A stretch of DNA of 64,000 bases from Paludibacteraceae bacterium. GTDB taxonomy: Bacteria; Bacteroidota; Bacteroidia; Bacteroidales; Paludibacteraceae. Under the pieces are notes generated by a model. That model saw only the letters and a list, made by a program, of their open reading frames with translations, was not told the origin of the DNA and did no database searches. Positions 1 through 64,000 of the stretch are shown in pieces; within the stretch, counting starts at the first letter, position 1, and each line of letters begins with the position of its first letter. Both the position numbers and the translations under genes were made by a program. The stretch covers positions 1 to 64,000 of the forward strand of contig JAFYQJ010000005.1 of the NCBI GenBank assembly GCA_017547145.1. The letters are read 5' to 3'.

Positions 1-18
1 TGTGTGTGTGTGTGTGTG
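1..18. repeat. (TG)9 dinucleotide repeat at the window edge
   Basis: Nine uninterrupted TG units open the window, so the tract may continue outside it. It lies about 200 bases upstream of the aminotransferase start. No open reading frame runs through it, so a role in phase variation cannot be inferred from what is visible. Confidence 0.9.
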
Positions 19-179
19 CAGAAAGCTCGCTACGCTCGCAGCTGGTTTCCATAAAGAATAATATGTTACAGACATTCATCATACGCAGACAAATATAAAG
101 ATTTTTTCACAAAACAAAACAGGTAGTATCATTGATTTTTGCAAAGAAACATAAAGCAACGATATTATTGTTTTTTTGC

Positions 180-187
180 TAATTTTG
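180..187 (+). promoter_or_regulatory. putative -7 promoter element (TAATTTTG)
   Basis: This octamer matches the Bacteroidota TAnnTTTG consensus exactly and lies 26 bases before the aminotransferase ATG. No clear -33 TTTG box is visible at the usual distance, so the call rests on the octamer and its position. Confidence 0.5.
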
Positions 188-213
188 CGATAACTAAAAA
201 ATAGTAGAAAATT

Positions 214-1416
214 ATGCCAAAAACATCTACCAGAGGGCAACAAATGCCATCTTCGCCTATACGGAAACTTGCTCCACTTGCCGAAAAAGCAAAAGCTCGT
301 GGAGTAAAAGTTTTTCATCTAAACATTGGTCAGCCCGATTTGAATACGCCACAAATAGCTCTCGACACGTTGAAAAACATCGACCGCACTTTGTTGGAAT
401 ATAGCCCAAGTCAAGGTTTCAAAACCTTGCGTGAAAAAATGGTGGGATACTACAACCGTTTCAACATTCACGTTACAGCCGACGATATTATTATCACTAC
501 GGGAGGGTCGGAAGCTGTTAATTTTGCGTTTATGAGTTGTCTCGACCAAGGCGACGAGATAATTGTACCCGAGCCTGCTTATGCCAACTATACAGCGTTT
601 GCCCTTGGGGCAGGCGTCAATGTGCGTCCGCTCATTTCTACTATCGAAAATGGTTTTGCACTTCCGCCTATTGCCGAATTCGAAAAACTGATAACACCAA
701 AAACCAAAGGCATTCTCATCTGCAACCCCAACAACCCAACAGGTTATTTGTATTCGGAAGAAGAGTTGTTACAACTTTGCGAATTGGTAAAAAAATACGA
801 TCTCTTTCTTTTCTCCGACGAAGTTTATAGAGAATTTTGCTACACAGGAACGCCATACACTTCGGCACTTTCACTCAAAGGCATCGAAGAGAATGTTATC
901 CTAATCGACTCCTTCTCAAAAAGATATAGCGAATGCGGAATACGAGTTGGAGCATTGGTTTGCCGCAACAAACAAGTGCGTGAAAACGTGATGAAATATT
1001 GCCAAGCACGCCTAAGCCCACCACTTTTGGGGCAAATAGTGGCAGAAGCATCGCTCGATACTTCCGAAGCGTATATGAAAAATGTTTACAACGAATATCT
1101 TGAGCGACGCAATTTATTTATCGAAGGCTTGAACAAAATACCCGGAGTATACAGTCCAATGCCAATGGGAGCATTCTATACATTGGCAAAACTACCAATA
1201 GACAATTGCGAAAATTTCTGCCAATGGTTGCTCAACGACTTCGAATACGAAAACCAAACCGTAATGTTAGCTCCAGCAAGTGGATTTTACACCTCGCAAG
1301 CTCTCGGACAAAACGAAGCCCGAATAGCCTATGTTTTGAAAAAAGAAGAACTCAAAAAAGCTCTTTTCGTATTAGAAAAAGCATTAGAAGCATACCCTAA
1401 TCGCACCACGAAATGA
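214..1416 (+). CDS. PLP-dependent class I/II aminotransferase
   Basis: A 400-residue fold-type I aminotransferase of the aspartate/alanine aminotransferase superfamily. Residues 35-45 carry the N-terminal HLNIGQPD segment, 171-176 the NPNNPT turn, 201-204 the SDEVY region that positions the pyridine nitrogen, and 234-246 the SFSKRYSECGIRVG block with Lys236 as the probable Schiff-base lysine. The ATG at 214 is preferred to the in-frame ATG at 244, because the first ten residues (KTSTRGQQMPSSPIRKL context) fit the N-terminus I recall from Bacteroides relatives. The gene overlaps the next one by four bases (ATGA), so the two are probably translated together. The substrate cannot be deduced from the sequence; an aspartate or aromatic/branched-chain aminotransferase is possible. 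Confidence 0.88.
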   Translation: MPKTSTRGQQMPSSPIRKLAPLAEKAKARGVKVFHLNIGQPDLNTPQIALDTLKNIDRTLLEYSPSQGFKTLREKMVGYYNRFNIHVTADDIIITTGGSEAVNFAFMSCLDQGDEIIVPEPAYANYTAFALGAGVNVRPLISTIENGFALPPIAEFEKLITPKTKGILICNPNNPTGYLYSEEELLQLCELVKKYDLFLFSDEVYREFCYTGTPYTSALSLKGIEENVILIDSFSKRYSECGIRVGALVCRNKQVRENVMKYCQARLSPPLLGQIVAEASLDTSEAYMKNVYNEYLERRNLFIEGLNKIPGVYSPMPMGAFYTLAKLPIDNCENFCQWLLNDFEYENQTVMLAPASGFYTSQALGQNEARIAYVLKKEELKKALFVLEKALEAYPNRTTK

Positions 1417-2657
1417 AATTTAGCTTTTTCATAGCAAAACATTTTCATTACAATCAAGACAAAACACAACTTGTATCGAAGCCTGCTGTTCGGATTGCAA
1501 CAACAGGCATTGCTGTAGGATTGACAGTGATTATTATCGCCGTATCGGTCATTATTGGATTCAAAAAAGAAATTCAAAACAAAGTAATTGGTTTGGGTAG
1601 CCATATTCAAATTTCGAACTACGACCGCAACTCATCATTCGAAACCGTACCGATTACAATAAACGACTCGCTACTCAAAAATCTCCGCGATTTGCCAAAC
1701 ATAAAACAAGTACAAACATTTGGTACAAAACCCGGAATATTAAAAACAAATTCCGACTTTACGGGAGTTATTATCAAAGGTGTTGGCGAAAAATATGATT
1801 GGGATTTTTTTAATAAAAGTTTGGTACACGGTACACTTCCCACCTACAACGATTCTAGTATTAGCAACGAAGTTTTAATTTCTAAAACCATAGCAAATTT
1901 GCTTCAACTAAAAGTTGGCGACAGTTTTTTTACCTACTTTATGCAAGAAAATATTCGGGTAAGAAAATTCGTAATTTGCGGTATTTATCAAACCAACATT
2001 TCCGAATACGACAAAAATTTCATTATTGCCGACATCAAGCAAATTCAACGACTAAACCAATGGGATAAAAACCAAGTTAGCGGACTCGAAATGCAAGTAC
2101 ACAATTATAAAAAATTGGACGATGCATACAACGAAGTTTTTATGACAACGGCTAATCGTTTCGACGACAATGGTTCCACCTATTACATTCAAACAATACG
2201 CGACATTAACCCCCAAATTTTCGGCTGGCTCGATCTGCTTGATATTAACACATGGGTAATACTCGTATTAATGCTTTCGGTGGCAGGTTTCAATATCATT
2301 TCGGGGCTACTCATACTTATTCTAGAGCGAACAAACAGCATTGGTATTCTCAAAGCATTAGGAGCAAACAACTGGAGTATACGAAAAGTGTTTCTCTTCC
2401 AAGCCTCATTCCTTATAGGCAAAGGCATGCTTTGGGGAAATATTGTAGGTGTAAGCATTTGTTTAATACAATATTTCACACACTTTATACCACTCGACGC
2501 CGAAGCTTACTACATTTCTTATGTACCTGTTTCGCTTAACATTTTCTATTGGTTGCTTATAAATGTAGGCACTGCTATTATTTCGTTTACAATGCTTATA
2601 GCACCTTCGTACATCATTACACGCATTTCTCCTGCAAAAGCTATACGATTTGAATAA
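1413..2657 (+). CDS. LolC/LolE-family ABC transporter permease
   Basis: A 414-residue inner-membrane permease of the MacB/FtsX type. It has one N-terminal transmembrane helix (about residues 27-50), a periplasmic domain of about 200 residues, and three C-terminal helices beginning near residue 275. The segment with ERTNSIGILKALGA (about residues 305-320) is the cytoplasmic coupling region typical of LolC/LolE, which extract lipoproteins from the inner membrane with the ATPase LolD. No lolD is nearby; Bacteroidota often encode it elsewhere. It overlaps the aminotransferase by four bases. Family assignment is firm; the lipoprotein-release role is inferred from homology. Confidence 0.85.
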   Translation: MKFSFFIAKHFHYNQDKTQLVSKPAVRIATTGIAVGLTVIIIAVSVIIGFKKEIQNKVIGLGSHIQISNYDRNSSFETVPITINDSLLKNLRDLPNIKQVQTFGTKPGILKTNSDFTGVIIKGVGEKYDWDFFNKSLVHGTLPTYNDSSISNEVLISKTIANLLQLKVGDSFFTYFMQENIRVRKFVICGIYQTNISEYDKNFIIADIKQIQRLNQWDKNQVSGLEMQVHNYKKLDDAYNEVFMTTANRFDDNGSTYYIQTIRDINPQIFGWLDLLDINTWVILVLMLSVAGFNIISGLLILILERTNSIGILKALGANNWSIRKVFLFQASFLIGKGMLWGNIVGVSICLIQYFTHFIPLDAEAYYISYVPVSLNIFYWLLINVGTAIISFTMLIAPSYIITRISPAKAIRFE

Positions 2658-2659
2658 AA

Positions 2660-2821
2660 ATGAAAAGCAAAGAGATAAAAAACATACTAAAAGCCGTTAA
2701 ACGTAATAATAGAAACTACGAAATAGCCACTTTTGGCAAAACTCTTTGCTACTCCCACGTAGAAAAAAACAAAAAATTATACACAAGAAAAAACAAGCAC
2801 AAAGGGAGAAAAGACTTTTAA
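2660..2821 (+). CDS. small basic protein, 53 aa, function unknown
   Basis: An ATG-started frame of 53 residues begins two bases after the permease stop. The protein is strongly basic (many Lys and Arg), starts MKSKEIKNILKAVKRNNR, and ends in a lysine-rich tail with HVEKNKKLYTRKNKHKG. The segment FGKTLCYSHVEKNKK looks like a folded core. I do not recognise the family. The frame fills the gap between the permease and the acyltransferase exactly if the acyltransferase starts at the ATG at 2836, which supports it as a real gene in the same operon. A chance frame cannot be excluded. Confidence 0.5.
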   Translation: MKSKEIKNILKAVKRNNRNYEIATFGKTLCYSHVEKNKKLYTRKNKHKGRKDF

Positions 2822-2835
2822 CCGAACGAACTTCT

Positions 2836-3783
2836 ATGAGAAACCGTTTTTTAGAGTTTGATTTATTGAGATGCGTTGCAGTAGTGTGGATTGTAGCATT
2901 TTGGCATTTGACAAACTATTGCGAGCCAAGTTCTTTTTTCTACCAAGGCATTGTTTACAGCAAATCATGTAGAGAATTTACACTTATAATGCTCTCGTTG
3001 TTTATGTTTATGTCGGGACTTTTCACAAAAATACACTGCGAAAATCTTATAAAAGAAACAAAGGCATTTTACATTAAAAAGTTTTTAAGATTTTACCCAC
3101 TTTACATCATATCAGCCATATCGTTGTATTTCATTCCAAAATACATAACGAGTATGACCTTTTTTTCGACTGTAAAATCGTTACACTTAAGTTTCTTTGG
3201 ATTCGCAAACCTGTGGAATTTAGCTCCTGCTACATTGTGGTTTATGGATTTACTGTTATTTATGATATTATTAACCCCATTAACATTTCTTAAATCAAAT
3301 AAAAAATGGCTTTTGATACTATCTATTTATGGTATTTTATATTTGACACACAAAATATTCAACTTGCTTGACTATAGAGTTTTAATGTATATGCCATTTT
3401 ATTTTTTAGGGATATATCTTACTCCTAGTCAATTTTTAGAATACTGTAAGAAGTATGGTTTTTACTTCTTGATTTTAGGCATAATACTAATGTTAATACC
3501 TACAAAAATTCTTATAGTAAAATTGATTTCACGCCTTTTATTTATAATTGCGATAGGGAAAGTAGCAAGCACTATTGTTGAATATTGCAAAAGCAACAAA
3601 ATATGGACTTTGTTGAGTATTATTTCGTACTCAAGTATGTGTGCATACTTTTTTCATAGACAAATATATAGCATTGGTTTAGAATTTTCTATTCCATTGT
3701 CTGTGTTACCTTTTTTAATTTTTATAATTTCTTATTTCATTCAAAAAGCATACGACACACTTCTTGCAAAGGTTAAATTATAA
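2836..3783 (+). CDS. acyltransferase family 3 membrane protein
   Basis: A 315-residue polytopic membrane protein resembling the acyltransferase-3 family (OatA/WecH/NodX type), which O-acetylates sugars or cell-envelope polymers. The N-terminus (RFLEFDLLRCVAVVWIVAFWH) has the characteristic first helix with a conserved Arg and, about 10 residues later, a His. About nine to ten hydrophobic segments follow. I place the start at the ATG at 2836 and not at an upstream TTG (2746), because the intervening codons would give a Lys/Arg-rich stretch that is really the small gene 2660-2821 in another frame. The acceptor substrate is unknown. Confidence 0.75.
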   Translation: MRNRFLEFDLLRCVAVVWIVAFWHLTNYCEPSSFFYQGIVYSKSCREFTLIMLSLFMFMSGLFTKIHCENLIKETKAFYIKKFLRFYPLYIISAISLYFIPKYITSMTFFSTVKSLHLSFFGFANLWNLAPATLWFMDLLLFMILLTPLTFLKSNKKWLLILSIYGILYLTHKIFNLLDYRVLMYMPFYFLGIYLTPSQFLEYCKKYGFYFLILGIILMLIPTKILIVKLISRLLFIIAIGKVASTIVEYCKSNKIWTLLSIISYSSMCAYFFHRQIYSIGLEFSIPLSVLPFLIFIISYFIQKAYDTLLAKVKL

Positions 3784-3785
3784 AG

Positions 3786-3816
3786 AAAAAGCGAAAGAAA
3801 TTCTTTCGCTTTTTTC
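3786..3816. terminator. bidirectional intrinsic terminator
   Basis: A perfect hairpin with arms AAAAAGCGAAAG and CTTTCGCTTTTT lies between the convergent acyltransferase and fucP genes. It has a T run on the plus strand and, read from the other side, a T run on the minus strand, so it can stop both transcripts. Confidence 0.85.
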
Positions 3817-3836
3817 ATACTATATAAAAATTAATA

Positions 3837-5156
3837 TTAACACTCTTTTATACGTTCTTTTACATATTTCGTATAAAATCCGTAAAGCGTAACTGCAACA
3901 AAACAAACCAAAGGTATCGCATAAGAGACATTTACTGCAGGTAAACCTACTATCGTTTTCATATCAATTACTATTCCTTGCAAAGGAGGCATCAACGCAC
4001 CTCCCACAATTGCCATCACCAAAAATGCTGCACCAAGAGTAGTATCCTCTTCCTGTACATTTTCTAGAGCTATACCATAAATTGTAGGGAACATCAACGA
4101 CATAAAGAAACTAATTGCAACCAAACAATAAAGACCAACTTGACCGACTATAAATATTGCTCCTAACGTACTGCAACATGCACCCAAACCAAACACAGCA
4201 AGCAATATGTATGATTTTACATACTTCATCAAGTAGGTTGTTATAAATCTACTAGTCAAAAACATTACCATGGCAAAAATATTATAGTTTTGAGCAGTTG
4301 CCTTGTTAATACCTAAATTATCAGCGTATTGAATAATAAATGTCCAAACCATAATTTGTGCCCCAACATAAAAAATCTGTGCGACAACACCATTACGATA
4401 TAATTTATTCTTCCAAAGCCGCAAAAGAGATTCACTAGCTTTCGTTTCTTTCCCTTGATGCGTTGTTCTTGGCATTTTTGTTAATGCAATAACAACAAAC
4501 ACCAACAACACCAATAGTCCAATTGCAACATACGGATTTCGAATAACTGCAAGGTCGTGTTCTCGAATAACAGCTTTTTCGGCAACATCTAAAGTTGGAA
4601 AAATAATTTCACCTAATGCGTTTCGCTTATCTGACCACAATTGTGGCAAAACTATCAAAGAAGCCACAGCCATACCCGACAGCGACCCAACGGGATTAAA
4701 TGCTTGAGCAAAATTTAATCGTCGTGTAGCAGTTGATTTTGACCCCAATGACATAATAAAAGGATTAGCTGTAGTTTCTAAAAATGCTAAACCAAATGTC
4801 AAAACATACAACGACACGCAAAAAAACGTAAAATTTTCATAAGAAGCTGCGGGAATAAACATAAACGCACCAAAAGCATAAAGTGCTAACCCTAACAACA
4901 CCCCACTTTTATAACTATATTTTCTTATAAAAAAAGCAGCTGGCACAGCCATTGTTGCATAGCCACCATAAAAAGCGAATTGTACAAGAGATGCTTTTGC
5001 CGCCGACAATTCCATTACAGTTTGGAAAGCTGCTACCATTGGGTTTGTTATATCATTTGCAAATCCCCATAGCATAAATAGCGATGTGATAAGAATAAAT
5101 GGCCAAACATAACTTACGCCATTGTGTTTAAGAAGCGATTCTTTTTTATTATTCAT
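3837..5156 (-). CDS. fucP: L-fucose:H+ symporter FucP
   Basis: A 439-residue major facilitator with 12 predicted membrane segments that imports L-fucose with protons. The first helix carries WGFANDITNPMV with Asp35, and the fourth carries FLETTANPFIMSLG with Glu127; by position these match the Asp46/Glu135 pair essential in E. coli FucP. It is the last gene of the fuc operon, 12 bases after fucK. Operon context makes fucose the likely substrate over glucose/galactose, which related FGHS transporters carry. Confidence 0.9.
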   Translation of the reverse strand: MNNKKESLLKHNGVSYVWPFILITSLFMLWGFANDITNPMVAAFQTVMELSAAKASLVQFAFYGGYATMAVPAAFFIRKYSYKSGVLLGLALYAFGAFMFIPAASYENFTFFCVSLYVLTFGLAFLETTANPFIMSLGSKSTATRRLNFAQAFNPVGSLSGMAVASLIVLPQLWSDKRNALGEIIFPTLDVAEKAVIREHDLAVIRNPYVAIGLLVLLVFVVIALTKMPRTTHQGKETKASESLLRLWKNKLYRNGVVAQIFYVGAQIMVWTFIIQYADNLGINKATAQNYNIFAMVMFLTSRFITTYLMKYVKSYILLAVFGLGACCSTLGAIFIVGQVGLYCLVAISFFMSLMFPTIYGIALENVQEEDTTLGAAFLVMAIVGGALMPPLQGIVIDMKTIVGLPAVNVSYAIPLVCFVAVTLYGFYTKYVKERIKEC

Positions 5157-5168
5157 AATATTTAATTT

Positions 5169-6572
5169 TTATGGTAAATATGTTTTAAGTTCCATTCCTT
5201 TGCCTTTTAATATTAGCGGATTCTCTTTTGACAACTCGCCTGCTGCTTGAGCTTGAACTTTAATGTTACCAATTGCTGTTGCCTCAACAGGGCCTGCTAC
5301 TACTTTGCAACTAGTCTTTTCTGCTGTAAGTTTATTCAATAATCCGTTTTGAGAGCCACCACCAACAATATAAATTGTCTTAATGCTACGACCAACTGAT
5401 TTCTCCAACTCCTGTTTTACCTTTGCATACTCGGTTGCCAACGATTGGCATACCAATCGCATATAGTCTCCTTGTGTTTGTGGCACTGCTTGATTTGTCT
5501 CTTTACAGTAGTTATCAATTGCCTCTTTCATGCTTCGTGGTGCAGTAAATCTGCTATCAGTAACAGGTATTACGCTTTCGCATTTTGAAGCCTCCCCCTC
5601 AATTACCATTCGAGAGTAGTCGCAGTCAAGACCTTGTGCTGTCCACTCCTTAACAAGCGATTGCAATAACCACAATCCTGTTATATTTTTTAATACGCGA
5701 ATATCGCCTGATACTGCACCCTCATTTGTAAAATCAGATGCCAATACTTCGGGTGTTTGTAATGGTGTTGGTGTTACCATTCCCATCAATGACCATGTTC
5801 CTGAACTGATGAATGCCCACTCATCATCATCGGCAGTAATTGCTGCAAGTGCCGATGCTGTATCGTGCGAGCCTACTGCTACAACTGAAGCATTTCCGCC
5901 TAACTCCTCTTGCATATCGGGTGTTAAATCTCCAATTTTTGTTCCTGGATATACCACCTCTTGCATTAGGTTTTTAGGCAATGATAATGTTTCAAATATT
6001 GTATCGTCCCACTCACGTGAAAGAGAGTTGAGCATTTGTGATGTTGACGATATGGTATATTCATTTACTGCTCTTCCTGTTAAGAAGTAGGCAAACAAAT
6101 CTGGCATAAAGAGTAGTTTATCGGCACTATTCAATGCCTCGTCACCCTCTAATACTGCACTATATAGTTGGAATACGGTATTTAACTCCATAAACTGATT
6201 TCCTGCCAATGAGAAGAATTTCTCTTTTGGTAGTTTTTTAAATGCTTTGTCGAGTATTCCTTGTGTTCGAGAGTCGCGATAACATACGGGATTTGAGATT
6301 AGTCTTCCATTCTTATCAAGCAATCCGTAATCCACACCCCAAGTGTCAATTCCTATACTCTTTATCTGTGAGCCATATTTTGCAAAGGCTTTTTTTATTC
6401 CAGTCTTAATCTCCTCATAAAGCGAAAGGAAATCCCAATAGACTCTTCCTCCCAAATTTATTTGTCGGTTGGGGAAACGGTGTATCTCGTCAAGTGTCAA
6501 CTCTCCTGCTTGAAGAGAACCAACAATAACTCTTCCGCTCCCTGCTCCAAAGTCGGCAGCTATATAGTACAT
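5169..6572 (-). CDS. fucK: L-fuculokinase (rhamnulokinase-like FGGY kinase)
   Basis: A 467-residue FGGY carbohydrate kinase that phosphorylates L-fuculose at C1 using ATP. It begins with the phosphate-1 motif YYIAADFGAGSGRVIVG and contains IGIDTWGVDYGLLD (about residues 73-86), GSHDTASALAA (about 235-245), and the C-terminal adenosine motif YIVGGGSQNGLLNKLTA. Overall it looks more like RhaB than E. coli FucK, which is common in Bacteroidales fucose operons. The flanking fucA and fucP genes make fuculose the likely substrate; rhamnulose is the alternative. A hairpin followed by a U tract precedes it (see 6581-6619). Confidence 0.88.
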   Translation of the reverse strand: MYYIAADFGAGSGRVIVGSLQAGELTLDEIHRFPNRQINLGGRVYWDFLSLYEEIKTGIKKAFAKYGSQIKSIGIDTWGVDYGLLDKNGRLISNPVCYRDSRTQGILDKAFKKLPKEKFFSLAGNQFMELNTVFQLYSAVLEGDEALNSADKLLFMPDLFAYFLTGRAVNEYTISSTSQMLNSLSREWDDTIFETLSLPKNLMQEVVYPGTKIGDLTPDMQEELGGNASVVAVGSHDTASALAAITADDDEWAFISSGTWSLMGMVTPTPLQTPEVLASDFTNEGAVSGDIRVLKNITGLWLLQSLVKEWTAQGLDCDYSRMVIEGEASKCESVIPVTDSRFTAPRSMKEAIDNYCKETNQAVPQTQGDYMRLVCQSLATEYAKVKQELEKSVGRSIKTIYIVGGGSQNGLLNKLTAEKTSCKVVAGPVEATAIGNIKVQAQAAGELSKENPLILKGKGMELKTYLP

Positions 6573-6580
6573 ATTATCTA

Positions 6581-6619
6581 AAAAAATAAGAGGGCGAAGA
6601 GATAGTTCTCCCCTCGCCC
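6581..6619 (-). terminator. intra-operon hairpin with U tract between fucA and fucK
   Basis: On the minus strand GGGCGA pairs with TCGCCC around a 16-base loop and is followed by TCTTATTTTTT. This resembles a weak intrinsic terminator inside the operon, downstream of fucA. It could lower expression of fucK and fucP, or stabilise the 3' end of the fucI-fucO-fucA message. Confidence 0.45.
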
Positions 6620-6636
6620 ATTATAAATGTTTATTA

Positions 6637-7281
6637 TTAATCTGTAATTTTACCCAAAACGTATTTGTCAAGGTCTTTAATCTCCTCTTCAGTTAGCACT
6701 GTATAATCCATTCCTGATTGAACGATAATACGACATGCCATTTCAAAGAACATTGCTTTCTCGAATGCTGAATTGAAGTCTTTTCCACACACTACTTGTC
6801 CGTGGTTTGTCAACAAACATGAGTCGTGGTCTTTCAATGCCTCAACTACTGCTTGTGCCAATTCGGGTGAACCCGGGCGATAATATGGAATAACGGGTAT
6901 CTCTTTTCCAACGTGGCATGGAACCTCTGCTGTTACGTTGAAGTTCGTTGGTTTGTTTTTCATACATGCTACTGTTGTTGCATACTCTGATTGAAAGTGC
7001 AATACAACATTTGCATCGGGACGGTTACGCAAAACTCCTAAGTGGAAACCATTCTCCATTGATGGTTTTACTCCGTTTACTGTTGTTCCGTCAGCCAAAT
7101 TCAATACAGCAATTTTCTCTTTTTGAATTGTTGGCAACCATGACCCTGTTCCTGAAATCATAACTTTGTCGCCAATTCTCCATGACATATTACCACTACT
7201 GCATAACATCAAATGCTCGTTTCCTGCACGATGCGCTGCTTTCATAAACTCTTGGTAAAGAGCATCCATTATATTTTCCAT
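6637..7281 (-). CDS. fucA: L-fuculose-1-phosphate aldolase (class II aldolase)
   Basis: A 214-residue zinc aldolase that splits L-fuculose-1-phosphate into DHAP and L-lactaldehyde. Visible features: the phosphate-binding SSGNMS near residues 28-33, SGTGSWL at 43-49, Glu76 in SMEN (catalytic/zinc position), His95, and His160 in TNHG. E. coli FucA uses a His-x-His pair (His92, His94) plus Glu73 and His155 for zinc. Here the second position of the pair is Gln97 (HFQ), so one canonical ligand is missing. The ATG shares one base with the fucO stop (TAATG), which implies translational coupling. Context and length support FucA strongly despite the substitution. Confidence 0.88.
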   Translation of the reverse strand: MENIMDALYQEFMKAAHRAGNEHLMLCSSGNMSWRIGDKVMISGTGSWLPTIQKEKIAVLNLADGTTVNGVKPSMENGFHLGVLRNRPDANVVLHFQSEYATTVACMKNKPTNFNVTAEVPCHVGKEIPVIPYYRPGSPELAQAVVEALKDHDSCLLTNHGQVVCGKDFNSAFEKAMFFEMACRIIVQSGMDYTVLTEEEIKDLDKYVLGKITD

Positions 7282-8435
7282 TATAGTATTTTCTTATATA
7301 GTTCTTTAATTGTTGCTTCGTCAATATCTCTTGGGTTACCTGGTGTGCAAACGTCAGCAATTGCCGATGCTGCCAATGCATCAATATCTTTTTCAGTTAT
7401 ACCCAACTCAGTAAGTGTTTGTGGAATACCAACTTTTATTGATAGTGCTTTTACTGCCTCAACTGCTGCATCTGCTGCCTCATCAACACTCATTCCATCT
7501 TTATACACCTTCATTGCTTTTGCAATCTCAACATATTTCTCTTTTGCTGCTGGTTTGTTGTACTCCATTACTGTTGGTAACAACACTGCATTTGCTACTC
7601 CATGAGGTATATCAAAGATTGCGCCCATTGGGTGAGCCATTCCGTGAACTACTCCAAGTCCTACGTTTGAGAATGCCATTCCTGCAACATATTGTCCAAG
7701 AGCCATTGCCTCGCGTGCTTTTGCATTTGTTGGCTCCTCAACTGCAATGGGTAGATTTTCTGCTATCATCTCAATTGCTTTAATCTCAAACATATCGCTC
7801 AACTCCCATGCTCCTTTTGTAATCAATCCCTCAATTGCGTGAGTAAGAGCATCCATACCTGTTGCTGCAGTTAATCCTTTTGGCAATGAGTACATCAACT
7901 CTGCATCAATTACTGCAACTACTGGAATATCGTTGGGGTCAACACATACCATTTTCTTTTTGTTCTCCTCGTCAGTGATAACATAGTTGATTGTTACCTC
8001 TGCAGCTGTTCCTGCTGTTGTTGGAACTGCAATGATGGGTACTGAACGTTTTTTTGTTGGTGCTACTCCCTCTAATGAAACTACATCAGAAAACTCTGGG
8101 TTATTTGTTATAATACCTATTGCTTTAGCAGTATCAATTGATGAACCGCCACCAATTGCCAAAATAAAATCAGCACCTGACTCTGCGTATGCTTTTAATC
8201 CGCTTTTTACGTTTGCTACAGTTGGGTTTGGTTTTACCTCGTCAAATATTTCAAAAGGTACTCCTGCTTTATCTAATACCTCTGATACTTTTGCAACAAC
8301 GCCAAATTTAACCAAACTACTGTCTGTTACAATCAAAGCCTTGTTTAATCCTTTGCGTGCAACCTCTTCTGCTATCGCCTCGCGAGATCCTGCTCCAAAA
8401 TATGCTGTTTCGTTTAATACAAATCTTCTTGTCAT
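7281..8435 (-). CDS. fucO: lactaldehyde reductase / 1,2-propanediol oxidoreductase
   Basis: A 384-residue iron-dependent group III alcohol dehydrogenase closely resembling E. coli FucO along its length. It carries the nucleotide-binding GGGSSIDTAKAIG (about residues 95-107), the PTTAGTAAEVTINYVITDE block, and the metal-binding TGMDALTHAIEG with the later VHGMAHPMGA and PHGVANA histidines. It reduces lactaldehyde from FucA to 1,2-propanediol with NADH, regenerating NAD+ under anaerobic conditions. It sits between fucI and fucA, an arrangement that ties propanediol formation directly to fucose use. Confidence 0.92.
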   Translation of the reverse strand: MTRRFVLNETAYFGAGSREAIAEEVARKGLNKALIVTDSSLVKFGVVAKVSEVLDKAGVPFEIFDEVKPNPTVANVKSGLKAYAESGADFILAIGGGSSIDTAKAIGIITNNPEFSDVVSLEGVAPTKKRSVPIIAVPTTAGTAAEVTINYVITDEENKKKMVCVDPNDIPVVAVIDAELMYSLPKGLTAATGMDALTHAIEGLITKGAWELSDMFEIKAIEMIAENLPIAVEEPTNAKAREAMALGQYVAGMAFSNVGLGVVHGMAHPMGAIFDIPHGVANAVLLPTVMEYNKPAAKEKYVEIAKAMKVYKDGMSVDEAADAAVEAVKALSIKVGIPQTLTELGITEKDIDALAASAIADVCTPGNPRDIDEATIKELYKKIL

Positions 8436-8507
8436 GATATTTTATTTTAGTTTGGGGCTACTATTACACAACCCCAAACATGTTTAATATTAGTAGTTAT
8501 TAATTTA

Positions 8508-10301
8508 TTATTTGTACATTGGTCCGTATGCTGCACATGCACGGTAGTCTTGTCCCTCTTTATCCATTCCAAATGCATTCCATGCTGATGGACGGAAGAT
8601 TTTATCTTCAGGTACGTTGTGCATTGATACAGGGATACGAAGCATTGAACATAGTGTTATAAGGTCTGCTCCAATGTGTCCGTAAGAGATTGCTCCGTGG
8701 TTAGCACCCCAGTTGTTCATAACATCGTATGCTGTTTTGAATGCTCCCTCACCTGTACAACGTGGAGCAAACCATGTACATGGCCAAGTGTAGTCAGTAC
8801 GTTTCCATAGGATGTCTGATACTTCGTTAGGAAGTTTTACTGTCCATCCCTCTGCAATTTGCAATGTAGGGCCAAGACCTTTTGCAAGATTCAAACGAAT
8901 CATTGTTACAGGCATTTGCTCCTCTGTGATGAAGCGAGATGAGTAACCTCCTCCACGGAAATATCCTAGGTCGGCAGGGTTCCAAGTTGTTACATTCAAG
9001 ATAGCCTCTTGATCCTCCTCTGTTACATTCCACCACTCCTTCATTATTGGATTACCTTGCTCGTCTTTTGCCAATCCACAAGCGTCAAGACATGCTGCTC
9101 CTGAGTTAATCAAGTGGATGATACCATCTGAATCTTTTGCTTTACCCTCAACATCGTATCCAGTTGCTTTTTTGATTGCCTCAGGACTCCAGTATGTACG
9201 AACATCAGCAAATATTTGTGCACGGTTGGTAAGAAGTTTCATGAACAACATACCGATTCCGTTTAATACGTCGTTTTCAGTTGCCAAGATGTATGGCTCA
9301 CGAGCACCGTCCCAGTCGAACGATGTATTCAAAAGTGCTTCAGGGAAGTCGCAGTTAGGATAGAAGTCGGTCCATTGACGTTGTCCTTGGAATCCTGCAG
9401 CAATTGCATTGTGTCCAACTTTCTCCTCTTCACATCCCTCTGGAAGATTTTCGTTACCATTCATAAGGTCTTTGATGATAACCATCATCTTAACAACAAA
9501 TTCCCAGTCTGCATCTTTCTCTTCGCGAGTTTTTTGTAGGTTCTCTGGGTTTTTATCGAATCCCTCTTTACATTTTGCTTTTGTCCAAGCAAGTGCTTTT
9601 TCAAACTCCTCTTTATTGTAAATGCCACGTTCCATTCTACGAATTACCTCAACCTCATCTACTGATTCTACGCGCATTCCAAGGTACTCCTCGATAAATT
9701 GGGGATCGATGATTGAACCACCAATACCCATACAAATTGAACCAATTTGCAAATATGATTTTCCACGCATTGACGCTACTGCTACTGCTGCACGTCCAAA
9801 GCGTAATAGTTTCTCTTTAACATCTTCTGGAATCTCAGTATCATCAGCATTTTGAACATCGTGTCCGTAGATTCCAAATGCAGGACGACCTTTTTGAGTG
9901 TGTGTTGCCAATACTGATGCTAGATATACTGCTCCTGGACGCTCAGTTCCATTAAATCCCCATACTCCTTTAATTGTTAAGGGATCCATATCCATAGTCT
10001 CAGCACCATAGCACCAACATGGAGTTACAGTAAGCGTAATGTCAACACCTGCTTTTTTAAACTTCTCTGCACAAGCGGCTGCTTCTCCTACTCGTCCTAT
10101 AGTAGTATCTGCTATCACAACTTTTACAGGGTCACCATTGCTATAACGCAAATTCTCTTCAAACAATTTGGCTGCTGATTTTGCCATGTTCATTGTTTGC
10201 TCCTCTAGAGACTCTCTTACTTTAAGTTCTCCACGTCGTCCGTCAATTGTGGGGCGGATACCAATTACAGGATAATCTCCTACTAATCTATTTTTTGCCA
10301 T
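8508..10301 (-). CDS. fucI: L-fucose isomerase
   Basis: A 597-residue Mn2+-dependent ketol isomerase converting L-fucose to L-fuculose, close in length to the 591-residue E. coli enzyme. Recognisable segments include [23 protein letters not shown] at the N-terminus, [36 protein letters not shown], and [11 protein letters not shown] and FADVRTYW, whose Glu and Asp sit in the region of the metal ligands. The histidine in SYGHIGADL near the C-terminus is a probable third ligand. It is the promoter-proximal gene of the operon. No fucR-type regulator lies beside it in this window. D-arabinose is also a substrate of this family. Confidence 0.93.
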
Positions 10302-10401
10302 AAGTTTTATATTAAAGTTTCAATTTTTCCATTTGTAAAAGTAGTAAAAAAAGATAAACACTTCTTACTTCTTCCATAAAAACACATCGAGTATTTTCTG
10401 T

Positions 10402-11646
10402 TTATAGATTTTCAAACAGCCTGTCAAATATATTGTAAAAATCTTCTATTCGATCTGCACCTAAAAAAACTGCTATATAATTTTTCTTCGTATTCACATA
10501 GAGCACTTGTCCATACAATCCATAAGCCCAAAAACCACCACGATGAATAATTGCTTCATATTTTCCAGTTTCACGATTTCGGTATGCACCACAAACTTCT
10601 ATATTTGTTTGATTTTTATAAAAAGTATAAAGGCTATCTAAATTGGAAAATTTTTTATGGTCACTTGTTCCCCAGTACCAACTATATGAGTAGGGTCTAT
10701 TATTTTCCCCAACCATATTTTTACTATGCGAACGTTCAACATACGCCGTATCAATAATTTGTACTCCATTCCAATTTCCTTTATTAAGATAAAGACGACC
10801 TATTTTTGCAAGATCTCGTACATTAGTAGTAAGACCAGCATAACTTTTAGCAATATGAGATTTTTTACTGTCAAGACTTATTGATGCAGACTGCTCCATT
10901 CCTAATGGCTTCCATAGTTTTTCTGAAAGATATTGTGCATAAGACACACCCACAGCCCTTTCTATTAACAAACCCAATATAGCGGTAGTCATAGAGTCAT
11001 AATGATAACGTTTGCCGGGCTCATTCATAAATTTGACATCACGAATTGCATTAAAAGAATTATCTCCGTAATACAATCTTGCTATTTTAGAAAACGGATT
11101 CCAGCCATAAGATTCCTTAAATTTAAGGCCTGCACTCATATCTAACAAATGTTCAATAGTTAAAGAGGCGAACCTCTTATCTGCATCTTTCAGCTCTGGA
11201 ATATAATCTATTACAAAATCATTTAAACCACGAATATAACCTTCTTTTAAAGCAATACCACACAACAAACTAGTAATTGTTTTCGTTACAGAAAAAATGG
11301 TTGTCTGACTACATTTATCTAATCCTCCTTTGTATTGTTCATATAAAATTGTATCATTTTTAATGATTATTGCTGCTACAGGTTTCCTTACATACTCTAA
11401 TACTTCATCAAGAGTTAGTTGCTTGAAAGTATCACTTTTTTCAAAATAAACATCAAGTTTTAAAGTATCAAGCATCTTCTTTTGAGCGTCTTTTTCTACA
11501 AAATAAAACTTATTATTGGCATTTTCAACTTGTTCTTGTTCAAATATTTTATAATCATCTATTGATGGGCTACCATATTTTATAGTCCTAAAAGGAACAC
11601 ATGACGAGAGTATTATTAGAAGAACTAAAAAAGTAATTTTATGCAT
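10402..11646 (-). CDS. lipoprotein serine hydrolase, beta-lactamase (class C/PBP4-like) family
   Basis: A 414-residue protein with a lipoprotein signal (hydrophobic stretch ending in LSSC, Cys16) and a beta-lactamase-fold serine hydrolase domain (PF00144 type). The nucleophile motif is SVTK (Ser119, Lys122), the second motif is the YHYDS segment near residue 216, and the C-terminal HRGG near residue 370 fits the KTG-like triad strand. Related proteins are esterases or peptidases more often than true beta-lactamases. It stands alone between the fuc operon and a divergent gene; TATTTTTG on the minus strand (11682 to 11675) is a fitting promoter element. Substrate unknown. Confidence 0.82.
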   Translation of the reverse strand: MHKITFLVLLIILSSCVPFRTIKYGSPSIDDYKIFEQEQVENANNKFYFVEKDAQKKMLDTLKLDVYFEKSDTFKQLTLDEVLEYVRKPVAAIIIKNDTILYEQYKGGLDKCSQTTIFSVTKTITSLLCGIALKEGYIRGLNDFVIDYIPELKDADKRFASLTIEHLLDMSAGLKFKESYGWNPFSKIARLYYGDNSFNAIRDVKFMNEPGKRYHYDSMTTAILGLLIERAVGVSYAQYLSEKLWKPLGMEQSASISLDSKKSHIAKSYAGLTTNVRDLAKIGRLYLNKGNWNGVQIIDTAYVERSHSKNMVGENNRPYSYSWYWGTSDHKKFSNLDSLYTFYKNQTNIEVCGAYRNRETGKYEAIIHRGGFWAYGLYGQVLYVNTKKNYIAVFLGADRIEDFYNIFDRLFENL

Positions 11647-11734
11647 GAATTTTTAATTTATATATTTAAGGTTCCAAAAATAATATTTTATTTTCATTAT
11701 TAGTTCTTCGCTAATTTTTCAAGATATATTTTTG

Positions 11735-11742
11735 TACTTTTG
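11735..11742 (+). promoter_or_regulatory. putative -7 promoter element (TACTTTTG)
   Basis: This exact TAnnTTTG match ends 20 bases before the ATG at 11763. The predicted transcript start (about 11749) leaves only a few bases before an in-frame TTG at 11754, so the motif favours the ATG at 11763 as the true start. Confidence 0.55.
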
Positions 11743-11762
11743 TATGCATTAAGTTGAATTTT

Positions 11763-12644
11763 ATGAAGAAAGAATCAATTATAATTACTATTGCATCAGT
11801 TGTTATCGCATTGTTAATCATTGCTTTGTTTATTGTTTTTCGCAATGCAAAAAACACAGAAAAAGAGATGCAAGAAATGGTTGAACAAATCAATTACGAG
11901 AAAGAAGCATTAGAAGAAGAATACTCCGATTTAGCATTTTTCGAAGGATTTAACCATACACTACAAAACGACTCGATTTTAAAACTTTTAGATACTGAAA
12001 AACAACGAGTCCAACTTCTTTTGGAGGAATTACGTCAAACAAAAGCAACCAATGCACGTCGCATCTCGGAACTCAAAAAAGAGTTAGCTTCGGTTCGTAA
12101 AATAATGATTTCGTATGTCAATCAAATCGATTCACTCAACAAAATAAATACACATTTGATGCGAGAAAATACCGACATAAAAAATCGCTATACAGAAGCT
12201 ACTCAAACAGTTGCAACACTTTCACAAGAGAAAGAAGACTTAACTGAAAAAGTTAAATTAGCATCGATGTTAGAAGTTCGCGATATTGTTGTTACCACAC
12301 TCAACGAACGAGAACGTGCCACATCACGCCTACGCAAAATAGCACTAATCAAATTCGACTTTGTTGTACTAAAAAACATTACAACCCCTACTGGCAACAA
12401 AATTGTTTATTTAAGAATTATTACTCCCGACGAACGCATATTGAATAAAAGAGAAACCGATGTTTTTGAATTCGAAGGATCAAATATAAAATTCTCGTGC
12501 AAAAAACAATTTGAGTACATGGGCGAAGAAGTTGCAGAAACTCTTTATTGGAGTGTAGAAGAGGTACTAATAGAAGGCACTTACCGCGTCGATATTTTTA
12601 TCGATGGCAACCTTGTTGGCTCACAAACATTTGTTTTGAAATAA
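11763..12644 (+). CDS. membrane-anchored coiled-coil protein, function unknown
   Basis: A 293-residue protein with a single N-terminal transmembrane helix (about residues 5-27), a long heptad-rich coiled coil (about residues 30-185; rich in Glu, Lys, Gln and Leu), and a C-terminal beta-rich domain of about 110 residues containing NKIVYLRIITPDERIL and YRVDIFIDGNLVGSQTFVLK. The topology suggests the coiled coil and the globular domain lie in the periplasm. I do not recognise a named family, though this architecture recurs among Bacteroidota hypothetical proteins. The start at 11763 (MKKESIIITI) is chosen over the upstream TTG because of the promoter position. Confidence 0.75.
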   Translation: MKKESIIITIASVVIALLIIALFIVFRNAKNTEKEMQEMVEQINYEKEALEEEYSDLAFFEGFNHTLQNDSILKLLDTEKQRVQLLLEELRQTKATNARRISELKKELASVRKIMISYVNQIDSLNKINTHLMRENTDIKNRYTEATQTVATLSQEKEDLTEKVKLASMLEVRDIVVTTLNERERATSRLRKIALIKFDFVVLKNITTPTGNKIVYLRIITPDERILNKRETDVFEFEGSNIKFSCKKQFEYMGEEVAETLYWSVEEVLIEGTYRVDIFIDGNLVGSQTFVLK

Positions 12645-12659
12645 ATTATTATAACTTTG
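12630..12659 (+). promoter_or_regulatory. putative complete promoter: TTTG, 18-base spacer, TAACTTTG
   Basis: TTTG at 12630-12633 and TAACTTTG at 12652-12659 match the Bacteroides -33/-7 consensus, with a spacer one base shorter than usual. Transcription would begin near 12666, exactly where the folded element 12661-12730 begins. The motif overlaps the stop codon of the preceding gene. Confidence 0.5.
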
Positions 12660-13012
12660 TGTCAATAATCCGTAATAGTCATTTTCGCCCGAAGGGAAAT
12701 TCGGCACCGTTAAACCATTGACGGATTTTTCATGTATCTACTTCTGTTTCAAAAGGAATTAGTTTGATTTAAACCGAGAGTTATCCCAATTAGTGATTTC
12801 GTTTTTTTAAGACCAAAAATTCTAGTTTTTTTTCGTTTAATTCGTATCATTACGATATCATAAAATACATCACCTGCAAAGTATTATTCAACGTTTTTTC
12901 ACACTTTTTTTCATTGTTAAACAAAAGAAAACTTATAACTTCGTGAGATTTTTGTTTTTAACAAAAGAAAATTAACTAATAAATTAATAATCAAATATTT
13001 AAATTTAACATT
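12645..13012. other. 368-base non-coding gap before the mce operon
   Basis: The gap contains the candidate promoter and folded element listed above, an AT-rich middle with no reading frame I can support, and TAACTTCG (12936-12943), a one-mismatch -7 element that may start the mce operon with a leader of about 65 bases. I saw no cobalamin riboswitch signature, although the downstream pathway depends on that cofactor. Confidence 0.6.
12661..12730 (+). ncRNA. candidate structured small RNA or leader hairpin
   Basis: AATCCGT (12667-12673) pairs perfectly with ACGGATT (12721-12727), which is followed by a T run. Inside, CCGAA (12689-12693) pairs with TTCGG (12700-12704). GTCAAT (12661-12666) can also pair with ATTGAC (12717-12722), which competes with the outer stem. 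With its own promoter, this could be an RNA of about 65 bases that ends in a terminator. It could instead be the 5' part of the long leader of the mce operon. I do not recognise a known family. Confidence 0.35.
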
Positions 13013-13423
13013 ATGCAACCTAGTTACATTGAACACATCGGCATTGCCGTAAGTAAATTAGATGAGGTAATTCCTTATTACGAACAAATTCTTGGTACAA
13101 AATGCTATTCAATCGAAGAAGTAGCAGACCAAAAAGTACGTACAGCTTTCTTCAAAGTTGGACAAACAAAAATCGAACTTTTGGAGCCAACTTGCCCTGA
13201 AAGTACTATTGCTAAATGGCTTGAAAAAAATCCACGTGGTGGCGTTCATCACATCGCTTTCAACGTAGACGATGTACAAGCAGCTTTGACTGAATGCGAA
13301 GAAAACGGCATTCAACTTATCGACAAAACTCCACGCAAAGGAGCAGAAAACCTAAACATTGGTTTCTTGCATCCAAAATCAACTCACGGAGTTTTAACTG
13401 AACTATGCGAACAACCAAAATAA
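13013..13423 (+). CDS. mce: methylmalonyl-CoA epimerase
   Basis: A 136-residue glyoxalase/VOC-fold protein that interconverts (R)- and (S)-methylmalonyl-CoA. Two beta-alpha-beta-beta-beta repeats are visible. Probable metal ligands are the His in IEHIGIAV near residue 8, the Glu in KIELLEP, the His in GVHHIAFNVDD near residue 80, and the Glu in VLTELCEQ near the C-terminus. It is the first gene of an operon with mmdA, oadG, the biotin carrier and oadB, so it links methylmalonyl-CoA mutase to the sodium-pumping decarboxylase in propionate formation. Confidence 0.93.
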   Translation: MQPSYIEHIGIAVSKLDEVIPYYEQILGTKCYSIEEVADQKVRTAFFKVGQTKIELLEPTCPESTIAKWLEKNPRGGVHHIAFNVDDVQAALTECEENGIQLIDKTPRKGAENLNIGFLHPKSTHGVLTELCEQPK

Positions 13424-13435
13424 AATAAAACAGAG

Positions 13436-14995
13436 ATGGAAAATCAAGAAAATTTGAAAAAACTGATTGACAAACGCAACCAAGCAATGCTTGGAGGCGG
13501 CGAAAAGGCGATTGAAAAACACCATGCAAAAGGTGCTTACACAGCTCGCGAACGCATCAATATGCTTCTTGACGAAGGAAGCTTTGAAGAAATTGACATG
13601 TTCCTTACACACCGTTGTACCGACTTCGGCATGGAAAAGAAAGTTTTCCTTGGCGATGGTGTTGCTGTAGGTAGCGGAACAATCGATGGTCGATTGGTAT
13701 TTGTTTTTGCACAAGATGCTACCGTAATTGGTGGTTCGTTGTCAGAAACAATGGCACAAAAAATTTGTAAAGTAATGGATATGGCTATGAAACTTGGTGC
13801 GCCAATCATCGGATTGAACGACTCAGGTGGTGCTCGTATTCAAGAAGGAGCTTGCGCGTTGGCAGGTTATGCCGAAATTTTCGAACGCAACATTTTAGCT
13901 TCGGGCGTTGTGCCTCAAATTTCTGTAATTTTTGGTCCTTGTGCAGGTGGTGCGGTTTATTCTCCAGCTCTTACTGACTTTATTTTGATGACTGAAGAAA
14001 ATTCTTACATGTTCATCACTGGTCCAAAAGTAGTAAAATCAGTAACTAACGAAGATGTAACAGTAGAAGAACTAGGTGGTGCTCGTGTTCACGCTACAAA
14101 ATCGGGCGTAACACACTTCACTGCTCCAACCGAAGAAGAAGCTATTGCAACTGTTCGCCGTTTGGTTTCTTTCATTCCACAAAACAACATGGAAGAAGCT
14201 CCACGTGTAGAATGCACAGATGCTATCGACCGCGTTGACGATGCATTGAACACAATGGTTCCTGCTAATCCAAACGTTCCTTACGATATGAAAAACATTA
14301 TTTATACTATTGTAGATAATGGCGATTTCATGGAAGTTCAACCAGATTATGCTAAAAATATCATTTGCGGTTTTGCTCGTTTCAACGGACAATCAACTGG
14401 TATTATCGCAAATCAACCAAACTGGTTGGCAGGTGTATTGGATTGCAACTCTTCACGCAAAGCAGCTCGTTTTGTCCGTTTCTGCGACGCATTCAACATT
14501 CCAATTCTTACATTAGTAGACGTCCCTGGATTCCTTTGCGGTACAGGTCAAGAATATGCCGGAATTATTGCTCACGGAGCAAAATTGATGTTTGCTTATG
14601 GTGAAGCTACAGTTCCTAAAGTAACTATTACGGTTCGTAAATCATATGGTGGTTCTCACATTGTGATGAGTTGTAAACAACTTCGTGGCGATCTTTGCTA
14701 CGCTTGGCCAAATGCAGAAATTGCAGTTATGGGAGCATCTGGTGCTATCGGTGTGTTGGAAGCTAAAAATCTTAAAGCCATCGAAGATCCAGAAGAAAAG
14801 AAAAAATTCATTGCTGAAAAAGAAGCTGAATATCAAGATAAATTTGCAAGTCCTTATCAAGCTGCTTCACGCGGATATATCGACGATGTTATCGAACCAC
14901 GCAACACTCGTTTCCGCATCATTCGTGCATTCGAAATGTTGAAAACGAAGCGTTTGACCAACCCTGCAAAAAAACATTCTAACATTCCACTATAA
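13436..14995 (+). CDS. mmdA: methylmalonyl-CoA decarboxylase alpha subunit (carboxyltransferase)
   Basis: A 519-residue acyl-CoA carboxyltransferase subunit with N- and C-terminal crotonase-fold halves. It contains GLNDSGGARIQEG (about residues 123-135) and FGPCAGGAVYSPALTDF in the N-terminal half, and LVDVPGFLCGTGQEYAGIIAHGAKL and MGASGAIGVLEAKN in the C-terminal half, which form the CoA and biotin oxyanion-hole regions. It moves carboxylate from methylmalonyl-CoA to carrier biotin. Propionyl-CoA carboxylase beta has the same fold, but no biotin carboxylase gene is present, and oadG and oadB follow. The decarboxylase assignment is therefore favoured. Confidence 0.92.
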   Translation: MENQENLKKLIDKRNQAMLGGGEKAIEKHHAKGAYTARERINMLLDEGSFEEIDMFLTHRCTDFGMEKKVFLGDGVAVGSGTIDGRLVFVFAQDATVIGGSLSETMAQKICKVMDMAMKLGAPIIGLNDSGGARIQEGACALAGYAEIFERNILASGVVPQISVIFGPCAGGAVYSPALTDFILMTEENSYMFITGPKVVKSVTNEDVTVEELGGARVHATKSGVTHFTAPTEEEAIATVRRLVSFIPQNNMEEAPRVECTDAIDRVDDALNTMVPANPNVPYDMKNIIYTIVDNGDFMEVQPDYAKNIICGFARFNGQSTGIIANQPNWLAGVLDCNSSRKAARFVRFCDAFNIPILTLVDVPGFLCGTGQEYAGIIAHGAKLMFAYGEATVPKVTITVRKSYGGSHIVMSCKQLRGDLCYAWPNAEIAVMGASGAIGVLEAKNLKAIEDPEEKKKFIAEKEAEYQDKFASPYQAASRGYIDDVIEPRNTRFRIIRAFEMLKTKRLTNPAKKHSNIPL

Positions 14996-15007
14996 AACCG
15001 TTGTGTT

Positions 15008-15361
15008 ATGATGATTTTAGCAGTTAATTGGACAAACGTTACTATCGTAACATTGTTTGGGATAGGAATGGTATTCTTCATTCTTTGTGTGTTGATTCTT
15101 GTTCTTAGTCTTTTTAGTGTTGTAATGACTGCAAGTACTAATAAGAAAACTAAAGTAAAGAAAGAAGTTGCAGCACAAGTTGAAGAAGCTCCTATTTGCG
15201 AATCTTCCGCTTCCGAAAGCGAAAAAGCAGCTATTGCAATGGCTCTTCATTTGTATTTTGCTGAAGTTCACGATACTGAAAGTTATTGTTTGACTATTCG
15301 TCAAAATCCTAACTCTGCGTGGAACTCAAAAATTTATGGTATGAATAATTTAAACAAATAA
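15008..15361 (+). CDS. sodium pump decarboxylase gamma subunit (OadG family)
   Basis: A 117-residue protein with one N-terminal membrane helix (about residues 10-35), a charged linker, and a soluble tail containing EKAAIAMALHLYFAEVHDTES. This layout matches OadG/MmdD subunits, which hold the carboxyltransferase, the biotin carrier and the membrane beta subunit together. The length and the place between mmdA and the biotin carrier agree with the family. The sequence itself is poorly conserved, so context carries much of the weight. Confidence 0.82.
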   Translation: MMILAVNWTNVTIVTLFGIGMVFFILCVLILVLSLFSVVMTASTNKKTKVKKEVAAQVEEAPICESSASESEKAAIAMALHLYFAEVHDTESYCLTIRQNPNSAWNSKIYGMNNLNK

Positions 15362-15364
15362 GAA

Positions 15365-16090
15365 ATGAAAAATTTTAAATTTAAAATAGATGGCGTTGAT
15401 TATGAAGTTTCTGTAAACGAGTTAGAAGGAAATAACGCCGAAGTTGTTGTTAATGGAAAATCATTCAACGTAGAACTTGACAACGAACAACCTACAGCAT
15501 CAGCTCCAGTAGCACGCGTTGCTCAATCGGCAGCAGCTCCTGCAGGTAAAAAAGTTGCAGCAAACATCAAAGCACCACTTCCTGGTAGCATTATCAAAGT
15601 GTTGGTAAGCAATGGTCAAAGTGTAAAACGTGGTGATGTGTTGCTTACTATGGAATCGATGAAAATGGAAAACAACGTGTGTGCAGAGTCTGATGGAACA
15701 ATCAAAAACGTACTTGTAAAACAAGGACAAAACGTTATGCAAGATGATGTTCTTATCGAATTCGAAGGCACTGTGGTAGAAGCAGCGGCTCCTGCTCCAG
15801 CACCGAAACCACAAGCAAAACCTGCAGCACCAAAAGCAGCTCCAGCTCCAGCAGCTGCTCCAAAACCAGCAGGCGGTGCAAGTGCAGTAAAAGCTCCACT
15901 TCCTGGTAGCATTATCAAAGTTTTGGTAAGCGAGGGGCAAAGCATCAAACGTGGCGATGTGTTGCTTACTATGGAATCAATGAAAATGGAAAACAACATT
16001 ATGGCAGAAAAAGATGGTGTTGTTGGTAAAATCTATGTACAAGCAGGAAAATCTGTTATGCAAGACGATGTTTTGTTGGATTTAGCTTAA
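15365..16090 (+). CDS. mmdC: biotin carrier subunit with two tandem biotinyl domains
   Basis: A 241-residue biotin carrier with an N-terminal region (about residues 1-45), a first biotinyl domain (about 66-134) with MESMKMEN and biotin-acceptor Lys100, an Ala/Pro-rich swinging linker (about 138-172), and a second biotinyl domain (about 175-241) with the same motif and Lys207. Carriers of this family normally have one such domain and about 140 residues. The two copies are nearly identical around the lysine, and the DNA is too (see 15569-15997). The protein should shuttle CO2 between MmdA and the OadB-type pump. Both lysines look competent for biotinylation. Confidence 0.9.
   Translation: MKNFKFKIDGVDYEVSVNELEGNNAEVVVNGKSFNVELDNEQPTASAPVARVAQSAAAPAGKKVAANIKAPLPGSIIKVLVSNGQSVKRGDVLLTMESMKMENNVCAESDGTIKNVLVKQGQNVMQDDVLIEFEGTVVEAAAPAPAPKPQAKPAAPKAAPAPAAAPKPAGGASAVKAPLPGSIIKVLVSEGQSIKRGDVLLTMESMKMENNIMAEKDGVVGKIYVQAGKSVMQDDVLLDLA
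15569..15997 (+). repeat. direct repeat of 108 bases encoding the biotinyl core
   Basis: Positions 15569-15676 and 15890-15997 align without gaps and by my count differ at 10 of 108 positions, six of them silent. They are separated by the Ala/Pro linker sequence. The similarity at the DNA level points to a fairly recent duplication or to gene conversion between copies. Confidence 0.88.
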
Positions 16091-16108
16091 TTTAAAACCC
16101 TAAAAACG

Positions 16109-17425
16109 ATGAAACGATTTATTAAAATTCTTTGCTTAACATTTGCACTTGCTCTACCTACAAATCAGTTGTGGGCAGCAGAACAACAAAGTGCAACTTC
16201 CAACGAAAAAGAAGACATCGTGATGTCTGAAAAAATTATTAACGTTGGAGAAACATTAAGTGATTTTGCTGAAAGTTCTGGTATTGGCAAAATGCTAAAT
16301 ACAGAAAACGAAGGCGATTGGCGAAACATTATGATGATTGCCATTGCTTGTTTGTTGCTTTATTTGGCTATTGTAAAACAATTCGAACCATTACTTTTAT
16401 TGCCTATTGCATTTGGTATGTTGCTTTCAAACATTCCGGGAGCAAACATGTTCCACGAAAGTTTGTTCGCTGGCGGACACGTACATTGGGGCGACTTTTA
16501 TGCAAATGCAGGATTACTCGACTACCTTTATTTAGGTGTTAAACTTGGTATTTATCCTTGTTTGATATTTATCGGTATCGGAGCAATGACCGACTTTGGG
16601 CCACTTATCTCTAATCCAAAAAGTTTATTACTAGGTGCTGCTGCACAATTAGGTATTTTTGCGACCTTCATCGGTGCTTTGGCATTAGGTTTCACAGGTC
16701 CTGAAGCAGGTTCTATTGGTATTATTGGTGGTGCTGATGGTCCAACAGCTATTTTCTTGACATCGAAATTAGCACCTCATTTACTTGGTCCTATTGCTGT
16801 TGCGGCATACTCTTACATGGCACTAGTACCAGTTATTCAACCTCCAATTATGAGAGCCCTAACTACACAAAAAGAGCGTGTCATCAAAATGCCACAACTA
16901 CGTACCGTTTCTAAAACTGAAAAAATCATTTTCCCTATAATGATTACAATTGTAGTGGCTCTTATTTTACCTGATGCCGCTACTCTCATCGGTTGTTTGA
17001 TGTTTGGAAACCTATTGAAAGAGTGTGGTGTTACTGAACGTTTAAGCAAAACGGTTCAAAATGAGTTGATGAACATCGTTACTGTATTTCTTGGCATTAC
17101 AGTTGGTGCAACTGCCACTGCAAGTACATTCCTTGCATGGGGAACTATAAAGATCATTGTTCTTGGAGTTATTGCATTTAGTATTGGATCGGCTGGTGGT
17201 GTTTTGCTTGCAAAATTCATGAACTTATTCTTGAAAGAAAAAATTAATCCATTGATTGGTTCTGCTGGTGTTTCTGCAGTGCCAATGGCAGCTCGTGTAT
17301 CTCAACAAGTTGGACAAGAATCTGACCCAGGAAACTTCCTATTGATGCATGCAATGGGACCAAACGTTGCTGGTGTAATCGGTTCGGCTGTTGCTGCCGG
17401 TATTCTACTTTCAATGTTAGGATAA
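16109..17425 (+). CDS. sodium-translocating decarboxylase beta subunit (OadB/MmdB)
   Basis: A 438-residue polytopic membrane protein that decarboxylates carrier-bound carboxybiotin and pumps Na+ outward. Family landmarks are [17 protein letters not shown] (about residues 149-165), the [21 protein letters not shown] segment (about 203-223), and [21 protein letters not shown] with [19 protein letters not shown] near the C-terminus. Before the usual core, which begins near residue 70, there is a signal-peptide-like segment ([17 protein letters not shown]...LWAAE) and a short acidic stretch; this extension is unusual. It is the last gene of the operon and is followed by a strong terminator. Confidence 0.93.
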
Positions 17426-17443
17426 GAAAAACTTTTATTCATT

Positions 17444-17478
17444 AAAAAGAGAGACTCATTTGAGTTTCTCTTTTTTTT
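17444..17478 (+). terminator. intrinsic terminator of the mce-oadB operon
   Basis: A 15-base-pair stem (17444-17458 with 17461-17475, one G-T pair) is capped by a very short loop and followed by T residues, 20 bases after the oadB stop. Confidence 0.85.
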
Positions 17479-17500
17479 ATAAAAAAAGGTAAAAAAGATG

Positions 17501-17508
17501 TACATTTG
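17501..17508 (+). promoter_or_regulatory. putative -7 promoter element (TACATTTG)
   Basis: An exact TAnnTTTG match lies 18 bases before the ATG at 17527. It overlaps an in-frame TTG at 17506, which would lie upstream of the transcript start. The TTG therefore cannot be the translation start if this promoter is used. Confidence 0.55.
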
Positions 17509-17526
17509 TACTTAAATGAAACAAAA

Positions 17527-18759
17527 ATGGTACTAAACTATATTTGGATTGGATTTCTACTTATTGCCATTGCCGTAGCAATAATTCATGCATTTATTAT
17601 TGGCGATGCAACTCCACTGCAAACGGTAATGAATTCTACATTTACCTCTGCAAAAAATGGGTTCGAAATATCGTTAGGGCTTACAGGAGTACTTTCACTT
17701 TGGTTAGGAATAATGAAAGTAGGCGAACGTGGTGGAATCATAGCTTCAATGTCAAAAATAGTTACTCCATTTTTCAGTAAGATATTTCCTGATGTCCCTA
17801 AAAAACACCCTGCTCTGGGTTCTATGTTTATGAATATGTCAGCCAATATGCTTGGACTTGACAATGCGGCAACACCTCTCGGATTAAAAGCAATGAAAGA
17901 ATTACAAGATATCAATCCTAAAAAAGATACCGCATCAAACCCAATGATAATGTTTCTTGTCCTCAACACTTCTGGACTTACGCTTATACCGGTTTCCATT
18001 ATGGTATATCGTGCACAAATGGGGGCATCAAACCCTAGCGATGTGTTCTTACCAATACTTTTAGCCACCTATTTTTCCTCATTAGCAGGAATGATTGCTG
18101 TTTCGATTGCTCAAAAAATCAACCTATTACAAAAAAACATACTTATCACTCTATCTGCATTCACATTACTCATAGGAGGAATAATTTTGGCTTTCTCTAA
18201 AATGAGTGAACAACAAATAGAGATGTATTCAAGCTTTATAGCAAACTTTTTACTACTTGGTATCATTGCAACATTTATAATTGCTGGCATTCGTAAAAAA
18301 ATTAATGTTTATGAAGCTTTTATTGAAGGGGCAAAAGAAGGTTTCAATGTTGCGATTGGCATTATCCCCTATCTAATAGCCATATTAGTTGCTGTTGGGA
18401 TGTTCCGAGCATCAGGAGCAATGGATTGGATTATATTGGGTATTACAAAAGCAATTGAGGCATTTGGTTTAAACTCAGACTTCGTAGGAGCACTTCCCAC
18501 TGCAATGATGAAACCACTTAGCGGATCGGGGGCTCGGGGATTAATGATTGACGCTATGACTACCTATGGAGCCGATTCTTTTGTTGGACGTCTTGCTTGT
18601 ATTCTCCAAGGATCTACAGACACTACATTCTATATTCTTGCTGTATATTTTGGTTCGGTGGGCATTACAAAAACTCGTCATGCCGTTACCTGTGGACTAA
18701 TTGCCGACGCCGTTGGTATCATCGCAGCTATATTTATTGGATATTTATTTTTTCATTAA
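17527..18759 (+). CDS. SpmA-SpmB fusion / nucleoside-recognition (Gate) membrane protein
   Basis: A 410-residue polytopic membrane protein with two Gate-type halves, resembling fused SpmA and SpmB. The first half has GLDNAATPLGLKAMKELQDIN (about residues 113-133) with the conserved asparagine, and the second has the PTAMMKPLSGSGARGLMIDAM and ILQGSTDTTFYILAVYFGSVGI blocks. In Bacillus SpmA/SpmB affect spore-core dehydration; the fused form in non-sporulating Bacteroidota has no established role and may be a transporter. The ATG at 17527 is chosen because the upstream TTG overlaps the promoter. It is followed five bases later by ybeY. Confidence 0.82.
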   Translation: MVLNYIWIGFLLIAIAVAIIHAFIIGDATPLQTVMNSTFTSAKNGFEISLGLTGVLSLWLGIMKVGERGGIIASMSKIVTPFFSKIFPDVPKKHPALGSMFMNMSANMLGLDNAATPLGLKAMKELQDINPKKDTASNPMIMFLVLNTSGLTLIPVSIMVYRAQMGASNPSDVFLPILLATYFSSLAGMIAVSIAQKINLLQKNILITLSAFTLLIGGIILAFSKMSEQQIEMYSSFIANFLLLGIIATFIIAGIRKKINVYEAFIEGAKEGFNVAIGIIPYLIAILVAVGMFRASGAMDWIILGITKAIEAFGLNSDFVGALPTAMMKPLSGSGARGLMIDAMTTYGADSFVGRLACILQGSTDTTFYILAVYFGSVGITKTRHAVTCGLIADAVGIIAAIFIGYLFFH

Positions 18760-18764
18760 ACACA

Positions 18765-19190
18765 ATGATTACATACATTACCGACAACGTAAAGAATCCT
18801 TTAAAAAATAAGCGTACTATAAACGCATGGATAAAATGTGTAGCCAATAAATACAATAAAAAAATTGGTGAAATTGCCTATATATTTTGTAATGATGAAA
18901 AAATTTTAGAAGTGAACAAACAATATCTCGAACACGACTATTACACAGACATCATTACATTCGATTATTGTGAAGGCAACACACTTTCTGGTGACATTTT
19001 TATTAGTATTGATACCGTACAAAGTAACGCAAACGAATACAATGTAAGTTTTGAAGAAGAGTTACATCGTATAATAATACACGGTATTTTACACCTTTGT
19101 GGACAAGAGGATAAGACTCCAGAAACTCGTGCAGAAATGACAAAAAAAGAAAACGATGCCCTAGAAATGCTACATTTAGATATCGCCTAA
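18765..19190 (+). CDS. ybeY: endoribonuclease YbeY (16S rRNA maturation)
   Basis: A 141-residue single-strand endoribonuclease involved in 16S rRNA 3'-end maturation and ribosome quality control. It has the EINKQ-like stretch (KILEVNKQYLEHDYYTDIITFDY) and the metal motif HGILHLCGQED. In E. coli YbeY three histidines bind zinc (H-x3-H-x5-H). Here the third position is Asp, a variant I associate with Bacteroidota. The ATG at 18765 is chosen because the frame upstream is only the shadow of the preceding gene's 3' end. The last 15 bases overlap the convergent gene on the minus strand. Confidence 0.88.
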   Translation: MITYITDNVKNPLKNKRTINAWIKCVANKYNKKIGEIAYIFCNDEKILEVNKQYLEHDYYTDIITFDYCEGNTLSGDIFISIDTVQSNANEYNVSFEEELHRIIIHGILHLCGQEDKTPETRAEMTKKENDALEMLHLDIA

Positions 19191-19565
19191 ATAAAACTCA
19201 TAGTCGACATCACTACCTCGTAGGTATACGTTTGTCAATATCTTATTGACAAAATTTAAAACTATTTGCATTCGAATTGGCTCCAAACAATCAAACATTA
19301 CCTCAGCATCGGCAGATAGTGTTACTGTCTCATTCGAATATTCTTCTAAAGCCACCTTACCTATGGCACGGCAATCAATTTTGATTTTATTTATGTATAC
19401 AAACATATCGGAACCCTCTAAGCAACATACTCCTATAGCATTTACTTCTTCCGATTTTTTTGTTGCTTTATCAAAACGCAAATAGCCTATCAATGGTAAA
19501 TAAAAATCCTCGGCATTTACTACTAACGTATAAAAACAAAAGATTAAGACAATAATTCTTCTCAT
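19176..19565 (-). CDS. secreted protein, 129 aa, function unknown
   Basis: A signal peptide (residues 1-18, ending VVNA) precedes about 110 residues with alternating hydrophobic strands (MFVYINKIKIDCRAIGKV, TVTLSADAEVMFDCLEPIRMQIVLNFVNKIL). This suggests a small periplasmic or surface beta-rich domain with three to four cysteines. I do not recognise a family. Its ATG overlaps the lpxB stop (ATGA), so it is likely translated with lpxB. It ends inside the 3' end of ybeY on the opposite strand. Confidence 0.65.
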   Translation of the reverse strand: MRRIIVLIFCFYTLVVNAEDFYLPLIGYLRFDKATKKSEEVNAIGVCCLEGSDMFVYINKIKIDCRAIGKVALEEYSNETVTLSADAEVMFDCLEPIRMQIVLNFVNKILTNVYLRGSDVDYEFYLGDI

Positions 19566-20686
19566 TTCAAACTAGCATTTATCAATATTGCAGTTTTAGA
19601 AGCACAACCTGCACCACCCAATCGTTTTGCAAGTACTTCATACCCTAACATCTGTGCATCACGAACAGAATTTTCGTATAACAAACTTGAAAGATGATTT
19701 TGCAAATTTTCTTCGGTAAACAAATGTGCTATCAATTCTGGCACAAGTTCGCTATCAGCAATCAAATTTACTAAAGAAACATACTTAATATGCAAAAGCA
19801 TATTTTTAAGCAACATCGCAAAACGTCCGCCAAAAACATGATATACAACCACTTGTGGGGTCTTCAACAAAGCTGTTTCTAAAGTTGCGGTCCCCGAATT
19901 TACAATTGCGACTTTTGCATTTCTCACTAAATCGTAAGTTTGACCAAAAACTACTGGCAACCCTTTGGCATAAGCATCGTAAAAATCCACCGAAACTCCC
20001 GGTGCACCAGCCACTACAAATTGATATTCTGGAAATTTTTCTGCCATATTAGCCATTAACGGTAAACACTTCGCAATTTCTTGTCTACGACTTCCCGAAA
20101 GTAACGCAACAATCGGCTTATCAGACAAGCTATTCCTCTCTAAAAAAATAGCTTTGTCTTCTGCTTTCTCTAAAAAACTAGCAACTGAATCCACTGTCGG
20201 ATTGCCAACATAATCAATAGCATAATTATGCTTCTTATAGAAATCAACCTCAAACGGCAAAATACAATACATCTTATCAATGTATTTTTTTATCGACTTT
20301 ATACGATACTCTTTCCATGCCCAAATCTTTGGTGAAATATAATAATAAACAGGTATAGAGGTTTTGTTTTTTACAAATTTTGCTACTTGAAGATTAAAAC
20401 TTGGATAATCTATTAAAATAACAACATCAGGGTTAAAATTCAACAACGCTCGCTTACAACACTTCAAATTATCCAACACTGTACGCAAATTCAAAAGCAC
20501 ATTGATAATACCCATAAATGCCATTCTACGATAATGGATAATAGGCTCTTTACAAGCTTCTTTTTTCATCAAATCGCCTCCCAAAAAGCAAAATTCGGCA
20601 TTTTTATCTTGACATTTTAGCTCTCGCATCAAATTCGATGCATGCAAATCGCCCGAAGCTTCTCCTGCTATAAAAAAATACCTCAT
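19562..20686 (-). CDS. lpxB: lipid-A-disaccharide synthase
   Basis: A 374-residue GT19 glycosyltransferase that joins UDP-2,3-diacylglucosamine and lipid X in lipid A synthesis at the inner membrane. Landmarks are the N-terminal FFIAGEASGDLHASNLM, IDYPSFNLQVAKF (about residues 92-104), YYISPKIWAWKEYRIKSIKK, VGNPTVDSV, and LLSGSRRQEIAKCLP. It belongs to a compact cluster with gldF, surE and a small membrane protein. Confidence 0.94.
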   Translation of the reverse strand: MRYFFIAGEASGDLHASNLMRELKCQDKNAEFCFLGGDLMKKEACKEPIIHYRRMAFMGIINVLLNLRTVLDNLKCCKRALLNFNPDVVILIDYPSFNLQVAKFVKNKTSIPVYYYISPKIWAWKEYRIKSIKKYIDKMYCILPFEVDFYKKHNYAIDYVGNPTVDSVASFLEKAEDKAIFLERNSLSDKPIVALLSGSRRQEIAKCLPLMANMAEKFPEYQFVVAGAPGVSVDFYDAYAKGLPVVFGQTYDLVRNAKVAIVNSGTATLETALLKTPQVVVYHVFGGRFAMLLKNMLLHIKYVSLVNLIADSELVPELIAHLFTEENLQNHLSSLLYENSVRDAQMLGYEVLAKRLGGAGCASKTAILINASLK

Positions 20687-20687
20687 A

Positions 20688-20978
20688 TCACATTAAAATT
20701 ATTGCTACCATAAAATAAATCAATGTAGCAGAAATAAAACCGCTACACAACCTCCATAACTCCTTTTTGTATGCCACAAAGAGTGAAAAAAGATTAGGGG
20801 TTATACTCACAATAAACCATTTAAAAAGCATTTGACCGCTTCCCATCACTTGACGAAAAACCGATGCAAAATCCATATAATTACGTTCTTTCAGCACATA
20901 TAAAAACATACAGCCAAACAAAACAGGGAAAACAATTCCAAACAAAAATCCCCAATAAACTCTATTCAACTTGCTCAT
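20688..20978 (-). CDS. small membrane protein, 96 aa
   Basis: Three hydrophobic segments (about residues 8-27, 46-68 and 75-96) with short charged loops predict an integral membrane protein. It overlaps the end of surE by 17 bases and ends one base before the lpxB start, so it is embedded in the cluster and probably co-translated. I believe similar unnamed proteins sit between surE and lpxB in other Bacteroidota, but cannot verify that here. No function is assigned. Confidence 0.7.
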   Translation of the reverse strand: MSKLNRVYWGFLFGIVFPVLFGCMFLYVLKERNYMDFASVFRQVMGSGQMLFKWFIVSITPNLFSLFVAYKKELWRLCSGFISATLIYFMVAIILM

Positions 20979-21732
20979 ATCCTATTTTTTTCAGCCACGC
21001 TAAACTTTCATAGTGTGTCAAATCGCAAGTTGTTGGTACAACCGACACAAATCCATTATTCAAAGCCCATTCATCAGTTCCAGTATTTTCAGGCTCTGCA
21101 TTTTCAAATACACCTGTCATCCAATAATAAATTTGTCCGTTCGGATTCACTCGTTTATCAAATTCTTCTATCCATTGACCTTTTGATTGCATACAAACTC
21201 TCACACCCTTTATTTCTCCTATAGGAGCATTTACATTCAAACAAACACCTTGAGGTAAATCTTGAGTACTTACTTTTGCTATTATTGATTCTACAAAAGG
21301 AAGAAACAAAGAAAAATCTGCATCTTTAGAATGGTCGCAAAGAGAAAATCCTACCGAAGTAATCCCCTGACTACATCCTTCTAACACAGCACCCATTGTA
21401 CCAGAGTAAATAACATTTACTGACGAATTTGAGCCATGATTTATTCCTGAAAAAATAAAATCTGGCTTTTTATCAAGAATATTATTCAACGCCATTTTTA
21501 CACAATCGGTTGGCGTTCCCGAACATTTATAAATAGTCAAACCGTCTTCTTCCAACAATTTTGTTTTGTAAAGAGGTTCTGTCATTGTAATAGCATTCGA
21601 TTGCCCCGATCGAGCTCCATCTGGAGCAACTACTAAAACCTTCCCATACTTACGAGCAATACCTACCAACTCCGAAATTCCTTTGGCATTAACGCCATCG
21701 TCATTCGTTATTAAAATCAACTTATCTTTCAT
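20962..21732 (-). CDS. surE: 5'/3'-nucleotidase SurE
   Basis: A 256-residue SurE-family acid phosphatase acting on nucleoside monophosphates. It starts with ILITNDDGVNAKGI (metal-binding Asn10-Asp11-Asp12), followed by VVAPDGARSGQSNAIT, SGTPTDCVKMAL, and FSGINHGSNSSVNVIYSGTMGAVLEG, all diagnostic of the family. It overlaps gldF by four bases and the next gene by 17. SurE next to lpxB is familiar in Bacteroidota; what links it to lipid A or gliding functions is unknown. Confidence 0.93.
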   Translation of the reverse strand: MKDKLILITNDDGVNAKGISELVGIARKYGKVLVVAPDGARSGQSNAITMTEPLYKTKLLEEDGLTIYKCSGTPTDCVKMALNNILDKKPDFIFSGINHGSNSSVNVIYSGTMGAVLEGCSQGITSVGFSLCDHSKDADFSLFLPFVESIIAKVSTQDLPQGVCLNVNAPIGEIKGVRVCMQSKGQWIEEFDKRVNPNGQIYYWMTGVFENAEPENTGTDEWALNNGFVSVVPTTCDLTHYESLAWLKKIGYEQVE

Positions 21733-22451
21733 TGTCTAATTTTTTCGTGAGTAAATAACAAAAATAAACTTTGTAACGTTACAAAATATAGAATATCACG
21801 ACTATCCAACACACCACGACTCATCGACTGATAATGAGCATTTATTCCAAAACGCTCCACCACATCAGCTACACTACCCGACGAAAAAAGTGCCGATACC
21901 AATTCAAATCCATATAAGAAAACAAAACAAAGAATAACTGCCACCACAAAAGCCACTAACTGATTTTTACTCAATGCCGAAGCAAAAACGCCGATAGCCA
22001 CATACGTAGCAGCCAAAAACACCAATCCAATAAACGACCCCCAAAATGCTCCAGAATCCACATTACCAATAGGCTCTGCCAAAAGTAATACCGACACATA
22101 CCACAAAAGCGTAGGTAACAACGCTATCAGCATCAGTGTAAAACCTGCCAAAAATTTTCCAAATACGATTGATGTTTTTCGTATAGGTTTCGTATAAAGC
22201 AATTCTATTGTACCTTTATCTTGCTCATCGGCAAAGAGCTGCATAGTAACGGCAGGTGCCAAAAACAGATACAACCATGGAGCCAACACAAACAATCCAT
22301 CGAGGTTGGCATAACCCGATTCGAGTATGTTGTATTCGCCACGAAAAACCCAAAGAAACAAACCTGTTATCAACAAAAATACGGCAATAACGATATATCC
22401 CATAGCCGTATTAAAAAATCGCTGTAATTCTTTTTTGTACAAAACAAACAT
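21729..22451 (-). CDS. gldF: gliding motility-type ABC transporter permease GldF
   Basis: A 240-residue ABC-2 type permease with six hydrophobic segments. The N-terminal YKKELQRFFNTAMGYIVIAVFLLITGLFLWVF and the QLFADEQDKGTIELLYTKPIRKTSIVFGKFLAG coupling segment are typical of GldF/NosY-like permeases. In Flavobacterium GldF works with GldA (ATPase) and GldG, but neither lies next to it here. A TATCTTTG element on the minus strand (22484 to 22477) starts the cluster about 20 bases upstream. A more general ABC-2 role is possible. Confidence 0.8.
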   Translation of the reverse strand: MFVLYKKELQRFFNTAMGYIVIAVFLLITGLFLWVFRGEYNILESGYANLDGLFVLAPWLYLFLAPAVTMQLFADEQDKGTIELLYTKPIRKTSIVFGKFLAGFTLMLIALLPTLLWYVSVLLLAEPIGNVDSGAFWGSFIGLVFLAATYVAIGVFASALSKNQLVAFVVAVILCFVFLYGFELVSALFSSGSVADVVERFGINAHYQSMSRGVLDSRDILYFVTLQSLFLLFTHEKIRQ

Positions 22452-22476
22452 ATAATTCCGTTTTTTTATCTTCGTA

Positions 22477-22484
22477 CAAAGATA
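22477..22484 (-). promoter_or_regulatory. putative -7 promoter element (TATCTTTG) of the gldF-surE-lpxB cluster
   Basis: An exact consensus match on the minus strand ends 25 bases before the gldF ATG. It is the only good match upstream of this five-gene overlapping cluster. Confidence 0.55.
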
Positions 22485-22519
22485 GAAATTTTTACACAGA
22501 CTCTTCTATAACGCAAAAA

Positions 22520-23002
22520 CTACTCCAAGAGCGTGCCAAGATGAATTCCAAGCACTTGCGAGTAGTCTTGATCTTCTTCTACATATATTTCACCATCGAT
22601 GTCCCGATAATAACGATACCAAATATTCTCCGCATAATTGTATATAAAAGATTCCGCAATCGAGGGGAAGCAGTCGAATGACATACGTATGGTTTTGTTT
22701 GAATAGCGGTCGTTGCGACGCGTATGCGTAATTTCTATAGTAAGTATAGGATCTTCTGCAACGCCTTTACTGAAATCGATCATTCTCCAAACAGAAATGT
22801 CAGGTGTTATCAGTATTTCGTCCGACAAACGAGATTCTGAGAGTACATTATCAAAATATTCTCTTCCATTCGCCAAAATACGAGCTTGTATTATTTGATG
22901 CTTCAACTCGCTACCTCCTGTTTTATTACAAAAATCCCAAAAATACTCTTTTTCATACATCGCTTCTACACAGCGAATTTCTTCTTTTGTATATCTTTTC
23001 AT
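22520..23002 (-). CDS. Uma2-like PD-(D/E)xK family protein
   Basis: A 160-residue protein whose pattern ITPDISVWRM (about residue 67), DPILTIEITHT (about residue 86) and a downstream Lys fits the Uma2/DUF820 restriction-endonuclease-like fold. The C-terminal half (ESFIYNYAENIWYRYYRD) matches the usual helix followed by strands. The families of this type are numerous and their substrates unknown. The next gene downstream has a similar layout with little sequence identity, so the two may be a diverged pair. Confidence 0.5.
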   Translation of the reverse strand: MKRYTKEEIRCVEAMYEKEYFWDFCNKTGGSELKHQIIQARILANGREYFDNVLSESRLSDEILITPDISVWRMIDFSKGVAEDPILTIEITHTRRNDRYSNKTIRMSFDCFPSIAESFIYNYAENIWYRYYRDIDGEIYVEEDQDYSQVLGIHLGTLLE

Positions 23003-23043
23003 ATTAATTGTATTTTATTGGATATAATCACAAAAAAAATTCA

Positions 23044-23580
23044 TTAATAATTTTGTTTTTTCACAAAATCAAGAATAAAACGTTTCAAAAAAAGCATTGC
23101 ACTACTTAATTTTATTTTTCGCACACTACCACTTTTATTTACCTTATAAGTATCTTGCGTAAATACATCTATCACATATCCAAATTGCAATTCAGGGAAC
23201 AATTTATGTTCAAACTGACTTTTTATTTTTTCGATTTTCCACTCTAGCACTGATTTTGTATCTTCTACATCCCGACTACTAAACAATTCTATTGTTATTA
23301 AATCCTCAATTATATTGCTATTACTTTGTTGCCAAGCCTCATACGTCTTTATTTCTTCATCGAAACCAACTGTTTCTTTCGCCATGTTACAAATAGCAAC
23401 ATACTCCTCGTATGTTGTCTCTTTCTCATACGAAATTGCCACATCTGGCATAGGGTATTTATCGGTTTTTGAACCTAATACAACATCTATTTTTCCACGC
23501 ATTTGATTTTTATTAATAAAATCAGTCAATTTCATCAACAATTTCAAACGGAAGTCCACAATTTCTAAATCACTTTTCAT
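23044..23580 (-). CDS. hypothetical protein with Uma2-like layout, 178 aa
   Basis: After an N-terminal helix it shows MPDVAISYEKE (about residue 44), then LITIELFSSRD (about residue 94) and FGYVIDVFTQDTYKV (about residue 133). The PD...IEL order and spacing resemble a PD-(D/E)xK core as in Uma2 proteins, but the match is weak. It lies 41 bases upstream of the Uma2-like gene on the same strand, which supports a shared origin or function. No promoter was clear. Treat the fold call as a hypothesis. Confidence 0.4.
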   Translation of the reverse strand: MKSDLEIVDFRLKLLMKLTDFINKNQMRGKIDVVLGSKTDKYPMPDVAISYEKETTYEEYVAICNMAKETVGFDEEIKTYEAWQQSNSNIIEDLITIELFSSRDVEDTKSVLEWKIEKIKSQFEHKLFPELQFGYVIDVFTQDTYKVNKSGSVRKIKLSSAMLFLKRFILDFVKKQNY

Positions 23581-23650
23581 TTTTTCTTAACGGATAACTC
23601 ATTGATACTTCTGCAATCTTTAAATAGTTACACTTTAAAACTATTAATTC

Positions 23651-24511
23651 CTACTTAACAGGTTTTATTTTGTAACCTTGCTTTTTTAAAAGGTTAATTA
23701 CACCATTTTCACCCGGGAGATGCAATGCTCCAACAACAATAAAATTACTTCCTTTTTCAAATTGTTTAGGGAGTTGCTCTGCCCAACGAATATTTCGCTG
23801 ATCGAGCAAAATCCATTTATCTTCAGGCGTTTGCATTGAATCGTTGTTGCTATACTCAAGCAGTTCTTCTAAATCTTGTTTAAGATATAAGCGATTAAGC
23901 ACCTCTAATTGATTGATGATTTTTTCGGAAGAGGTTAACATCTCATAAAGCGACTGAGCTTGTTCTCTAAGAGGTTTTCTATCCAAAAGAATTTTTATTT
24001 GTTCATCAACTGTTTCCAACGAAAAAAGTCGTTTCCCATCCTTTTTACCTACTTTTTGGAAATATGTATCAATTTGAAAGTCAGCATCTATTTGAAAATA
24101 TTTGTCGTAAATCGTTAGCAAATAAATATTTTCAATCATTGCAGGTTTAAAAAATCTCATCTCATTTAACCCAACACCTAATGCATCTTTTAAAATTGAG
24201 TCAGCAGTAGTATATTGTTCTTCTGTAAGCAAATCTTTTATAGTTTCTCCACTAGTAATAATTGCTGCTTGTTGCAGATTTTTTATAATACTAGGGTCAT
24301 CCATTATTATTTCTCCAACAATATTTTCACAACTATTAAAAGCAGGATAAATTCCCTTTATAGAATCTAAAAAAGATATAGGAATAAGATGATGTGTACC
24401 AAATAAGTAGGACTTTTCTTTGAGCTGGTTGCCCGAAATCTCCCAAAGTAGTTGAGCATGAGCTATGCTCGATAACATTAAAAAATAACCGAATAGAATG
24501 ATTTTTTTCAT
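23651..24511 (-). CDS. TraB/GumN family secreted protein
   Basis: A 286-residue protein with a signal peptide (cleavage after AHA, about residue 19), then LLWEISGNQLKEKSYLFGTHHLIP and, at the C-terminus, NFIVVGALHLPGENGVINLLKKQGY. The GTHH and GALHLPG motifs are the conserved metal-binding elements of the TraB/GumN/TIKI fold, some members of which are metalloproteases. It overlaps the TPR gene upstream by four bases (ATGA), so the two are co-translated. Substrate unknown. Confidence 0.82.
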   Translation of the reverse strand: MKKIILFGYFLMLSSIAHAQLLWEISGNQLKEKSYLFGTHHLIPISFLDSIKGIYPAFNSCENIVGEIIMDDPSIIKNLQQAAIITSGETIKDLLTEEQYTTADSILKDALGVGLNEMRFFKPAMIENIYLLTIYDKYFQIDADFQIDTYFQKVGKKDGKRLFSLETVDEQIKILLDRKPLREQAQSLYEMLTSSEKIINQLEVLNRLYLKQDLEELLEYSNNDSMQTPEDKWILLDQRNIRWAEQLPKQFEKGSNFIVVGALHLPGENGVINLLKKQGYKIKPVK

Positions 24512-26550
24512 TTTTTTAGTCGTTTTAAAATATTGTACGATTGATAAATGCCTAATTCACCGGCTTTACTTAAATCAGATAACCCATCTTTGTCATCGCC
24601 AATAAAAATCAGAGTTAACCCTCTATTGAAATATGCTTCAGCAAACTCAGGATTTATTTCAATTGCTTTTGAATAATATTTTATAGCTGACCGAAAATCT
24701 TTTTGAGAGCAAAGCATATTTGCCTTATTAAACCAAGCGTATTCGAAATCGGGAACAAGTTCTATTGTACGATCGTAGTCACGCATGATAAGTTCAAAAT
24801 CGTAATTAAATTTTTTCTCAATCGAAATTTGCTGTGTTCCAAGTGTTTTATCCTTATTTTTTTGTAAAAAATTTTCTTCAGCATCGATAGTTTGCTCTTG
24901 ATCGTTAACCATGCGTTCGAGTTGTTTGTAGCGTATGTTTGCACGGCAGAAATAAGCAAGAGCAAAATCGGAATTTACATTTATAGCATTTGTAAAATCA
25001 TTTATAGCACTATTATAATCCTGCGTAAGAGCATAGTCGATAGCACGTCCAAAATAGAGCTGGGCATTGTCAGCATTGTCTTGAATCAAATGAGAAAAAT
25101 GATTGATTGATTGGTTGTGAAAATCGATTGATGCTGATGTTAATGCAATTTCTTTATTTGTAATTTTCAACATCGATGGCAAAATTCCACTATTGTTTGT
25201 TTCCGCAATAAAATTGTAATAGCGTTGCCCCATTTTTTCTGAGAGTGCGTAATATGTAATAACGAAATTACGTTCATTCACAATATCGGCAAACTGGTTT
25301 TGCACCATACCTCGCAATTTATTGTCGTATTTACTCTTTGCCAAATCGGCACCACCAGAGGCATCAAACTCTTTTGTGCGGTCTTTTACACTTTCTTTGT
25401 CGGCATATTGTACGTTTGTCGAAAGTTCTTTCTTTATTTTGTCTTTATTTTTTTCAATTTGTTGAGCAGTTTCTATGTCGAGATAGGCAGATTGTACCAT
25501 TCCTAAATTTTTTCGAGCAGTGGAACGGCCATAATAAGCAGGAACAAAATTAGGGTAACGAATAAGTATTGTCGTGTAATCACTTTCAGCTAATTGCCAC
25601 TCGCCTTTTATTATAAAGATTTCGGCACGTTTTAGTAATGCTTCGTAGAAACTTGGCTCCATTAGCAACACTTTACTCAAATCTTCTATAGCCCTGTCAT
25701 AATCACCTACTTCGCTCCGCAATAAAGATCTATTGAAAAGCGATAATTGGTTTTGAGGGTCGAGTTCTATAGCACGATCGTAGTCGGAGAGAGCTCCTTT
25801 ATAATTTTTATTCCAATAGTTAAGAATTCCTCTATTGATGTAGTAATTTGCATTGTAGCGATTGCGTTTTATTGCTTCATTATAATCATTTAAAGCTGCC
25901 GCACGATTGCCTAACTGCAAGTGAATAAGTCCACGCATGCTCCAACCTTCGTCCGAAGTGCTATCGTTAGCAATTAGTTGGTCGAACGACTGCAAAGAAC
26001 CAAGTGTATCTCCTATCATAAAAAGAATCCTTCCTCGCTCAAATCCTAACACATCGAGTTCGATTTTTCGTTTAATCAAAAGATCAATTTCTTGTAACGC
26101 TTTTTCAAAATTCTCTTGTCGTTCGTACAGTTCAATGCGATTGAGGAGAACAGATAAATTGTCGGGGCTAAATTCTAAAGCTTTGTCGAAATCGGCTTCG
26201 GCTTCGTTCAGTTTGTTGAGTTGCTTACGTGCAAATCCTCGAGCATAAAAAGCTCCTGCAAGAAAAGGATTTCGTTGCAAAACTTCGTTGATATCTTGTT
26301 CGGCCCCTTCGTAGTCTTCTAGTTGAATTTTTGCTATGGCACGATAGTAATATGGCTCTGCAAGGTACGGTTTTATACGGATGATTTGATTGAAATATTG
26401 TATCGACAATACATAATCTTCAAAATAGAGAGCATTACGCCCAATAGAGAGCAAACGATTGGTGTTGAGTTGTGCAAATGCTACTGACGACACCCAAAGC
26501 AACACCCCAACAAAAATATGCTTTACAGTTATGTTAACGAAAAATTTCAT
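24508..26550 (-). CDS. large TPR-repeat protein, secreted
   Basis: A 680-residue protein with a signal peptide (residues 1-26, ending AFA) and two blocks of tetratricopeptide repeats: about ten repeats over residues 30-370 and four or five more over residues 480-680. They are separated by a low-similarity region (370-480) containing ADKESVKDRTKEF. Typical repeat signatures such as AEPYYYRAIAKIQLEDYEGA, and ending NPEFAEAYFNRGLTLIFIG, recur. It is likely a periplasmic scaffold. Coupled translation with the TraB/GumN gene suggests the two proteins act together. Confidence 0.82.
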   Translation of the reverse strand: MKFFVNITVKHIFVGVLLWVSSVAFAQLNTNRLLSIGRNALYFEDYVLSIQYFNQIIRIKPYLAEPYYYRAIAKIQLEDYEGAEQDINEVLQRNPFLAGAFYARGFARKQLNKLNEAEADFDKALEFSPDNLSVLLNRIELYERQENFEKALQEIDLLIKRKIELDVLGFERGRILFMIGDTLGSLQSFDQLIANDSTSDEGWSMRGLIHLQLGNRAAALNDYNEAIKRNRYNANYYINRGILNYWNKNYKGALSDYDRAIELDPQNQLSLFNRSLLRSEVGDYDRAIEDLSKVLLMEPSFYEALLKRAEIFIIKGEWQLAESDYTTILIRYPNFVPAYYGRSTARKNLGMVQSAYLDIETAQQIEKNKDKIKKELSTNVQYADKESVKDRTKEFDASGGADLAKSKYDNKLRGMVQNQFADIVNERNFVITYYALSEKMGQRYYNFIAETNNSGILPSMLKITNKEIALTSASIDFHNQSINHFSHLIQDNADNAQLYFGRAIDYALTQDYNSAINDFTNAINVNSDFALAYFCRANIRYKQLERMVNDQEQTIDAEENFLQKNKDKTLGTQQISIEKKFNYDFELIMRDYDRTIELVPDFEYAWFNKANMLCSQKDFRSAIKYYSKAIEINPEFAEAYFNRGLTLIFIGDDKDGLSDLSKAGELGIYQSYNILKRLKK

Positions 26551-26554
26551 ACTC

Positions 26555-26562
26555 CAAAGGTA
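26555..26562 (-). promoter_or_regulatory. putative -7 promoter element (TACCTTTG) overlapping the TPR gene start
   Basis: The octamer on the minus strand ends only four bases before the TPR gene ATG. The predicted transcript start therefore coincides with the start codon, which would give a leaderless message. Confidence 0.4.
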
Positions 26563-26589
26563 ATGAAAATCCCATACCTTTTTGCCAAA

Positions 26590-26625
26590 TACAAAAACCG
26601 CACCATGTTTTTGGTGCGGTTTTAA
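26590..26625 (-). terminator. intrinsic terminator of the beta-barrel gene
   Basis: AAAACCGCACCA (26594-26605) and TGGTGCGGTTTT (26612-26623) form a perfect 12-base-pair hairpin. On the minus strand it is followed by TTTTTGT, and it lies just after the stop of the gene at 26641-27333. Confidence 0.85.
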
Positions 26626-26640
26626 TTTTTATTAATAGAC

Positions 26641-27333
26641 TTAAAACTCAATCCCTACTTTCGCACTTAAATCGTGAATATCGTATCCACCCTTTCCTGT
26701 TGCGTAATATTCGTAACTAAAACCTACATTTAAGGCAATTTTATCAAACTTAAAACGAATGCCCGCCGAAGGTGATAAGAAGAAAAGAGGAGATAACGCT
26801 TCACAACCAATTCGCAAATCAACAAAAGGAGTAATTTTTTTCTGTATTCCTAAAGGATTCATTCTAAAATCTGCATACACTGGTAATGCAAAAAGATAAT
26901 TAGGGACTTGACTTATAATTTCACCATTATGTATATATCTTATTAATTGGTAGGTTAAATCAAATTCTATACCTGCCCCCATAAAAAAGTATTCAGAAAT
27001 ATATCCTCCATGTGTTGTAGATATATCAAAACTAAACATATCGTAAAGTTTTCCACCAAAAGAAACATCTAAAAAACCTGCATATTTTGTAAAAAGTTCA
27101 TTATTTTTAAATTTAGTATTCTTTTGCATTTCTTCTTTTAAGATTCTTTCTACTTCATTCATCTTGAAAACAAATAAACTTCCATCGTAGGTTTCTATTT
27201 TTAGTGATTCTGAAGGAACAATTTCTTTAATATTCCCTTTTATAACTGAACCATTTTTCAAATAAACAACGTCTTTTTGTTGAGCAAATGCTATAAAAGG
27301 CAATAACAATGTAAGTAAAAAAATTTTTCTCAT
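26641..27333 (-). CDS. probable outer-membrane beta-barrel protein with N-terminal plug-like domain
   Basis: A 230-residue protein with a signal peptide (residues 1-17, ending AFA). Next comes a small beta domain with VVYLKNGSVIKGNIKEIVPSESLKIET and FVFKMNEVERI (about residues 20-65), a motif I know from Bacteroidota envelope proteins. The rest (about 85-230) is made of alternating strands with aromatic girdles ending in SAKVGIEF, the C-terminal Phe expected of outer-membrane barrels. Its leader carries structured element A and a terminator-like hairpin, so its expression may be controlled by RNA folding. Function unknown. Confidence 0.7.
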   Translation of the reverse strand: MRKIFLLTLLLPFIAFAQQKDVVYLKNGSVIKGNIKEIVPSESLKIETYDGSLFVFKMNEVERILKEEMQKNTKFKNNELFTKYAGFLDVSFGGKLYDMFSFDISTTHGGYISEYFFMGAGIEFDLTYQLIRYIHNGEIISQVPNYLFALPVYADFRMNPLGIQKKITPFVDLRIGCEALSPLFFLSPSAGIRFKFDKIALNVGFSYEYYATGKGGYDIHDLSAKVGIEF

Positions 27334-27384
27334 TTTAATCTCCCTAAATTCGTGTCGGGCACAACCTTTAAAATTATTGATGAT

Positions 27385-27560
27385 ACAAAAAAAGCGTGAA
27401 ACTTAACTATCTCCCGCTCATCAAAGGCATCTGGCATAGCCTATACACTACGAAATAAAGTCAAGCCCACGCCTCACGCGTGAGCATTCAACTTATCTCT
27501 TCAGTGTTTTACAAAATCGCCAGATTTTTTGATAAGAAGAAATAAAGCAAAATGCTTAAA
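27385..27560 (-). promoter_or_regulatory. structured leader element A (candidate regulatory RNA)
   Basis: On the minus strand the element opens with hairpin AAGCA-TTT-TGCTT (27557-27545). Next is a long hairpin with a 7-bp clamp ATCTGGC:GCCAGAT (27525-27519 with 27435-27429), middle stems ACACT:AGTGT (27507-27503 with 27449-27445) and ATAAGT:ACTTTAT, and tip CACGC:GCGTG (27482-27468). After it, AGCG pairs with CGCT before seven T residues (27393-27387), like an intrinsic terminator 53 bases before the next ATG. Sequence blocks GGCGATTT, ATAAGTT, TCACGC, AGGCGTGG and TATGCCA recur in element B. It could regulate the beta-barrel gene or be a free RNA of about 215 bases. No known family recognised. 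Confidence 0.55.
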
Positions 27561-27579
27561 ATTATTTTTCCTTTTTTAA

Positions 27580-27597
27580 AATCACACTCTTGTGATT
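27580..27597 (-). other. 7-bp hairpin near the 5' end of the element A transcript
   Basis: AATCACA (27580-27586) pairs with TGTGATT (27591-27597) around CTCT. On the minus strand it would occupy bases +4 to +21 of the transcript from the promoter at 27615-27608. It could protect the 5' end of that RNA, or act as a weak terminator for maf. Confidence 0.5.
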
Positions 27598-27607
27598 CGT
27601 TATTTGC

Positions 27608-27615
27608 AAAGATAA
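27608..27615 (-). promoter_or_regulatory. putative -7 promoter element (TATCTTTG) driving element A
   Basis: An exact TAnnTTTG match on the minus strand lies just after the maf stop. Transcription from about 27601 would produce a leader of about 268 bases containing element A before the beta-barrel ATG at 27333. Confidence 0.55.
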
Positions 27616-27622
27616 CCTTTTT

Positions 27623-28216
27623 TCAAAACTGCTGGAGTTCCTTATAGAGTCGCTGTATAGGTAAGCCCATTACGTTCCAAAACGAGCCCGAAATAGATTC
27701 TATTCCAACAAACCCAATCCATTCTTGTATGCCATAAGCACCTGCTTTGTCGTAAGGTTGGTATGCATCTATATAGTGTATTATTTCCTCTTGCGAAAGT
27801 TTCGAAAAGGTTACTTCCGACCGTACCGAAAAAATGCATTGCTTATTGGTTGTGGTAATGCCAACACCTGTAAAAACTTCATGTGTATTTCCTGATAGTT
27901 GTAGCAACATTTCTTTTGCTTGTTCGGCATTTTCAGGCTTGCCAAATAGTTGATTATTGTGCCAAACAATAGTATCGGCAGTGATGACGAGTTGATTTGG
28001 CTTTATAGGAAATGCATCTGCTTTTTTCTTTGCAAGAAATTCTACTATCTCATTGGCTCGTAGCGACGCAGGAAAACTCTCCTCTACATCTACGGTTTGT
28101 ATGCTAAACTCAATACCTAAATTCGACAATAACTCTTTGCGTCGAGGCGATTGCGATGCCAAAACAACATCAAACGCCTCTATGTTTTTTATTTTGAAAG
28201 TACTGCTCATATTCAT
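27623..28216 (-). CDS. maf: Maf family nucleoside triphosphate pyrophosphatase
   Basis: A 197-residue Maf/HAM1-like pyrophosphatase acting on dTTP, UTP or modified pyrimidine nucleotides. It contains VVLASQSPRRKELL (about residues 17-30), VITADTIV with the catalytic Asp, GKPENAEQAKEMLLQLSGNTHEVFTGV, and AGAYGIQEW. The ATG at 28216 overlaps ubiA by four bases; a second ATG two codons later is also possible. Confidence 0.92.
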   Translation of the reverse strand: MNMSSTFKIKNIEAFDVVLASQSPRRKELLSNLGIEFSIQTVDVEESFPASLRANEIVEFLAKKKADAFPIKPNQLVITADTIVWHNNQLFGKPENAEQAKEMLLQLSGNTHEVFTGVGITTTNKQCIFSVRSEVTFSKLSQEEIIHYIDAYQPYDKAGAYGIQEWIGFVGIESISGSFWNVMGLPIQRLYKELQQF

Positions 28217-29184
28217 CCCAAAGTCGCCATTTTTAGAAAAAGAAATACTAAACTGTAAAGTGTACCAATCAACATCACAAATTTTGTAAGATTGCCAATA
28301 GTTTTATAGTCGTTTGCAGTTTTTGCATTGTAAGTGAGATAAGCCACAAAAATCAATGGTAGCACAATGCCAAAAACAAAATATCGTTCGGTAAGCGAAC
28401 TTCCCTCAAATTTTATTTTATAAAAAACAAAGTACGAAAGCAGTGCTACTATGACAACGAGCAATGTATAAATCACCGCTTTTGCTCGCTTCGTACCAAG
28501 TTTGATAGGCAACGTGCGACATTCCATTTCGCGATCGCCATATTCGTCTTGCAAATCTTTAATTATCTCACGAAGCAACGTAACAAGAAATGCAAAAAGT
28601 GCAAATCCACCAATCCACCCATAACAAATTTTTAATATGGGCGTTTCGTAGATTAGCGACGCATATTTTAGTTCGAAAAAGGCATTTTGGGCAAAAATAA
28701 TAGTGAGCGGCACAAGTGCAGCACAAAATGCAACTGCCAAATTTCCAATCAAAAACTGTCGTTTGTACGACGCAGAATAAAACCACAGCAACCCGGGTAC
28801 AATGACAAAGAGCAATGCCAATGTGGTGTTTCGTAGCAAAAATGCTCCTAACAAACCCAATGCAGTGCCTACGAAAGTTAGGATTTGATAGAATCGCATT
28901 GCACCGCTTTTGTCGATACTTGTGGTTATTATAACTTTTTCAGGTCGATTGATGCGGTCTATTTTTATATCGAAATAATCGTTGATGACGTAGCCACCAG
29001 CAGCTGTAAGCACAGTTGCAAGAACTATCAGTATTAAAATTGGTGTCGGCAGAAGTTGTTCCTCTATCGAAAAACCTTTAAGCAATGGAAAAAGCACTGC
29101 TCGTGCCATAAGAAATTGAATAACAACAATGAATAACAAATTCAGCGGTCGTGTAAGTCGTACGTAATCAATTATTTTTTTCAT
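28213..29184 (-). CDS. UbiA-family prenyltransferase
   Basis: A 323-residue integral membrane prenyltransferase with eight or nine helices. The two Asp-rich motifs that bind Mg2+-diphosphate are NDYFDIKIDRINRP (about residues 69-82) and KDLQDEYGDREMECRTLPIKLG (about residues 209-230). Closest in feel to the geranylgeranylglycerol-phosphate geranylgeranyltransferase-like proteins annotated in many Bacteroidota, but menaquinone, heme O or other acceptors cannot be excluded. It sits 11 bases after the Usp-like gene and overlaps maf. Confidence 0.85.
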   Translation of the reverse strand: MKKIIDYVRLTRPLNLLFIVVIQFLMARAVLFPLLKGFSIEEQLLPTPILILIVLATVLTAAGGYVINDYFDIKIDRINRPEKVIITTSIDKSGAMRFYQILTFVGTALGLLGAFLLRNTTLALLFVIVPGLLWFYSASYKRQFLIGNLAVAFCAALVPLTIIFAQNAFFELKYASLIYETPILKICYGWIGGFALFAFLVTLLREIIKDLQDEYGDREMECRTLPIKLGTKRAKAVIYTLLVVIVALLSYFVFYKIKFEGSSLTERYFVFGIVLPLIFVAYLTYNAKTANDYKTIGNLTKFVMLIGTLYSLVFLFLKMATLG

Positions 29185-29195
29185 ATAAACGTGTA

Positions 29196-29927
29196 TTAGT
29201 CGCAGAGGGCATAAAGGTCGCCTCGCGGATTGATAAGTAGAATAGGAACAAGCGATTGCTGTATCAAGCCTCGCTCTTTAGGTCCGAAAATCAGGTCGTC
29301 CAACCCATATTCGCGCGTAGCAGAAAGCATTATCATACTAAAGCCTTGCTCGTGAGCTTTTGACACCACTTCTTTGTCGATGCCAAAACTATCTTTTTCG
29401 GCTTTCGTACGAGTGTAAACAATCGGAAATTTATCGAGCAAAGTTGCAATGGCATTCGTATGCATTTGTGCTTTGCTACCATAGTCGTTGGCAGTAATGA
29501 GCGTAATGCGGCTCGAGCAGAAACGCCCAAATGCCGAGGCAAACGTAGCTTTTTCTTTGTCTTCTTCCAAAAAACTTACGCTTACGGCTATGTGCGAAAA
29601 ATCTGCTTTTTGGCTCCCTTTTATAAACAAATACGGCACTCTCAACTCTCGGGAGATATTGAGTAGACGTTGTATTTGTTTTGCTTTTGTACGGTCGGGT
29701 ATTTGAAAAAGAAACATCGATGCGTCGTTTGTTTCGGCTATAGTTGCTAGGCTGTTTGTGATGTCGTTTGGCAACGATGCGTATTCAGGCAATAGAGCCA
29801 AATGCTTTGTTTCTTCAAGAAAAAGCCAACGCACCTCTTGCGAAAACTGCTCACTCATCTGCGTAGCAGCCCCCAATGCTTGCTCGGGAAATTCCTCATT
29901 GTGTACAACTATATAAATACGACGCAT
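29196..29927 (-). CDS. universal-stress-protein-like protein
   Basis: A 243-residue cytoplasmic protein with two Rossmann-like alpha/beta halves, as in tandem Usp proteins. The N-terminal half opens with RRIYIVVHNEEFPEQALGAA and the C-terminal half ends FGPKERGLIQQSLVPILLINP, the usual final Usp strand with the nucleotide-binding loop region before it. The ATG at 29927 is chosen over one at 30014, because a TATCTTTG promoter element lies between them (29953 to 29946) and the upstream codons are basic and unstructured. It heads an operon with ubiA and maf. Confidence 0.65.
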   Translation of the reverse strand: MRRIYIVVHNEEFPEQALGAATQMSEQFSQEVRWLFLEETKHLALLPEYASLPNDITNSLATIAETNDASMFLFQIPDRTKAKQIQRLLNISRELRVPYLFIKGSQKADFSHIAVSVSFLEEDKEKATFASAFGRFCSSRITLITANDYGSKAQMHTNAIATLLDKFPIVYTRTKAEKDSFGIDKEVVSKAHEQGFSMIMLSATREYGLDDLIFGPKERGLIQQSLVPILLINPRGDLYALCD

Positions 29928-29945
29928 TTTCTTTTTTTCTTTTCG

Positions 29946-29953
29946 CAAAGATA
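29946..29953 (-). promoter_or_regulatory. putative -7 promoter element (TATCTTTG) of the usp-ubiA-maf operon
   Basis: An exact consensus match on the minus strand ends 18 bases before the ATG at 29927. It excludes the upstream ATG at 30014 as a start if this promoter is used. Confidence 0.55.
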
Positions 29954-29986
29954 GGGTAAAAAACAACTTGCGAATGGCTTTTTTTG

Positions 29987-29994
29987 TACTTTTG
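29987..29994 (+). promoter_or_regulatory. putative -7 promoter element (TACTTTTG) driving element B and mod
   Basis: An exact TAnnTTTG match on the plus strand, with TTG at 29968-29970 as a possible -33 box. Transcription from about 30001 would give a leader of about 262 bases before the methyltransferase ATG, nearly the same length as the element A leader. Confidence 0.5.
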
Positions 29995-30034
29995 TGGCGA
30001 TTGTCGGAGGACATTTTTTTATTTTTTATTAACC

Positions 30035-30266
30035 ATAGCGTTTGCTATTTATTCGAGACATTCTGAAAGTTTGGCGATTTGAAGAAACAAGTCATAGAAT
30101 AAGTTCAGTGAACGTTCACGCAAGGCGTGGACAGAACTTATTGACTTGTGGGTATGCCAAACACCTCAGAATGTGATAAGTGAAGTTCACGTTTATTGCA
30201 TTTGGTGTTTGGAAACCCACTGTCATCGGTAAGTGCTAACGCTGAAAAAGTAGCATTTGCCGATGA
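30035..30266 (+). promoter_or_regulatory. structured leader element B (candidate regulatory RNA) before mod
   Basis: The element opens with hairpin ATAGC-GTTT-GCTAT (30035-30048). A long hairpin follows: clamp GTTTGGC:GCCAAAC (30069-30075 with 30156-30162), stems ACAAGTC:GACTTGT (30087-30093 with 30143-30149) and AATAAGTTC:GAACTTATT (30098-30106 with 30134-30142), and tip CACGC:GCGTG (30117-30129). The clamp's 3' strand can pair instead downstream: GTGGGT and CCAAACACC (30148-30165) with GGTGTTTGG and ACCCAC (30204-30220). A last hairpin (30223-30266) covers the start codon. Compared with element A, stems keep pairing through compensatory changes. The 335-base gap 29928-30262 holds no gene that I can support. 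Confidence 0.6.
30223..30266 (+). promoter_or_regulatory. 16-bp hairpin that buries the mod start codon
   Basis: Positions 30223-30238 pair with 30251-30266 over 16 consecutive pairs, two of them G-T, around a 12-base loop. The ATG at 30263-30265 lies at the base of the 3' arm. Formed in the mRNA, this stem should hinder initiation of the methyltransferase. Confidence 0.65.
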
Positions 30267-31942
30267 GTACAAACCTATCAAAACTTCATCGCGAAGAGTT
30301 GTTGGATAAAATTCAGCAGATTCGCACATTTATTGCAAAAGCCAATCAAGATGAAAACACACAAAATCTTCTGCAATATCTTAATGAACTAACCAAAGAC
30401 GTTAAAGGCAAAAAATACGGGCTTGTTTTTGAAGAACACCGTGAAAGCATTGACGAAACACTTGAAAATAATCTTCCTGTATTGACGGAAGACGAAAGCC
30501 TTTTTATTAATAACGGCGGACAAATGAACTTTCTTATAGAAGGCGACAATTTGGCAAGCCTTAAACTTTTAGAAAAAACGCATAAAGGCAAAATAGATAT
30601 TATTTATATAGACCCACCTTACAATACAGGCGCAAAAGATTGGAAATATAATAATGACTATGTTGATGATAATGACACATTTAGACACAGTAAATGGGCG
30701 AGTATGATGTGTGCAAGATTGTCAATTGCTAAAAATTTGTTAACAGATAATGGCATATTAGTATGTGCTATTGACCATTATGAGTTATATCAAATTGGTA
30801 TGATATTAGACACTTTATTTGGTGAAGATAATCGTATCGGTATTTGCGCTGTTGTTCATAAACCAGAAGGGAGAAATCAAGAAAAATTTTTTGGAACAAG
30901 TCACGAATATGCATTATATTATGCTAAAAACAAAAATTTAGCAAGATTTAACAAAGTAATTTTAGATGAGGAAATGCAACAATCTTTTGATAAATATGAT
31001 GAACAAGGGGCTTATAAAAGAAAAAACTTTATACGCCTTGCGGATGGAAAATATGCTACAAGAGAAGCAAAACCTAATTTTTGGTACCCAATATATGTAA
31101 GTCCTGAATTAAACAATTTTTCTCTTGTAAAAAATGATGGTTGGTTTGAGATATTTCCTGTTATTAAAAGCGGAGTAGAAAGAACATGGAAAACTTTGCC
31201 GGCTACATTTATGAAATTAGTTGCAGAAAATTCAATAGAAGCAGACTTTGTTGATGGACGAGTTGAAATATATGAAAAATTAAGAGAAAATCAAGTAATA
31301 AAGAGCCATTGGATAAAAAAAGAGTATCATGCATATCATTTTGGTTCAAAAATATTAAATGAAATATTAGGAACAAAAAAATTTGATTTTCCTAAATCGT
31401 TATTTTTAATGCGTGATATATTTAAACTAATTTCCCCAAGAAATGCAACAATTCTTGACTTTTTTGCAGGTAGCGGAACTACGGGACACGCCGTTATGAA
31501 ATTGAATAGCGAAGACGGCGGTCAGCGTAAATTTATCCTTTGCACCAACAATGAAAATAATATCTGCCGTGACGTTACCTATGAACGCATTAAGCGTGTA
31601 ATTGATAAAGAAAATTACAGCGCAAGCCTTAAATATTTCAAGGTGGATTTTGTGCCTATTACGGATAAACTCTACTACGAATACGCCGACGACCTTTTGA
31701 AATACGTTAGGGGGCTTGTAGAACTTGAAAATGGCATAAACTTTAACGGAAATGCGGAAATTGCAATCTTGCTTACCGATGCAGAATTAGATGCATTTAT
31801 GATAAACGTTCCCATAGGTTGTAAAACCATTTATATTGGCCACAATGTATTGCCAAACGAAACTCACATGCGAGCTTTTCAGCAATACGGCATCAGCATA
31901 AAAATTATACCTGAATATTACTACAGAAATTTGGAGGCTTAA
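30263..31942 (+). CDS. mod: type III restriction-modification DNA methyltransferase (Mod)
   Basis: A 559-residue N6-adenine (or N4-cytosine) DNA methyltransferase. The catalytic motif DPPY lies at residues 117-120 and the SAM-binding FFAGSGTTGHA at about 399-409. This catalytic-before-SAM order is the beta class used by type III Mod proteins. Residues about 150-390 between the motifs form the target-recognition domain and look more AT-rich and less conserved than the flanks. Mod gives sequence specificity to both modification and cleavage. The ATG at 30263 is preferred to a TTG six bases upstream. It is two bases from res, so the pair forms an operon. Confidence 0.92.
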   Translation: MSTNLSKLHREELLDKIQQIRTFIAKANQDENTQNLLQYLNELTKDVKGKKYGLVFEEHRESIDETLENNLPVLTEDESLFINNGGQMNFLIEGDNLASLKLLEKTHKGKIDIIYIDPPYNTGAKDWKYNNDYVDDNDTFRHSKWASMMCARLSIAKNLLTDNGILVCAIDHYELYQIGMILDTLFGEDNRIGICAVVHKPEGRNQEKFFGTSHEYALYYAKNKNLARFNKVILDEEMQQSFDKYDEQGAYKRKNFIRLADGKYATREAKPNFWYPIYVSPELNNFSLVKNDGWFEIFPVIKSGVERTWKTLPATFMKLVAENSIEADFVDGRVEIYEKLRENQVIKSHWIKKEYHAYHFGSKILNEILGTKKFDFPKSLFLMRDIFKLISPRNATILDFFAGSGTTGHAVMKLNSEDGGQRKFILCTNNENNICRDVTYERIKRVIDKENYSASLKYFKVDFVPITDKLYYEYADDLLKYVRGLVELENGINFNGNAEIAILLTDAELDAFMINVPIGCKTIYIGHNVLPNETHMRAFQQYGISIKIIPEYYYRNLEA

Positions 31943-31944
31943 TT

Positions 31945-34146
31945 ATGACAATAACATTAGCAAACTATCAACTCGATGCCATCAAAAGTTTGATGGAAAG
32001 AATGGAAGAGGACACCTATCAAGACATTGTACTAAAAAGCCCTACAGGTAGCGGAAAAACAATTATACTTACGCACTTTATGAATGAATATATACAAGGG
32101 CATATAAAAACCGTTTTTGTTTGGCTTACGCCCGGCAAGGGAAACTTGGAAGAACAAAGCAAGGCAAAAATGGATAAATATATTCATAACTCCTCCACCA
32201 AACTGCTCGCAGATATAATGACAAGTGGATTCCAAGAAAACGATTGCTGTTTTATAAATTGGGAAAAACTCACAAAGAAAGGCAATAACGCCTTAAAAGA
32301 TAGTGAACGCACCAACTTTTTAGAGTGGATTGACAAGGCGTTTAATAACGGCATTACTTTTAAGATTATCATTGACGAAAGCCACCAAAACTTTACCGAA
32401 AAATCTGATGCGATTATCCAACTTTTTAAGACGGACAAAATTATACGCTGTTCGGCAACACCGCTTGTAAGCAAAGATGCAACACTTATCGAAATAAGTG
32501 AAGAAGAGGTGATAAAAGAGGGACTTATCAAAAAAATGCTAATAATAAACAAGGATTTTCCATCAGAAATAGATACAGATAACCAAACGCATTATCTTCT
32601 TGAAAAAGCGTACTCAAAACAACAAGAATTACGTTCTCTTTTCTTGCAACGCGAACTTGATATAAACCCTTTAATCGTTGTGCAGTTGCCGAATAAATCT
32701 GACGCACTTTGCGATACGGTTGAAAAGTGGTTTGAAAGTAAAGGCGTTACAACGGAAGCGGAAACACTTGCTATATGGCTTTCGGGCAGGCACGAAAACG
32801 TTGACGGTATTTCCAACAACAATGCAGAAAGCATTGCCGTTATTATGAAACAAGCCGTTGCAACGGGTTGGGATTGCCCTCGTGCTCATATCCTTGTAAA
32901 GTTGCGTGAGAATATGGACGAAACGTTTGAAATTCAAACGATAGGTCGTATTCGCCGTATGCCCGAAGCAAAACACTATGAAAACGATTTGCTTGACAGT
33001 TGCTATCTTTATACGTTTGACGGCAAGTTTACGCAAGACGTTAAACAAAGTCTTGGAAAGTCGGCATTGGAAGCAAAAACAGTTTTTTTGAAAAACGAAT
33101 ACAAATCGTTTACACTGACAAAAGAACAACGCACCATGGTAACCGATTTGCGTGATCCTCGCAAGGCGTTGACGTCTATTGCAGAATATATAAAAAAAGA
33201 GTTTGGGCTTACAAACGATAAAAAAGCAAATAAAACTTGTTTGGAAATAAAAAACTTTGTTTTTTCTCACGACATAATACGCTATACGTATTCTGGCAAG
33301 ATTATAACGCTCAACCAATTATCTAATACCGAACGGTTAAATGCAATTGCCATCCGCGAACCTATAAATACACATATACACGGACGTGAATTTCATAATC
33401 GAGTAGGAAAAATTGGACTCGAAATAGGTATGTCGTACGAATTTATGAATACGATAATTGGTAAATTATTCAGCGAAAAATTAAATTTTACAAACAAAAT
33501 ATTAGCACTTTCACCCCGAGAGTTGTACGCTTTTGTAATTAACAACTTTGAACTATTACGCCAAATTTGTCGCACCGCTATGGCGGTGCAATTAAGCCAA
33601 ATGGTAATATCTTCTGATATGATTTCAACAAAACAATTTACCATACCACACGAACTACTATTTACGTATAATGCAAAAATCAAAGTACAAGCAATCAGCA
33701 GAAAAAGTGTGTATGGTGGTTATTTGATTTCAGCAGAACCTCGTTCATCATCAGAAAAGAAATTTGAAAAATTTTGTGAAGACTGCTCCGCTGTTGATTG
33801 GATATATAAAAACGGTGATAAAGGCGATGAATTTTTCTCGCTTGTTTATACGGACAATTCAAACCGTCAAAAACTTTTCTATCCTGACTATATCGTTAGT
33901 GTAAAAGGCGAAACTTGGATTATAGAAACAAAGGGCGGTTTCGATAAGACGGGTACAAGCGAAGATATAGATATTTTCTCGCCTAAAAAGTTCGACGTCT
34001 TAAAAGAATATCTTAATAAACACGGTCTTAAAGGCGGTTTTGTCCGCTACGATAAACAAAGCGAAGAACTTTGCATTTGTACCAATAACTACAACGACGA
34101 TATATACTCTGACGATTGGAAGATTTTGAGAGATATATGGGAATAA
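31945..34146 (+). CDS. res: type III restriction enzyme Res subunit (helicase-nuclease)
   Basis: A 733-residue SF2 translocase joined to a nuclease. It has Walker A SPTGSGKT (residues 32-39), DESH box (about 143-146), CSATP motif III, a GWDCPRAHILVKLR and QTIGRIRRMPE motif V/VI region (about 310-345), and a C-terminal PD-(D/E)xK nuclease with FYPDYIVSVKGETWIIETKGG (about residues 644-666). With Mod it should cut DNA bearing two unmethylated sites. It is shorter than classic EcoP1I Res (about 970 residues) but keeps all motifs, so it looks intact. Confidence 0.92.
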   Translation: MTITLANYQLDAIKSLMERMEEDTYQDIVLKSPTGSGKTIILTHFMNEYIQGHIKTVFVWLTPGKGNLEEQSKAKMDKYIHNSSTKLLADIMTSGFQENDCCFINWEKLTKKGNNALKDSERTNFLEWIDKAFNNGITFKIIIDESHQNFTEKSDAIIQLFKTDKIIRCSATPLVSKDATLIEISEEEVIKEGLIKKMLIINKDFPSEIDTDNQTHYLLEKAYSKQQELRSLFLQRELDINPLIVVQLPNKSDALCDTVEKWFESKGVTTEAETLAIWLSGRHENVDGISNNNAESIAVIMKQAVATGWDCPRAHILVKLRENMDETFEIQTIGRIRRMPEAKHYENDLLDSCYLYTFDGKFTQDVKQSLGKSALEAKTVFLKNEYKSFTLTKEQRTMVTDLRDPRKALTSIAEYIKKEFGLTNDKKANKTCLEIKNFVFSHDIIRYTYSGKIITLNQLSNTERLNAIAIREPINTHIHGREFHNRVGKIGLEIGMSYEFMNTIIGKLFSEKLNFTNKILALSPRELYAFVINNFELLRQICRTAMAVQLSQMVISSDMISTKQFTIPHELLFTYNAKIKVQAISRKSVYGGYLISAEPRSSSEKKFEKFCEDCSAVDWIYKNGDKGDEFFSLVYTDNSNRQKLFYPDYIVSVKGETWIIETKGGFDKTGTSEDIDIFSPKKFDVLKEYLNKHGLKGGFVRYDKQSEELCICTNNYNDDIYSDDWKILRDIWE

Positions 34147-34170
34147 ATATTTGGTGAAGTGGCAAAAAAC

Positions 34171-34205
34171 AAAAAGAGGCTTAAGTTATACTTAAGCCTC
34201 TTTTT
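34171..34205. terminator. bidirectional terminator between res and tRNA-Ser
   Basis: A perfect 15-base-pair hairpin (34171-34185 with 34191-34205, loop TTATA) has an A run on one side and a T run on the other. It can end the res message on the plus strand and the tRNA transcript on the minus strand. Confidence 0.9.
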
Positions 34206-34207
34206 CT

Positions 34208-34293
<86 letters not shown>

Positions 34294-34324
34294 AAAAGAA
34301 CACCGCTTTCTCTCAAAAGCGATG

Positions 34325-34332
34325 CAAAGATA
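34325..34332 (-). promoter_or_regulatory. putative -7 promoter element (TATCTTTG) of tRNA-Ser
   Basis: An exact consensus match on the minus strand. It predicts a transcript start about 25 bases before the mature tRNA 5' end; a CGCTTT/AAAGCG hairpin lies in that short leader. Confidence 0.55.
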
Positions 34333-34369
34333 CAACAAATAATTTAAAAGCAAAAAACTTTTTTACAAA

Positions 34370-35290
34370 TTATTTATTTACTTGAAATTTTGTATTTCCT
34401 GTTTCAAAGAAATCTATTATTTGATTTACAGCAGCAAAACCAGCATTCGTATTTGCTTCAGCTGTTTCTGCACCCATTTTTTTAGGTGTAGCAAATACAC
34501 GCCCAGCAAATTTTTCATTCAAAACGTCTTGTGCTGCAGCAGCTATATCTGTAACATACTTCAAATCTGTACGCTCTTCCAAAGCTTTTATCAAACCATC
34601 TTCATCTATCACCTCTTTTCGTGCAGTATTTACCAAACATCCTCCTTGAGGCATTTTTGTCAACAAATCGTAACCAATAGATTTTTTTGTATGTTCGTTT
34701 GCTGGTATATGCAACGAAACAAATTGGCAAGTAGAATACAAATCGTCTAAAGACGACAACACCTTTACGCCATCTTTCTCTATCGATTCCGCAGGTACAA
34801 AAGGATCAAACGCATAAACATTCATTCCAAAACCTTGAGCAATTTTTGCAACCAATCGCCCAACATTGCCATAAGCCTGAATACCAAGATTTTTACCTTT
34901 CAATTCAGACCCAGTTCCTTGACAAAAAGAATTACGAGAGATATAAACCATCATTCCCAATGCCAATTCTGCAACGGCATTTGAGTTTTGCCCCGGTGTA
35001 TTCATCGCAACAATACCTCGTTCTGAACACGCCGCCAAATCTAAATTATCAAAACCAGCACCTGCACGTACAACTATTTTCAATTGCTTTGCACAATCTA
35101 CAACCTCTTTTGTTACTTTATCCGAACGAACTATCAACGCATCGGCATCCGCCACAGCATCGCACAATTCGCTTTTATCGCTATACTTTTCCAATAGGAA
35201 AAAATCTAAACCTGCTTTTTCAGCGATAGATTTCATTCCCTCTACGGTTGCCTTTGCAAATGGTTTTTCTGTTGCTACTAAAACTTTCAT
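34370..35290 (-). CDS. serA: D-3-phosphoglycerate dehydrogenase, short Bacteroidota-type
   Basis: A 306-residue NAD-dependent 2-hydroxyacid dehydrogenase lacking a C-terminal ACT domain. It contains VVRAGAGFDNLDL (about residues 73-85), the nucleotide-binding GIQAYGNVGRLVAKIAQGFGMNVYAFDPF (about 136-164) and NTARKEVIDE with Arg224. Where most relatives have the catalytic His in TPHxG, this protein has TPKKMGAETAEAN with Lys270, and the usual Glu-Pro segment before it is absent. I recall the same TPKKMGA form in Bacteroides proteins, so it appears to be a lineage feature. It is 18 bases after serC, which supplies the next step of serine synthesis. Confidence 0.88.
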   Translation of the reverse strand: MKVLVATEKPFAKATVEGMKSIAEKAGLDFFLLEKYSDKSELCDAVADADALIVRSDKVTKEVVDCAKQLKIVVRAGAGFDNLDLAACSERGIVAMNTPGQNSNAVAELALGMMVYISRNSFCQGTGSELKGKNLGIQAYGNVGRLVAKIAQGFGMNVYAFDPFVPAESIEKDGVKVLSSLDDLYSTCQFVSLHIPANEHTKKSIGYDLLTKMPQGGCLVNTARKEVIDEDGLIKALEERTDLKYVTDIAAAAQDVLNEKFAGRVFATPKKMGAETAEANTNAGFAAVNQIIDFFETGNTKFQVNK

Positions 35291-35308
35291 TTCTCAATCA
35301 AAATTTAA

Positions 35309-36376
35309 TTATAGATTGCTTTCGAATTTTTTCATACAATCAACCAATGCTTGAACACTTTCCATTGGCATTGCATTATAAATAGAAGCTCTAAATCCTC
35401 CTACCGAACGATGCCCTTTTATACCAACCATTCCTTGCGAAACAGCATACTGCAAAAAGTCTGCTTCTAAATCTTTGTACTCATCATTCATTACAAAACA
35501 AACATTCATAATAGAACGATCTTCAGTTGCTGCTGTGCCTTTAAACAAACGGTTTCTGTCGATTTCGTTATACAACAAATCTGCTTTTTCAATATTTTTT
35601 TGTTCCATTTTTTGCAAACCACCCAATTGTTTAAGCCATTTAAGAGTTTGCAATGCCGCAAAAATAGGCACACAAGGAGGCGTATTAAACATCGAGCCAT
35701 TCGCTATGTGTGTACGATAGTCAAGCATTGTAGGTATTTGGCGAGAAACCTTTCCCAATAATTCATCTTTAACTATAACAAAAGCAACACCTGCAGGAGC
35801 AAGATTTTTTTGTGCACCACCATAAATCAAGCCATATTTTGATACATCTATTGGTCTAGAAAAAATATCTGACGACATATCTGCAACCAAAGGTACAGGA
35901 GAATCAATATCCTTACGAATCTCAGTTCCAAATATCGTATTATTAGTTGTTATGTGAAAATAATCTGCATCCGTAGGGATTTCATAATTTTTAGGTATAT
36001 ACGAAAAATTTGCATCTTTCGAAGAAGCAACCTCTACCGCTTCACCAAAAATTTTAGCTTCTTTCAAAGCTTTATTTGCCCATGTTCCTGTATTTAAATA
36101 AGCTGCTTTCTTTTCCAACAAGTTATATGGCACCATACAAAATTGCAAACTAGCACCACCACCTAAAAACAACACCGAATATCCTGCAGGTATCTCTAAT
36201 ATTTCTTTAAACAACGCTTCAGCCTCATCCATTACAGCTTGAAAATCTTTCGAACGATGGCTTATTTCCATTAACGAAAGATTAGAGTCGTTAAAATTAC
36301 GTATCGCATTTGCAGTGTTTTCTATTGTAAATTCTGGCAAAATAGAAGGTCCCGCATTAAAATTATATTTCTTCAT
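35309..36376 (-). CDS. serC: phosphoserine aminotransferase
   Basis: A 355-residue class V PLP enzyme converting 3-phosphohydroxypyruvate and glutamate to phosphoserine. It opens with [19 protein letters not shown] and contains [60 protein letters not shown] with the PLP lysine, and [20 protein letters not shown] near the end. It is the first gene of a two-gene serine operon with serA. Confidence 0.95.
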
Positions 36377-36407
36377 ATTTAAAAGATATTTTAGTTTTTT
36401 AAGACGC

Positions 36408-36437
36408 CAAAATTACTGTTTTTTTTTACAACGCCAA
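36408..36437 (-). promoter_or_regulatory. putative serC-serA promoter (TTG, 19-base spacer, TAATTTTG)
   Basis: On the minus strand TTG at 36437-36435 and TAATTTTG at 36415-36408 match the -33 and -7 elements with a normal spacer, 31 bases before the serC ATG. Confidence 0.55.
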
Positions 36438-36530
36438 CCATTTTTTATTTATTTCGGTGGCAAAAAACAAATTTATTCGCCAATTGATTTTTTATTTAAC
36501 AAAACATCTTATTTAATGAATAAAAAAGGG

Positions 36531-36538
36531 TATCTTTG
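36531..36538 (+). promoter_or_regulatory. putative -7 promoter element (TATCTTTG) of pnp
   Basis: An exact TAnnTTTG match 38 bases before the pnp ATG, followed by an AT-rich leader. Confidence 0.55.
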
Positions 36539-36576
36539 CACGATTTTTAGAGTTTATAATTTTTAATATTTTTTGT

Positions 36577-38766
36577 ATGAATGTAGTTACAAAAACCATC
36601 ACAATGGGTGATGGACGTACCATTACAATCGAAACAGGCAAACTAGCTAAACAAGCTGATGGTGCCGTAATGGTAACAATGGGCAAAACTATGCTTTTGG
36701 CAACTGTTTGCTCTGCTAAAAACGCTGTTCCTGGTACAGATTTTATGCCATTAACAGTAGAGTATAAAGAAAAATTTGCTTCAAACGGACGCTTCCCCGG
36801 AGGATTCACTCGTCGCGAAGGTAGAGCTTCAGATTATGAAATTTTGATTGCTCGTTTGATTGATCGTGCTTTACGTCCGCTTTTCCCTTCTGACTATCAC
36901 GCAGAAACATTCGTAAACGTTACACTTTATTCCGCTGACGGTGTTGATATGCCTGATTGCATCGCAGGACTAGCAGCTTCTGCAGCATTAGCAGTTTCGG
37001 ACATTCCATTCGAAGGCCCTATCTCTGAAGTTCGAGTTGCACGTGTAAATAGCGAAATGGTCATCAACCCAACTTTTGAACAATTAGAAAAAGCTGATAT
37101 AGAATTAATGGTTGCAGCAACTCTTGACAACATAATGATGGTTGAAGGCGAGATGAAAGAAGTTTCGGAAGCAGAAATGCTCGAAGCCATCAAAGCTGCA
37201 CACGAAGCTATCAAACCTCAATGTCAAGCACAATTAGAATTAATGGAAGCTGTTGGAAAAACAGAAAAACGTGCTTACTGTCACGAAGAGAACGACGAAG
37301 AACTCCGCAAAGACGTTCGCGAAAAAACTTACGATAAAGTTTATGCCGTTGCCGCATCTTGCAACGCTAACAAACATGCCAGAGCAGAGGCTTTCGAAGC
37401 TGTAAAAGCAGAATACAAAGCCACTTTTAGCGACGAAGAATTAGAAGAGAAAGAGGCTTTAATTGACAAATACTATCATGATGTAGAAAAAGAAGCAATG
37501 CGTCGCTCTATTCTCGACGAAGGGAAGCGTCTTGATGGTCGTAAAACGAATGAAATTCGACCAATATGGTCAGAGGTTGATTACCTACCTGGTCCTCATG
37601 GTTCTTCTATTTTTACTCGTGGCGAAACACAATCGTTATGTACAGTAACTTTAGGCACAAAACAAGATGAAAAAATAGTAGACGAAGCTTTGATTCAAGG
37701 TAATGATCGTTTCTTGTTACACTACAATTTTCCTCCATTCTCTACAGGCGAAGCACGTGCTCAAAGAGGAGTTGGACGCCGCGAAATTGGTCATGGCAAT
37801 TTAGCTTGTCGTGCTTTAAAGAATATGGTACCAACTGATTACCCATACGCAATCCGAGTAGTTTCTGACATTTTAGAATCAAATGGTTCGTCATCTATGG
37901 CAACAGTTTGTGCAGGAACACTTGCATTAATGGACGCCGGAGTACCTATTAAAAAACCAGTTTCTGGTATCGCAATGGGACTTATTTCAGAAAATAAAGG
38001 AACAAACTTTGCTGTGCTTAGCGACATCCTTGGCGATGAAGATCACCTTGGCGATATGGACTTTAAAGTTACAGGAACAAAAGATGGTATTACAGCAACT
38101 CAAATGGATATTAAAGTTGATGGACTTTCATACGAAATCCTCGAAAAAGCTCTTCAACAAGCATACGAAGGACGTATGCATATTTTAGGAAAAATCCAAG
38201 AAACTCTGCCAGAACCTCGTGCGGACATCAAACCACACGCTCCCCGAATTGTCACATTGGAAATTCCTAAAGAATTCATCGGTGCAGTAATTGGCCCTGG
38301 CGGAAAAATCATCCAAAGCATACAAGCCGATACAAATACAGTAATTTCTATCGAAGAAGTTGACGAAAAAGGAATTGTTGAAATTGCAGCAAACAATAAA
38401 GATTCTATCGATGCTGCTCTTTCTAAAATAAAAAATATTGTTGTTATTCCTGAAATAGGAAACGTATACCAAGCAAATATCAAATCGATTATGCCTTATG
38501 GTGTATTTGTAGAATTTATGCCAGGGAAAGAAGGATTATTACATATTTCAGAAATAGATTGGAAACATTTCAGTAGTATCGAAGAAACCAATCTTAAAGA
38601 AAACGATGTAATAGAGGTAAAATTACTTGACATTGACTCAAAAACAGGAAAATTTAAACTTTCTGCAAAAGCCTTGAAAGAAAAACCTGCTGATTATATT
38701 GAGCCAGAACCTCGTGAAAGACGTCCACGTCCAAACAAAAATAAGCACACAAACAAAGAAGCTTAA
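36577..38766 (+). CDS. pnp: polynucleotide phosphorylase
   Basis: A 729-residue phosphorolytic 3'-5' exoribonuclease that forms the trimeric degradosome core. Domain order is RNase PH 1 (about residues 10-145), an all-helical linker, RNase PH 2 (about 310-540) with [16 protein letters not shown] carrying the catalytic Asp pair, a KH domain with [18 protein letters not shown] (about 565-585), and an S1 domain with [33 protein letters not shown] (about 628-660). The C-terminus is short and basic. Length and order are normal. Confidence 0.96.
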
Positions 38767-38780
38767 TTTTTTGAATTACA

Positions 38781-38818
38781 TAAAATAAAACGATCTTTCG
38801 ATCGTTTTATTTTATTCT
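38781..38818 (+). terminator. intrinsic terminator of pnp
   Basis: A perfect 15-base-pair stem (38781-38795 with 38800-38814, loop TTTC) lies 14 bases after the pnp stop and is followed by TTCTGTT; the 3' arm itself is T-rich. Confidence 0.85.
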
Positions 38819-38946
38819 GTTAAAAAAACTAAAAAACTTTACTTTTATTCAAGTTTCCATTAAAACACTAATTACAAACATTTTATATAAACACAAGAAC
38901 AAAATTCTTTATAATATTTTAACTTTATTATATAAAACACATAATC

Positions 38947-38954
38947 TACCTTTG
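38947..38954 (+). promoter_or_regulatory. putative -7 promoter element (TACCTTTG) of the efflux operon
   Basis: An exact consensus match 17 bases before the ATG at 38972. It predicts a very short leader for the TetR-TolC-adaptor-RND operon, and overlaps the region where a TetR protein could bind its own promoter. Confidence 0.55.
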
Positions 38955-38971
38955 CAACAATATTGTCTATA

Positions 38972-39574
38972 ATGTGTTTAAAAACAAAAATACTTAAAGT
39001 AGCAGGCGAACTTTTCTTTAAAGTGGGTATTAGAAGTGTAAGTATCGACGATATTTGCAACGAGTTGCATATTTCAAAAAAAACATTTTACACCATCTTT
39101 AAACAAAAAGATGATTTAGTATTAGAGTTATTGGAAGCGATGCGTCAAAAAAGAATTAAAGATTATCGCACTGTTATAGAACACGATTGCAATATTTTAG
39201 ATATGCTTATGCAAAACGTAAAAAAATTACGACAACACCCAATAGAAAATCATATAGCTTTTGGGTATGATTTAGAAAAGTTTTATCCTGAAATATGGAA
39301 TAAGCATAAAAAAGAAGTAAAAGAAATTGAATATAAGTACACTGCCCTAATGCTACATAAAGGTATTGAACAAAATATATTCAGAAACGATTTAAATGTA
39401 GAAGCGACTGCTATTTTAATTTCAAATTTAATGCCTAACACATTAAAAGACTTAATAAAGCTATCGATGAACACTGCTCAACGTGTAGATTACATATTAG
39501 ATATATTGGTACATATGTTGTGTAACAATAACGGAATGAACTATTATTTACAAAAGAAACATATAGAATTATAA
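38972..39574 (+). CDS. TetR/AcrR family transcriptional regulator
   Basis: A 200-residue regulator with an N-terminal helix-turn-helix (KILKVAGELFFKVGIRSVSIDDICNELHISKKTFYTIFKQKDDLVLELL, about residues 6-53) and an all-helical ligand-binding domain. It is five bases upstream of the TolC gene, so it probably represses the efflux operon of which it is the first gene. The ATG at 38972 is used in place of an upstream TTG (38963) because the promoter element ends at 38954. The ligand is unknown. Confidence 0.88.
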   Translation: MCLKTKILKVAGELFFKVGIRSVSIDDICNELHISKKTFYTIFKQKDDLVLELLEAMRQKRIKDYRTVIEHDCNILDMLMQNVKKLRQHPIENHIAFGYDLEKFYPEIWNKHKKEVKEIEYKYTALMLHKGIEQNIFRNDLNVEATAILISNLMPNTLKDLIKLSMNTAQRVDYILDILVHMLCNNNGMNYYLQKKHIEL

Positions 39575-39579
39575 AAATT

Positions 39580-40878
39580 ATGAAAAAAAGATTTTTAGGA
39601 TTATTATGTAGCTCTTTATTATGCCTGACAATTACGGCTCAAACAAATGAGTTACGTTTATCTTTAGAAGAAGCTCGCGATTATGCTCTTGAGAACAATC
39701 GCACATTACAAAATGCAGAACTTTCTGTGCGTCAAGCATACGCAGCTCGTTGGCAAACCATTGCATCTATGCTACCACAAGCGGACATGTCGTTAGGACT
39801 TAACTACACCGACGGAAAAATGAAATTTGCTATGGGGGAAGGCATGAAAATGGAACGTGATATTGAAAATTTAGCAGGTTCTTTAGGTGTCAGTGCATCA
39901 ATTGCTATTAATGGACAATTAGTAATGGGAGCACTTATTAATAATACAGCTATTGAAATGCAAAATATCAACAAGCTTAATAGCGAGCTTGACATCGTTT
40001 CGAATGTAGAAACATACTATATCACCGCTCTTGCTATGAAAAAAACAGTTGATCTATTAGATAAAAGTTTAATAGAACTCGACAAATTGTATGAAATTAC
40101 AAACAATTCGGTTGTAGCAGGTGTTACAGAACAAACTTCTGCCGATCAAATCAAAGTACAACAAGCTAGTATGCGAAGTGCTATCAATTCTACGAAACGT
40201 TCTTTAGAAATGATTTACAATGCTCTTGCATTACAACTAGCTGTTGGGGCAGATGTAAAACTGGTTTTGACAGATGAACTTGACAATGTGTTAAATGTAG
40301 AAGAAGCTCTAAACCTTTTAAGTACCGATTTTAATTTAAACAACAACTACAGTTACCAATTAGCAGAAAAAAATGTAAAAATGGCTAAACAAAATGTGAT
40401 AATGGCAGGTATGGCGTATGTACCTACGTTAAGTGCTTTTTATCAATATACAGCTCCTAATAAATACTTTTCGGGAGAAGCAGCTATGGAACAATCGATG
40501 GGTGTTGTCGGGCTACAACTTTCTATTCCATTGTGGTCAAGTGGGAAACGTGCTGTGAGCATCACAGAAAAAAAATTAGCTAGACAAGTTGCTGAAAATT
40601 CTTTAGCTGATGCTCGAGATGGGCTATTAGTACAACACAAACAACTACGCTACAACCTTTCTTCAGCTTACGAAGATTTCGATACTCAAAAATTAAATAT
40701 CGATGTTTCACAACGAGTTTTTGAAAGTACCTCAAACAAATTTGAATATGGACACGCATCTTCACTCGAACTAACAAACGCAAGTATGACATTACTTACT
40801 GCTCAAAGTGATTATATTCAAGCGATTCTCAACCTTGTTAATGCACAAATTGAATTAAAAAAACTTTTGAATAAATAA
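39580..40878 (+). CDS. TolC-family outer-membrane efflux protein
   Basis: A 432-residue outer-membrane channel with a signal peptide (residues 1-20, ending TAQ) and two repeats of the long TolC coiled coils. LSLEEARDYALENNRTLQNAELSVRQA opens the first repeat, and a second begins near residue 230. The C-terminal end has NASMTLLTAQSDYIQAILNLVNAQIELKKLL, the usual final helix. It should form a tripartite pump with the adaptor and RND protein encoded next. Confidence 0.92.
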   Translation: MKKRFLGLLCSSLLCLTITAQTNELRLSLEEARDYALENNRTLQNAELSVRQAYAARWQTIASMLPQADMSLGLNYTDGKMKFAMGEGMKMERDIENLAGSLGVSASIAINGQLVMGALINNTAIEMQNINKLNSELDIVSNVETYYITALAMKKTVDLLDKSLIELDKLYEITNNSVVAGVTEQTSADQIKVQQASMRSAINSTKRSLEMIYNALALQLAVGADVKLVLTDELDNVLNVEEALNLLSTDFNLNNNYSYQLAEKNVKMAKQNVIMAGMAYVPTLSAFYQYTAPNKYFSGEAAMEQSMGVVGLQLSIPLWSSGKRAVSITEKKLARQVAENSLADARDGLLVQHKQLRYNLSSAYEDFDTQKLNIDVSQRVFESTSNKFEYGHASSLELTNASMTLLTAQSDYIQAILNLVNAQIELKKLLNK

Positions 40879-40895
40879 CTGATAAAAATACAAAT

Positions 40896-41924
40896 ATGAA
40901 AAATTTAAATTACATCATTACTATCTCTTTGATAGCTTTTACAACCTTTACCTCTTGTGGCAAAAAAGATAATTCGAAAGAAAATCTTGCATCCGAAGAA
41001 CGTATCGAACGAGTAAAAGTAAAAAAAATGGAGACTACTACAATTACTCGCGAAGTATTGCTTAGTGCAACTTTACAAGGTTACGAAACTCAAAATGTTG
41101 CTCCATCCGTAACAGGTAAAATCGAACACATCTACGTAGAAGAAGGAGCTAAAGTAAGAAAAGGAGACAACCTTGTACGTATGGACGAATTACAATACAA
41201 AACCTCAAAACTTACATATGCAAATCTAGGCGTAGAACTTTCACGCGTAGAAGCATTATTAAAAACAGGTAGTGCAACACAACAAGCATACGACCAACTA
41301 AAACTCTCGTACGACCAAACTGCTGAAAATATTGACTTTTTAGAGAAAAACACTTATGTAAAAGCTCCCTTTGACGGAGTCATTGCAGCTAAAAACTATG
41401 AAGATGGAGAACTTTACGGAGGACAACCTATTTTAGTTCTTACTCAAATTTCAACTCTTAAAGCAGAAATTGCAGTACCAGAACGCTTTTTCCCAATGGT
41501 AAAAGCAGGTATGAAACTTGATATCCGTTCTGAAATTTATGGACAAAATCAAGTATTTGCTGCAACTGTAGAACGAGTATTCCCTACAATAGACCCTGCA
41601 TCGCATACTTTCACTATCAAAGTAAAAATTCCTAACGGTAATGATATGCTTCGCCCTGGTATGTATGTAAATGCAAAGCTATTCCTCGGTCAAGAAGATG
41701 TAATTGTAGTACCTTACCAAGCAGTATTAAAACTTCAAGGTGCTGACAATCGTTATGTTTATATAAACAATAATGGTGTTGCTAAATATGTATCAGTAAC
41801 ACTCGGCCAACGTTTTGATGACCAAGTAGAAATCATATCAGACGAAATAAAACCAGGCGACGAACTTATCGTTATTGGTCAAGCTCGCTTGGTAGATGGT
41901 GTTAAATTAAACATAGTAGAATAA
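40896..41924 (+). CDS. RND efflux periplasmic adaptor (membrane fusion protein)
   Basis: A 342-residue lipoprotein adaptor. The signal ends in FTSC (Cys21), consistent with lipidation. It has the lipoyl-like hairpin halves (TGKIEHIYVEEGAKVRKGDNLVRMD near residues 72-94 and YVKAPFDGVIAAKNYEDGELY near 151-171) separated by a short coiled coil, then beta-barrel and membrane-proximal domains with RPGMYVNAKLFLGQEDVIVVPYQAVL. It links the inner-membrane RND pump to TolC. Confidence 0.93.
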   Translation: MKNLNYIITISLIAFTTFTSCGKKDNSKENLASEERIERVKVKKMETTTITREVLLSATLQGYETQNVAPSVTGKIEHIYVEEGAKVRKGDNLVRMDELQYKTSKLTYANLGVELSRVEALLKTGSATQQAYDQLKLSYDQTAENIDFLEKNTYVKAPFDGVIAAKNYEDGELYGGQPILVLTQISTLKAEIAVPERFFPMVKAGMKLDIRSEIYGQNQVFAATVERVFPTIDPASHTFTIKVKIPNGNDMLRPGMYVNAKLFLGQEDVIVVPYQAVLKLQGADNRYVYINNNGVAKYVSVTLGQRFDDQVEIISDEIKPGDELIVIGQARLVDGVKLNIVE

Positions 41925-41953
41925 TTAATATACTTATCTAAACATATTAAATT

Positions 41954-44900
41954 ATGAGTATATACAAATCGTCAATTAATAGTCCTATCACTACGGCTTT
42001 GATATTTGTTGCCGTAATGATATTAGGGGTGTTTTCGTACATGCGATTACCAATTGATCAATTTCCAGAAATGGAGCCTCCATACATATCAGTAATGACA
42101 ACATATGCAGGAGCTAACAGTTCTGAAATTGAAACCAACGTAAGTAAATTATTAGAAAACAGCCTTAACTCTGTAGAAGGGTTAAAAGAAATTACATCAA
42201 CAAGTAAAGACAACCTTTCTCTTGTTACTCTTGAATTTGAATGGGGATATGACCTCGACGAAGCAGTCAACGACATTCGTTCTTCCATAGACATGATTTA
42301 CGACAATTTACCTGATGGCGTCAGTCGTCCCTTAATTTTCAAATTTAACACATCTTCAATGCCGATTATGCAATATGCAATTACGGCAGACAAAAGTTAT
42401 CCTGGACTTGAAAAAATTCTTGAAGATCAAGTTATTAACGTCCTAAATCGTATTGATGGAATTGGGAACTTATCATTAGGAGGAGCCCCAAAACGATATG
42501 TTTATATAGACCTTGACCCTCAAAAACTTGACGCATATGGGTTGTCGGTAGAACAAGTAGGAAATGCTGTAAGCACCAACAACTTAAACCTTGCATCAGG
42601 TTCAGTAAAAATGGGGAAAGAACAATATCAACTACGCGTTCAAAGTGAATACGTAGAAAGTAGCGAAATAAACAATATTGTTGTAACAACCTCAAATACA
42701 GGCAAACAAGTATACGTAAGAGATTTAGCAGAAGTACGTGACACGATTAAAGATATAACTCTAGATGAAAAAATAAACGGTAGAGATGGGGTTCGTTTAA
42801 TCGTTATGAAACAGTCTGGTGCAAACACGGTACAAATTGCTCGCGATGTAAGAAAAGAATTGACTCGCATTCAAAAGACATTACCTCCTGATATTAAAAT
42901 ACAAAACATCTACGACTCATCAACAGAAATTCAAAATGCAATTAACGGATTGATAGAATCTGTTGGATATGCACTTTTGTTCGTAGTTTTAGTAGTATTA
43001 TTCTTCCTAGGAAAATGGCGTGCAGCCCTAATTATTTCAGTAACAATACCAATTTCATTATTAGTTGCATTTATCTACTTATTACTAACAGATAGTTCGC
43101 TTAACATCATTTCACTTTGTTCGCTCAATGTGGCTATCGGTATGGTTGTAGATGATGCCATCGTGGTATTAGAAAATATTACTAAACACATTGAACGTGG
43201 TTCTAACCCTCGTGAAGCTTCTATCTATGCTACTAATGAAGTGTGGGTATCAGTTATTGCTACTACATTGGTTATTGTAGCTGTTTTCGTTCCATTAACA
43301 ATGATTGGAGGGCAAGCTGGTATTTTATTTAAAGAATTAGGTTGGATTGTAACAATTGTATGTTCTGTATCAACTTTAGTTGCTATCACTTTAACGCCTA
43401 TGCTTTGCTCTAAACTTCTTAAAGCACGCAAAGTAAAAGTTGACGAAAACGGACATCTTATTAAAGAAGAACAACATAAAGGTTGGTATCAAAAATATGT
43501 AGTAGGCTTCCTTGACAAAGTTGACTATGTTTATGCAAACGCACTTCGCTGGTGTTTAAATCATAAAATTATCACTATCATAGGAATTTTATTATTCTTT
43601 GGGGTATCTCTAATTCCTGCACTTACTGGAAAAATAGGAACCGATTTTATGGCTCAACAAGACAACGGACGTATGAGTGTTACTATTGAACTACAACGCG
43701 GCACTCGAGTTGAAGAATCAATAAAAATGGCACGTTTTCTTGAGCAAAAAATCATGGAAGTTGCACCCGAGGTCATACTAATTTCAACCTCTGTTGGTTC
43801 TGACGACGAAGGTGGTATCAGTGCATTATTCACATCTTCTACCAATAATAAAATTTCGATGACCATACGTTGTCCTAAAAAATGGGAACGTAAACGTACT
43901 ATTTGGCAAATAGCAGAATCGATACGTGAGGTATTAAATCAATCGCCAGAAGTTATAAACTATACGGTTTCTACAGCAAGTGGTATGGGGGGCGGTTCAT
44001 CAAATAATGTAGCTGTAGAAATTTATGGTTACGATTTCAACACCACTAATCTCTTAGCTGAAAATTTAAAAAACAAATTTAAAGATATAGCTGGTGCTCG
44101 CGATATAGACATCGATCGTGAAGAAGACCGTGCCGAACTTCAAATTATATTTGACAAAGAAAAACTTGCACGCCATGGGCTTAGTACTTCTGCAGTATCT
44201 ATGTATGTTCGTAACCGAGTAAATGGATTTACTGCTGGCTTCTTAAAAGAAGATGGTGAAGAATATGATATAATTGTACGTCTTGCTGAAAAATATCGCG
44301 ATAGTATGACAGATATCAAAGACTTTACTCTTGTTGATGCTATGGGACAACGTGTAAAACTAAACGAATTAGCTAAAGTTGAAGAATATTGGTGTCCTCC
44401 TGAAATCAAACGTAAATCTCGTCAACGTATTGTAACAGTATCTGTTACTCCAGAAGGCGTTTCTCTTGGAGAATTGGCTACTTCTATTCAAGAAGTTATT
44501 TCTCAAACAGAAATCCCTCAAGGTGTAAACGTTGTTGTCGGTGGTACTTACGAAGATCAGCAAGAAACATTTGCCGATATGGGAATGCTATTAGCTTTGA
44601 TTGTCTTACTTGTATACATCGTTATGGCATCTCAATTCGAAGATTTCATGAAACCTCTCATTATTATGTCATCTGCCGTAATGGCGATACCCGGCGTAAT
44701 ATGGGCATTGTTCATAACAGGCGTATCGTTAGATATGATAGGGGCCCTTGGAGTCGTTTTATTGATTGGTATTGTAGTAAAAAATGGTATTGTTCTTGTT
44801 GATTATACAAACTTAATGCGAGAACGCGGTTACGAATTAAACGAAGCTATTGCTCTTTCTGGACAATCACGCCTTCGACCAGTATTAATGACCGCTTTTA

Positions 44901-45157
44901 CTACAATTTTAGGTATGGTACCGATGGCATTCAGCCAATCAGAAGGTTCTGAAATGTGGCAACCTCTTGGTATTGTAGTTATTGGAGGTCTTTTAATTTC
45001 AACTCTTGTAACATTGATTATTGTTCCAATACTTTATGCAATAACAAGTCGCCACGGCGATAGAGACAAAGAAGCTGAAAATCGTAAAAACTTCATCTTC
45101 ATGCAAATAAACGAAAATGACGAACCTGAAGATTCTACAAATACTATAAATCAATAA
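41954..45157 (+). CDS. RND multidrug efflux transporter permease (HAE1 type)
   Basis: A 1067-residue inner-membrane proton antiporter of the AcrB/MexB type, with twelve helices and two large periplasmic loops. The N-terminus is IYKSSINSPITTALIFVAVMILGVFSYMRLPIDQFPEMEPPYISV. Helix 4 carries GMVVDDAIVVLENI with the paired aspartates of the proton relay, and the second half carries GIVVKNGIVLVDYTNLMRERG and SRLRPVLMTAFTTILGMVPMA. All these are intact. Substrates cannot be predicted, but the HAE1 type usually exports hydrophobic compounds, not metals. Confidence 0.95.
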   Translation: MSIYKSSINSPITTALIFVAVMILGVFSYMRLPIDQFPEMEPPYISVMTTYAGANSSEIETNVSKLLENSLNSVEGLKEITSTSKDNLSLVTLEFEWGYDLDEAVNDIRSSIDMIYDNLPDGVSRPLIFKFNTSSMPIMQYAITADKSYPGLEKILEDQVINVLNRIDGIGNLSLGGAPKRYVYIDLDPQKLDAYGLSVEQVGNAVSTNNLNLASGSVKMGKEQYQLRVQSEYVESSEINNIVVTTSNTGKQVYVRDLAEVRDTIKDITLDEKINGRDGVRLIVMKQSGANTVQIARDVRKELTRIQKTLPPDIKIQNIYDSSTEIQNAINGLIESVGYALLFVVLVVLFFLGKWRAALIISVTIPISLLVAFIYLLLTDSSLNIISLCSLNVAIGMVVDDAIVVLENITKHIERGSNPREASIYATNEVWVSVIATTLVIVAVFVPLTMIGGQAGILFKELGWIVTIVCSVSTLVAITLTPMLCSKLLKARKVKVDENGHLIKEEQHKGWYQKYVVGFLDKVDYVYANALRWCLNHKIITIIGILLFFGVSLIPALTGKIGTDFMAQQDNGRMSVTIELQRGTRVEESIKMARFLEQKIMEVAPEVILISTSVGSDDEGGISALFTSSTNNKISMTIRCPKKWERKRTIWQIAESIREVLNQSPEVINYTVSTASGMGGGSSNNVAVEIYGYDFNTTNLLAENLKNKFKDIAGARDIDIDREEDRAELQIIFDKEKLARHGLSTSAVSMYVRNRVNGFTAGFLKEDGEEYDIIVRLAEKYRDSMTDIKDFTLVDAMGQRVKLNELAKVEEYWCPPEIKRKSRQRIVTVSVTPEGVSLGELATSIQEVISQTEIPQGVNVVVGGTYEDQQETFADMGMLLALIVLLVYIVMASQFEDFMKPLIIMSSAVMAIPGVIWALFITGVSLDMIGALGVVLLIGIVVKNGIVLVDYTNLMRERGYELNEAIALSGQSRLRPVLMTAFTTILGMVPMAFSQSEGSEMWQPLGIVVIGGLLISTLVTLIIVPILYAITSRHGDRDKEAENRKNFIFMQINENDEPEDSTNTINQ

Positions 45158-45168
45158 AATAAATTTTG

Positions 45169-45196
45169 GGAGTGTTAAACAAATAGTTTAACCTCC
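45169..45196 (+). other. hairpin between the RND and PII-like genes
   Basis: GGAG-T-GTTAAAC (45169-45180) pairs with GTTTAACCTCC (45186-45196) around a five-base loop, with one bulge. It is followed by TATTTTC, not a clean T run, so it may be an attenuator or an RNA-processing site that sets the level of the last gene. Confidence 0.45.
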
Positions 45197-45217
45197 TATT
45201 TTCAAAAACACATATAT

Positions 45218-45511
45218 ATGAAATCAGTTTTTATCGTATTCAACCAAGCTAATACCGAACGTATAGAATTTATGCTTGACGAACTAGGGATTAGAGGATT
45301 TACATTTTTTGAACAAGTACAAGGACGTGGTACAAAGACAGGAGAACCTCGAAGAGGAACACACACTTGGCCAGAAATGAATTCTGCCGTGATAACTATC
45401 GTTCCAGAAGAAAATATTTCTTCACTTCTTTCTGCTATAAAAAAATTAGATCTTCGTAATAAAGAGATTGGAGTTCGTGCTTTTGTTTGGAACATTGAAC
45501 AAACAGTATAA
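45218..45511 (+). CDS. PII-like protein linked to an RND efflux operon
   Basis: A 97-residue protein with a ferredoxin-like beta-alpha-beta pattern: KSVFIVFNQANTERIEFMLDELGI, a central loop QGRGTKTGEPRRGTHTWPEMN (about residues 34-54), then SAVITIVPEENISSLLSAIKKL. This matches the PII/CutA-like superfamily, with the loop in the position of the PII T-loop. It follows the RND gene by 60 bases. Related small proteins follow RND genes in other Bacteroidota as I recall, which suggests it senses a metabolite or metal and controls the pump. The sequence is too short for certainty. Confidence 0.65.
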   Translation: MKSVFIVFNQANTERIEFMLDELGIRGFTFFEQVQGRGTKTGEPRRGTHTWPEMNSAVITIVPEENISSLLSAIKKLDLRNKEIGVRAFVWNIEQTV

Positions 45512-45534
45512 AATTTCTGTTCTCTAATTCTAGG

Positions 45535-45571
45535 AAATGCGTTTCTTAAAAAAGTTACGCATTTTTTTTAT
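45535..45571 (+). terminator. intrinsic terminator of the efflux operon
   Basis: AAATGCGT (45535-45542) pairs with ACGCATTT (45557-45564), extended inside by CTT:AAG, and followed by TTTTTT. Confidence 0.8.
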
Positions 45572-45576
45572 TTTTG
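45569..45576 (+). promoter_or_regulatory. putative -7 promoter element (TATTTTTG)
   Basis: An exact consensus match 24 bases before the AI-2E-family gene. It overlaps the T run of the preceding terminator. Confidence 0.5.
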
Positions 45577-45600
45577 TAGATGGAACCATAAATTTAAACT

Positions 45601-46680
45601 ATGAAAACATACACCTTTGATCGTATAATACGTATTATTATTGGCCTATCTATTGCTATCGCAATATTATGGTTGCTAAATACACTTAGCAACGTATTAC
45701 TCCCATTTTTTATTGGTTGGCTTATTGCTTACCTTCTATATCCAACTGTAAAATTCTTTCAATACAAGTGTAAACTAAAGAGTCGCTTGCTATCTATAAT
45801 AACTACACTACTACTAGTTTTTGTAATAGGAATTGGCTGTGCATTTTTATTAATTCCATCAATAGTTAACGAATTTTCTCGAATGGGAGTTTTGGTAGTA
45901 AAATACATTCAAGAAATAAAAAGTTCAAATATTTCTGAATCTATTTTCTATCAATGGATGATAAACAATTTAGAAAATATCAACTTCCAAAATATTATAA
46001 CATGGGAAAACCTTAACAATCTACTCGATAAAATAACTCCTCAGTTTTTTTCTCTCATATCTAACACTTGGCAATTTATTGTAGGTGTTTTGGTAGGTGG
46101 AATAACCTTATTATACGTCATATTTATCCTTATTGATTACGAAAAAATTTCTGCAGGATTTATAAATATTATCCCTAATAAATACAAGAATTTCGTTGAA
46201 GGACTTATTTCTGATATAGAAACAGGAATGAACAAATATTTTCGCGGACAAGCGACTATAGCTCTTCTAGTTGGCATTCTATTTGCTATTGGCTTTAGTA
46301 TCATAAACTTACCTTTAGCTATTACAATGGGACTTTTTATTGGTTTTTTAAATTTAGTACCATACTTACAAACCATAGGAATCATTCCCGTAATTTTTCT
46401 AGGATTACTGAAAGCGATGGAAACACAACAAAATTTTTGGTGGATACTTCTCTATATTCTTATTGTTCTTATAATAGTTCAATGTATACAAGACCTTTTT
46501 TTAGTCCCTAAAATTATGGGTAAGGCAATGGGATTAAATCCTGCCATTATACTACTTTCTTTATCTATATGGGGGTCACTATTTGGGATTGTCGGAATGA
46601 TTATCGCATTACCTGCTACCACACTCATTATATCTTATTACAAAAGATTCATTCTTAATAATAAAAACTTAATAGAATAA
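45601..46680 (+). CDS. AI-2E family transporter (PerM/YdiK-like)
   Basis: A 359-residue membrane protein with eight helices and the family's conserved C-terminal region: GLFIGFLNLVPYLQTIGIIPVIFLGLL (about residues 245-271) and VQCIQDLFLVPKIMGKAMGLNPAIILLSLSIWGSLFGIVGMIIALPATT (about 295-343). The family includes exporters of autoinducer-2 (TqsA) and Na+/H+ antiporters, so the transported species cannot be assigned. It is a single gene ending at a bidirectional terminator. Confidence 0.9.
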   Translation: MKTYTFDRIIRIIIGLSIAIAILWLLNTLSNVLLPFFIGWLIAYLLYPTVKFFQYKCKLKSRLLSIITTLLLVFVIGIGCAFLLIPSIVNEFSRMGVLVVKYIQEIKSSNISESIFYQWMINNLENINFQNIITWENLNNLLDKITPQFFSLISNTWQFIVGVLVGGITLLYVIFILIDYEKISAGFINIIPNKYKNFVEGLISDIETGMNKYFRGQATIALLVGILFAIGFSIINLPLAITMGLFIGFLNLVPYLQTIGIIPVIFLGLLKAMETQQNFWWILLYILIVLIIVQCIQDLFLVPKIMGKAMGLNPAIILLSLSIWGSLFGIVGMIIALPATTLIISYYKRFILNNKNLIE

Positions 46681-46690
46681 TGGGCTTAAT

Positions 46691-46720
46691 AAAAAAGGGA
46701 TGTTTAAACATCCCTTTTTT
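46691..46720. terminator. perfectly palindromic bidirectional terminator
   Basis: Thirty bases form a perfect inverted repeat (AAAAAAGGGATGTTT and its complement) between the convergent AI-2E-family and recQ genes, with T runs on both strands. Confidence 0.92.
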
Positions 46721-46737
46721 ATTTATATCAAATTTTA

Positions 46738-48927
46738 TTAATTACCCATTTCCGAATAAAATTTAATTCTAACCAAACGCACTTCCTCTTCTGAAAAATC
46801 ATTTTCTCCCAACACCTCCAAAGCTGAAGCTACATCGTCGGTTTCTGCTTCTTCTTTAAAATAATCAAATATCTCTTGTTTATGGTCATCATCCATAATT
46901 TGATCTAAAAAATAATCAATATTTATTTTTGTACCAGAATAAACAATAGCTTCAATTTCATTCAAAAGTACATCAAAATCAATTCCCTCACGTTCTGCCA
47001 AATCATCTAAAGCAACCTTTCTATCAATTGCTTGAATTATTGAAATTTTTAATTTTGATTTATTTGCTACCGTTCTTACTCGTAAGTCTTCAGGACGTTC
47101 AATATCATTTTCCGACACGTGTTTCTTTATCAATTTTAAAAATTCTTCACCATATCGTTTTGCTTTCCCCACCCCTACACCTGGGATATTTTGCAATTCT
47201 TCTATTGTAATTGGATAAGTTGTAGCCATTGCCTCCAACGATGGATCTTGAAATATAACAAAAGGAGGCAATTCTAAAGATTTAGACATCTTTTTACGCA
47301 AATCCTTTAGCATAGAAAACAATCCTGGATCTATTGCACATGCTGCTCCTCCTCTAACTATTGGAGTATCATCACTTTCTTCTTCAAAATCGTTATTTTC
47401 TGTAATTTTAAAAGAAGTTGGATTTTTCATATAAGCTATACCTGCTTTTGTAAGTTTTAATACTCCATAAGTTTCAATATCCTTTGATATATATCCTGCT
47501 ATCATTGCTTGACGAATAACTGCTGGTAACAATGTCTTTTCTTCACCAGAAACTGTGTCAAACACATCTAATTCATCGAGTTTATAAGATTTAATTTCCG
47601 CAGTCTCTTTACCACACAATAAATCTACTATCACTTCTGTTTTAAATTTCTCTTTCACTAACAATATTGTTTCCAATACTGTACAAAGTAATTCTTTAGC
47701 TTCCACTTGTTTTTTAGGATTTAAACAATTATCACAATTTCCACAATTATCTTCTATATATTCCTCTCCAAAATAATGGAGTAATAATTTTCTACGACAA
47801 ACAGATGACTCTGCATAAGCAGCTGTTTCCAATAAAAGCTGACGACCTATTTCTTGCTCTGCTACAGGTTTCCCTTGCATAAACTTTTCGAGCTTTTGCA
47901 AATCACTATTTTTGTAAAAAGTTATACACTGACCTTCTCCACCATCGCGTCCGGCCCTGCCTGTTTCTTGGTAGTAGCCTTCTAAACTTTTAGGAATATC
48001 ATAATGTATAACAAAACGTACATCAGGCTTATCAATTCCCATTCCAAACGCAATGGTAGCAACCACAACGTCTACTTTTTCCATTAGAAATGCATCCTGA
48101 TTATAAGATCTTGTCGCCGATTCCATTCCTGCATGATATGGTAAAGCAGGAATTCCATTTGCTTGCAGAACTTCAGCAAGTTCCTCTACTTTTTTTCTAC
48201 TTAAACAATATATAATCCCAGATTTTCCTGAATTATTTCTTATAAAACGGATAATATCCTTTTCTACATTTTTCGTTTTCGGACGAACCTCATAATAAAG
48301 ATTTGGACGATTAAACGACGATTTAAAAATCGTAGGACAATCCATTCCTAAATTTTTCTGTATATCATGTTGCACCTTTGGTGTTGCTGTAGCAGTAAGA
48401 GCGATAATAGGTGCTAATCCAATTTCTGCAATTATCGGTTTTATTCGCCGATATTCTGGGCGAAAATCATGTCCCCACTCCGATATACAATGTGCTTCGT
48501 CTACAGCATAAAATGAGATTTTTACACGTTTCAAAAAATCAATATTATCTGCTTTCGTCAATGTTTCAGGAGCTACATATAGTAACTTTGTTTTTCCTGA
48601 TAAAACATCATCTTTTACTTGCTCAACAGCCTGCGTTGACAATGATGAATTTAAAAAATGAGTAACATGATCCTCTTCACTAAAATTTCTTAAGGAATCT
48701 ACTTGATTCTTCATCAAAGCAATGAGAGGAGATATTACAATAGCAGTACCCTCCATCAACAGTGATGGCAATTGATAACAAAGAGATTTTCCACCCCCTG
48801 TCGGCATAAGTACAAATGTATCTTTCCCATTTAATACATTTGCTATGATTTCTTTTTGTTGACCTTTAAACGTATCAAAGCCAAAATACCTTTTCAGTTC
48901 GTTAATAAGGAAATCTTCTTTTGCCAT
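46738..48927 (-). CDS. recQ: ATP-dependent DNA helicase RecQ
   Basis: A 729-residue 3'-5' DNA helicase. Helicase motifs include Walker A LMPTGGGKSLCYQLP (about residues 39-53), DEAH followed by CISEWGHDFRPEYR (about 138-155), TATATPKVQHDI, and QETGRAGRDGG. The zinc site is CRRKLLLHYFGEEYIEDNCGNCDNC (about 372-396). An RQC winged helix follows and an HRDC domain lies near residue 530-610. It acts in recombination and fork repair. In other Bacteroidales recQ often follows clpX; here they are separated by about 9 kb. Confidence 0.95.
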   Translation of the reverse strand: MAKEDFLINELKRYFGFDTFKGQQKEIIANVLNGKDTFVLMPTGGGKSLCYQLPSLLMEGTAIVISPLIALMKNQVDSLRNFSEEDHVTHFLNSSLSTQAVEQVKDDVLSGKTKLLYVAPETLTKADNIDFLKRVKISFYAVDEAHCISEWGHDFRPEYRRIKPIIAEIGLAPIIALTATATPKVQHDIQKNLGMDCPTIFKSSFNRPNLYYEVRPKTKNVEKDIIRFIRNNSGKSGIIYCLSRKKVEELAEVLQANGIPALPYHAGMESATRSYNQDAFLMEKVDVVVATIAFGMGIDKPDVRFVIHYDIPKSLEGYYQETGRAGRDGGEGQCITFYKNSDLQKLEKFMQGKPVAEQEIGRQLLLETAAYAESSVCRRKLLLHYFGEEYIEDNCGNCDNCLNPKKQVEAKELLCTVLETILLVKEKFKTEVIVDLLCGKETAEIKSYKLDELDVFDTVSGEEKTLLPAVIRQAMIAGYISKDIETYGVLKLTKAGIAYMKNPTSFKITENNDFEEESDDTPIVRGGAACAIDPGLFSMLKDLRKKMSKSLELPPFVIFQDPSLEAMATTYPITIEELQNIPGVGVGKAKRYGEEFLKLIKKHVSENDIERPEDLRVRTVANKSKLKISIIQAIDRKVALDDLAEREGIDFDVLLNEIEAIVYSGTKINIDYFLDQIMDDDHKQEIFDYFKEEAETDDVASALEVLGENDFSEEEVRLVRIKFYSEMGN

Positions 48928-48959
48928 CTTTTATCTTTTTGAATACCTTATTTATTAAG

Positions 48960-48967
48960 CAAAATTA
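48960..48967 (-). promoter_or_regulatory. putative -7 promoter element (TAATTTTG) of recQ
   Basis: An exact consensus match on the minus strand that ends 32 bases before the recQ ATG. Confidence 0.5.
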
Positions 48968-49100
48968 AAAAGAAAATAGAAATCGCAAACATTTTTCTCA
49001 CGAAAAATAAAAGAAAATAATATGTTATAAAACTATAGTTTGAAAAGTATAAAATCAACCATATTTTTAATATTATTCACTATTTTAGCAGAAAAAATAT

Positions 49101-50639
49101 ATGTTAGTAAAAGTATTTGGTGCAGCTGTACAAGGCATTTCGGCAACAATTATTACCATTGAAGTAAATATTTCAAAAGGAATAAAGTTCTTTTTAGTTG
49201 GACTCCCAGATAATGCAGTAAAAGAAAGTCACGAACGAATTATATCAGCCTTACAATACAACAACATAAAAATTCCTCGTACACAAGTTGTTATCAATAT
49301 GGCTCCTGCGGACATAAAAAAAGAGGGAGCAGCTTACGATCTTCCATTGGCTATTGGGATGTTGGCTGCCAATGAATCATTAAAATCCGACTTATTATCT
49401 GAATATTTAATCATGGGAGAACTCTCTCTTGACGGGACACTTAAACCAATTAAAGGAGTTTTACCAATTGCTATTAAAGCAAGAGAGTTAGGATACAAAG
49501 GTTTTATATTGCCAAAAGAAAATAGTAGAGAAGCAGCTGTTGTTAACAATTTAGACATTCATGGAGCAGAGAACATTATGGAAGTAATTGACTTTCTTAA
49601 CGGAGAAAAGGATATTGAAAAAACGATTGTTAATACTAGAGATGAATTCTTCACAACTTTCGATTTATTTGAAAATGATTTTTCAGATGTTAAAGGACAA
49701 GAAAATGTAAAACGTGCATTAGAAATTGCGGCAAGTGGAGGACATAATATTATAATGATAGGGCCTCCAGGTGCTGGAAAATCTATGATGGCAAAAAGAT
49801 TACCAACAATTTTACCACCCTTCACATTGCAAGAAGCTCTCGAAACCACAAAAATTCATTCTGTAGCGGGGAAAATAGACAATAAAACATCGTTAATGTC
49901 TAAAAGAACTTTTAGAAATCCTCATCATACTATCTCTGATGTAGCACTAGTAGGAGGAGGGAATTTCCCTCAACCTGGCGAGATTTCGTTGGCACACAAT
50001 GGAGTTCTTTTCCTTGACGAGCTACCAGAATTTAAAAGGAGCGTCCTAGAAGTATTAAGACAACCGCTCGAAGATCGTAAGATTTCTATTTCTAGAGCAA
50101 AATTCTCTATAGATTATCCTGCAAGTTTTATGCTAGTAGCAGCAATGAACCCATGCCCTTGCGGATACTATAATCATCCTGAAAAAGAATGCGTATGTTC
50201 TGCTGGAAGTATACAAAAATATTTAAATAAAATTTCAGGACCTTTATTAGATAGAATTGACATCCACATTGAAATAGTTCCTGTACCCTTTGAAAAATTA
50301 ACCACAAATACAAAAACAGAAAAAAGTTCAACGATTAGAGATAGAGTTATAAGAACTAGAAAAATTCAAGAAGAACGTTTTAAAGAGATCAACAATGTTC
50401 ACTGCAATGCACAAATGAGTTCTTCTTTATTAAGGCAGTACGCTGTTCTAGATAATGAAAGCAACAAATTACTTAAAATTGCCATGGAGAAATTACATCT
50501 GTCTGCAAGAGCTTATGACAAAATTCTTAAAGTTGCACGAACAATAGCCGATATGGAAGAATCAGAACATATAAAATCAAAACATATAGCAGAAGCTATT
50601 AATTACAGAAATTTAGATCGTGAAGGATGGGCAAATTAA
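49101..50639 (+). CDS. YifB/ComM-family AAA+ protein (Mg-chelatase-like)
   Basis: A 512-residue protein with an N-terminal Lon-like domain (about residues 1-180: VFGAAVQGISATIITIEVNIS, KGILPIAIKARELGYKGFILP) and an AAA+ Mg-chelatase-type ATPase domain. Walker A is GPPGAGKSMMAKRLP (about 220-234), Walker B is GVLFLDELPEF (about 300-310), and CPCGYYNHPEKECVC (about 351-366) is a cysteine-rich insertion. A Mg_chelatase C-terminal helical domain follows. ComM homologues act as hexameric helicases in DNA branch migration during transformation, so a recombination role is likely. Divergent recQ is the neighbour. Confidence 0.93.
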   Translation: MLVKVFGAAVQGISATIITIEVNISKGIKFFLVGLPDNAVKESHERIISALQYNNIKIPRTQVVINMAPADIKKEGAAYDLPLAIGMLAANESLKSDLLSEYLIMGELSLDGTLKPIKGVLPIAIKARELGYKGFILPKENSREAAVVNNLDIHGAENIMEVIDFLNGEKDIEKTIVNTRDEFFTTFDLFENDFSDVKGQENVKRALEIAASGGHNIIMIGPPGAGKSMMAKRLPTILPPFTLQEALETTKIHSVAGKIDNKTSLMSKRTFRNPHHTISDVALVGGGNFPQPGEISLAHNGVLFLDELPEFKRSVLEVLRQPLEDRKISISRAKFSIDYPASFMLVAAMNPCPCGYYNHPEKECVCSAGSIQKYLNKISGPLLDRIDIHIEIVPVPFEKLTTNTKTEKSSTIRDRVIRTRKIQEERFKEINNVHCNAQMSSSLLRQYAVLDNESNKLLKIAMEKLHLSARAYDKILKVARTIADMEESEHIKSKHIAEAINYRNLDREGWAN

Positions 50640-50669
50640 AAAAAGGGAGAATTAATTTCTCCCTTTTTT
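50639..50669. terminator. bidirectional terminator between yifB and gldN
   Basis: AAAAAAGGGAGAA and TTCTCCCTTTTTT form a perfect 13-base-pair hairpin with a five-base loop, overlapping the yifB stop codon. Confidence 0.88.
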
Positions 50670-50686
50670 AATTTATTTATTAGAAA

Positions 50687-51598
50687 TTAATACTCCCATA
50701 AATCTTGTTCAAAATTCAAAATTTCAGCTTCTATACGAGCCTGTTCTCTTTTTGCCTCTTCCTTATTTATAATATACTTTTGCAAAGTTCTATCATAAAC
50801 ATTTTGATCGTAGAACAAATAACTAGTATACTCTCTTTGTGCAAAGAAATCATCAAAAGTCATTAATTCAGCATTATTACGACTTGTAGCATTGATAGCT
50901 TCTTGCGACATGTACACTCTCAAGTTATCAAAAGGAACCCAGAATAAGTTAGATGCTCTCTCTGTTTGTGTGTCAAAATAAATAGGGCAAATCGCGATAA
51001 CTTTACTATCAAAAGAAGAAGAATTTTTATCAAAAAACCAAACTTCTTGTAACAAGTACTTTGTAACACCTGCACTCAATGTTGAAAGAGTGAAATGATC
51101 TAAGGTAACTTTTCCATTATCTTCATTTACATAATATTTAAAAGATTCTTGCGATTTTAAGAAGTAAACTGGATCACAAATATTTTCTTTTGTAAACAAA
51201 GGAACAATACGAGCATCTTCAGAAAGATTTACAGTATCTTGATAAGCCAACAACTCTTTTGACAAAACTTTTGTATACATCAATGTAAATAAATTCAAAT
51301 CAGAAGCCATACTATCCTTTGGCAATGGAAAATACAATGGATAATTTTGTTTATCAGTTAAATCTATTATACGAAGAATCACTTTACTCCAAACCACATC
51401 ATCAACACGAGGATTTTTTGTAATTGGAGCTATTTTTGATTCAATTCTTTCTACTCGAGCTGTATCCGAAAGATTTCCTAAAGAATCAAACAATACTGGT
51501 TGATTACTATTATAATCTAAACGAGAAAATGGGTTTTGTGCTAACACACTGCTAAAACAAAGCACCGATAATACAATAAAAAAACCTATTTTTTTCAT
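50687..51598 (-). CDS. gldN: type IX secretion protein GldN/PorN
   Basis: A 303-residue periplasmic protein with a signal peptide (residues 1-20, ending VLAQ). It contains DDVVWSKVILRIIDLTDKQNYPLYFPL (about residues 65-91), SKVIAICPIYFDTQTERASNLFWVPFDNLR (about 198-228) and TFDDFFAQREYTSYLFYDQNVYDRTLQKYI, which are diagnostic GldN features. GldN and GldK form the ring under the outer membrane in the type IX secretion system. Last gene of a porP-gldK-gldL-gldM-gldN operon, 12 bases after gldM. Confidence 0.95.
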   Translation of the reverse strand: MKKIGFFIVLSVLCFSSVLAQNPFSRLDYNSNQPVLFDSLGNLSDTARVERIESKIAPITKNPRVDDVVWSKVILRIIDLTDKQNYPLYFPLPKDSMASDLNLFTLMYTKVLSKELLAYQDTVNLSEDARIVPLFTKENICDPVYFLKSQESFKYYVNEDNGKVTLDHFTLSTLSAGVTKYLLQEVWFFDKNSSSFDSKVIAICPIYFDTQTERASNLFWVPFDNLRVYMSQEAINATSRNNAELMTFDDFFAQREYTSYLFYDQNVYDRTLQKYIINKEEAKREQARIEAEILNFEQDLWEY

Positions 51599-51610
51599 AT
51601 CTATATATTT

Positions 51611-53176
51611 TTAATTAACTGCTATACTTATTGGAGACAATTCACGAACAACACCATCTGGACCTTTTGCACGAATATCTTCTATTACTAAACGACTTCC
51701 ACGTTTTTTCCCTTTTATGACTGTCATTTGTGAAGGTGTAATTTTATCTGTGTTCGAAGATACTGGAGTTACACCACCAGTTGCATCTTGAGCATAAATA
51801 GTAAATCCTGTAACTGTAAAGTTTGCTTTCAACAACCCATCAGCATACTGTGCTAATACTCGTTGAGAACGTAACAAATCATTTCTAGATGGTTGCTTGT
51901 CTGTAGAAGGACACAAGTATGTTTCTCCTTGTTTGTCTGTATATACCAAAAATGCACTAGGGTTAGGTAAACGTAATGTTCTAAAAATATGACTTCCCAT
52001 CTTCTTTTTGCCTGCATCTGTCATTGCATATACTGTCAATTCTACATTAGCAGATGATGTAGGACGACAAATCCAAGCTTTCTCTTTTCCCGTAGGCTTA
52101 ACCATTGGTGCTCCTTTTGCTTCTACTACTAAATTATCCGAAGAAACTCCAGGAACAGCAATATTCAAACGATTCTCGAACCCACGATAAACTACATTCA
52201 TATCCTCGTTGGCTATAGTAGCACTAGGTTCACCTACAGTATAAGTACGAGAAAATGGGAATCTTGTAGTATCTCCGTCGTTTGTAGGTAAAAGAATCTC
52301 TCCAGTATACTCAAATACTCCAGGCGTATTACATTGCAAAGAATACACATCAGAATCTAATTTCTTCCCATTTACATAATATAAAGGAGATTTTGTAGAA
52401 TCCACCGCCGATAAAAATATTGTAGCATTATAAGTTTCACCTGTCATCATATAATCAGACACAGTCGCAACAAAAGCACCCAATTTGTTTACACGAAAAT
52501 CTCCTGCATCTGTTTGTAATTTCAAATGAGAAATAACTTCCAACTCTGCTAAACGAACATCTGATTGTAGTTTCGATAACATTGTTACTGATGCCACCAA
52601 TGGCATATGTTCAAATATAGAATTCTGCCAAGGGACTTCTTCGCCATCAGTAGTAAATGAAGGTGAAGTAGAAAACATCTGATCAAATTCTTTTACTTTA
52701 GATGAATCGTTTGAAACTTTTGCACACAAAAATTCTCGAAATGAAGCTACATTTTTTTCCAAAGTAATTCCATTGCCTTCAAGAATTGCATATTGAGCTC
52801 CAACATCCAAATTATCTTTTGACTGAATATTATCAACATCAGCGTTTTCTCCATCAGCAAGTTTTACAATATTCTCCTTAAAGCATTGCAAATAATCAAA
52901 AACACTATCAGCCTTTGCTTTAACCTCTAGAGCCTCTTCTAACCAAGGTCCAACCTTCGCAGGATTGATTTCCTTCATCACCTGTAACTCTGAATAGACA
53001 ATTCTATTCCGTTCAGTAGTAGCGACTATAGATTGTGAAATACTTTTATTAACTAATGTAAAACCATTCAAGATGTCCGCAGAAACATTCAATGCCAACA
53101 TTGCAGTTAACACCAAATACATCATACCTATCATCTTCTGTCTCGGAGTTTCCGGACAATTAGCTGCTCCACTCAT
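51611..53176 (-). CDS. gldM: type IX secretion motor protein GldM/PorM
   Basis: A 521-residue bitopic protein. The cytoplasmic start SGAANCPETPRQKMIGMMYLVLTAMLALNVSADILNGF contains the single transmembrane helix (about residues 15-35). It is followed by a periplasmic helical D1 domain (about 36-220), and then D2-D4 Ig-like domains that reach the outer-membrane ring. With GldL it forms the proton-driven rotary motor that energises type IX secretion and gliding. Length and domain layout are normal. Confidence 0.95.
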   Translation of the reverse strand: MSGAANCPETPRQKMIGMMYLVLTAMLALNVSADILNGFTLVNKSISQSIVATTERNRIVYSELQVMKEINPAKVGPWLEEALEVKAKADSVFDYLQCFKENIVKLADGENADVDNIQSKDNLDVGAQYAILEGNGITLEKNVASFREFLCAKVSNDSSKVKEFDQMFSTSPSFTTDGEEVPWQNSIFEHMPLVASVTMLSKLQSDVRLAELEVISHLKLQTDAGDFRVNKLGAFVATVSDYMMTGETYNATIFLSAVDSTKSPLYYVNGKKLDSDVYSLQCNTPGVFEYTGEILLPTNDGDTTRFPFSRTYTVGEPSATIANEDMNVVYRGFENRLNIAVPGVSSDNLVVEAKGAPMVKPTGKEKAWICRPTSSANVELTVYAMTDAGKKKMGSHIFRTLRLPNPSAFLVYTDKQGETYLCPSTDKQPSRNDLLRSQRVLAQYADGLLKANFTVTGFTIYAQDATGGVTPVSSNTDKITPSQMTVIKGKKRGSRLVIEDIRAKGPDGVVRELSPISIAVN

Positions 53177-53211
53177 AACTTTTTATATTCCTAAATTCCT
53201 AATTGAAACAA

Positions 53212-54102
53212 TTAACTCAACGCATTTAACATGTTTCCGTAAATACTATTCAAATTAGAAACTTTAGTATTTAAATCTTGTACACCTTTGTTAAAGTTTT
53301 GTTCTTCAAGCAATACCGCATCTAACAATGCCTTTAATTGTGCCACATTATCATTTACATTATTAATAGATACGTTAACCTTTTTCAAGCCCTCATTTTG
53401 AGAAGAAACTACATCTATTTGACTTCTTACCTCATTTAGTTGTAGTTCATATACCCCATTGATAGCCTCAAGATTCTTATTGACAGACTCTACACGTGCT
53501 AAATAATCTTTTGTTTGAGCTACAACTTTTTCCATATCATTAGAAATTCCATTGTATGCAGAAGACAACTTTTCACTAGAGACACTTAACACCGTTTGAG
53601 ATTGTACATATTTATCAGTTTCTACAGAAGCATTATCCATACTCTTCTTTAATGCATCTACTGAACCTACAATATCAGATAGCGAAGCTAATTTTTCAGC
53701 AGTTTTTACTACTGAATTTACTCCATCTGAAAGTTTCTTTGCATCTTCATCACTTAATACTTGAGGAGATGATGATGGCATAGCTGAAATTCCTGAAACT
53801 GCTTCCGAATGTTCTCCACCTTTTCTAAATTGAGGGAATACTTTATCCCAATGATATACTTCATGTGGTTTGTCAAGACATCCAATAAGGAACAAAATAG
53901 TTTCAGTTCCCATTCCTATACAAAGCATAGGTCCAGCTCCAGGGAAGTGCATAATCTTAAACAACGCACCTACAATTACAACTGCAGCACCAATCGAATA
54001 AACTCGACCAACCCAAAGCTTCACAGCTTCACTTTCATTCCACCAATCTATGAAACTTTGTTTTTCTTTGCCTGTTTTGCTTTCTTTAGACACTTTTGAC
54101 AT
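53212..54102 (-). CDS. gldL: type IX secretion motor protein GldL/PorL
   Basis: A 296-residue inner-membrane protein with two transmembrane helices (about residues 29-49 and 57-72). KIMHFPGAGPMLCIGMGTETILFLIG contains the acidic residue in the second helix (Glu in GTETILF) linked to proton flow in GldL. The cytoplasmic part (about 80-296) is predicted coiled coil with LSDIVGSVDALKKSM and a run of heptads ending LNALS. It forms a pentameric ring around the GldM helices. Confidence 0.95.
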   Translation of the reverse strand: MSKVSKESKTGKEKQSFIDWWNESEAVKLWVGRVYSIGAAVVIVGALFKIMHFPGAGPMLCIGMGTETILFLIGCLDKPHEVYHWDKVFPQFRKGGEHSEAVSGISAMPSSSPQVLSDEDAKKLSDGVNSVVKTAEKLASLSDIVGSVDALKKSMDNASVETDKYVQSQTVLSVSSEKLSSAYNGISNDMEKVVAQTKDYLARVESVNKNLEAINGVYELQLNEVRSQIDVVSSQNEGLKKVNVSINNVNDNVAQLKALLDAVLLEEQNFNKGVQDLNTKVSNLNSIYGNMLNALS

Positions 54103-54144
54103 TTTTCTCTATTTTTAGTAATTAATTTACAAATCAAATATTTC

Positions 54145-55503
54145 TTAATCTCCAATATAACTTCTCACACAACGGAATCCTATATAAGAACGTCTTTCAT
54201 ATTGATATTCGTAAGAGCGAACCCCACATTGAAGATACACACCAATATCTTTCCAAGATCCACCACGTATCACCTTTTGCTTCAATTTATCAGGGTCTGT
54301 TTCTTTTGCATTATATTCATAACTTGGATTTAAATCACTCAAGAACGTGTTTGCTGAAGAATGATAAGCAGATGATGTCCATTCAGCCACATTACCAGCC
54401 ATATCAAACAACCCAAAATCATTTGGAGCATAAGTACCTACACGAGCTGTTAACAACGAGCCATCTACAGTATAATTACCTCTTAATGGTTTAAAGTTTG
54501 CTAAGAAACAACCTTTTTTAGTTCTAATATAATTTCCTCCCCATGGGTAAAGAGCGACATTTCTTCCTCCACGTGCTGCATATTCCCATTCCGATTCAGT
54601 AGGAAGTCTATAATCATGAATCTGTTGACGACCAGGTATTGAACCATACAAACGAGTTCTCCAATCACAAAAAGCTACAGCTTGTTCCCAAGACACCCCT
54701 ACCACCGGATATTCGCCATAACCTGGATGAGAAAAATACAACTTTACATAAGGTTCATTATAAGCAAAAGAGAAATCTCTACCCCAGCAGATTGTATCTG
54801 GATAAATATTTATAATTCGTCTTGAGAAAAATACTTTTCTGCTATCCAAAGGTTTAATATTTGTTTCATTAACAATACGTCCATTTTCATCAATATACGC
54901 ATTATCAACTCGCACCTTTGCATTTAAACGATATCCATTTGTACGAGGATCAAATTCATTTGCACGCTTATTAATTTGATCATAATTTCGATAAGTATAT
55001 TGATAAACTAATTTTGAAGCATCCAAACCATGATCTTCTTCATAAAACATACTATCTATAATTGTAGCAACTTCTTCAAACTTAGGATCTTTTTTACTTG
55101 CCCCCCAAGGTATTTTAGCTTTCCAATTTAAAACTGGAATTGAATCATCTTCAGTTCCTGGCATAAAATAAGTTTGAGGATCAATAGCACCCAATTTTCT
55201 CATTAAAACAGAGTCTCTCACCCAATGTACAAACTGACGATATTCTCCATTTGTAATTTCAGTTTCATCCATCCAAAATGCATCAACTGAAACTGTTTTT
55301 GGTTGAGTTTGAATAGCCCATGTTGCCGACTGATCATTTGGTCCCATCACAAATGAACCTTTTTTAACAAATGTCATTCCGTAAGGTGCTGTTTCAGACC
55401 ATGATTTTTGATAAACCCCAACCAACTCACCCTTTGGCTGAGAACAACCAACAATCAAAAGAGCTATTGCAATAGATGCAGAAACAAACAATTGTTTTCT
55501 CAT
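54145..55503 (-). CDS. gldK: type IX secretion lipoprotein GldK/PorK
   Basis: A 452-residue outer-membrane-associated lipoprotein. The signal ends IVGC (Cys20). The rest is a formylglycine-generating-enzyme-type (sulfatase-modifying) domain with FVKKGSFVMGPNDQS, WMDETEITNGEYRQFVHWV, YRLPTESEWEYAARGG, FGLFDMAGNVAEWTSSAY and KVIRGGSW. Type IX GldK uses this fold as a scaffold and not as an oxidase. With GldN it forms the large periplasmic ring. Confidence 0.95.
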   Translation of the reverse strand: MRKQLFVSASIAIALLIVGCSQPKGELVGVYQKSWSETAPYGMTFVKKGSFVMGPNDQSATWAIQTQPKTVSVDAFWMDETEITNGEYRQFVHWVRDSVLMRKLGAIDPQTYFMPGTEDDSIPVLNWKAKIPWGASKKDPKFEEVATIIDSMFYEEDHGLDASKLVYQYTYRNYDQINKRANEFDPRTNGYRLNAKVRVDNAYIDENGRIVNETNIKPLDSRKVFFSRRIINIYPDTICWGRDFSFAYNEPYVKLYFSHPGYGEYPVVGVSWEQAVAFCDWRTRLYGSIPGRQQIHDYRLPTESEWEYAARGGRNVALYPWGGNYIRTKKGCFLANFKPLRGNYTVDGSLLTARVGTYAPNDFGLFDMAGNVAEWTSSAYHSSANTFLSDLNPSYEYNAKETDPDKLKQKVIRGGSWKDIGVYLQCGVRSYEYQYERRSYIGFRCVRSYIGD

Positions 55504-55528
55504 AGTTTATATTATTATAATTAAAAAA

Positions 55529-56491
55529 TCACAAAATTCTAACACTCTTATATTTACTATTTTTCTTTTCTATATCAAGTTTAAATTCATAAGAAAGGAA
55601 CAATTCGTGAGACCCTGAACTCGACATTATAATTTTAGATGTCGGCAAATCATATGAATATCCAATCATTAAACCATTCAAAACACGTAATCCTGCTAAT
55701 AAACTAACGGCATCTTGTATTCTATAAGAAATTCCCCACCAAAATTTCATCTTATACTCCATTAACAAATTAACATCCATTTGCCAACTAGCAAAATCTG
55801 TTTTCACCAACAACGATGGTTTAATTGTATAATTTGGATTTGGCAATTTAAATTTATATCCTCCAGAAAGCAAATACATTCTCGACAAATAAAATTCAGA
55901 GTTTTCTCCCCACCTTATTATAGGTTCTGTCAAATGTAAAACAGAAAATCCAATATCAAAATTGGGATGAGAATAATAAACCCCTAAATCCATATCAAAA
56001 CCGATATCAGATTCTTTTGATTTTGGAATTTCTAAATCACTCTGGTTATGATAAGAACCTCCAGATGGGATATACACACTATCACCTTTGATAGTCATAT
56101 TTGCGAAACCCAAACTTGTTCCAATACTTAAAAAGCCTTCTCCTATTTTCTGTTTATACGCATATGCGAAACAAACTCGTTGATTAACAAATAATCCAAA
56201 AGCATCATTTTGAAAATGAATTCCAACAGCGTGATAAGTTTTTTTTATTTTAAATGGTACATCTACAAAAAAATCTGTTGTAGATGGAGCGTTCTTTAAT
56301 CCCACCCATTGCAAACGTTGCATCCCAAAAACTTTCATCATCTGTTGTCCTCCAATTGCTGCAGGATTATATCCTTGTACATTAAACATGAATTGTGTTA
56401 CCTGTGCATCAAATTGTGCATAAACTAACACTGGAGAACTCAGCAATACTCCTATTGCCAACAGCTTAAAAACGTTTCTTAATATTCTCAA
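55529..56491 (-). CDS. porP: PorP/SprF-family type IX secretion outer-membrane protein
   Basis: A 320-residue outer-membrane beta-barrel with a signal peptide (residues 1-25, ending VYAQF). It contains the family hallmark DAQVTQFMFNVQGYNPAAIGG near the N-terminus and AYAYKQKIGEGFLSIGTSLGFANM, and ends with strands such as MIGYSYDLPTSKIIMSSSGSHELFLSYEF. No in-frame ATG exists upstream of the signal peptide (TAA lies 15 bases before), so translation most likely starts at TTG 56491. It heads the operon; the porKLMN core follows. Confidence 0.9.
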   Translation of the reverse strand: MRILRNVFKLLAIGVLLSSPVLVYAQFDAQVTQFMFNVQGYNPAAIGGQQMMKVFGMQRLQWVGLKNAPSTTDFFVDVPFKIKKTYHAVGIHFQNDAFGLFVNQRVCFAYAYKQKIGEGFLSIGTSLGFANMTIKGDSVYIPSGGSYHNQSDLEIPKSKESDIGFDMDLGVYYSHPNFDIGFSVLHLTEPIIRWGENSEFYLSRMYLLSGGYKFKLPNPNYTIKPSLLVKTDFASWQMDVNLLMEYKMKFWWGISYRIQDAVSLLAGLRVLNGLMIGYSYDLPTSKIIMSSSGSHELFLSYEFKLDIEKKNSKYKSVRIL

Positions 56492-56517
56492 AGCACTATC
56501 ATCTTATTTTTACAATA

Positions 56518-56525
56518 CAAACGTA
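56518..56525 (-). promoter_or_regulatory. putative -7 promoter element (TACGTTTG) of the porP-gldN operon
   Basis: An exact TAnnTTTG match on the minus strand, 26 bases before the TTG start of porP. It predicts a leader of about 20 bases and supports that unusual start. Confidence 0.55.
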
Positions 56526-56560
56526 AATATTCAAATAATAGTATACTTTATATAAATTAA

Positions 56561-56782
56561 TTAATACTCTTCTTCGTTAAAGAAGAAATCTTCCTTACTT
56601 GGATAATCAGGCCAAATATCTTCAATACTTGAATAAATATCACCTTCATCTTCTATTTCTTGAAGATTCTCTATTACTTCTAATGGAGCCCCAGAACGCA
56701 TTGCGTAATCAATCAACTCATCTTTTGTTGCTGGCCATGGAGCATCTTCCAATTTTGAAGCTAATTCTAAAGTCCAATACAT
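56561..56782 (-). CDS. small acidic DUF2795-family protein
   Basis: A 73-residue acidic protein beginning YWTLELASKLEDAPWPATKDELIDYAMRSGAPLEVIENLQEIEDEGDIYSSIEDIWPDYP. This is the DUF2795 helical domain, highly conserved across Bacteroidota and of unknown function. It is a single gene between porP and the cobalamin adenosyltransferase, with its own TATCTTTG element (56826 to 56819). Confidence 0.88.
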   Translation of the reverse strand: MYWTLELASKLEDAPWPATKDELIDYAMRSGAPLEVIENLQEIEDEGDIYSSIEDIWPDYPSKEDFFFNEEEY

Positions 56783-56818
56783 AATAAACCTTTAAAAATC
56801 TTTCTACTTATTTAATCG

Positions 56819-56826
56819 CAAAGATA
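56819..56826 (-). promoter_or_regulatory. putative -7 promoter element (TATCTTTG) of the DUF2795 gene
   Basis: An exact consensus match on the minus strand that ends 36 bases before the ATG at 56782. Confidence 0.5.
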
Positions 56827-56875
56827 AAAAAATTTTGTTAAACTATCTTTTTTACGTTTTTTTTTCTAAAAATAA

Positions 56876-57388
56876 TTAAAATTCCATCAAGCGAGCCAAA
56901 ACAAACAAATAATCAGACAATCTGTTCATATATTTTTTTACCACAAAAGAAATAGGAACTGTGTTTTCTAAAATATAAATATTACGCTCCGCACGCCTCG
57001 CAACAGAACGACAAACATGACAAAGAGCCGAAATTCGAGATTTACCCGGAATAACAAAATTTTTCAATGGTGGTAGTTGTTTAGATATATCATCTATTGC
57101 TTCTTCAATAAGATACACTTCTTTTTCATCAAGCTGCAATGATGCATGCAAAGGAGTTAATGTCGTATCAGTAGCCAAATATCCACCAATAGTAAACAAA
57201 TCATTTTGAATTTTAAAAATAAAATGCTGATACTTTTCATCTTGAACTTCAGAACGCAAAAGACCTAAAAAGGAATTCAACTCATCAATTGTTCCATATG
57301 CCTCTAAACGAATATCACTTTTTGAAACCCGTACTCCTCCGACCAACGAAGTTTCACCATTATCACCTGTTTTCGTATAAATTTTCAT
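56876..57388 (-). CDS. cob(I)alamin adenosyltransferase, PduO type
   Basis: A 170-residue ATP:cob(I)alamin adenosyltransferase. It contains TKTGDNGETSLVGG (residues 5-18, ATP-binding), RLEAYGTIDELNSFLG (about 27-42), and CHVCRSVARRAERNIY (about 124-139), the PduO signature, while PGKS replaces the more usual PGG. It makes adenosylcobalamin, the cofactor for methylmalonyl-CoA mutase, which feeds the mce-mmdA pathway encoded 43 kb away. It lies one base after the methyltransferase gene and ends the clpP operon. Confidence 0.93.
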   Translation of the reverse strand: MKIYTKTGDNGETSLVGGVRVSKSDIRLEAYGTIDELNSFLGLLRSEVQDEKYQHFIFKIQNDLFTIGGYLATDTTLTPLHASLQLDEKEVYLIEEAIDDISKQLPPLKNFVIPGKSRISALCHVCRSVARRAERNIYILENTVPISFVVKKYMNRLSDYLFVLARLMEF

Positions 57389-57389
57389 T

Positions 57390-58169
57390 CTAAAAAGCTA
57401 CAATATAATGCTGTTTTGGTAAATCCGTATTAAAAAACACCAAACCAAAATGATACAAATCAATTGATAAACGAACATCACTTCGTTTTTTTATTTCATT
57501 CCAAGCGGACTCCATTTCTGCAGAATAATGAATATCATCAAACACAAAAATGGCGTCTTCATGAGCCTTTTGCAAACATAACTCAAAATATTTCAACGTT
57601 GCCTCTCTTGTATGATTCGCATCAAAATAAACAAAATCAAGTTTGGAAAATTTCGCGACAACATCACCTAGACTTTCATTTATATTTCCACAAACCACTT
57701 CTACATTATCAACGTCTGCATTCTTGAAATTTCTCTCCGCAATATCACAAAGCGACCTACTCCCTTCCATAGTAACCACTTTAGCGGTAGAAGATGGTTT
57801 TGCTAAATACATTGTAGAAACTCCAAGTGAAGTACCCAATTCTAAAATGTTATGTGGTTGAAAAAAATTAACCAAACGAAATAACAATTGACCAAATTTT
57901 GCACTTTCCAATGATTTGGAAGCAATGTTTGCAACCGAGCTTTCGCTTTTATTGCCCGTTCCAAAATCGGTTAGTTCCACAATTGTTCCGTCTTTCAATA
58001 AACTTTTACGCACTTGCTCTATTTGAGCATAGGCATAAAAAGGATTTTTCTCGAAAATTACATAGTTTAACAAATGAAAAACAAATGGAGAGTGAATTCC
58101 AAATCCTTTCCTATGACGAGATTTGAAACGATATGTCAGTAAACTTTTTATTTGGAAAAATAAATTCAT
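57390..58169 (-). CDS. class I SAM-dependent methyltransferase
   Basis: A 259-residue methyltransferase of the O-methyltransferase fold. NILELGTSLGVSTMYLAKPSSTAKVVTMEGS (about residues 102-132) holds the SAM-binding glycine loop and acidic end of strand 2, and KLDFVYFDANHTREATLKYFELCL with FVFDDIHYSAEM forms the active-site side. The protein substrate or small molecule is unknown. I start it at the ATG at 58169, which shares one base with the clpX stop, in place of a TTG one codon upstream. It follows clpX in the operon. Confidence 0.8.
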   Translation of the reverse strand: MNLFFQIKSLLTYRFKSRHRKGFGIHSPFVFHLLNYVIFEKNPFYAYAQIEQVRKSLLKDGTIVELTDFGTGNKSESSVANIASKSLESAKFGQLLFRLVNFFQPHNILELGTSLGVSTMYLAKPSSTAKVVTMEGSRSLCDIAERNFKNADVDNVEVVCGNINESLGDVVAKFSKLDFVYFDANHTREATLKYFELCLQKAHEDAIFVFDDIHYSAEMESAWNEIKKRSDVRLSIDLYHFGLVFFNTDLPKQHYIVAF

Positions 58170-59398
58170 CAAGCCGAATGGTTCATTTTATTAACTCGTT
58201 CTCTAGCGTAATCAAGTTCCACCTTCAGTGTTTTATTTTCTGTTGAAGGAATTTCGAACATTAGATCCATCATTATCGTTTCTACTATAGAACGTAATCC
58301 ACGTGCCCCAAGTTTGAATTCAATTGACTTATCCACAATAAAATCAAGTACTTCGTCAGCAAACGAAAGCTCCACACCATCCATTTTGAACAACTTAATA
58401 TATTGCTTGATAATAGAATTTTTAGGTTCAGTAAGAATGTTTCTTAAAGCACTTCTATCCAAAGGATTCAAATAAGTCAAAATCGGCAAACGACCAATAA
58501 TTTCAGGAATCAAGCCAAAGCTTTTCAAATCTTGAGGCGAAATATATTGAATCATTTTTTCCTTATCGACGTGAGCACTTTTTTGAGAAGCGCCATAACC
58601 AACCACTTTAGTATTAAGTCGTTGAGCTATTTTTCGTTCAATACCATCAAACGCTCCTCCGCAAATAAAAAGTATGTTTTTGGTATCTACAGCAATCATT
58701 TTTTGATCAGGATGCTTGCGTCCGCCTTGTGGAGGAACATTTACCACAGAGCCTTCTAGCAGTTTTAGCAAACCTTGTTGCACGCCTTCGCCAGAAACAT
58801 CGCGAGTAATAGACGGATTGTCGCCTTTTCGGGCAATTTTGTCAATTTCGTCAATAAACACAATTCCACGCTCGGCTTTCTTTACATCATAATCCGAAAC
58901 TTGCAACAATCGAGTTAAAATACTTTCAATATCCTCCCCAACGTAACCAGCTTCGGTCAGCACCGTAGCATCCACAATTGTAAAAGGCACGTTCAAAAAT
59001 CTTGCAATAGTTTTTGCCAACAAGGTTTTTCCCGTTCCCGTTGAACCAACCAAAATGATGTTCGATTTTTCAATTTCAACATCATTATCGTCATTCACTT
59101 GCAAAAGTCGCTTATAATGATTGTAAACAGAAACCGAAAGATATTTTTTAGCCTCGTCTTGACCTATTACATATTGATCCAAAAACGCCTTTATCTCTAT
59201 CGGCTTTGGAAACTTTTCTTTTTTCAAGTCCAAGTTGTCGCTCGTTTGTGTGCGCAAAGATGTTTTTATCATCTCATGTGCCATTTCCACACACTCGGTA
59301 CAAACATGTCCATTCAATCCTGTAAGCAAAATCACTTGAGAATCCGAACGACCGCAAAGACAACAAGTCAAACCACTATTATCTTTTTTCTTTGCCAT
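58169..59398 (-). CDS. clpX: ATP-dependent Clp protease ATP-binding subunit ClpX
   Basis: A 409-residue AAA+ unfoldase. The N-terminal zinc finger [32 protein letters not shown] (about residues 12-43) recognises adaptors; Walker A is [13 protein letters not shown] (about 118-130), Walker [27 protein letters not shown] (about 181-206). The C-terminal [10 protein letters not shown] is sensor 2. It delivers substrates to ClpP, encoded three bases upstream in the same operon. Confidence 0.96.
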
Positions 59399-59401
59399 TG
59401 T

Positions 59402-60091
59402 TTATTTCTTATCGCGAACCAGCAAATCATCAATCATTCCATATTCCAACGCTTCTTGCGAAGTCATCCAATAGTCACGATCCGAATCTTTCTCTATACG
59501 TTCATACGTATTTCCCGAATGATCTGCTATAATCTGATAAAGTTCTTTTTTCAATTTCAAAATTTCACGAGCGGTGATTTCGATATCGGAAGCCTGACCA
59601 TTGACGCCACCAAGCGGTTGATGAATCATCACGCGCGAATGCTTCAAAGCAGAACGTTTCCCTTTTTCGCCTGCAACAAGCAAAACCGCACCCATCGAAG
59701 CTGCCATTCCGGTACAAATGGTTGCAACATCGCTTTGTATGTATTGCATCGTGTCATAAATGCCCAAACCTGCATAAACCGAGCCTCCAGGAGTATTTAA
59801 GTATATCGAAATATCTTTTCCTGGATCAGACGAATCCAAGAAAAGCAACTGCGCTTGAATAACGTTTGCCACATAGTCGTCAATTGGCGAACCTAAAAAG
59901 ATAATCCGGTCCATCATCAATCGAGAAAAAACGTCCATTTGAGTAACATTCAACTGACGCTCCTCCAAAATCGATGGAGAAATGTAGCCACCGCCATGCG
60001 ATGCCGACACAAAATTCATATACTTTTCTAACGCCAAACTATTCATGTTCAAATGTTTGGTAGCGTAACTTTTAAATTCATTTGCATTCAT
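59402..60091 (-). CDS. clpP: ATP-dependent Clp protease proteolytic subunit ClpP
   Basis: A 229-residue serine peptidase forming the double heptameric chamber. The catalytic serine lies in [14 protein letters not shown] (about residues 122-135), the His in [11 protein letters not shown] (about 145-155), and the Asp in DSDRDYWM near residue 200. The first 30 or so residues are probably a processed propeptide. In other Bacteroidales a trigger-factor gene often precedes clpP; here a peptidase gene ends 10 bases upstream. Confidence 0.95.
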
Positions 60092-60101
60092 AAACTTATT
60101 A

Positions 60102-61799
60102 TTATTTTCTATTTTTCAATTCTTCTTGCGATTTATAGCGAAAACGCTCTTTATTTTCATTTACAATATTCCTGTTATAACTTTCAGTATATCCAGGTCG
60201 TACAACAGTTGGTGGAATATTTTTATCGTTTTTTGTAAACTTTTTATCCTTTTCCACTTTTAAAACTCCATCTAAATACTTTACCATTAAGTATTCACCC
60301 ATTTTTTTATGCGATAAAGTAGATTCTTCCGCTTGATTATTTGAGAACTCTGTCAAATAATTTATTGCCAATCCTTTATCACCAGCAAAAATTTTTAAAG
60401 CGGCAGCATCAGCCTCTTGTACAAGCAAATCAAAGCGTTTTGCCCAAGAATCTTGCTCTGCACGAATATCTAATGACATTTCCGAATAATTTGGATATGC
60501 CATATTTGCTACCCAATTGTAAATCCAAAAAGCTGAAGTCCACGAAAAATCCAACAACGAACCATTGTTAATATCGAAACACCAAGGCACTTTCGTTATA
60601 CTACAATACATCGGAACATAAACATTAAATGTTGCATCATCAACACCAAACCACAAAATTCCACCTATAGGATTTGGCAACCATCCTCTCATTTGTCCTA
60701 CAAAAGAAAAACCAGTTTGTTGCGTTGCAATCGGGCGTTCGTGAAAGTATTCAACACTATCAACCATCCAAGTTAGCGGACTTTTTCTAAAAGGAGAAAA
60801 AGAACATCCAGCTCCCAAACCTGTTGTCATATCCAACTCCGTACCTTCATAATGATCACGCATACATTCTTTTATAAATTCACACGAAACTTTTTTTTGA
60901 GGTTTTACCCAAAGAGGCATTCTCTCTTTAGTTTCTCCTTTTATGTAAGAAATATATTTATCTATTTCCGGTGAAATTTTTCTAAAAAAAGCCCACACTC
61001 GAGCCTCACAAAAGCGAATACCACCAAAATCTAAAGGGTTATAAACATCCGAAAAACTAAAATCCTTTTCTGCTCCACTAAAATAACCTTGTTTTTTCGC
61101 AAAAGAAATTACATCTGGTGCATACAGCACATTTTCTTTATCCGAAAAATCTATCGTTGTTATTCGAGCTTGATTAGCATGTGCCGAAATGCAATCATCA
61201 GGTACTCTAACAGCAACCCAAACAGCACCTTTATTTTTATTTACCCAATTCCCTTTTCGATCCTTCTTAAGTTCAACACCTTTTCCTATCATTTCAAGAA
61301 TCCAAACTTCATTAGGGTCCGCAATAGAAAAAGACTCTCCTGAACTTGCAAATCCATACTCCTGCACTAATGTCGTCATTACTTCAATAGCTTCACGAGC
61401 TGTTTTTGCACGTTGCAATGTTATATAAATCAAACTACCATAATCTAGAATTGCAGTAGTATCTACCAACTCTTCACGCCCACCAAAGGTCGTCTCTGCA
61501 ATACATAACTGATGCTCGTTCATATTCCCTACCACATTATAAGTGTGAGCAGCTTGAGCAATTTCGCCCATATATTTTCCGGTATCCCATTCATACACAG
61601 AGAGAGTTGCATCCTTATCGTAATCAGCCACAGGATAGTGATATAATGCACCATAAAGCATATAAGAATCAGCAGAATAAGACACCATGGTTGAACCATC
61701 TACAGAAGCATTTTTACCAATTAAAAAATTAGTACAAGGCTTCATTGATAAAAGGGCCCCAAAAGTTAAAAGCACTGAAACAAAAAATCTTCTTTTCAT
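60102..61799 (-). CDS. secreted peptidase C69 family dipeptidase
   Basis: A 565-residue Ntn-hydrolase of the C69 (PepD) family. It has a signal-like N-terminus, and Cys22 in [26 protein letters not shown] is the probable nucleophile exposed by autoprocessing. Further family segments are [46 protein letters not shown] and [21 protein letters not shown]. The start at 61799 (MKRRFF) is chosen because the longer frame from 61853 adds a non-signal sequence. Likely digests dipeptides in the periplasm. It leads into clpP with only 10 bases between them. Confidence 0.88.
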
Positions 61800-62054
61800 A
61801 ATTTTGTAATTATATCTAAAAACGCCACGAAAATACAAAAATTTCAACAACATTGCCTTATACTAAGGTATATCTTAAAAAGTTTCACTCTCTTTAGAAG
61901 TGAGTTCAGTAATACTATTCGACTCTAATACTGTGAGAGCATTCTAAAATCTTCGCTTATTTATATAAATTAAGTTTCATCAAAATAGATTCGTTAATAA
62001 CGAATAATCTCGTTATTTTTGCAAAAAATTTTTTATTAAAAAAGGAAAAACAGA
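61800..62054. other. 255-base divergent intergenic region
   Basis: Between the C69 peptidase (minus) and the LptF/G permease (plus). It holds two small inverted repeats (TCACT with AGTGA near 61890, and CAGTA with TACTG near 61910-61940) and the plus-strand promoter listed next. I see no gene, and no copy of elements A or B. Confidence 0.5.
62014..62021 (+). promoter_or_regulatory. putative -7 promoter element (TATTTTTG)
   Basis: An exact consensus match 33 bases before the LptF/G ATG. Confidence 0.5.
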
Positions 62055-63554
62055 ATGCTACGAATAAAAAAAATTGATTTATACATTATCAAGAATTTTA
62101 TTACTGTATTCTTTGCTGTATTCTTTATCTGCTTGTTTGTTTTCATCATGCAATTTTTATGGATGAATATTGACGATTTGGTAGGAAAAGGACTCAGTAT
62201 TTCTCTTCTATCCGAATTCTTTTTTTATTCCTCAATTACACTTGTTCCTATGTCATTACCACTTGCTATTTTGCTAGCATCACTAATGACATTTGGTAGT
62301 TTCGGAGAAAAACTTGAACTCCTAGCACTAAAATCTGCAGGGATTTCACTTTTTAGAATTATGGCACCATTGCTTTTTCTCATTGTATTTTTTTCAGTGG
62401 GAGCCTTTTTCTTTTCAAACAATGTATTACCAATTGCTCAACAAAAACTTTGGACATTAATATTTTCACTACGACATAAATCACCCGAATTGGAAATTCC
62501 AACTGGTGAATTTTACTCTCAAATAAATGGCTTTAATATTTATGTTCGTTCAAAAGATCATAAAAAAAAGCTTCTAAAGAATGTGATGATTTATGATTTT
62601 TCAAATGGATTCAACAACGCAACAGTAATGACTGCCGACTCGGCAAAAATACTTTCAACAGAGGACAAAAAAAATCTTGTTTTTATCCTTTTCGATGGAG
62701 AATCTTTTGAAAATTTAAAGAAACAAACACTATCAGACAAAGGCAATGTACCCTACCGAAGAGAATCATTTAAAAAGAAAGAAATTCTTATTGACTTCGA
62801 TTCCAACTTCAATAGAATGGATGAATCTCTAATGCAAGGACAGCATGTCAGTAAAAACATTGTTCGTTTAGAAAATGATATAGATTCTGCGAAAATTGCC
62901 AAAGACTCTTTAATAAACGAATATTGTAAAAAAATAGAGACAAAGACTTATTTAAAAAATATAGATCGTGATTTACTTGTAGATTCTAGTCTTTTAGTAA
63001 ACACAAACTACAACCACGATACACTTTTTTATAGCCTCTCAAAAAACAAAATGGAGCGAGCAACAAAAAAAGCCATTAATAGTGTAGAGATATTCCTCAA
63101 CGAAACAAAATACAACAACTCTATTATATCTGAAAATCAAAGATTTATTACAAGACATTCGGTAGAATGGTACAAAAAATTTACACTCTCTTTCGCTTGT
63201 ATCATTTTCTTTTTTATAGGTTCTCCGCTTGGAGCTATTATTAGAAAAGGTGGACTTGGTGTTCCTGTTGTTATCTCCGTTATTCTTTTTATCATATATT
63301 ATATAATTGATAATATGGGGAAAAAAATGGCAACTGAAAGTATTTGGAGTGTATGGTTTGGCATGTGGTTTAGTTCTATCGTATTACTCCCCTTGGGAAT
63401 ATTTTTGACTTATAAAGCAGCTAACGACTCAGAACTTTTCAACACAGAAAATTGGATTATTCGATTTGAAAAAGCAAAAAAAGAATTAAAAAAAATTAAA
63501 AATATTATACATGGAAAATTTCTCAATAATAGAAGATGCAATAAAGGATTTTAA
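62055..63554 (+). CDS. LptF/LptG-family permease
   Basis: A 499-residue inner-membrane permease of the YjgP/YjgQ type, which moves lipopolysaccharide from the inner membrane with LptB2 and LptC. Three N-terminal helices (about residues 12-35, 55-80, 100-125) precede a periplasmic beta-jellyroll with [36 protein letters not shown], a Bacteroidota-type charged insertion (about 255-350), and three C-terminal helices with [33 protein letters not shown]. Whether it is LptF or LptG cannot be fixed. The end overlaps ribB by 44 bases. Confidence 0.9.
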
Positions 63555-64000
63555 AGAAGGTAAATTCCTTGTTGTCGTTGATGATGAAGATCGTGAAAAC
63601 GAAGGCGATTTAATTATGGCAGCAGAGTTTGTTACTCCCGAACATGTCAACTTTATGCTACGCTATGGACGCGGAGTCCTTTGTGCACCAATCACAATGG
63701 AGCGTTGCAAACAGCTTGAATTACAACATCAAGTTCAAGAAAACACAAGTATATTAGGAACTCCTTTTACCGTTACCATAGACCTTATAGAAGGTTGTTC
63801 TACAGGTGTAAGTTGCCACGACAGAGCAGCTACAATTAGAGCCTTGGCTGACGAGAATATATCTCCCAAAGCTTTTGGTCGCCCCGGGCACATCAATCCC
63901 CTTTATGCACAAGACAAAGGCGTTCTTGCAAGAGCTGGTCATACAGAAGCTGCAATTGACTTTGCACGATTGGCGGGGTTAAAACCTGCAGCATGTCTTA
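63511..64000 (+). CDS. ribB: 3,4-dihydroxy-2-butanone-4-phosphate synthase (partial, runs off the window)
   Basis: An open frame from ATG 63511 to the window end, 163 codons so far. It converts ribulose-5-phosphate to the four-carbon precursor of riboflavin. Signatures: [24 protein letters not shown] (about residues 19-42; the acidic metal loop), [67 protein letters not shown]. The 3' end is missing, so it could be stand-alone RibB or a RibBA fusion with GTP cyclohydrolase II. It begins inside the LptF/G gene, which implies coupling. Confidence 0.93.

Follow-up and report, generated by a model that had tools for sequence, protein, structure and literature searches.

Two elements, A and B, of the 64,000-nucleotide stretch of DNA analysed here (the window) are members of one RNA family, and this uncatalogued family of leader RNAs is now far larger than the two copies first noted. 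We put at roughly 0.6 the probability that A and B represent an undescribed Bacteroidia mRNA-leader family, with about 35 copies in the genome, that acts in cis as a transcription attenuator. Judged from its sequence, the layout is that of a candidate transcription attenuator or riboswitch.

Elements A and B belong to a large RNA family

Element A occupies positions 27385..27564 of the minus strand and element B positions 30029..30201 of the plus strand. The original prediction described five sequence blocks shared by the two elements, and all five were found in both at the expected places. Their kinship goes beyond chance: when 18 other copies, with B left out, were used for a covariance model (R1), B received 58.4 bits (E 1e-9), against 22.5 bits for the next-best site of the 64 kb. 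In cmsearch, a broader model (R2) was matched over its full length by A (135.4 bits, E 1.4e-19, model positions 1-182) and by B (91.0 bits, E 1.1e-12), with a clean gap to the noise at 17 bits. Both elements also fold better than their dinucleotide shuffles (z of -5.2 for A and -4.6 for B).

The search for further copies, proposed with the original prediction, was productive. With R2, the 1.86-Mb source genome yielded 35 copies at E<1e-3, about 33 of them, beyond A and B, overlooked before, and 39 were found in Odoribacter lunatus; several genomes carry 20-39 diverse copies each. The first model matched 66 of 120 relatives, and covariance-model matches extend across the class Bacteroidia, the cultured carriers including Bacteroides cellulosilyticus, Parabacteroides goldsteinii, Butyricimonas synergistica and Odoribacter. 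No family match was obtained in the 50 kb of E. coli searched or in a plasmid search with B, and viral contigs gave only three exact pattern matches. Three matches in Firmicutes-named MAGs probably represent contamination; one copy from such a MAG (L180) is identical to a Dysgonomonas copy (L254) across the element. Weak blastn matches in distant genomes (L012, L014, L015 and L016) were dropped as AT-rich chance similarities.

The supposition that the class was undescribed was borne out by Rfam 15, in which no family reached its gathering threshold within the element and the E-value mode returned only chance-level matches inside it, none of them credible; for example, L20_leader scored 20 bits over A against a gathering threshold of 58.7, a chance-level match. 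A full-text search of the literature found no description of the family. The DUF805b RNA (RF02914), a cis-regulatory candidate, is also a leader motif, here upstream of genes for secreted proteins. It is, however, a separate 35-nt motif, not homologous to the element and also found without it: no match lies inside the element, and matches occur elsewhere or, in no fewer than five copies (L296, L308, L311, L313 and L352), 24-29 nt past the terminator. DUF805 motifs were reportedly described in a 2017 paper.

The copies lie between a promoter and a gene

A same-strand open reading frame of at least 80 amino acids lies downstream of 205 of 237 copies, at a median distance of 57 nt, and nearly every copy points toward a gene. 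Upstream, TAnnTTTG, the Bacteroidota -7 promoter element, is present in 82% of copies, compared with 11% of shuffled sequences and 19% on the reverse strand. The promoters proposed for the two elements are there, TATCTTTG at 27607..27614 (minus strand) for A and TACTTTTG at 29987..29994 (plus strand) for B, and the predicted leader length holds as well, with about 265-270 nt separating the expected start from the gene start in both. The expected transcript of A has a 5' hairpin (AATCACAAGAGTGTGATT, 27580..27597); most close relatives also form a hairpin here, though its sequence varies. At the other end, a run of at least five U follows the terminator strand in 94% of copies. The tract of A consists of seven U (27387..27393) and that of B, TTTATT, is poor; a simple terminator scan called no terminator at the 3' end of either element. 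The copies have the position of attenuators, behind a promoter and ahead of a gene on the same strand.

The gene presumed to be controlled by A (26641..27333, minus strand) encodes a 230-aa exported protein with no Pfam match. Behind B stands a presumably controlled gene for a Type III DNA methyltransferase (Mod, 30263..31942; PADLOC MTase_III, 1.9e-107), and the next gene on the same strand encodes the Type III restriction subunit (Res, 31945..34146; REase_III, 1.7e-14). Throughout the source genome, the approximately 35 genes preceded by a copy code mostly for cell-surface proteins, and also for DNA-restriction systems. Downstream products are exported in 69% of cases, against a background of 23%, and the subtype represented by B is found upstream of DNA methyltransferases of several restriction-modification types. 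Pfam revealed no common pathway or function among the downstream genes, which is unusual for metabolite riboswitches.

Two further features accompany B. The segment GGTGTTTGG (30204..30212) complements the region of the H3 3' strand at 30157-30165, with which it pairs in the predicted fold, and a similar segment occurs in another copy (L120). A predicted hairpin, CATCGGTAAGTGC:GCATTTGCCGATG (30224..30265), includes the ATG at 30263; its first part is also present 3' of the B-type copies L105, L110 and L129.

Two competing folds are supported by coevolution

Coevolution in the helices was assessed by APC-corrected G statistics for column pairs, with slide controls, and by swap and nearest-neighbour tests. 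The covariation noticed between A and B holds in large alignments. Both clamps (H3) proposed initially were recovered, formed in A by ATCTGGC (27519..27525) and GCCAGAT (27429..27435, with flanking GGC..GCC) and in B by GTTTGGC (30069..30075) and GCCAAAC (30156..30162), as were the middle stems and the small 5' hairpins, AAGC..GCTT in A and TAGC..GCTA in B (30036..30047). An outer 9-bp stem (CTTATCAAA:TTTGATGAG in A and ACATTCTGA:TCAGAATGT in B), a pseudoknot helix of the 5' end, and the 3'-end terminator strand with its U-tract had been overlooked. Helix H2 joins 27528..27536 to 27417..27425 in A and 30058..30066 to 30166..30174 (9 bp) in B, where H4 pairs 30087..30093 with 30143-30149. The tip hairpin H6 spans 27465..27485 in A (GCTCACG:CGTGGGC) and 30114..30132 in B (GTTCACG:CGTGGAC). 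The internal loops are conserved (AA in 99-100% and ACC in 91-99%).

Several strands have more than one possible partner. In A, the 5' strand (27536..27557) can form either its local hairpin or a long-range helix, alpha, with the P strand (GAAGAGATAAGTTGAATGC, 27484..27502), which is also required by the rod helices H5/H6. The M strand (GCGTGGGCTTGACT, 27459..27472) pairs with P in the rod or with the T strand (AGTTAAGTTTCACGC, 27394..27408), the 3' strand of the putative terminator. Likewise, M of B (30126..30137) may pair with the 5' strand of the tip or with T, GTTCACG (30185-30191), which together with its U-tract covers 30185..30197. These pairings are mutually exclusive, and covariation supports the existence of two alternative folds. 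Over the helices, 79% of cells were paired, against 39-50% after sliding, with double changes in 31 of 34 pairs; the corresponding values for M:T were 96% against 20-58%, with double changes in four of five pairs, and H6 was paired in 99% of cells, with double changes in five of six pairs.

Pairing of a copy's own strands was also stronger than that of swapped ones: -9.5 against -1.9 kcal for H2, -12.1 against -5.7 kcal for H3, -15.2 against -10.4 kcal for alpha and -20.4 against -14.0 kcal for M:T. For each of these helices, as well as for H4 and P:M, the difference was beyond 200 of 200 permutations, which ignore phylogeny, and not so for control segments paired to T. The nearest-neighbour test, a partial correction for phylogeny, gave p values of 0.003 for alpha, 8e-6 for P:M and 2.5e-9 for M:T, and its controls were not significant. 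Pairing of the 5' AAAAGC with the terminal GCTTTT, considered as an antiterminator, was rejected, as the 5' strand and T showed no real coevolution. Thus, an aptamer-like conserved domain covaries in structure across lineages, as in riboswitches, and the terminator strand with its U-tract is rivalled by an alternative pairing, as in attenuators.

Discussion

We propose that the nascent leader adopts one of two global folds. In the first, P and M would pair (H5/H6) within a long rod, H2-H3-H4-H5-H6, and T would be left without M. In the second, the 5' end and P would form alpha, and M would pair with T directly before the U-tract, causing RNA polymerase to stop. A signal favouring one fold would then determine whether the gene is read. 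P:M and M:T are of nearly equal energy (median difference of 1.3 kcal). Against the proposal, minimum free energy folding without pseudoknots favours the rod by about 10 kcal in both A and B, the terminator scan called neither of their 3' ends, and the U-tract of B is poor. Termination in the cell is inferred, as is the assignment of the 'on' fold. In about half of the copies, including A, T could form a local hairpin with an adjacent segment, L, so the rod fold might terminate there too, and in these copies the switch may be three-way or work in the opposite sense.

Since no pathway unites the regulated genes, most of which encode surface proteins, the signal is presumed to be a single, global intracellular one, and it might be sensed directly, in a riboswitch-like manner, through the conserved internal loops that surround H3. 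Terminator/antiterminator platforms are used by transcriptional riboswitches such as those of the c-di-GMP and ydaO/c-di-AMP regulons, which likewise combine a 5' domain of conserved fold, mutually exclusive helices with a common strand, a U-tract and a site before a gene; second-messenger classes also serve many diverse genes per genome. The family described here differs in being a candidate class that matches no Rfam family, in its density of about 35 copies per 1.86 Mb, and in its regulon of exported-protein and restriction-modification genes.

The same attenuator could instead have its fold chosen in trans, whether by the ribosome, a small RNA, a NusG-like factor or an antiterminator protein that binds RNA, rather than by a small molecule bound to the leader. 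The lack of a common metabolic theme among downstream genes would suit such a factor, a rod with conserved internal loops could serve as a protein site, and nine copies precede paralogous genes for helix-turn-helix proteins of about 75 aa. However, known protein antiterminator targets need less than so elaborate, pseudoknotted a fold, and no factor was found; we regard this version as rather unlikely.

It is improbable that the element is a free-standing small RNA that lies before genes by accident, even though it has its own promoter, a terminator strand with a U-tract and, like 6S RNA, a long irregular rod as its minimum free energy fold. Such an RNA would have no need of M:T coevolution, most copies have a same-strand gene at a narrow distance, several genomes hold 20-39 diverse copies, and the 6S families of Rfam gave no match; unlike 6S RNA, the family is multi-copy, precedes genes and shows terminator competition. 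Flavo-1, likewise a multi-copy structured RNA of Bacteroidota whose function is unknown, has no consistent orientation relative to transcripts (PMC9723704), whereas the copies of the present family are nearly always gene-directed; no Rfam model of Flavo-1 or of other orphan Bacteroidota RNA motifs matches the family.

The original prediction left the choice between a riboswitch or attenuator class and a mobile non-coding RNA: the former has gained from the coevolving terminator/antiterminator pairing, and the latter is kept only weakly. It is very improbable that the structure is one of DNA and belongs to a MITE, some other mobile element or a recombination site, since compensatory changes track RNA pairing, orientation is nearly always toward a gene, RNA identity between species is 92-99% against about 75-80% in syntenic flanks, and nothing linked the copies to IS or MITE. 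In favour of mobility, the downstream genes are accessory, and between sister species they are exchanged exactly at the RNA 3' end: copy L078 shares its RNA and the flank upstream of it with L290 but its gene with L296, and L008/L289 is a further case.

Bacteroidota are major members of the gut flora; to our knowledge, their gene regulation is poorly mapped and few of their riboswitches are known. One family of leaders, present up to about 40 times in a genome and preceding genes for surface proteins and restriction, would amount to a regulatory layer absent from Rfam and from the transcriptome literature searched, and it is directly testable in the cultured carrier species. More tentatively than attenuation itself, we suggest that the family may be a riboswitch used throughout the phylum to sense a global signal (a second messenger, or an energy or phage-stress metabolite, for which no RNA has yet been assigned). 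It might govern about 2% of the genes of certain Bacteroidia, above all those of the surface proteome and of restriction-modification systems, the leader being reused as genes are swapped behind it. If a small molecule is sensed, it would likely be a global signal of the phylum.

Distribution and anatomy of the leader family

Element A (27564-27385, minus strand) is flanked by a maf-like ORF and the gene at 27333-26641, and element B (30029-30201, plus strand) by a stress-protein ORF and the Type III mod gene starting at 30263; an ORF check of the window placed both outside likely genes. All the blocks, clamps, stems and promoters named for them in the original prediction were found in the window sequence, and each element folds more stably than 200 out of 200 shuffles (z of -5.2 for A and -4.6 for B). 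A simple terminator scan made no call at the 3' end of A or of B. The predicted fold of B encloses the start codon of its gene in a hairpin of the leader. The segment 30204-30212, 3' of the terminator of B, is complementary to the 3' strand of the clamp over 9 bp, and another copy, L120, likewise shows about 15 bp of such complementarity directly 3' of its terminator.

A blastn search with A returned five more copies in the same genome, as well as copies in relatives, and B was joined to the family by its blastn match to the copy L023 (E 1e-13). A covariance model built from 18 copies, with B left out (R1), gave 159.6 bits for A, 58.4 for B and 22.5 for the next site in the window. The second model (R2), built from 74 diverse copies with A and B among them, scored A at 135 and B at 91 bits, with noise at 17, and had no match in the 50 kb of E. 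coli searched. The two elements proved to have further copies: the family numbers 35 in this genome, A and B included (R2, E<1e-3), and R1 matched 66 of 120 relatives. Whole genomes of named species contained 39 (Odoribacter lunatus), 16 (Parabacteroides goldsteinii), 16 (Butyricimonas synergistica) and 9 copies (Bacteroides cellulosilyticus) at E<=0.01, and at least 58 of 247 sampled genomes of the class Bacteroidia matched at E<=1e-4, ten candidates being scored per genome. Among the matches listed by an exact-pattern search of GTDB genomes, Bacteroidota were found almost exclusively. Copies often lie 50-400 bases from contig ends (G124, which is Odoribacter lunatus, and the short contigs of genomes G040 and G118); in Odoribacter, the contig breaks fall downstream of the leaders, where the following genes are near-identical repeats.

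The copies are arranged as leaders. A same-strand ORF of at least 80 aa follows 205 of 237 copies, its start lying 57 nt (median) beyond the terminator in this set. No more than 150 nt upstream, 82% of copies have a TAnnTTTG element (11% in shuffles, 19% on the opposite strand), mostly 30-70 nt from the copy. The terminator strand is accompanied by a run of at least five U in 94% of 114 copies tested.

Covariation and two alternative folds

Covariation of column pairs was computed on 170 non-redundant copies. The strongest pairs belong to helices H2, H3 (the clamp) and H6 (the tip hairpin) of the rod fold, to alpha, in which the 5' strand pairs with the strand that precedes the tip (P), and to M:T, in which the 3' strand of the tip (M) pairs with the last strand before the U-tract (T). 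On the alignment A6, the rod and pseudoknot helices were 79% paired, vs 39-50% when slid, with double changes in 31 of 34 pairs; the corresponding values for M:T were 96% vs 20-58%, and 4 of 5 pairs. Own partners surpassed swapped ones in binding for H2, H3, H4, H6, alpha, P:M and M:T (0 of 200 permutations were as good), and control pairs with T had no comparable advantage. Because permutations ignore kinship, each copy was also compared with the closest relative that shared less than 80% identity with it (median 73%), which gave p values of 2.5e-9 for M:T, 8e-6 for P:M and 0.003 for alpha, the three control pairs being not significant. Covariation in the family holds in the larger alignment, and for M:T, P:M and alpha in the nearest-relative test.

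P can pair with the 5' end or with M, and M with P or with T; these alternative partners define two mutually exclusive structures, the rod fold and a terminator fold. The energies of P:M and M:T are almost equal (median difference 1.3 kcal). T has a further possible partner in about half of the copies, among them A: the segment preceding it, with which it can close a local hairpin, so that the direction of the switch could go either way. Extra pairing outside both folds was also seen: GGY..RCC around the 3' strand of H3 covaries (GGU..ACC to GGC..GCC) at 27427-27442 (minus strand) and at the same place in L064, L068, L071 and L124.

Downstream genes and evolution

No shared Pfam theme was found among the downstream genes. 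By a simple signal-peptide rule, 69% of them look exported; among the remaining ORFs of these loci the share is 23%. Nine copies in this genome (L298, L302, L306, L307, L315, L316, L317, L321 and L323) precede paralogous helix-turn-helix genes of about 75 aa, whose ATG is mostly at or just after the U-tract. Several leaders of this genome (L296, L308, L311, L313 and L352) are composed of two modules, with the Rfam motif DUF805b 24-29 nt 3' of the terminator; DUF805b is a separate, already known candidate, present also without the leader family.

Between this genome and its sister species, the RNA of several copies is 92-99% identical and the flanks about 75-80%. At two loci (L078 vs L290 and L296; L008 vs L289), one downstream gene has taken the place of another, with the junction exactly where the RNA ends on its 3' side and with the RNA and its upstream flank kept.

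B belongs to a distinct subtype. Besides the leader in the window (30029-30265), its relatives in other genera provide six further cases before Type III, Type IIG and Type II methyltransferase genes (L105, L110, L129, L365, L366 and L120); a short match, L370, sits before a Type I/II-like methyltransferase gene, and the copy L364 before a HAD hydrolase gene. On rough counts, methyltransferases of Types III, IIG and II are far commoner behind B-type leaders than behind other copies (Fisher p 4e-9).

Relation to known RNAs

The leader family had no match in Rfam 15, and no description of it was found in a full-text literature search or in transcriptome papers on Bacteroides and flavobacteria (PMC7366714, PMC10994844, PMC9723704). 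The suggestion of an undescribed riboswitch or attenuator class is borne out to this extent: the family is real, widespread and undescribed, and its anatomy is that of a transcription attenuator or riboswitch. Near-invariant unpaired positions flank H3 (AA ahead of it; its 3' strand preceded by GG and followed by ACC), and they are the best candidates for a putative binding site. The family appears to work like a riboswitch platform and is a candidate riboswitch with a putative ligand.
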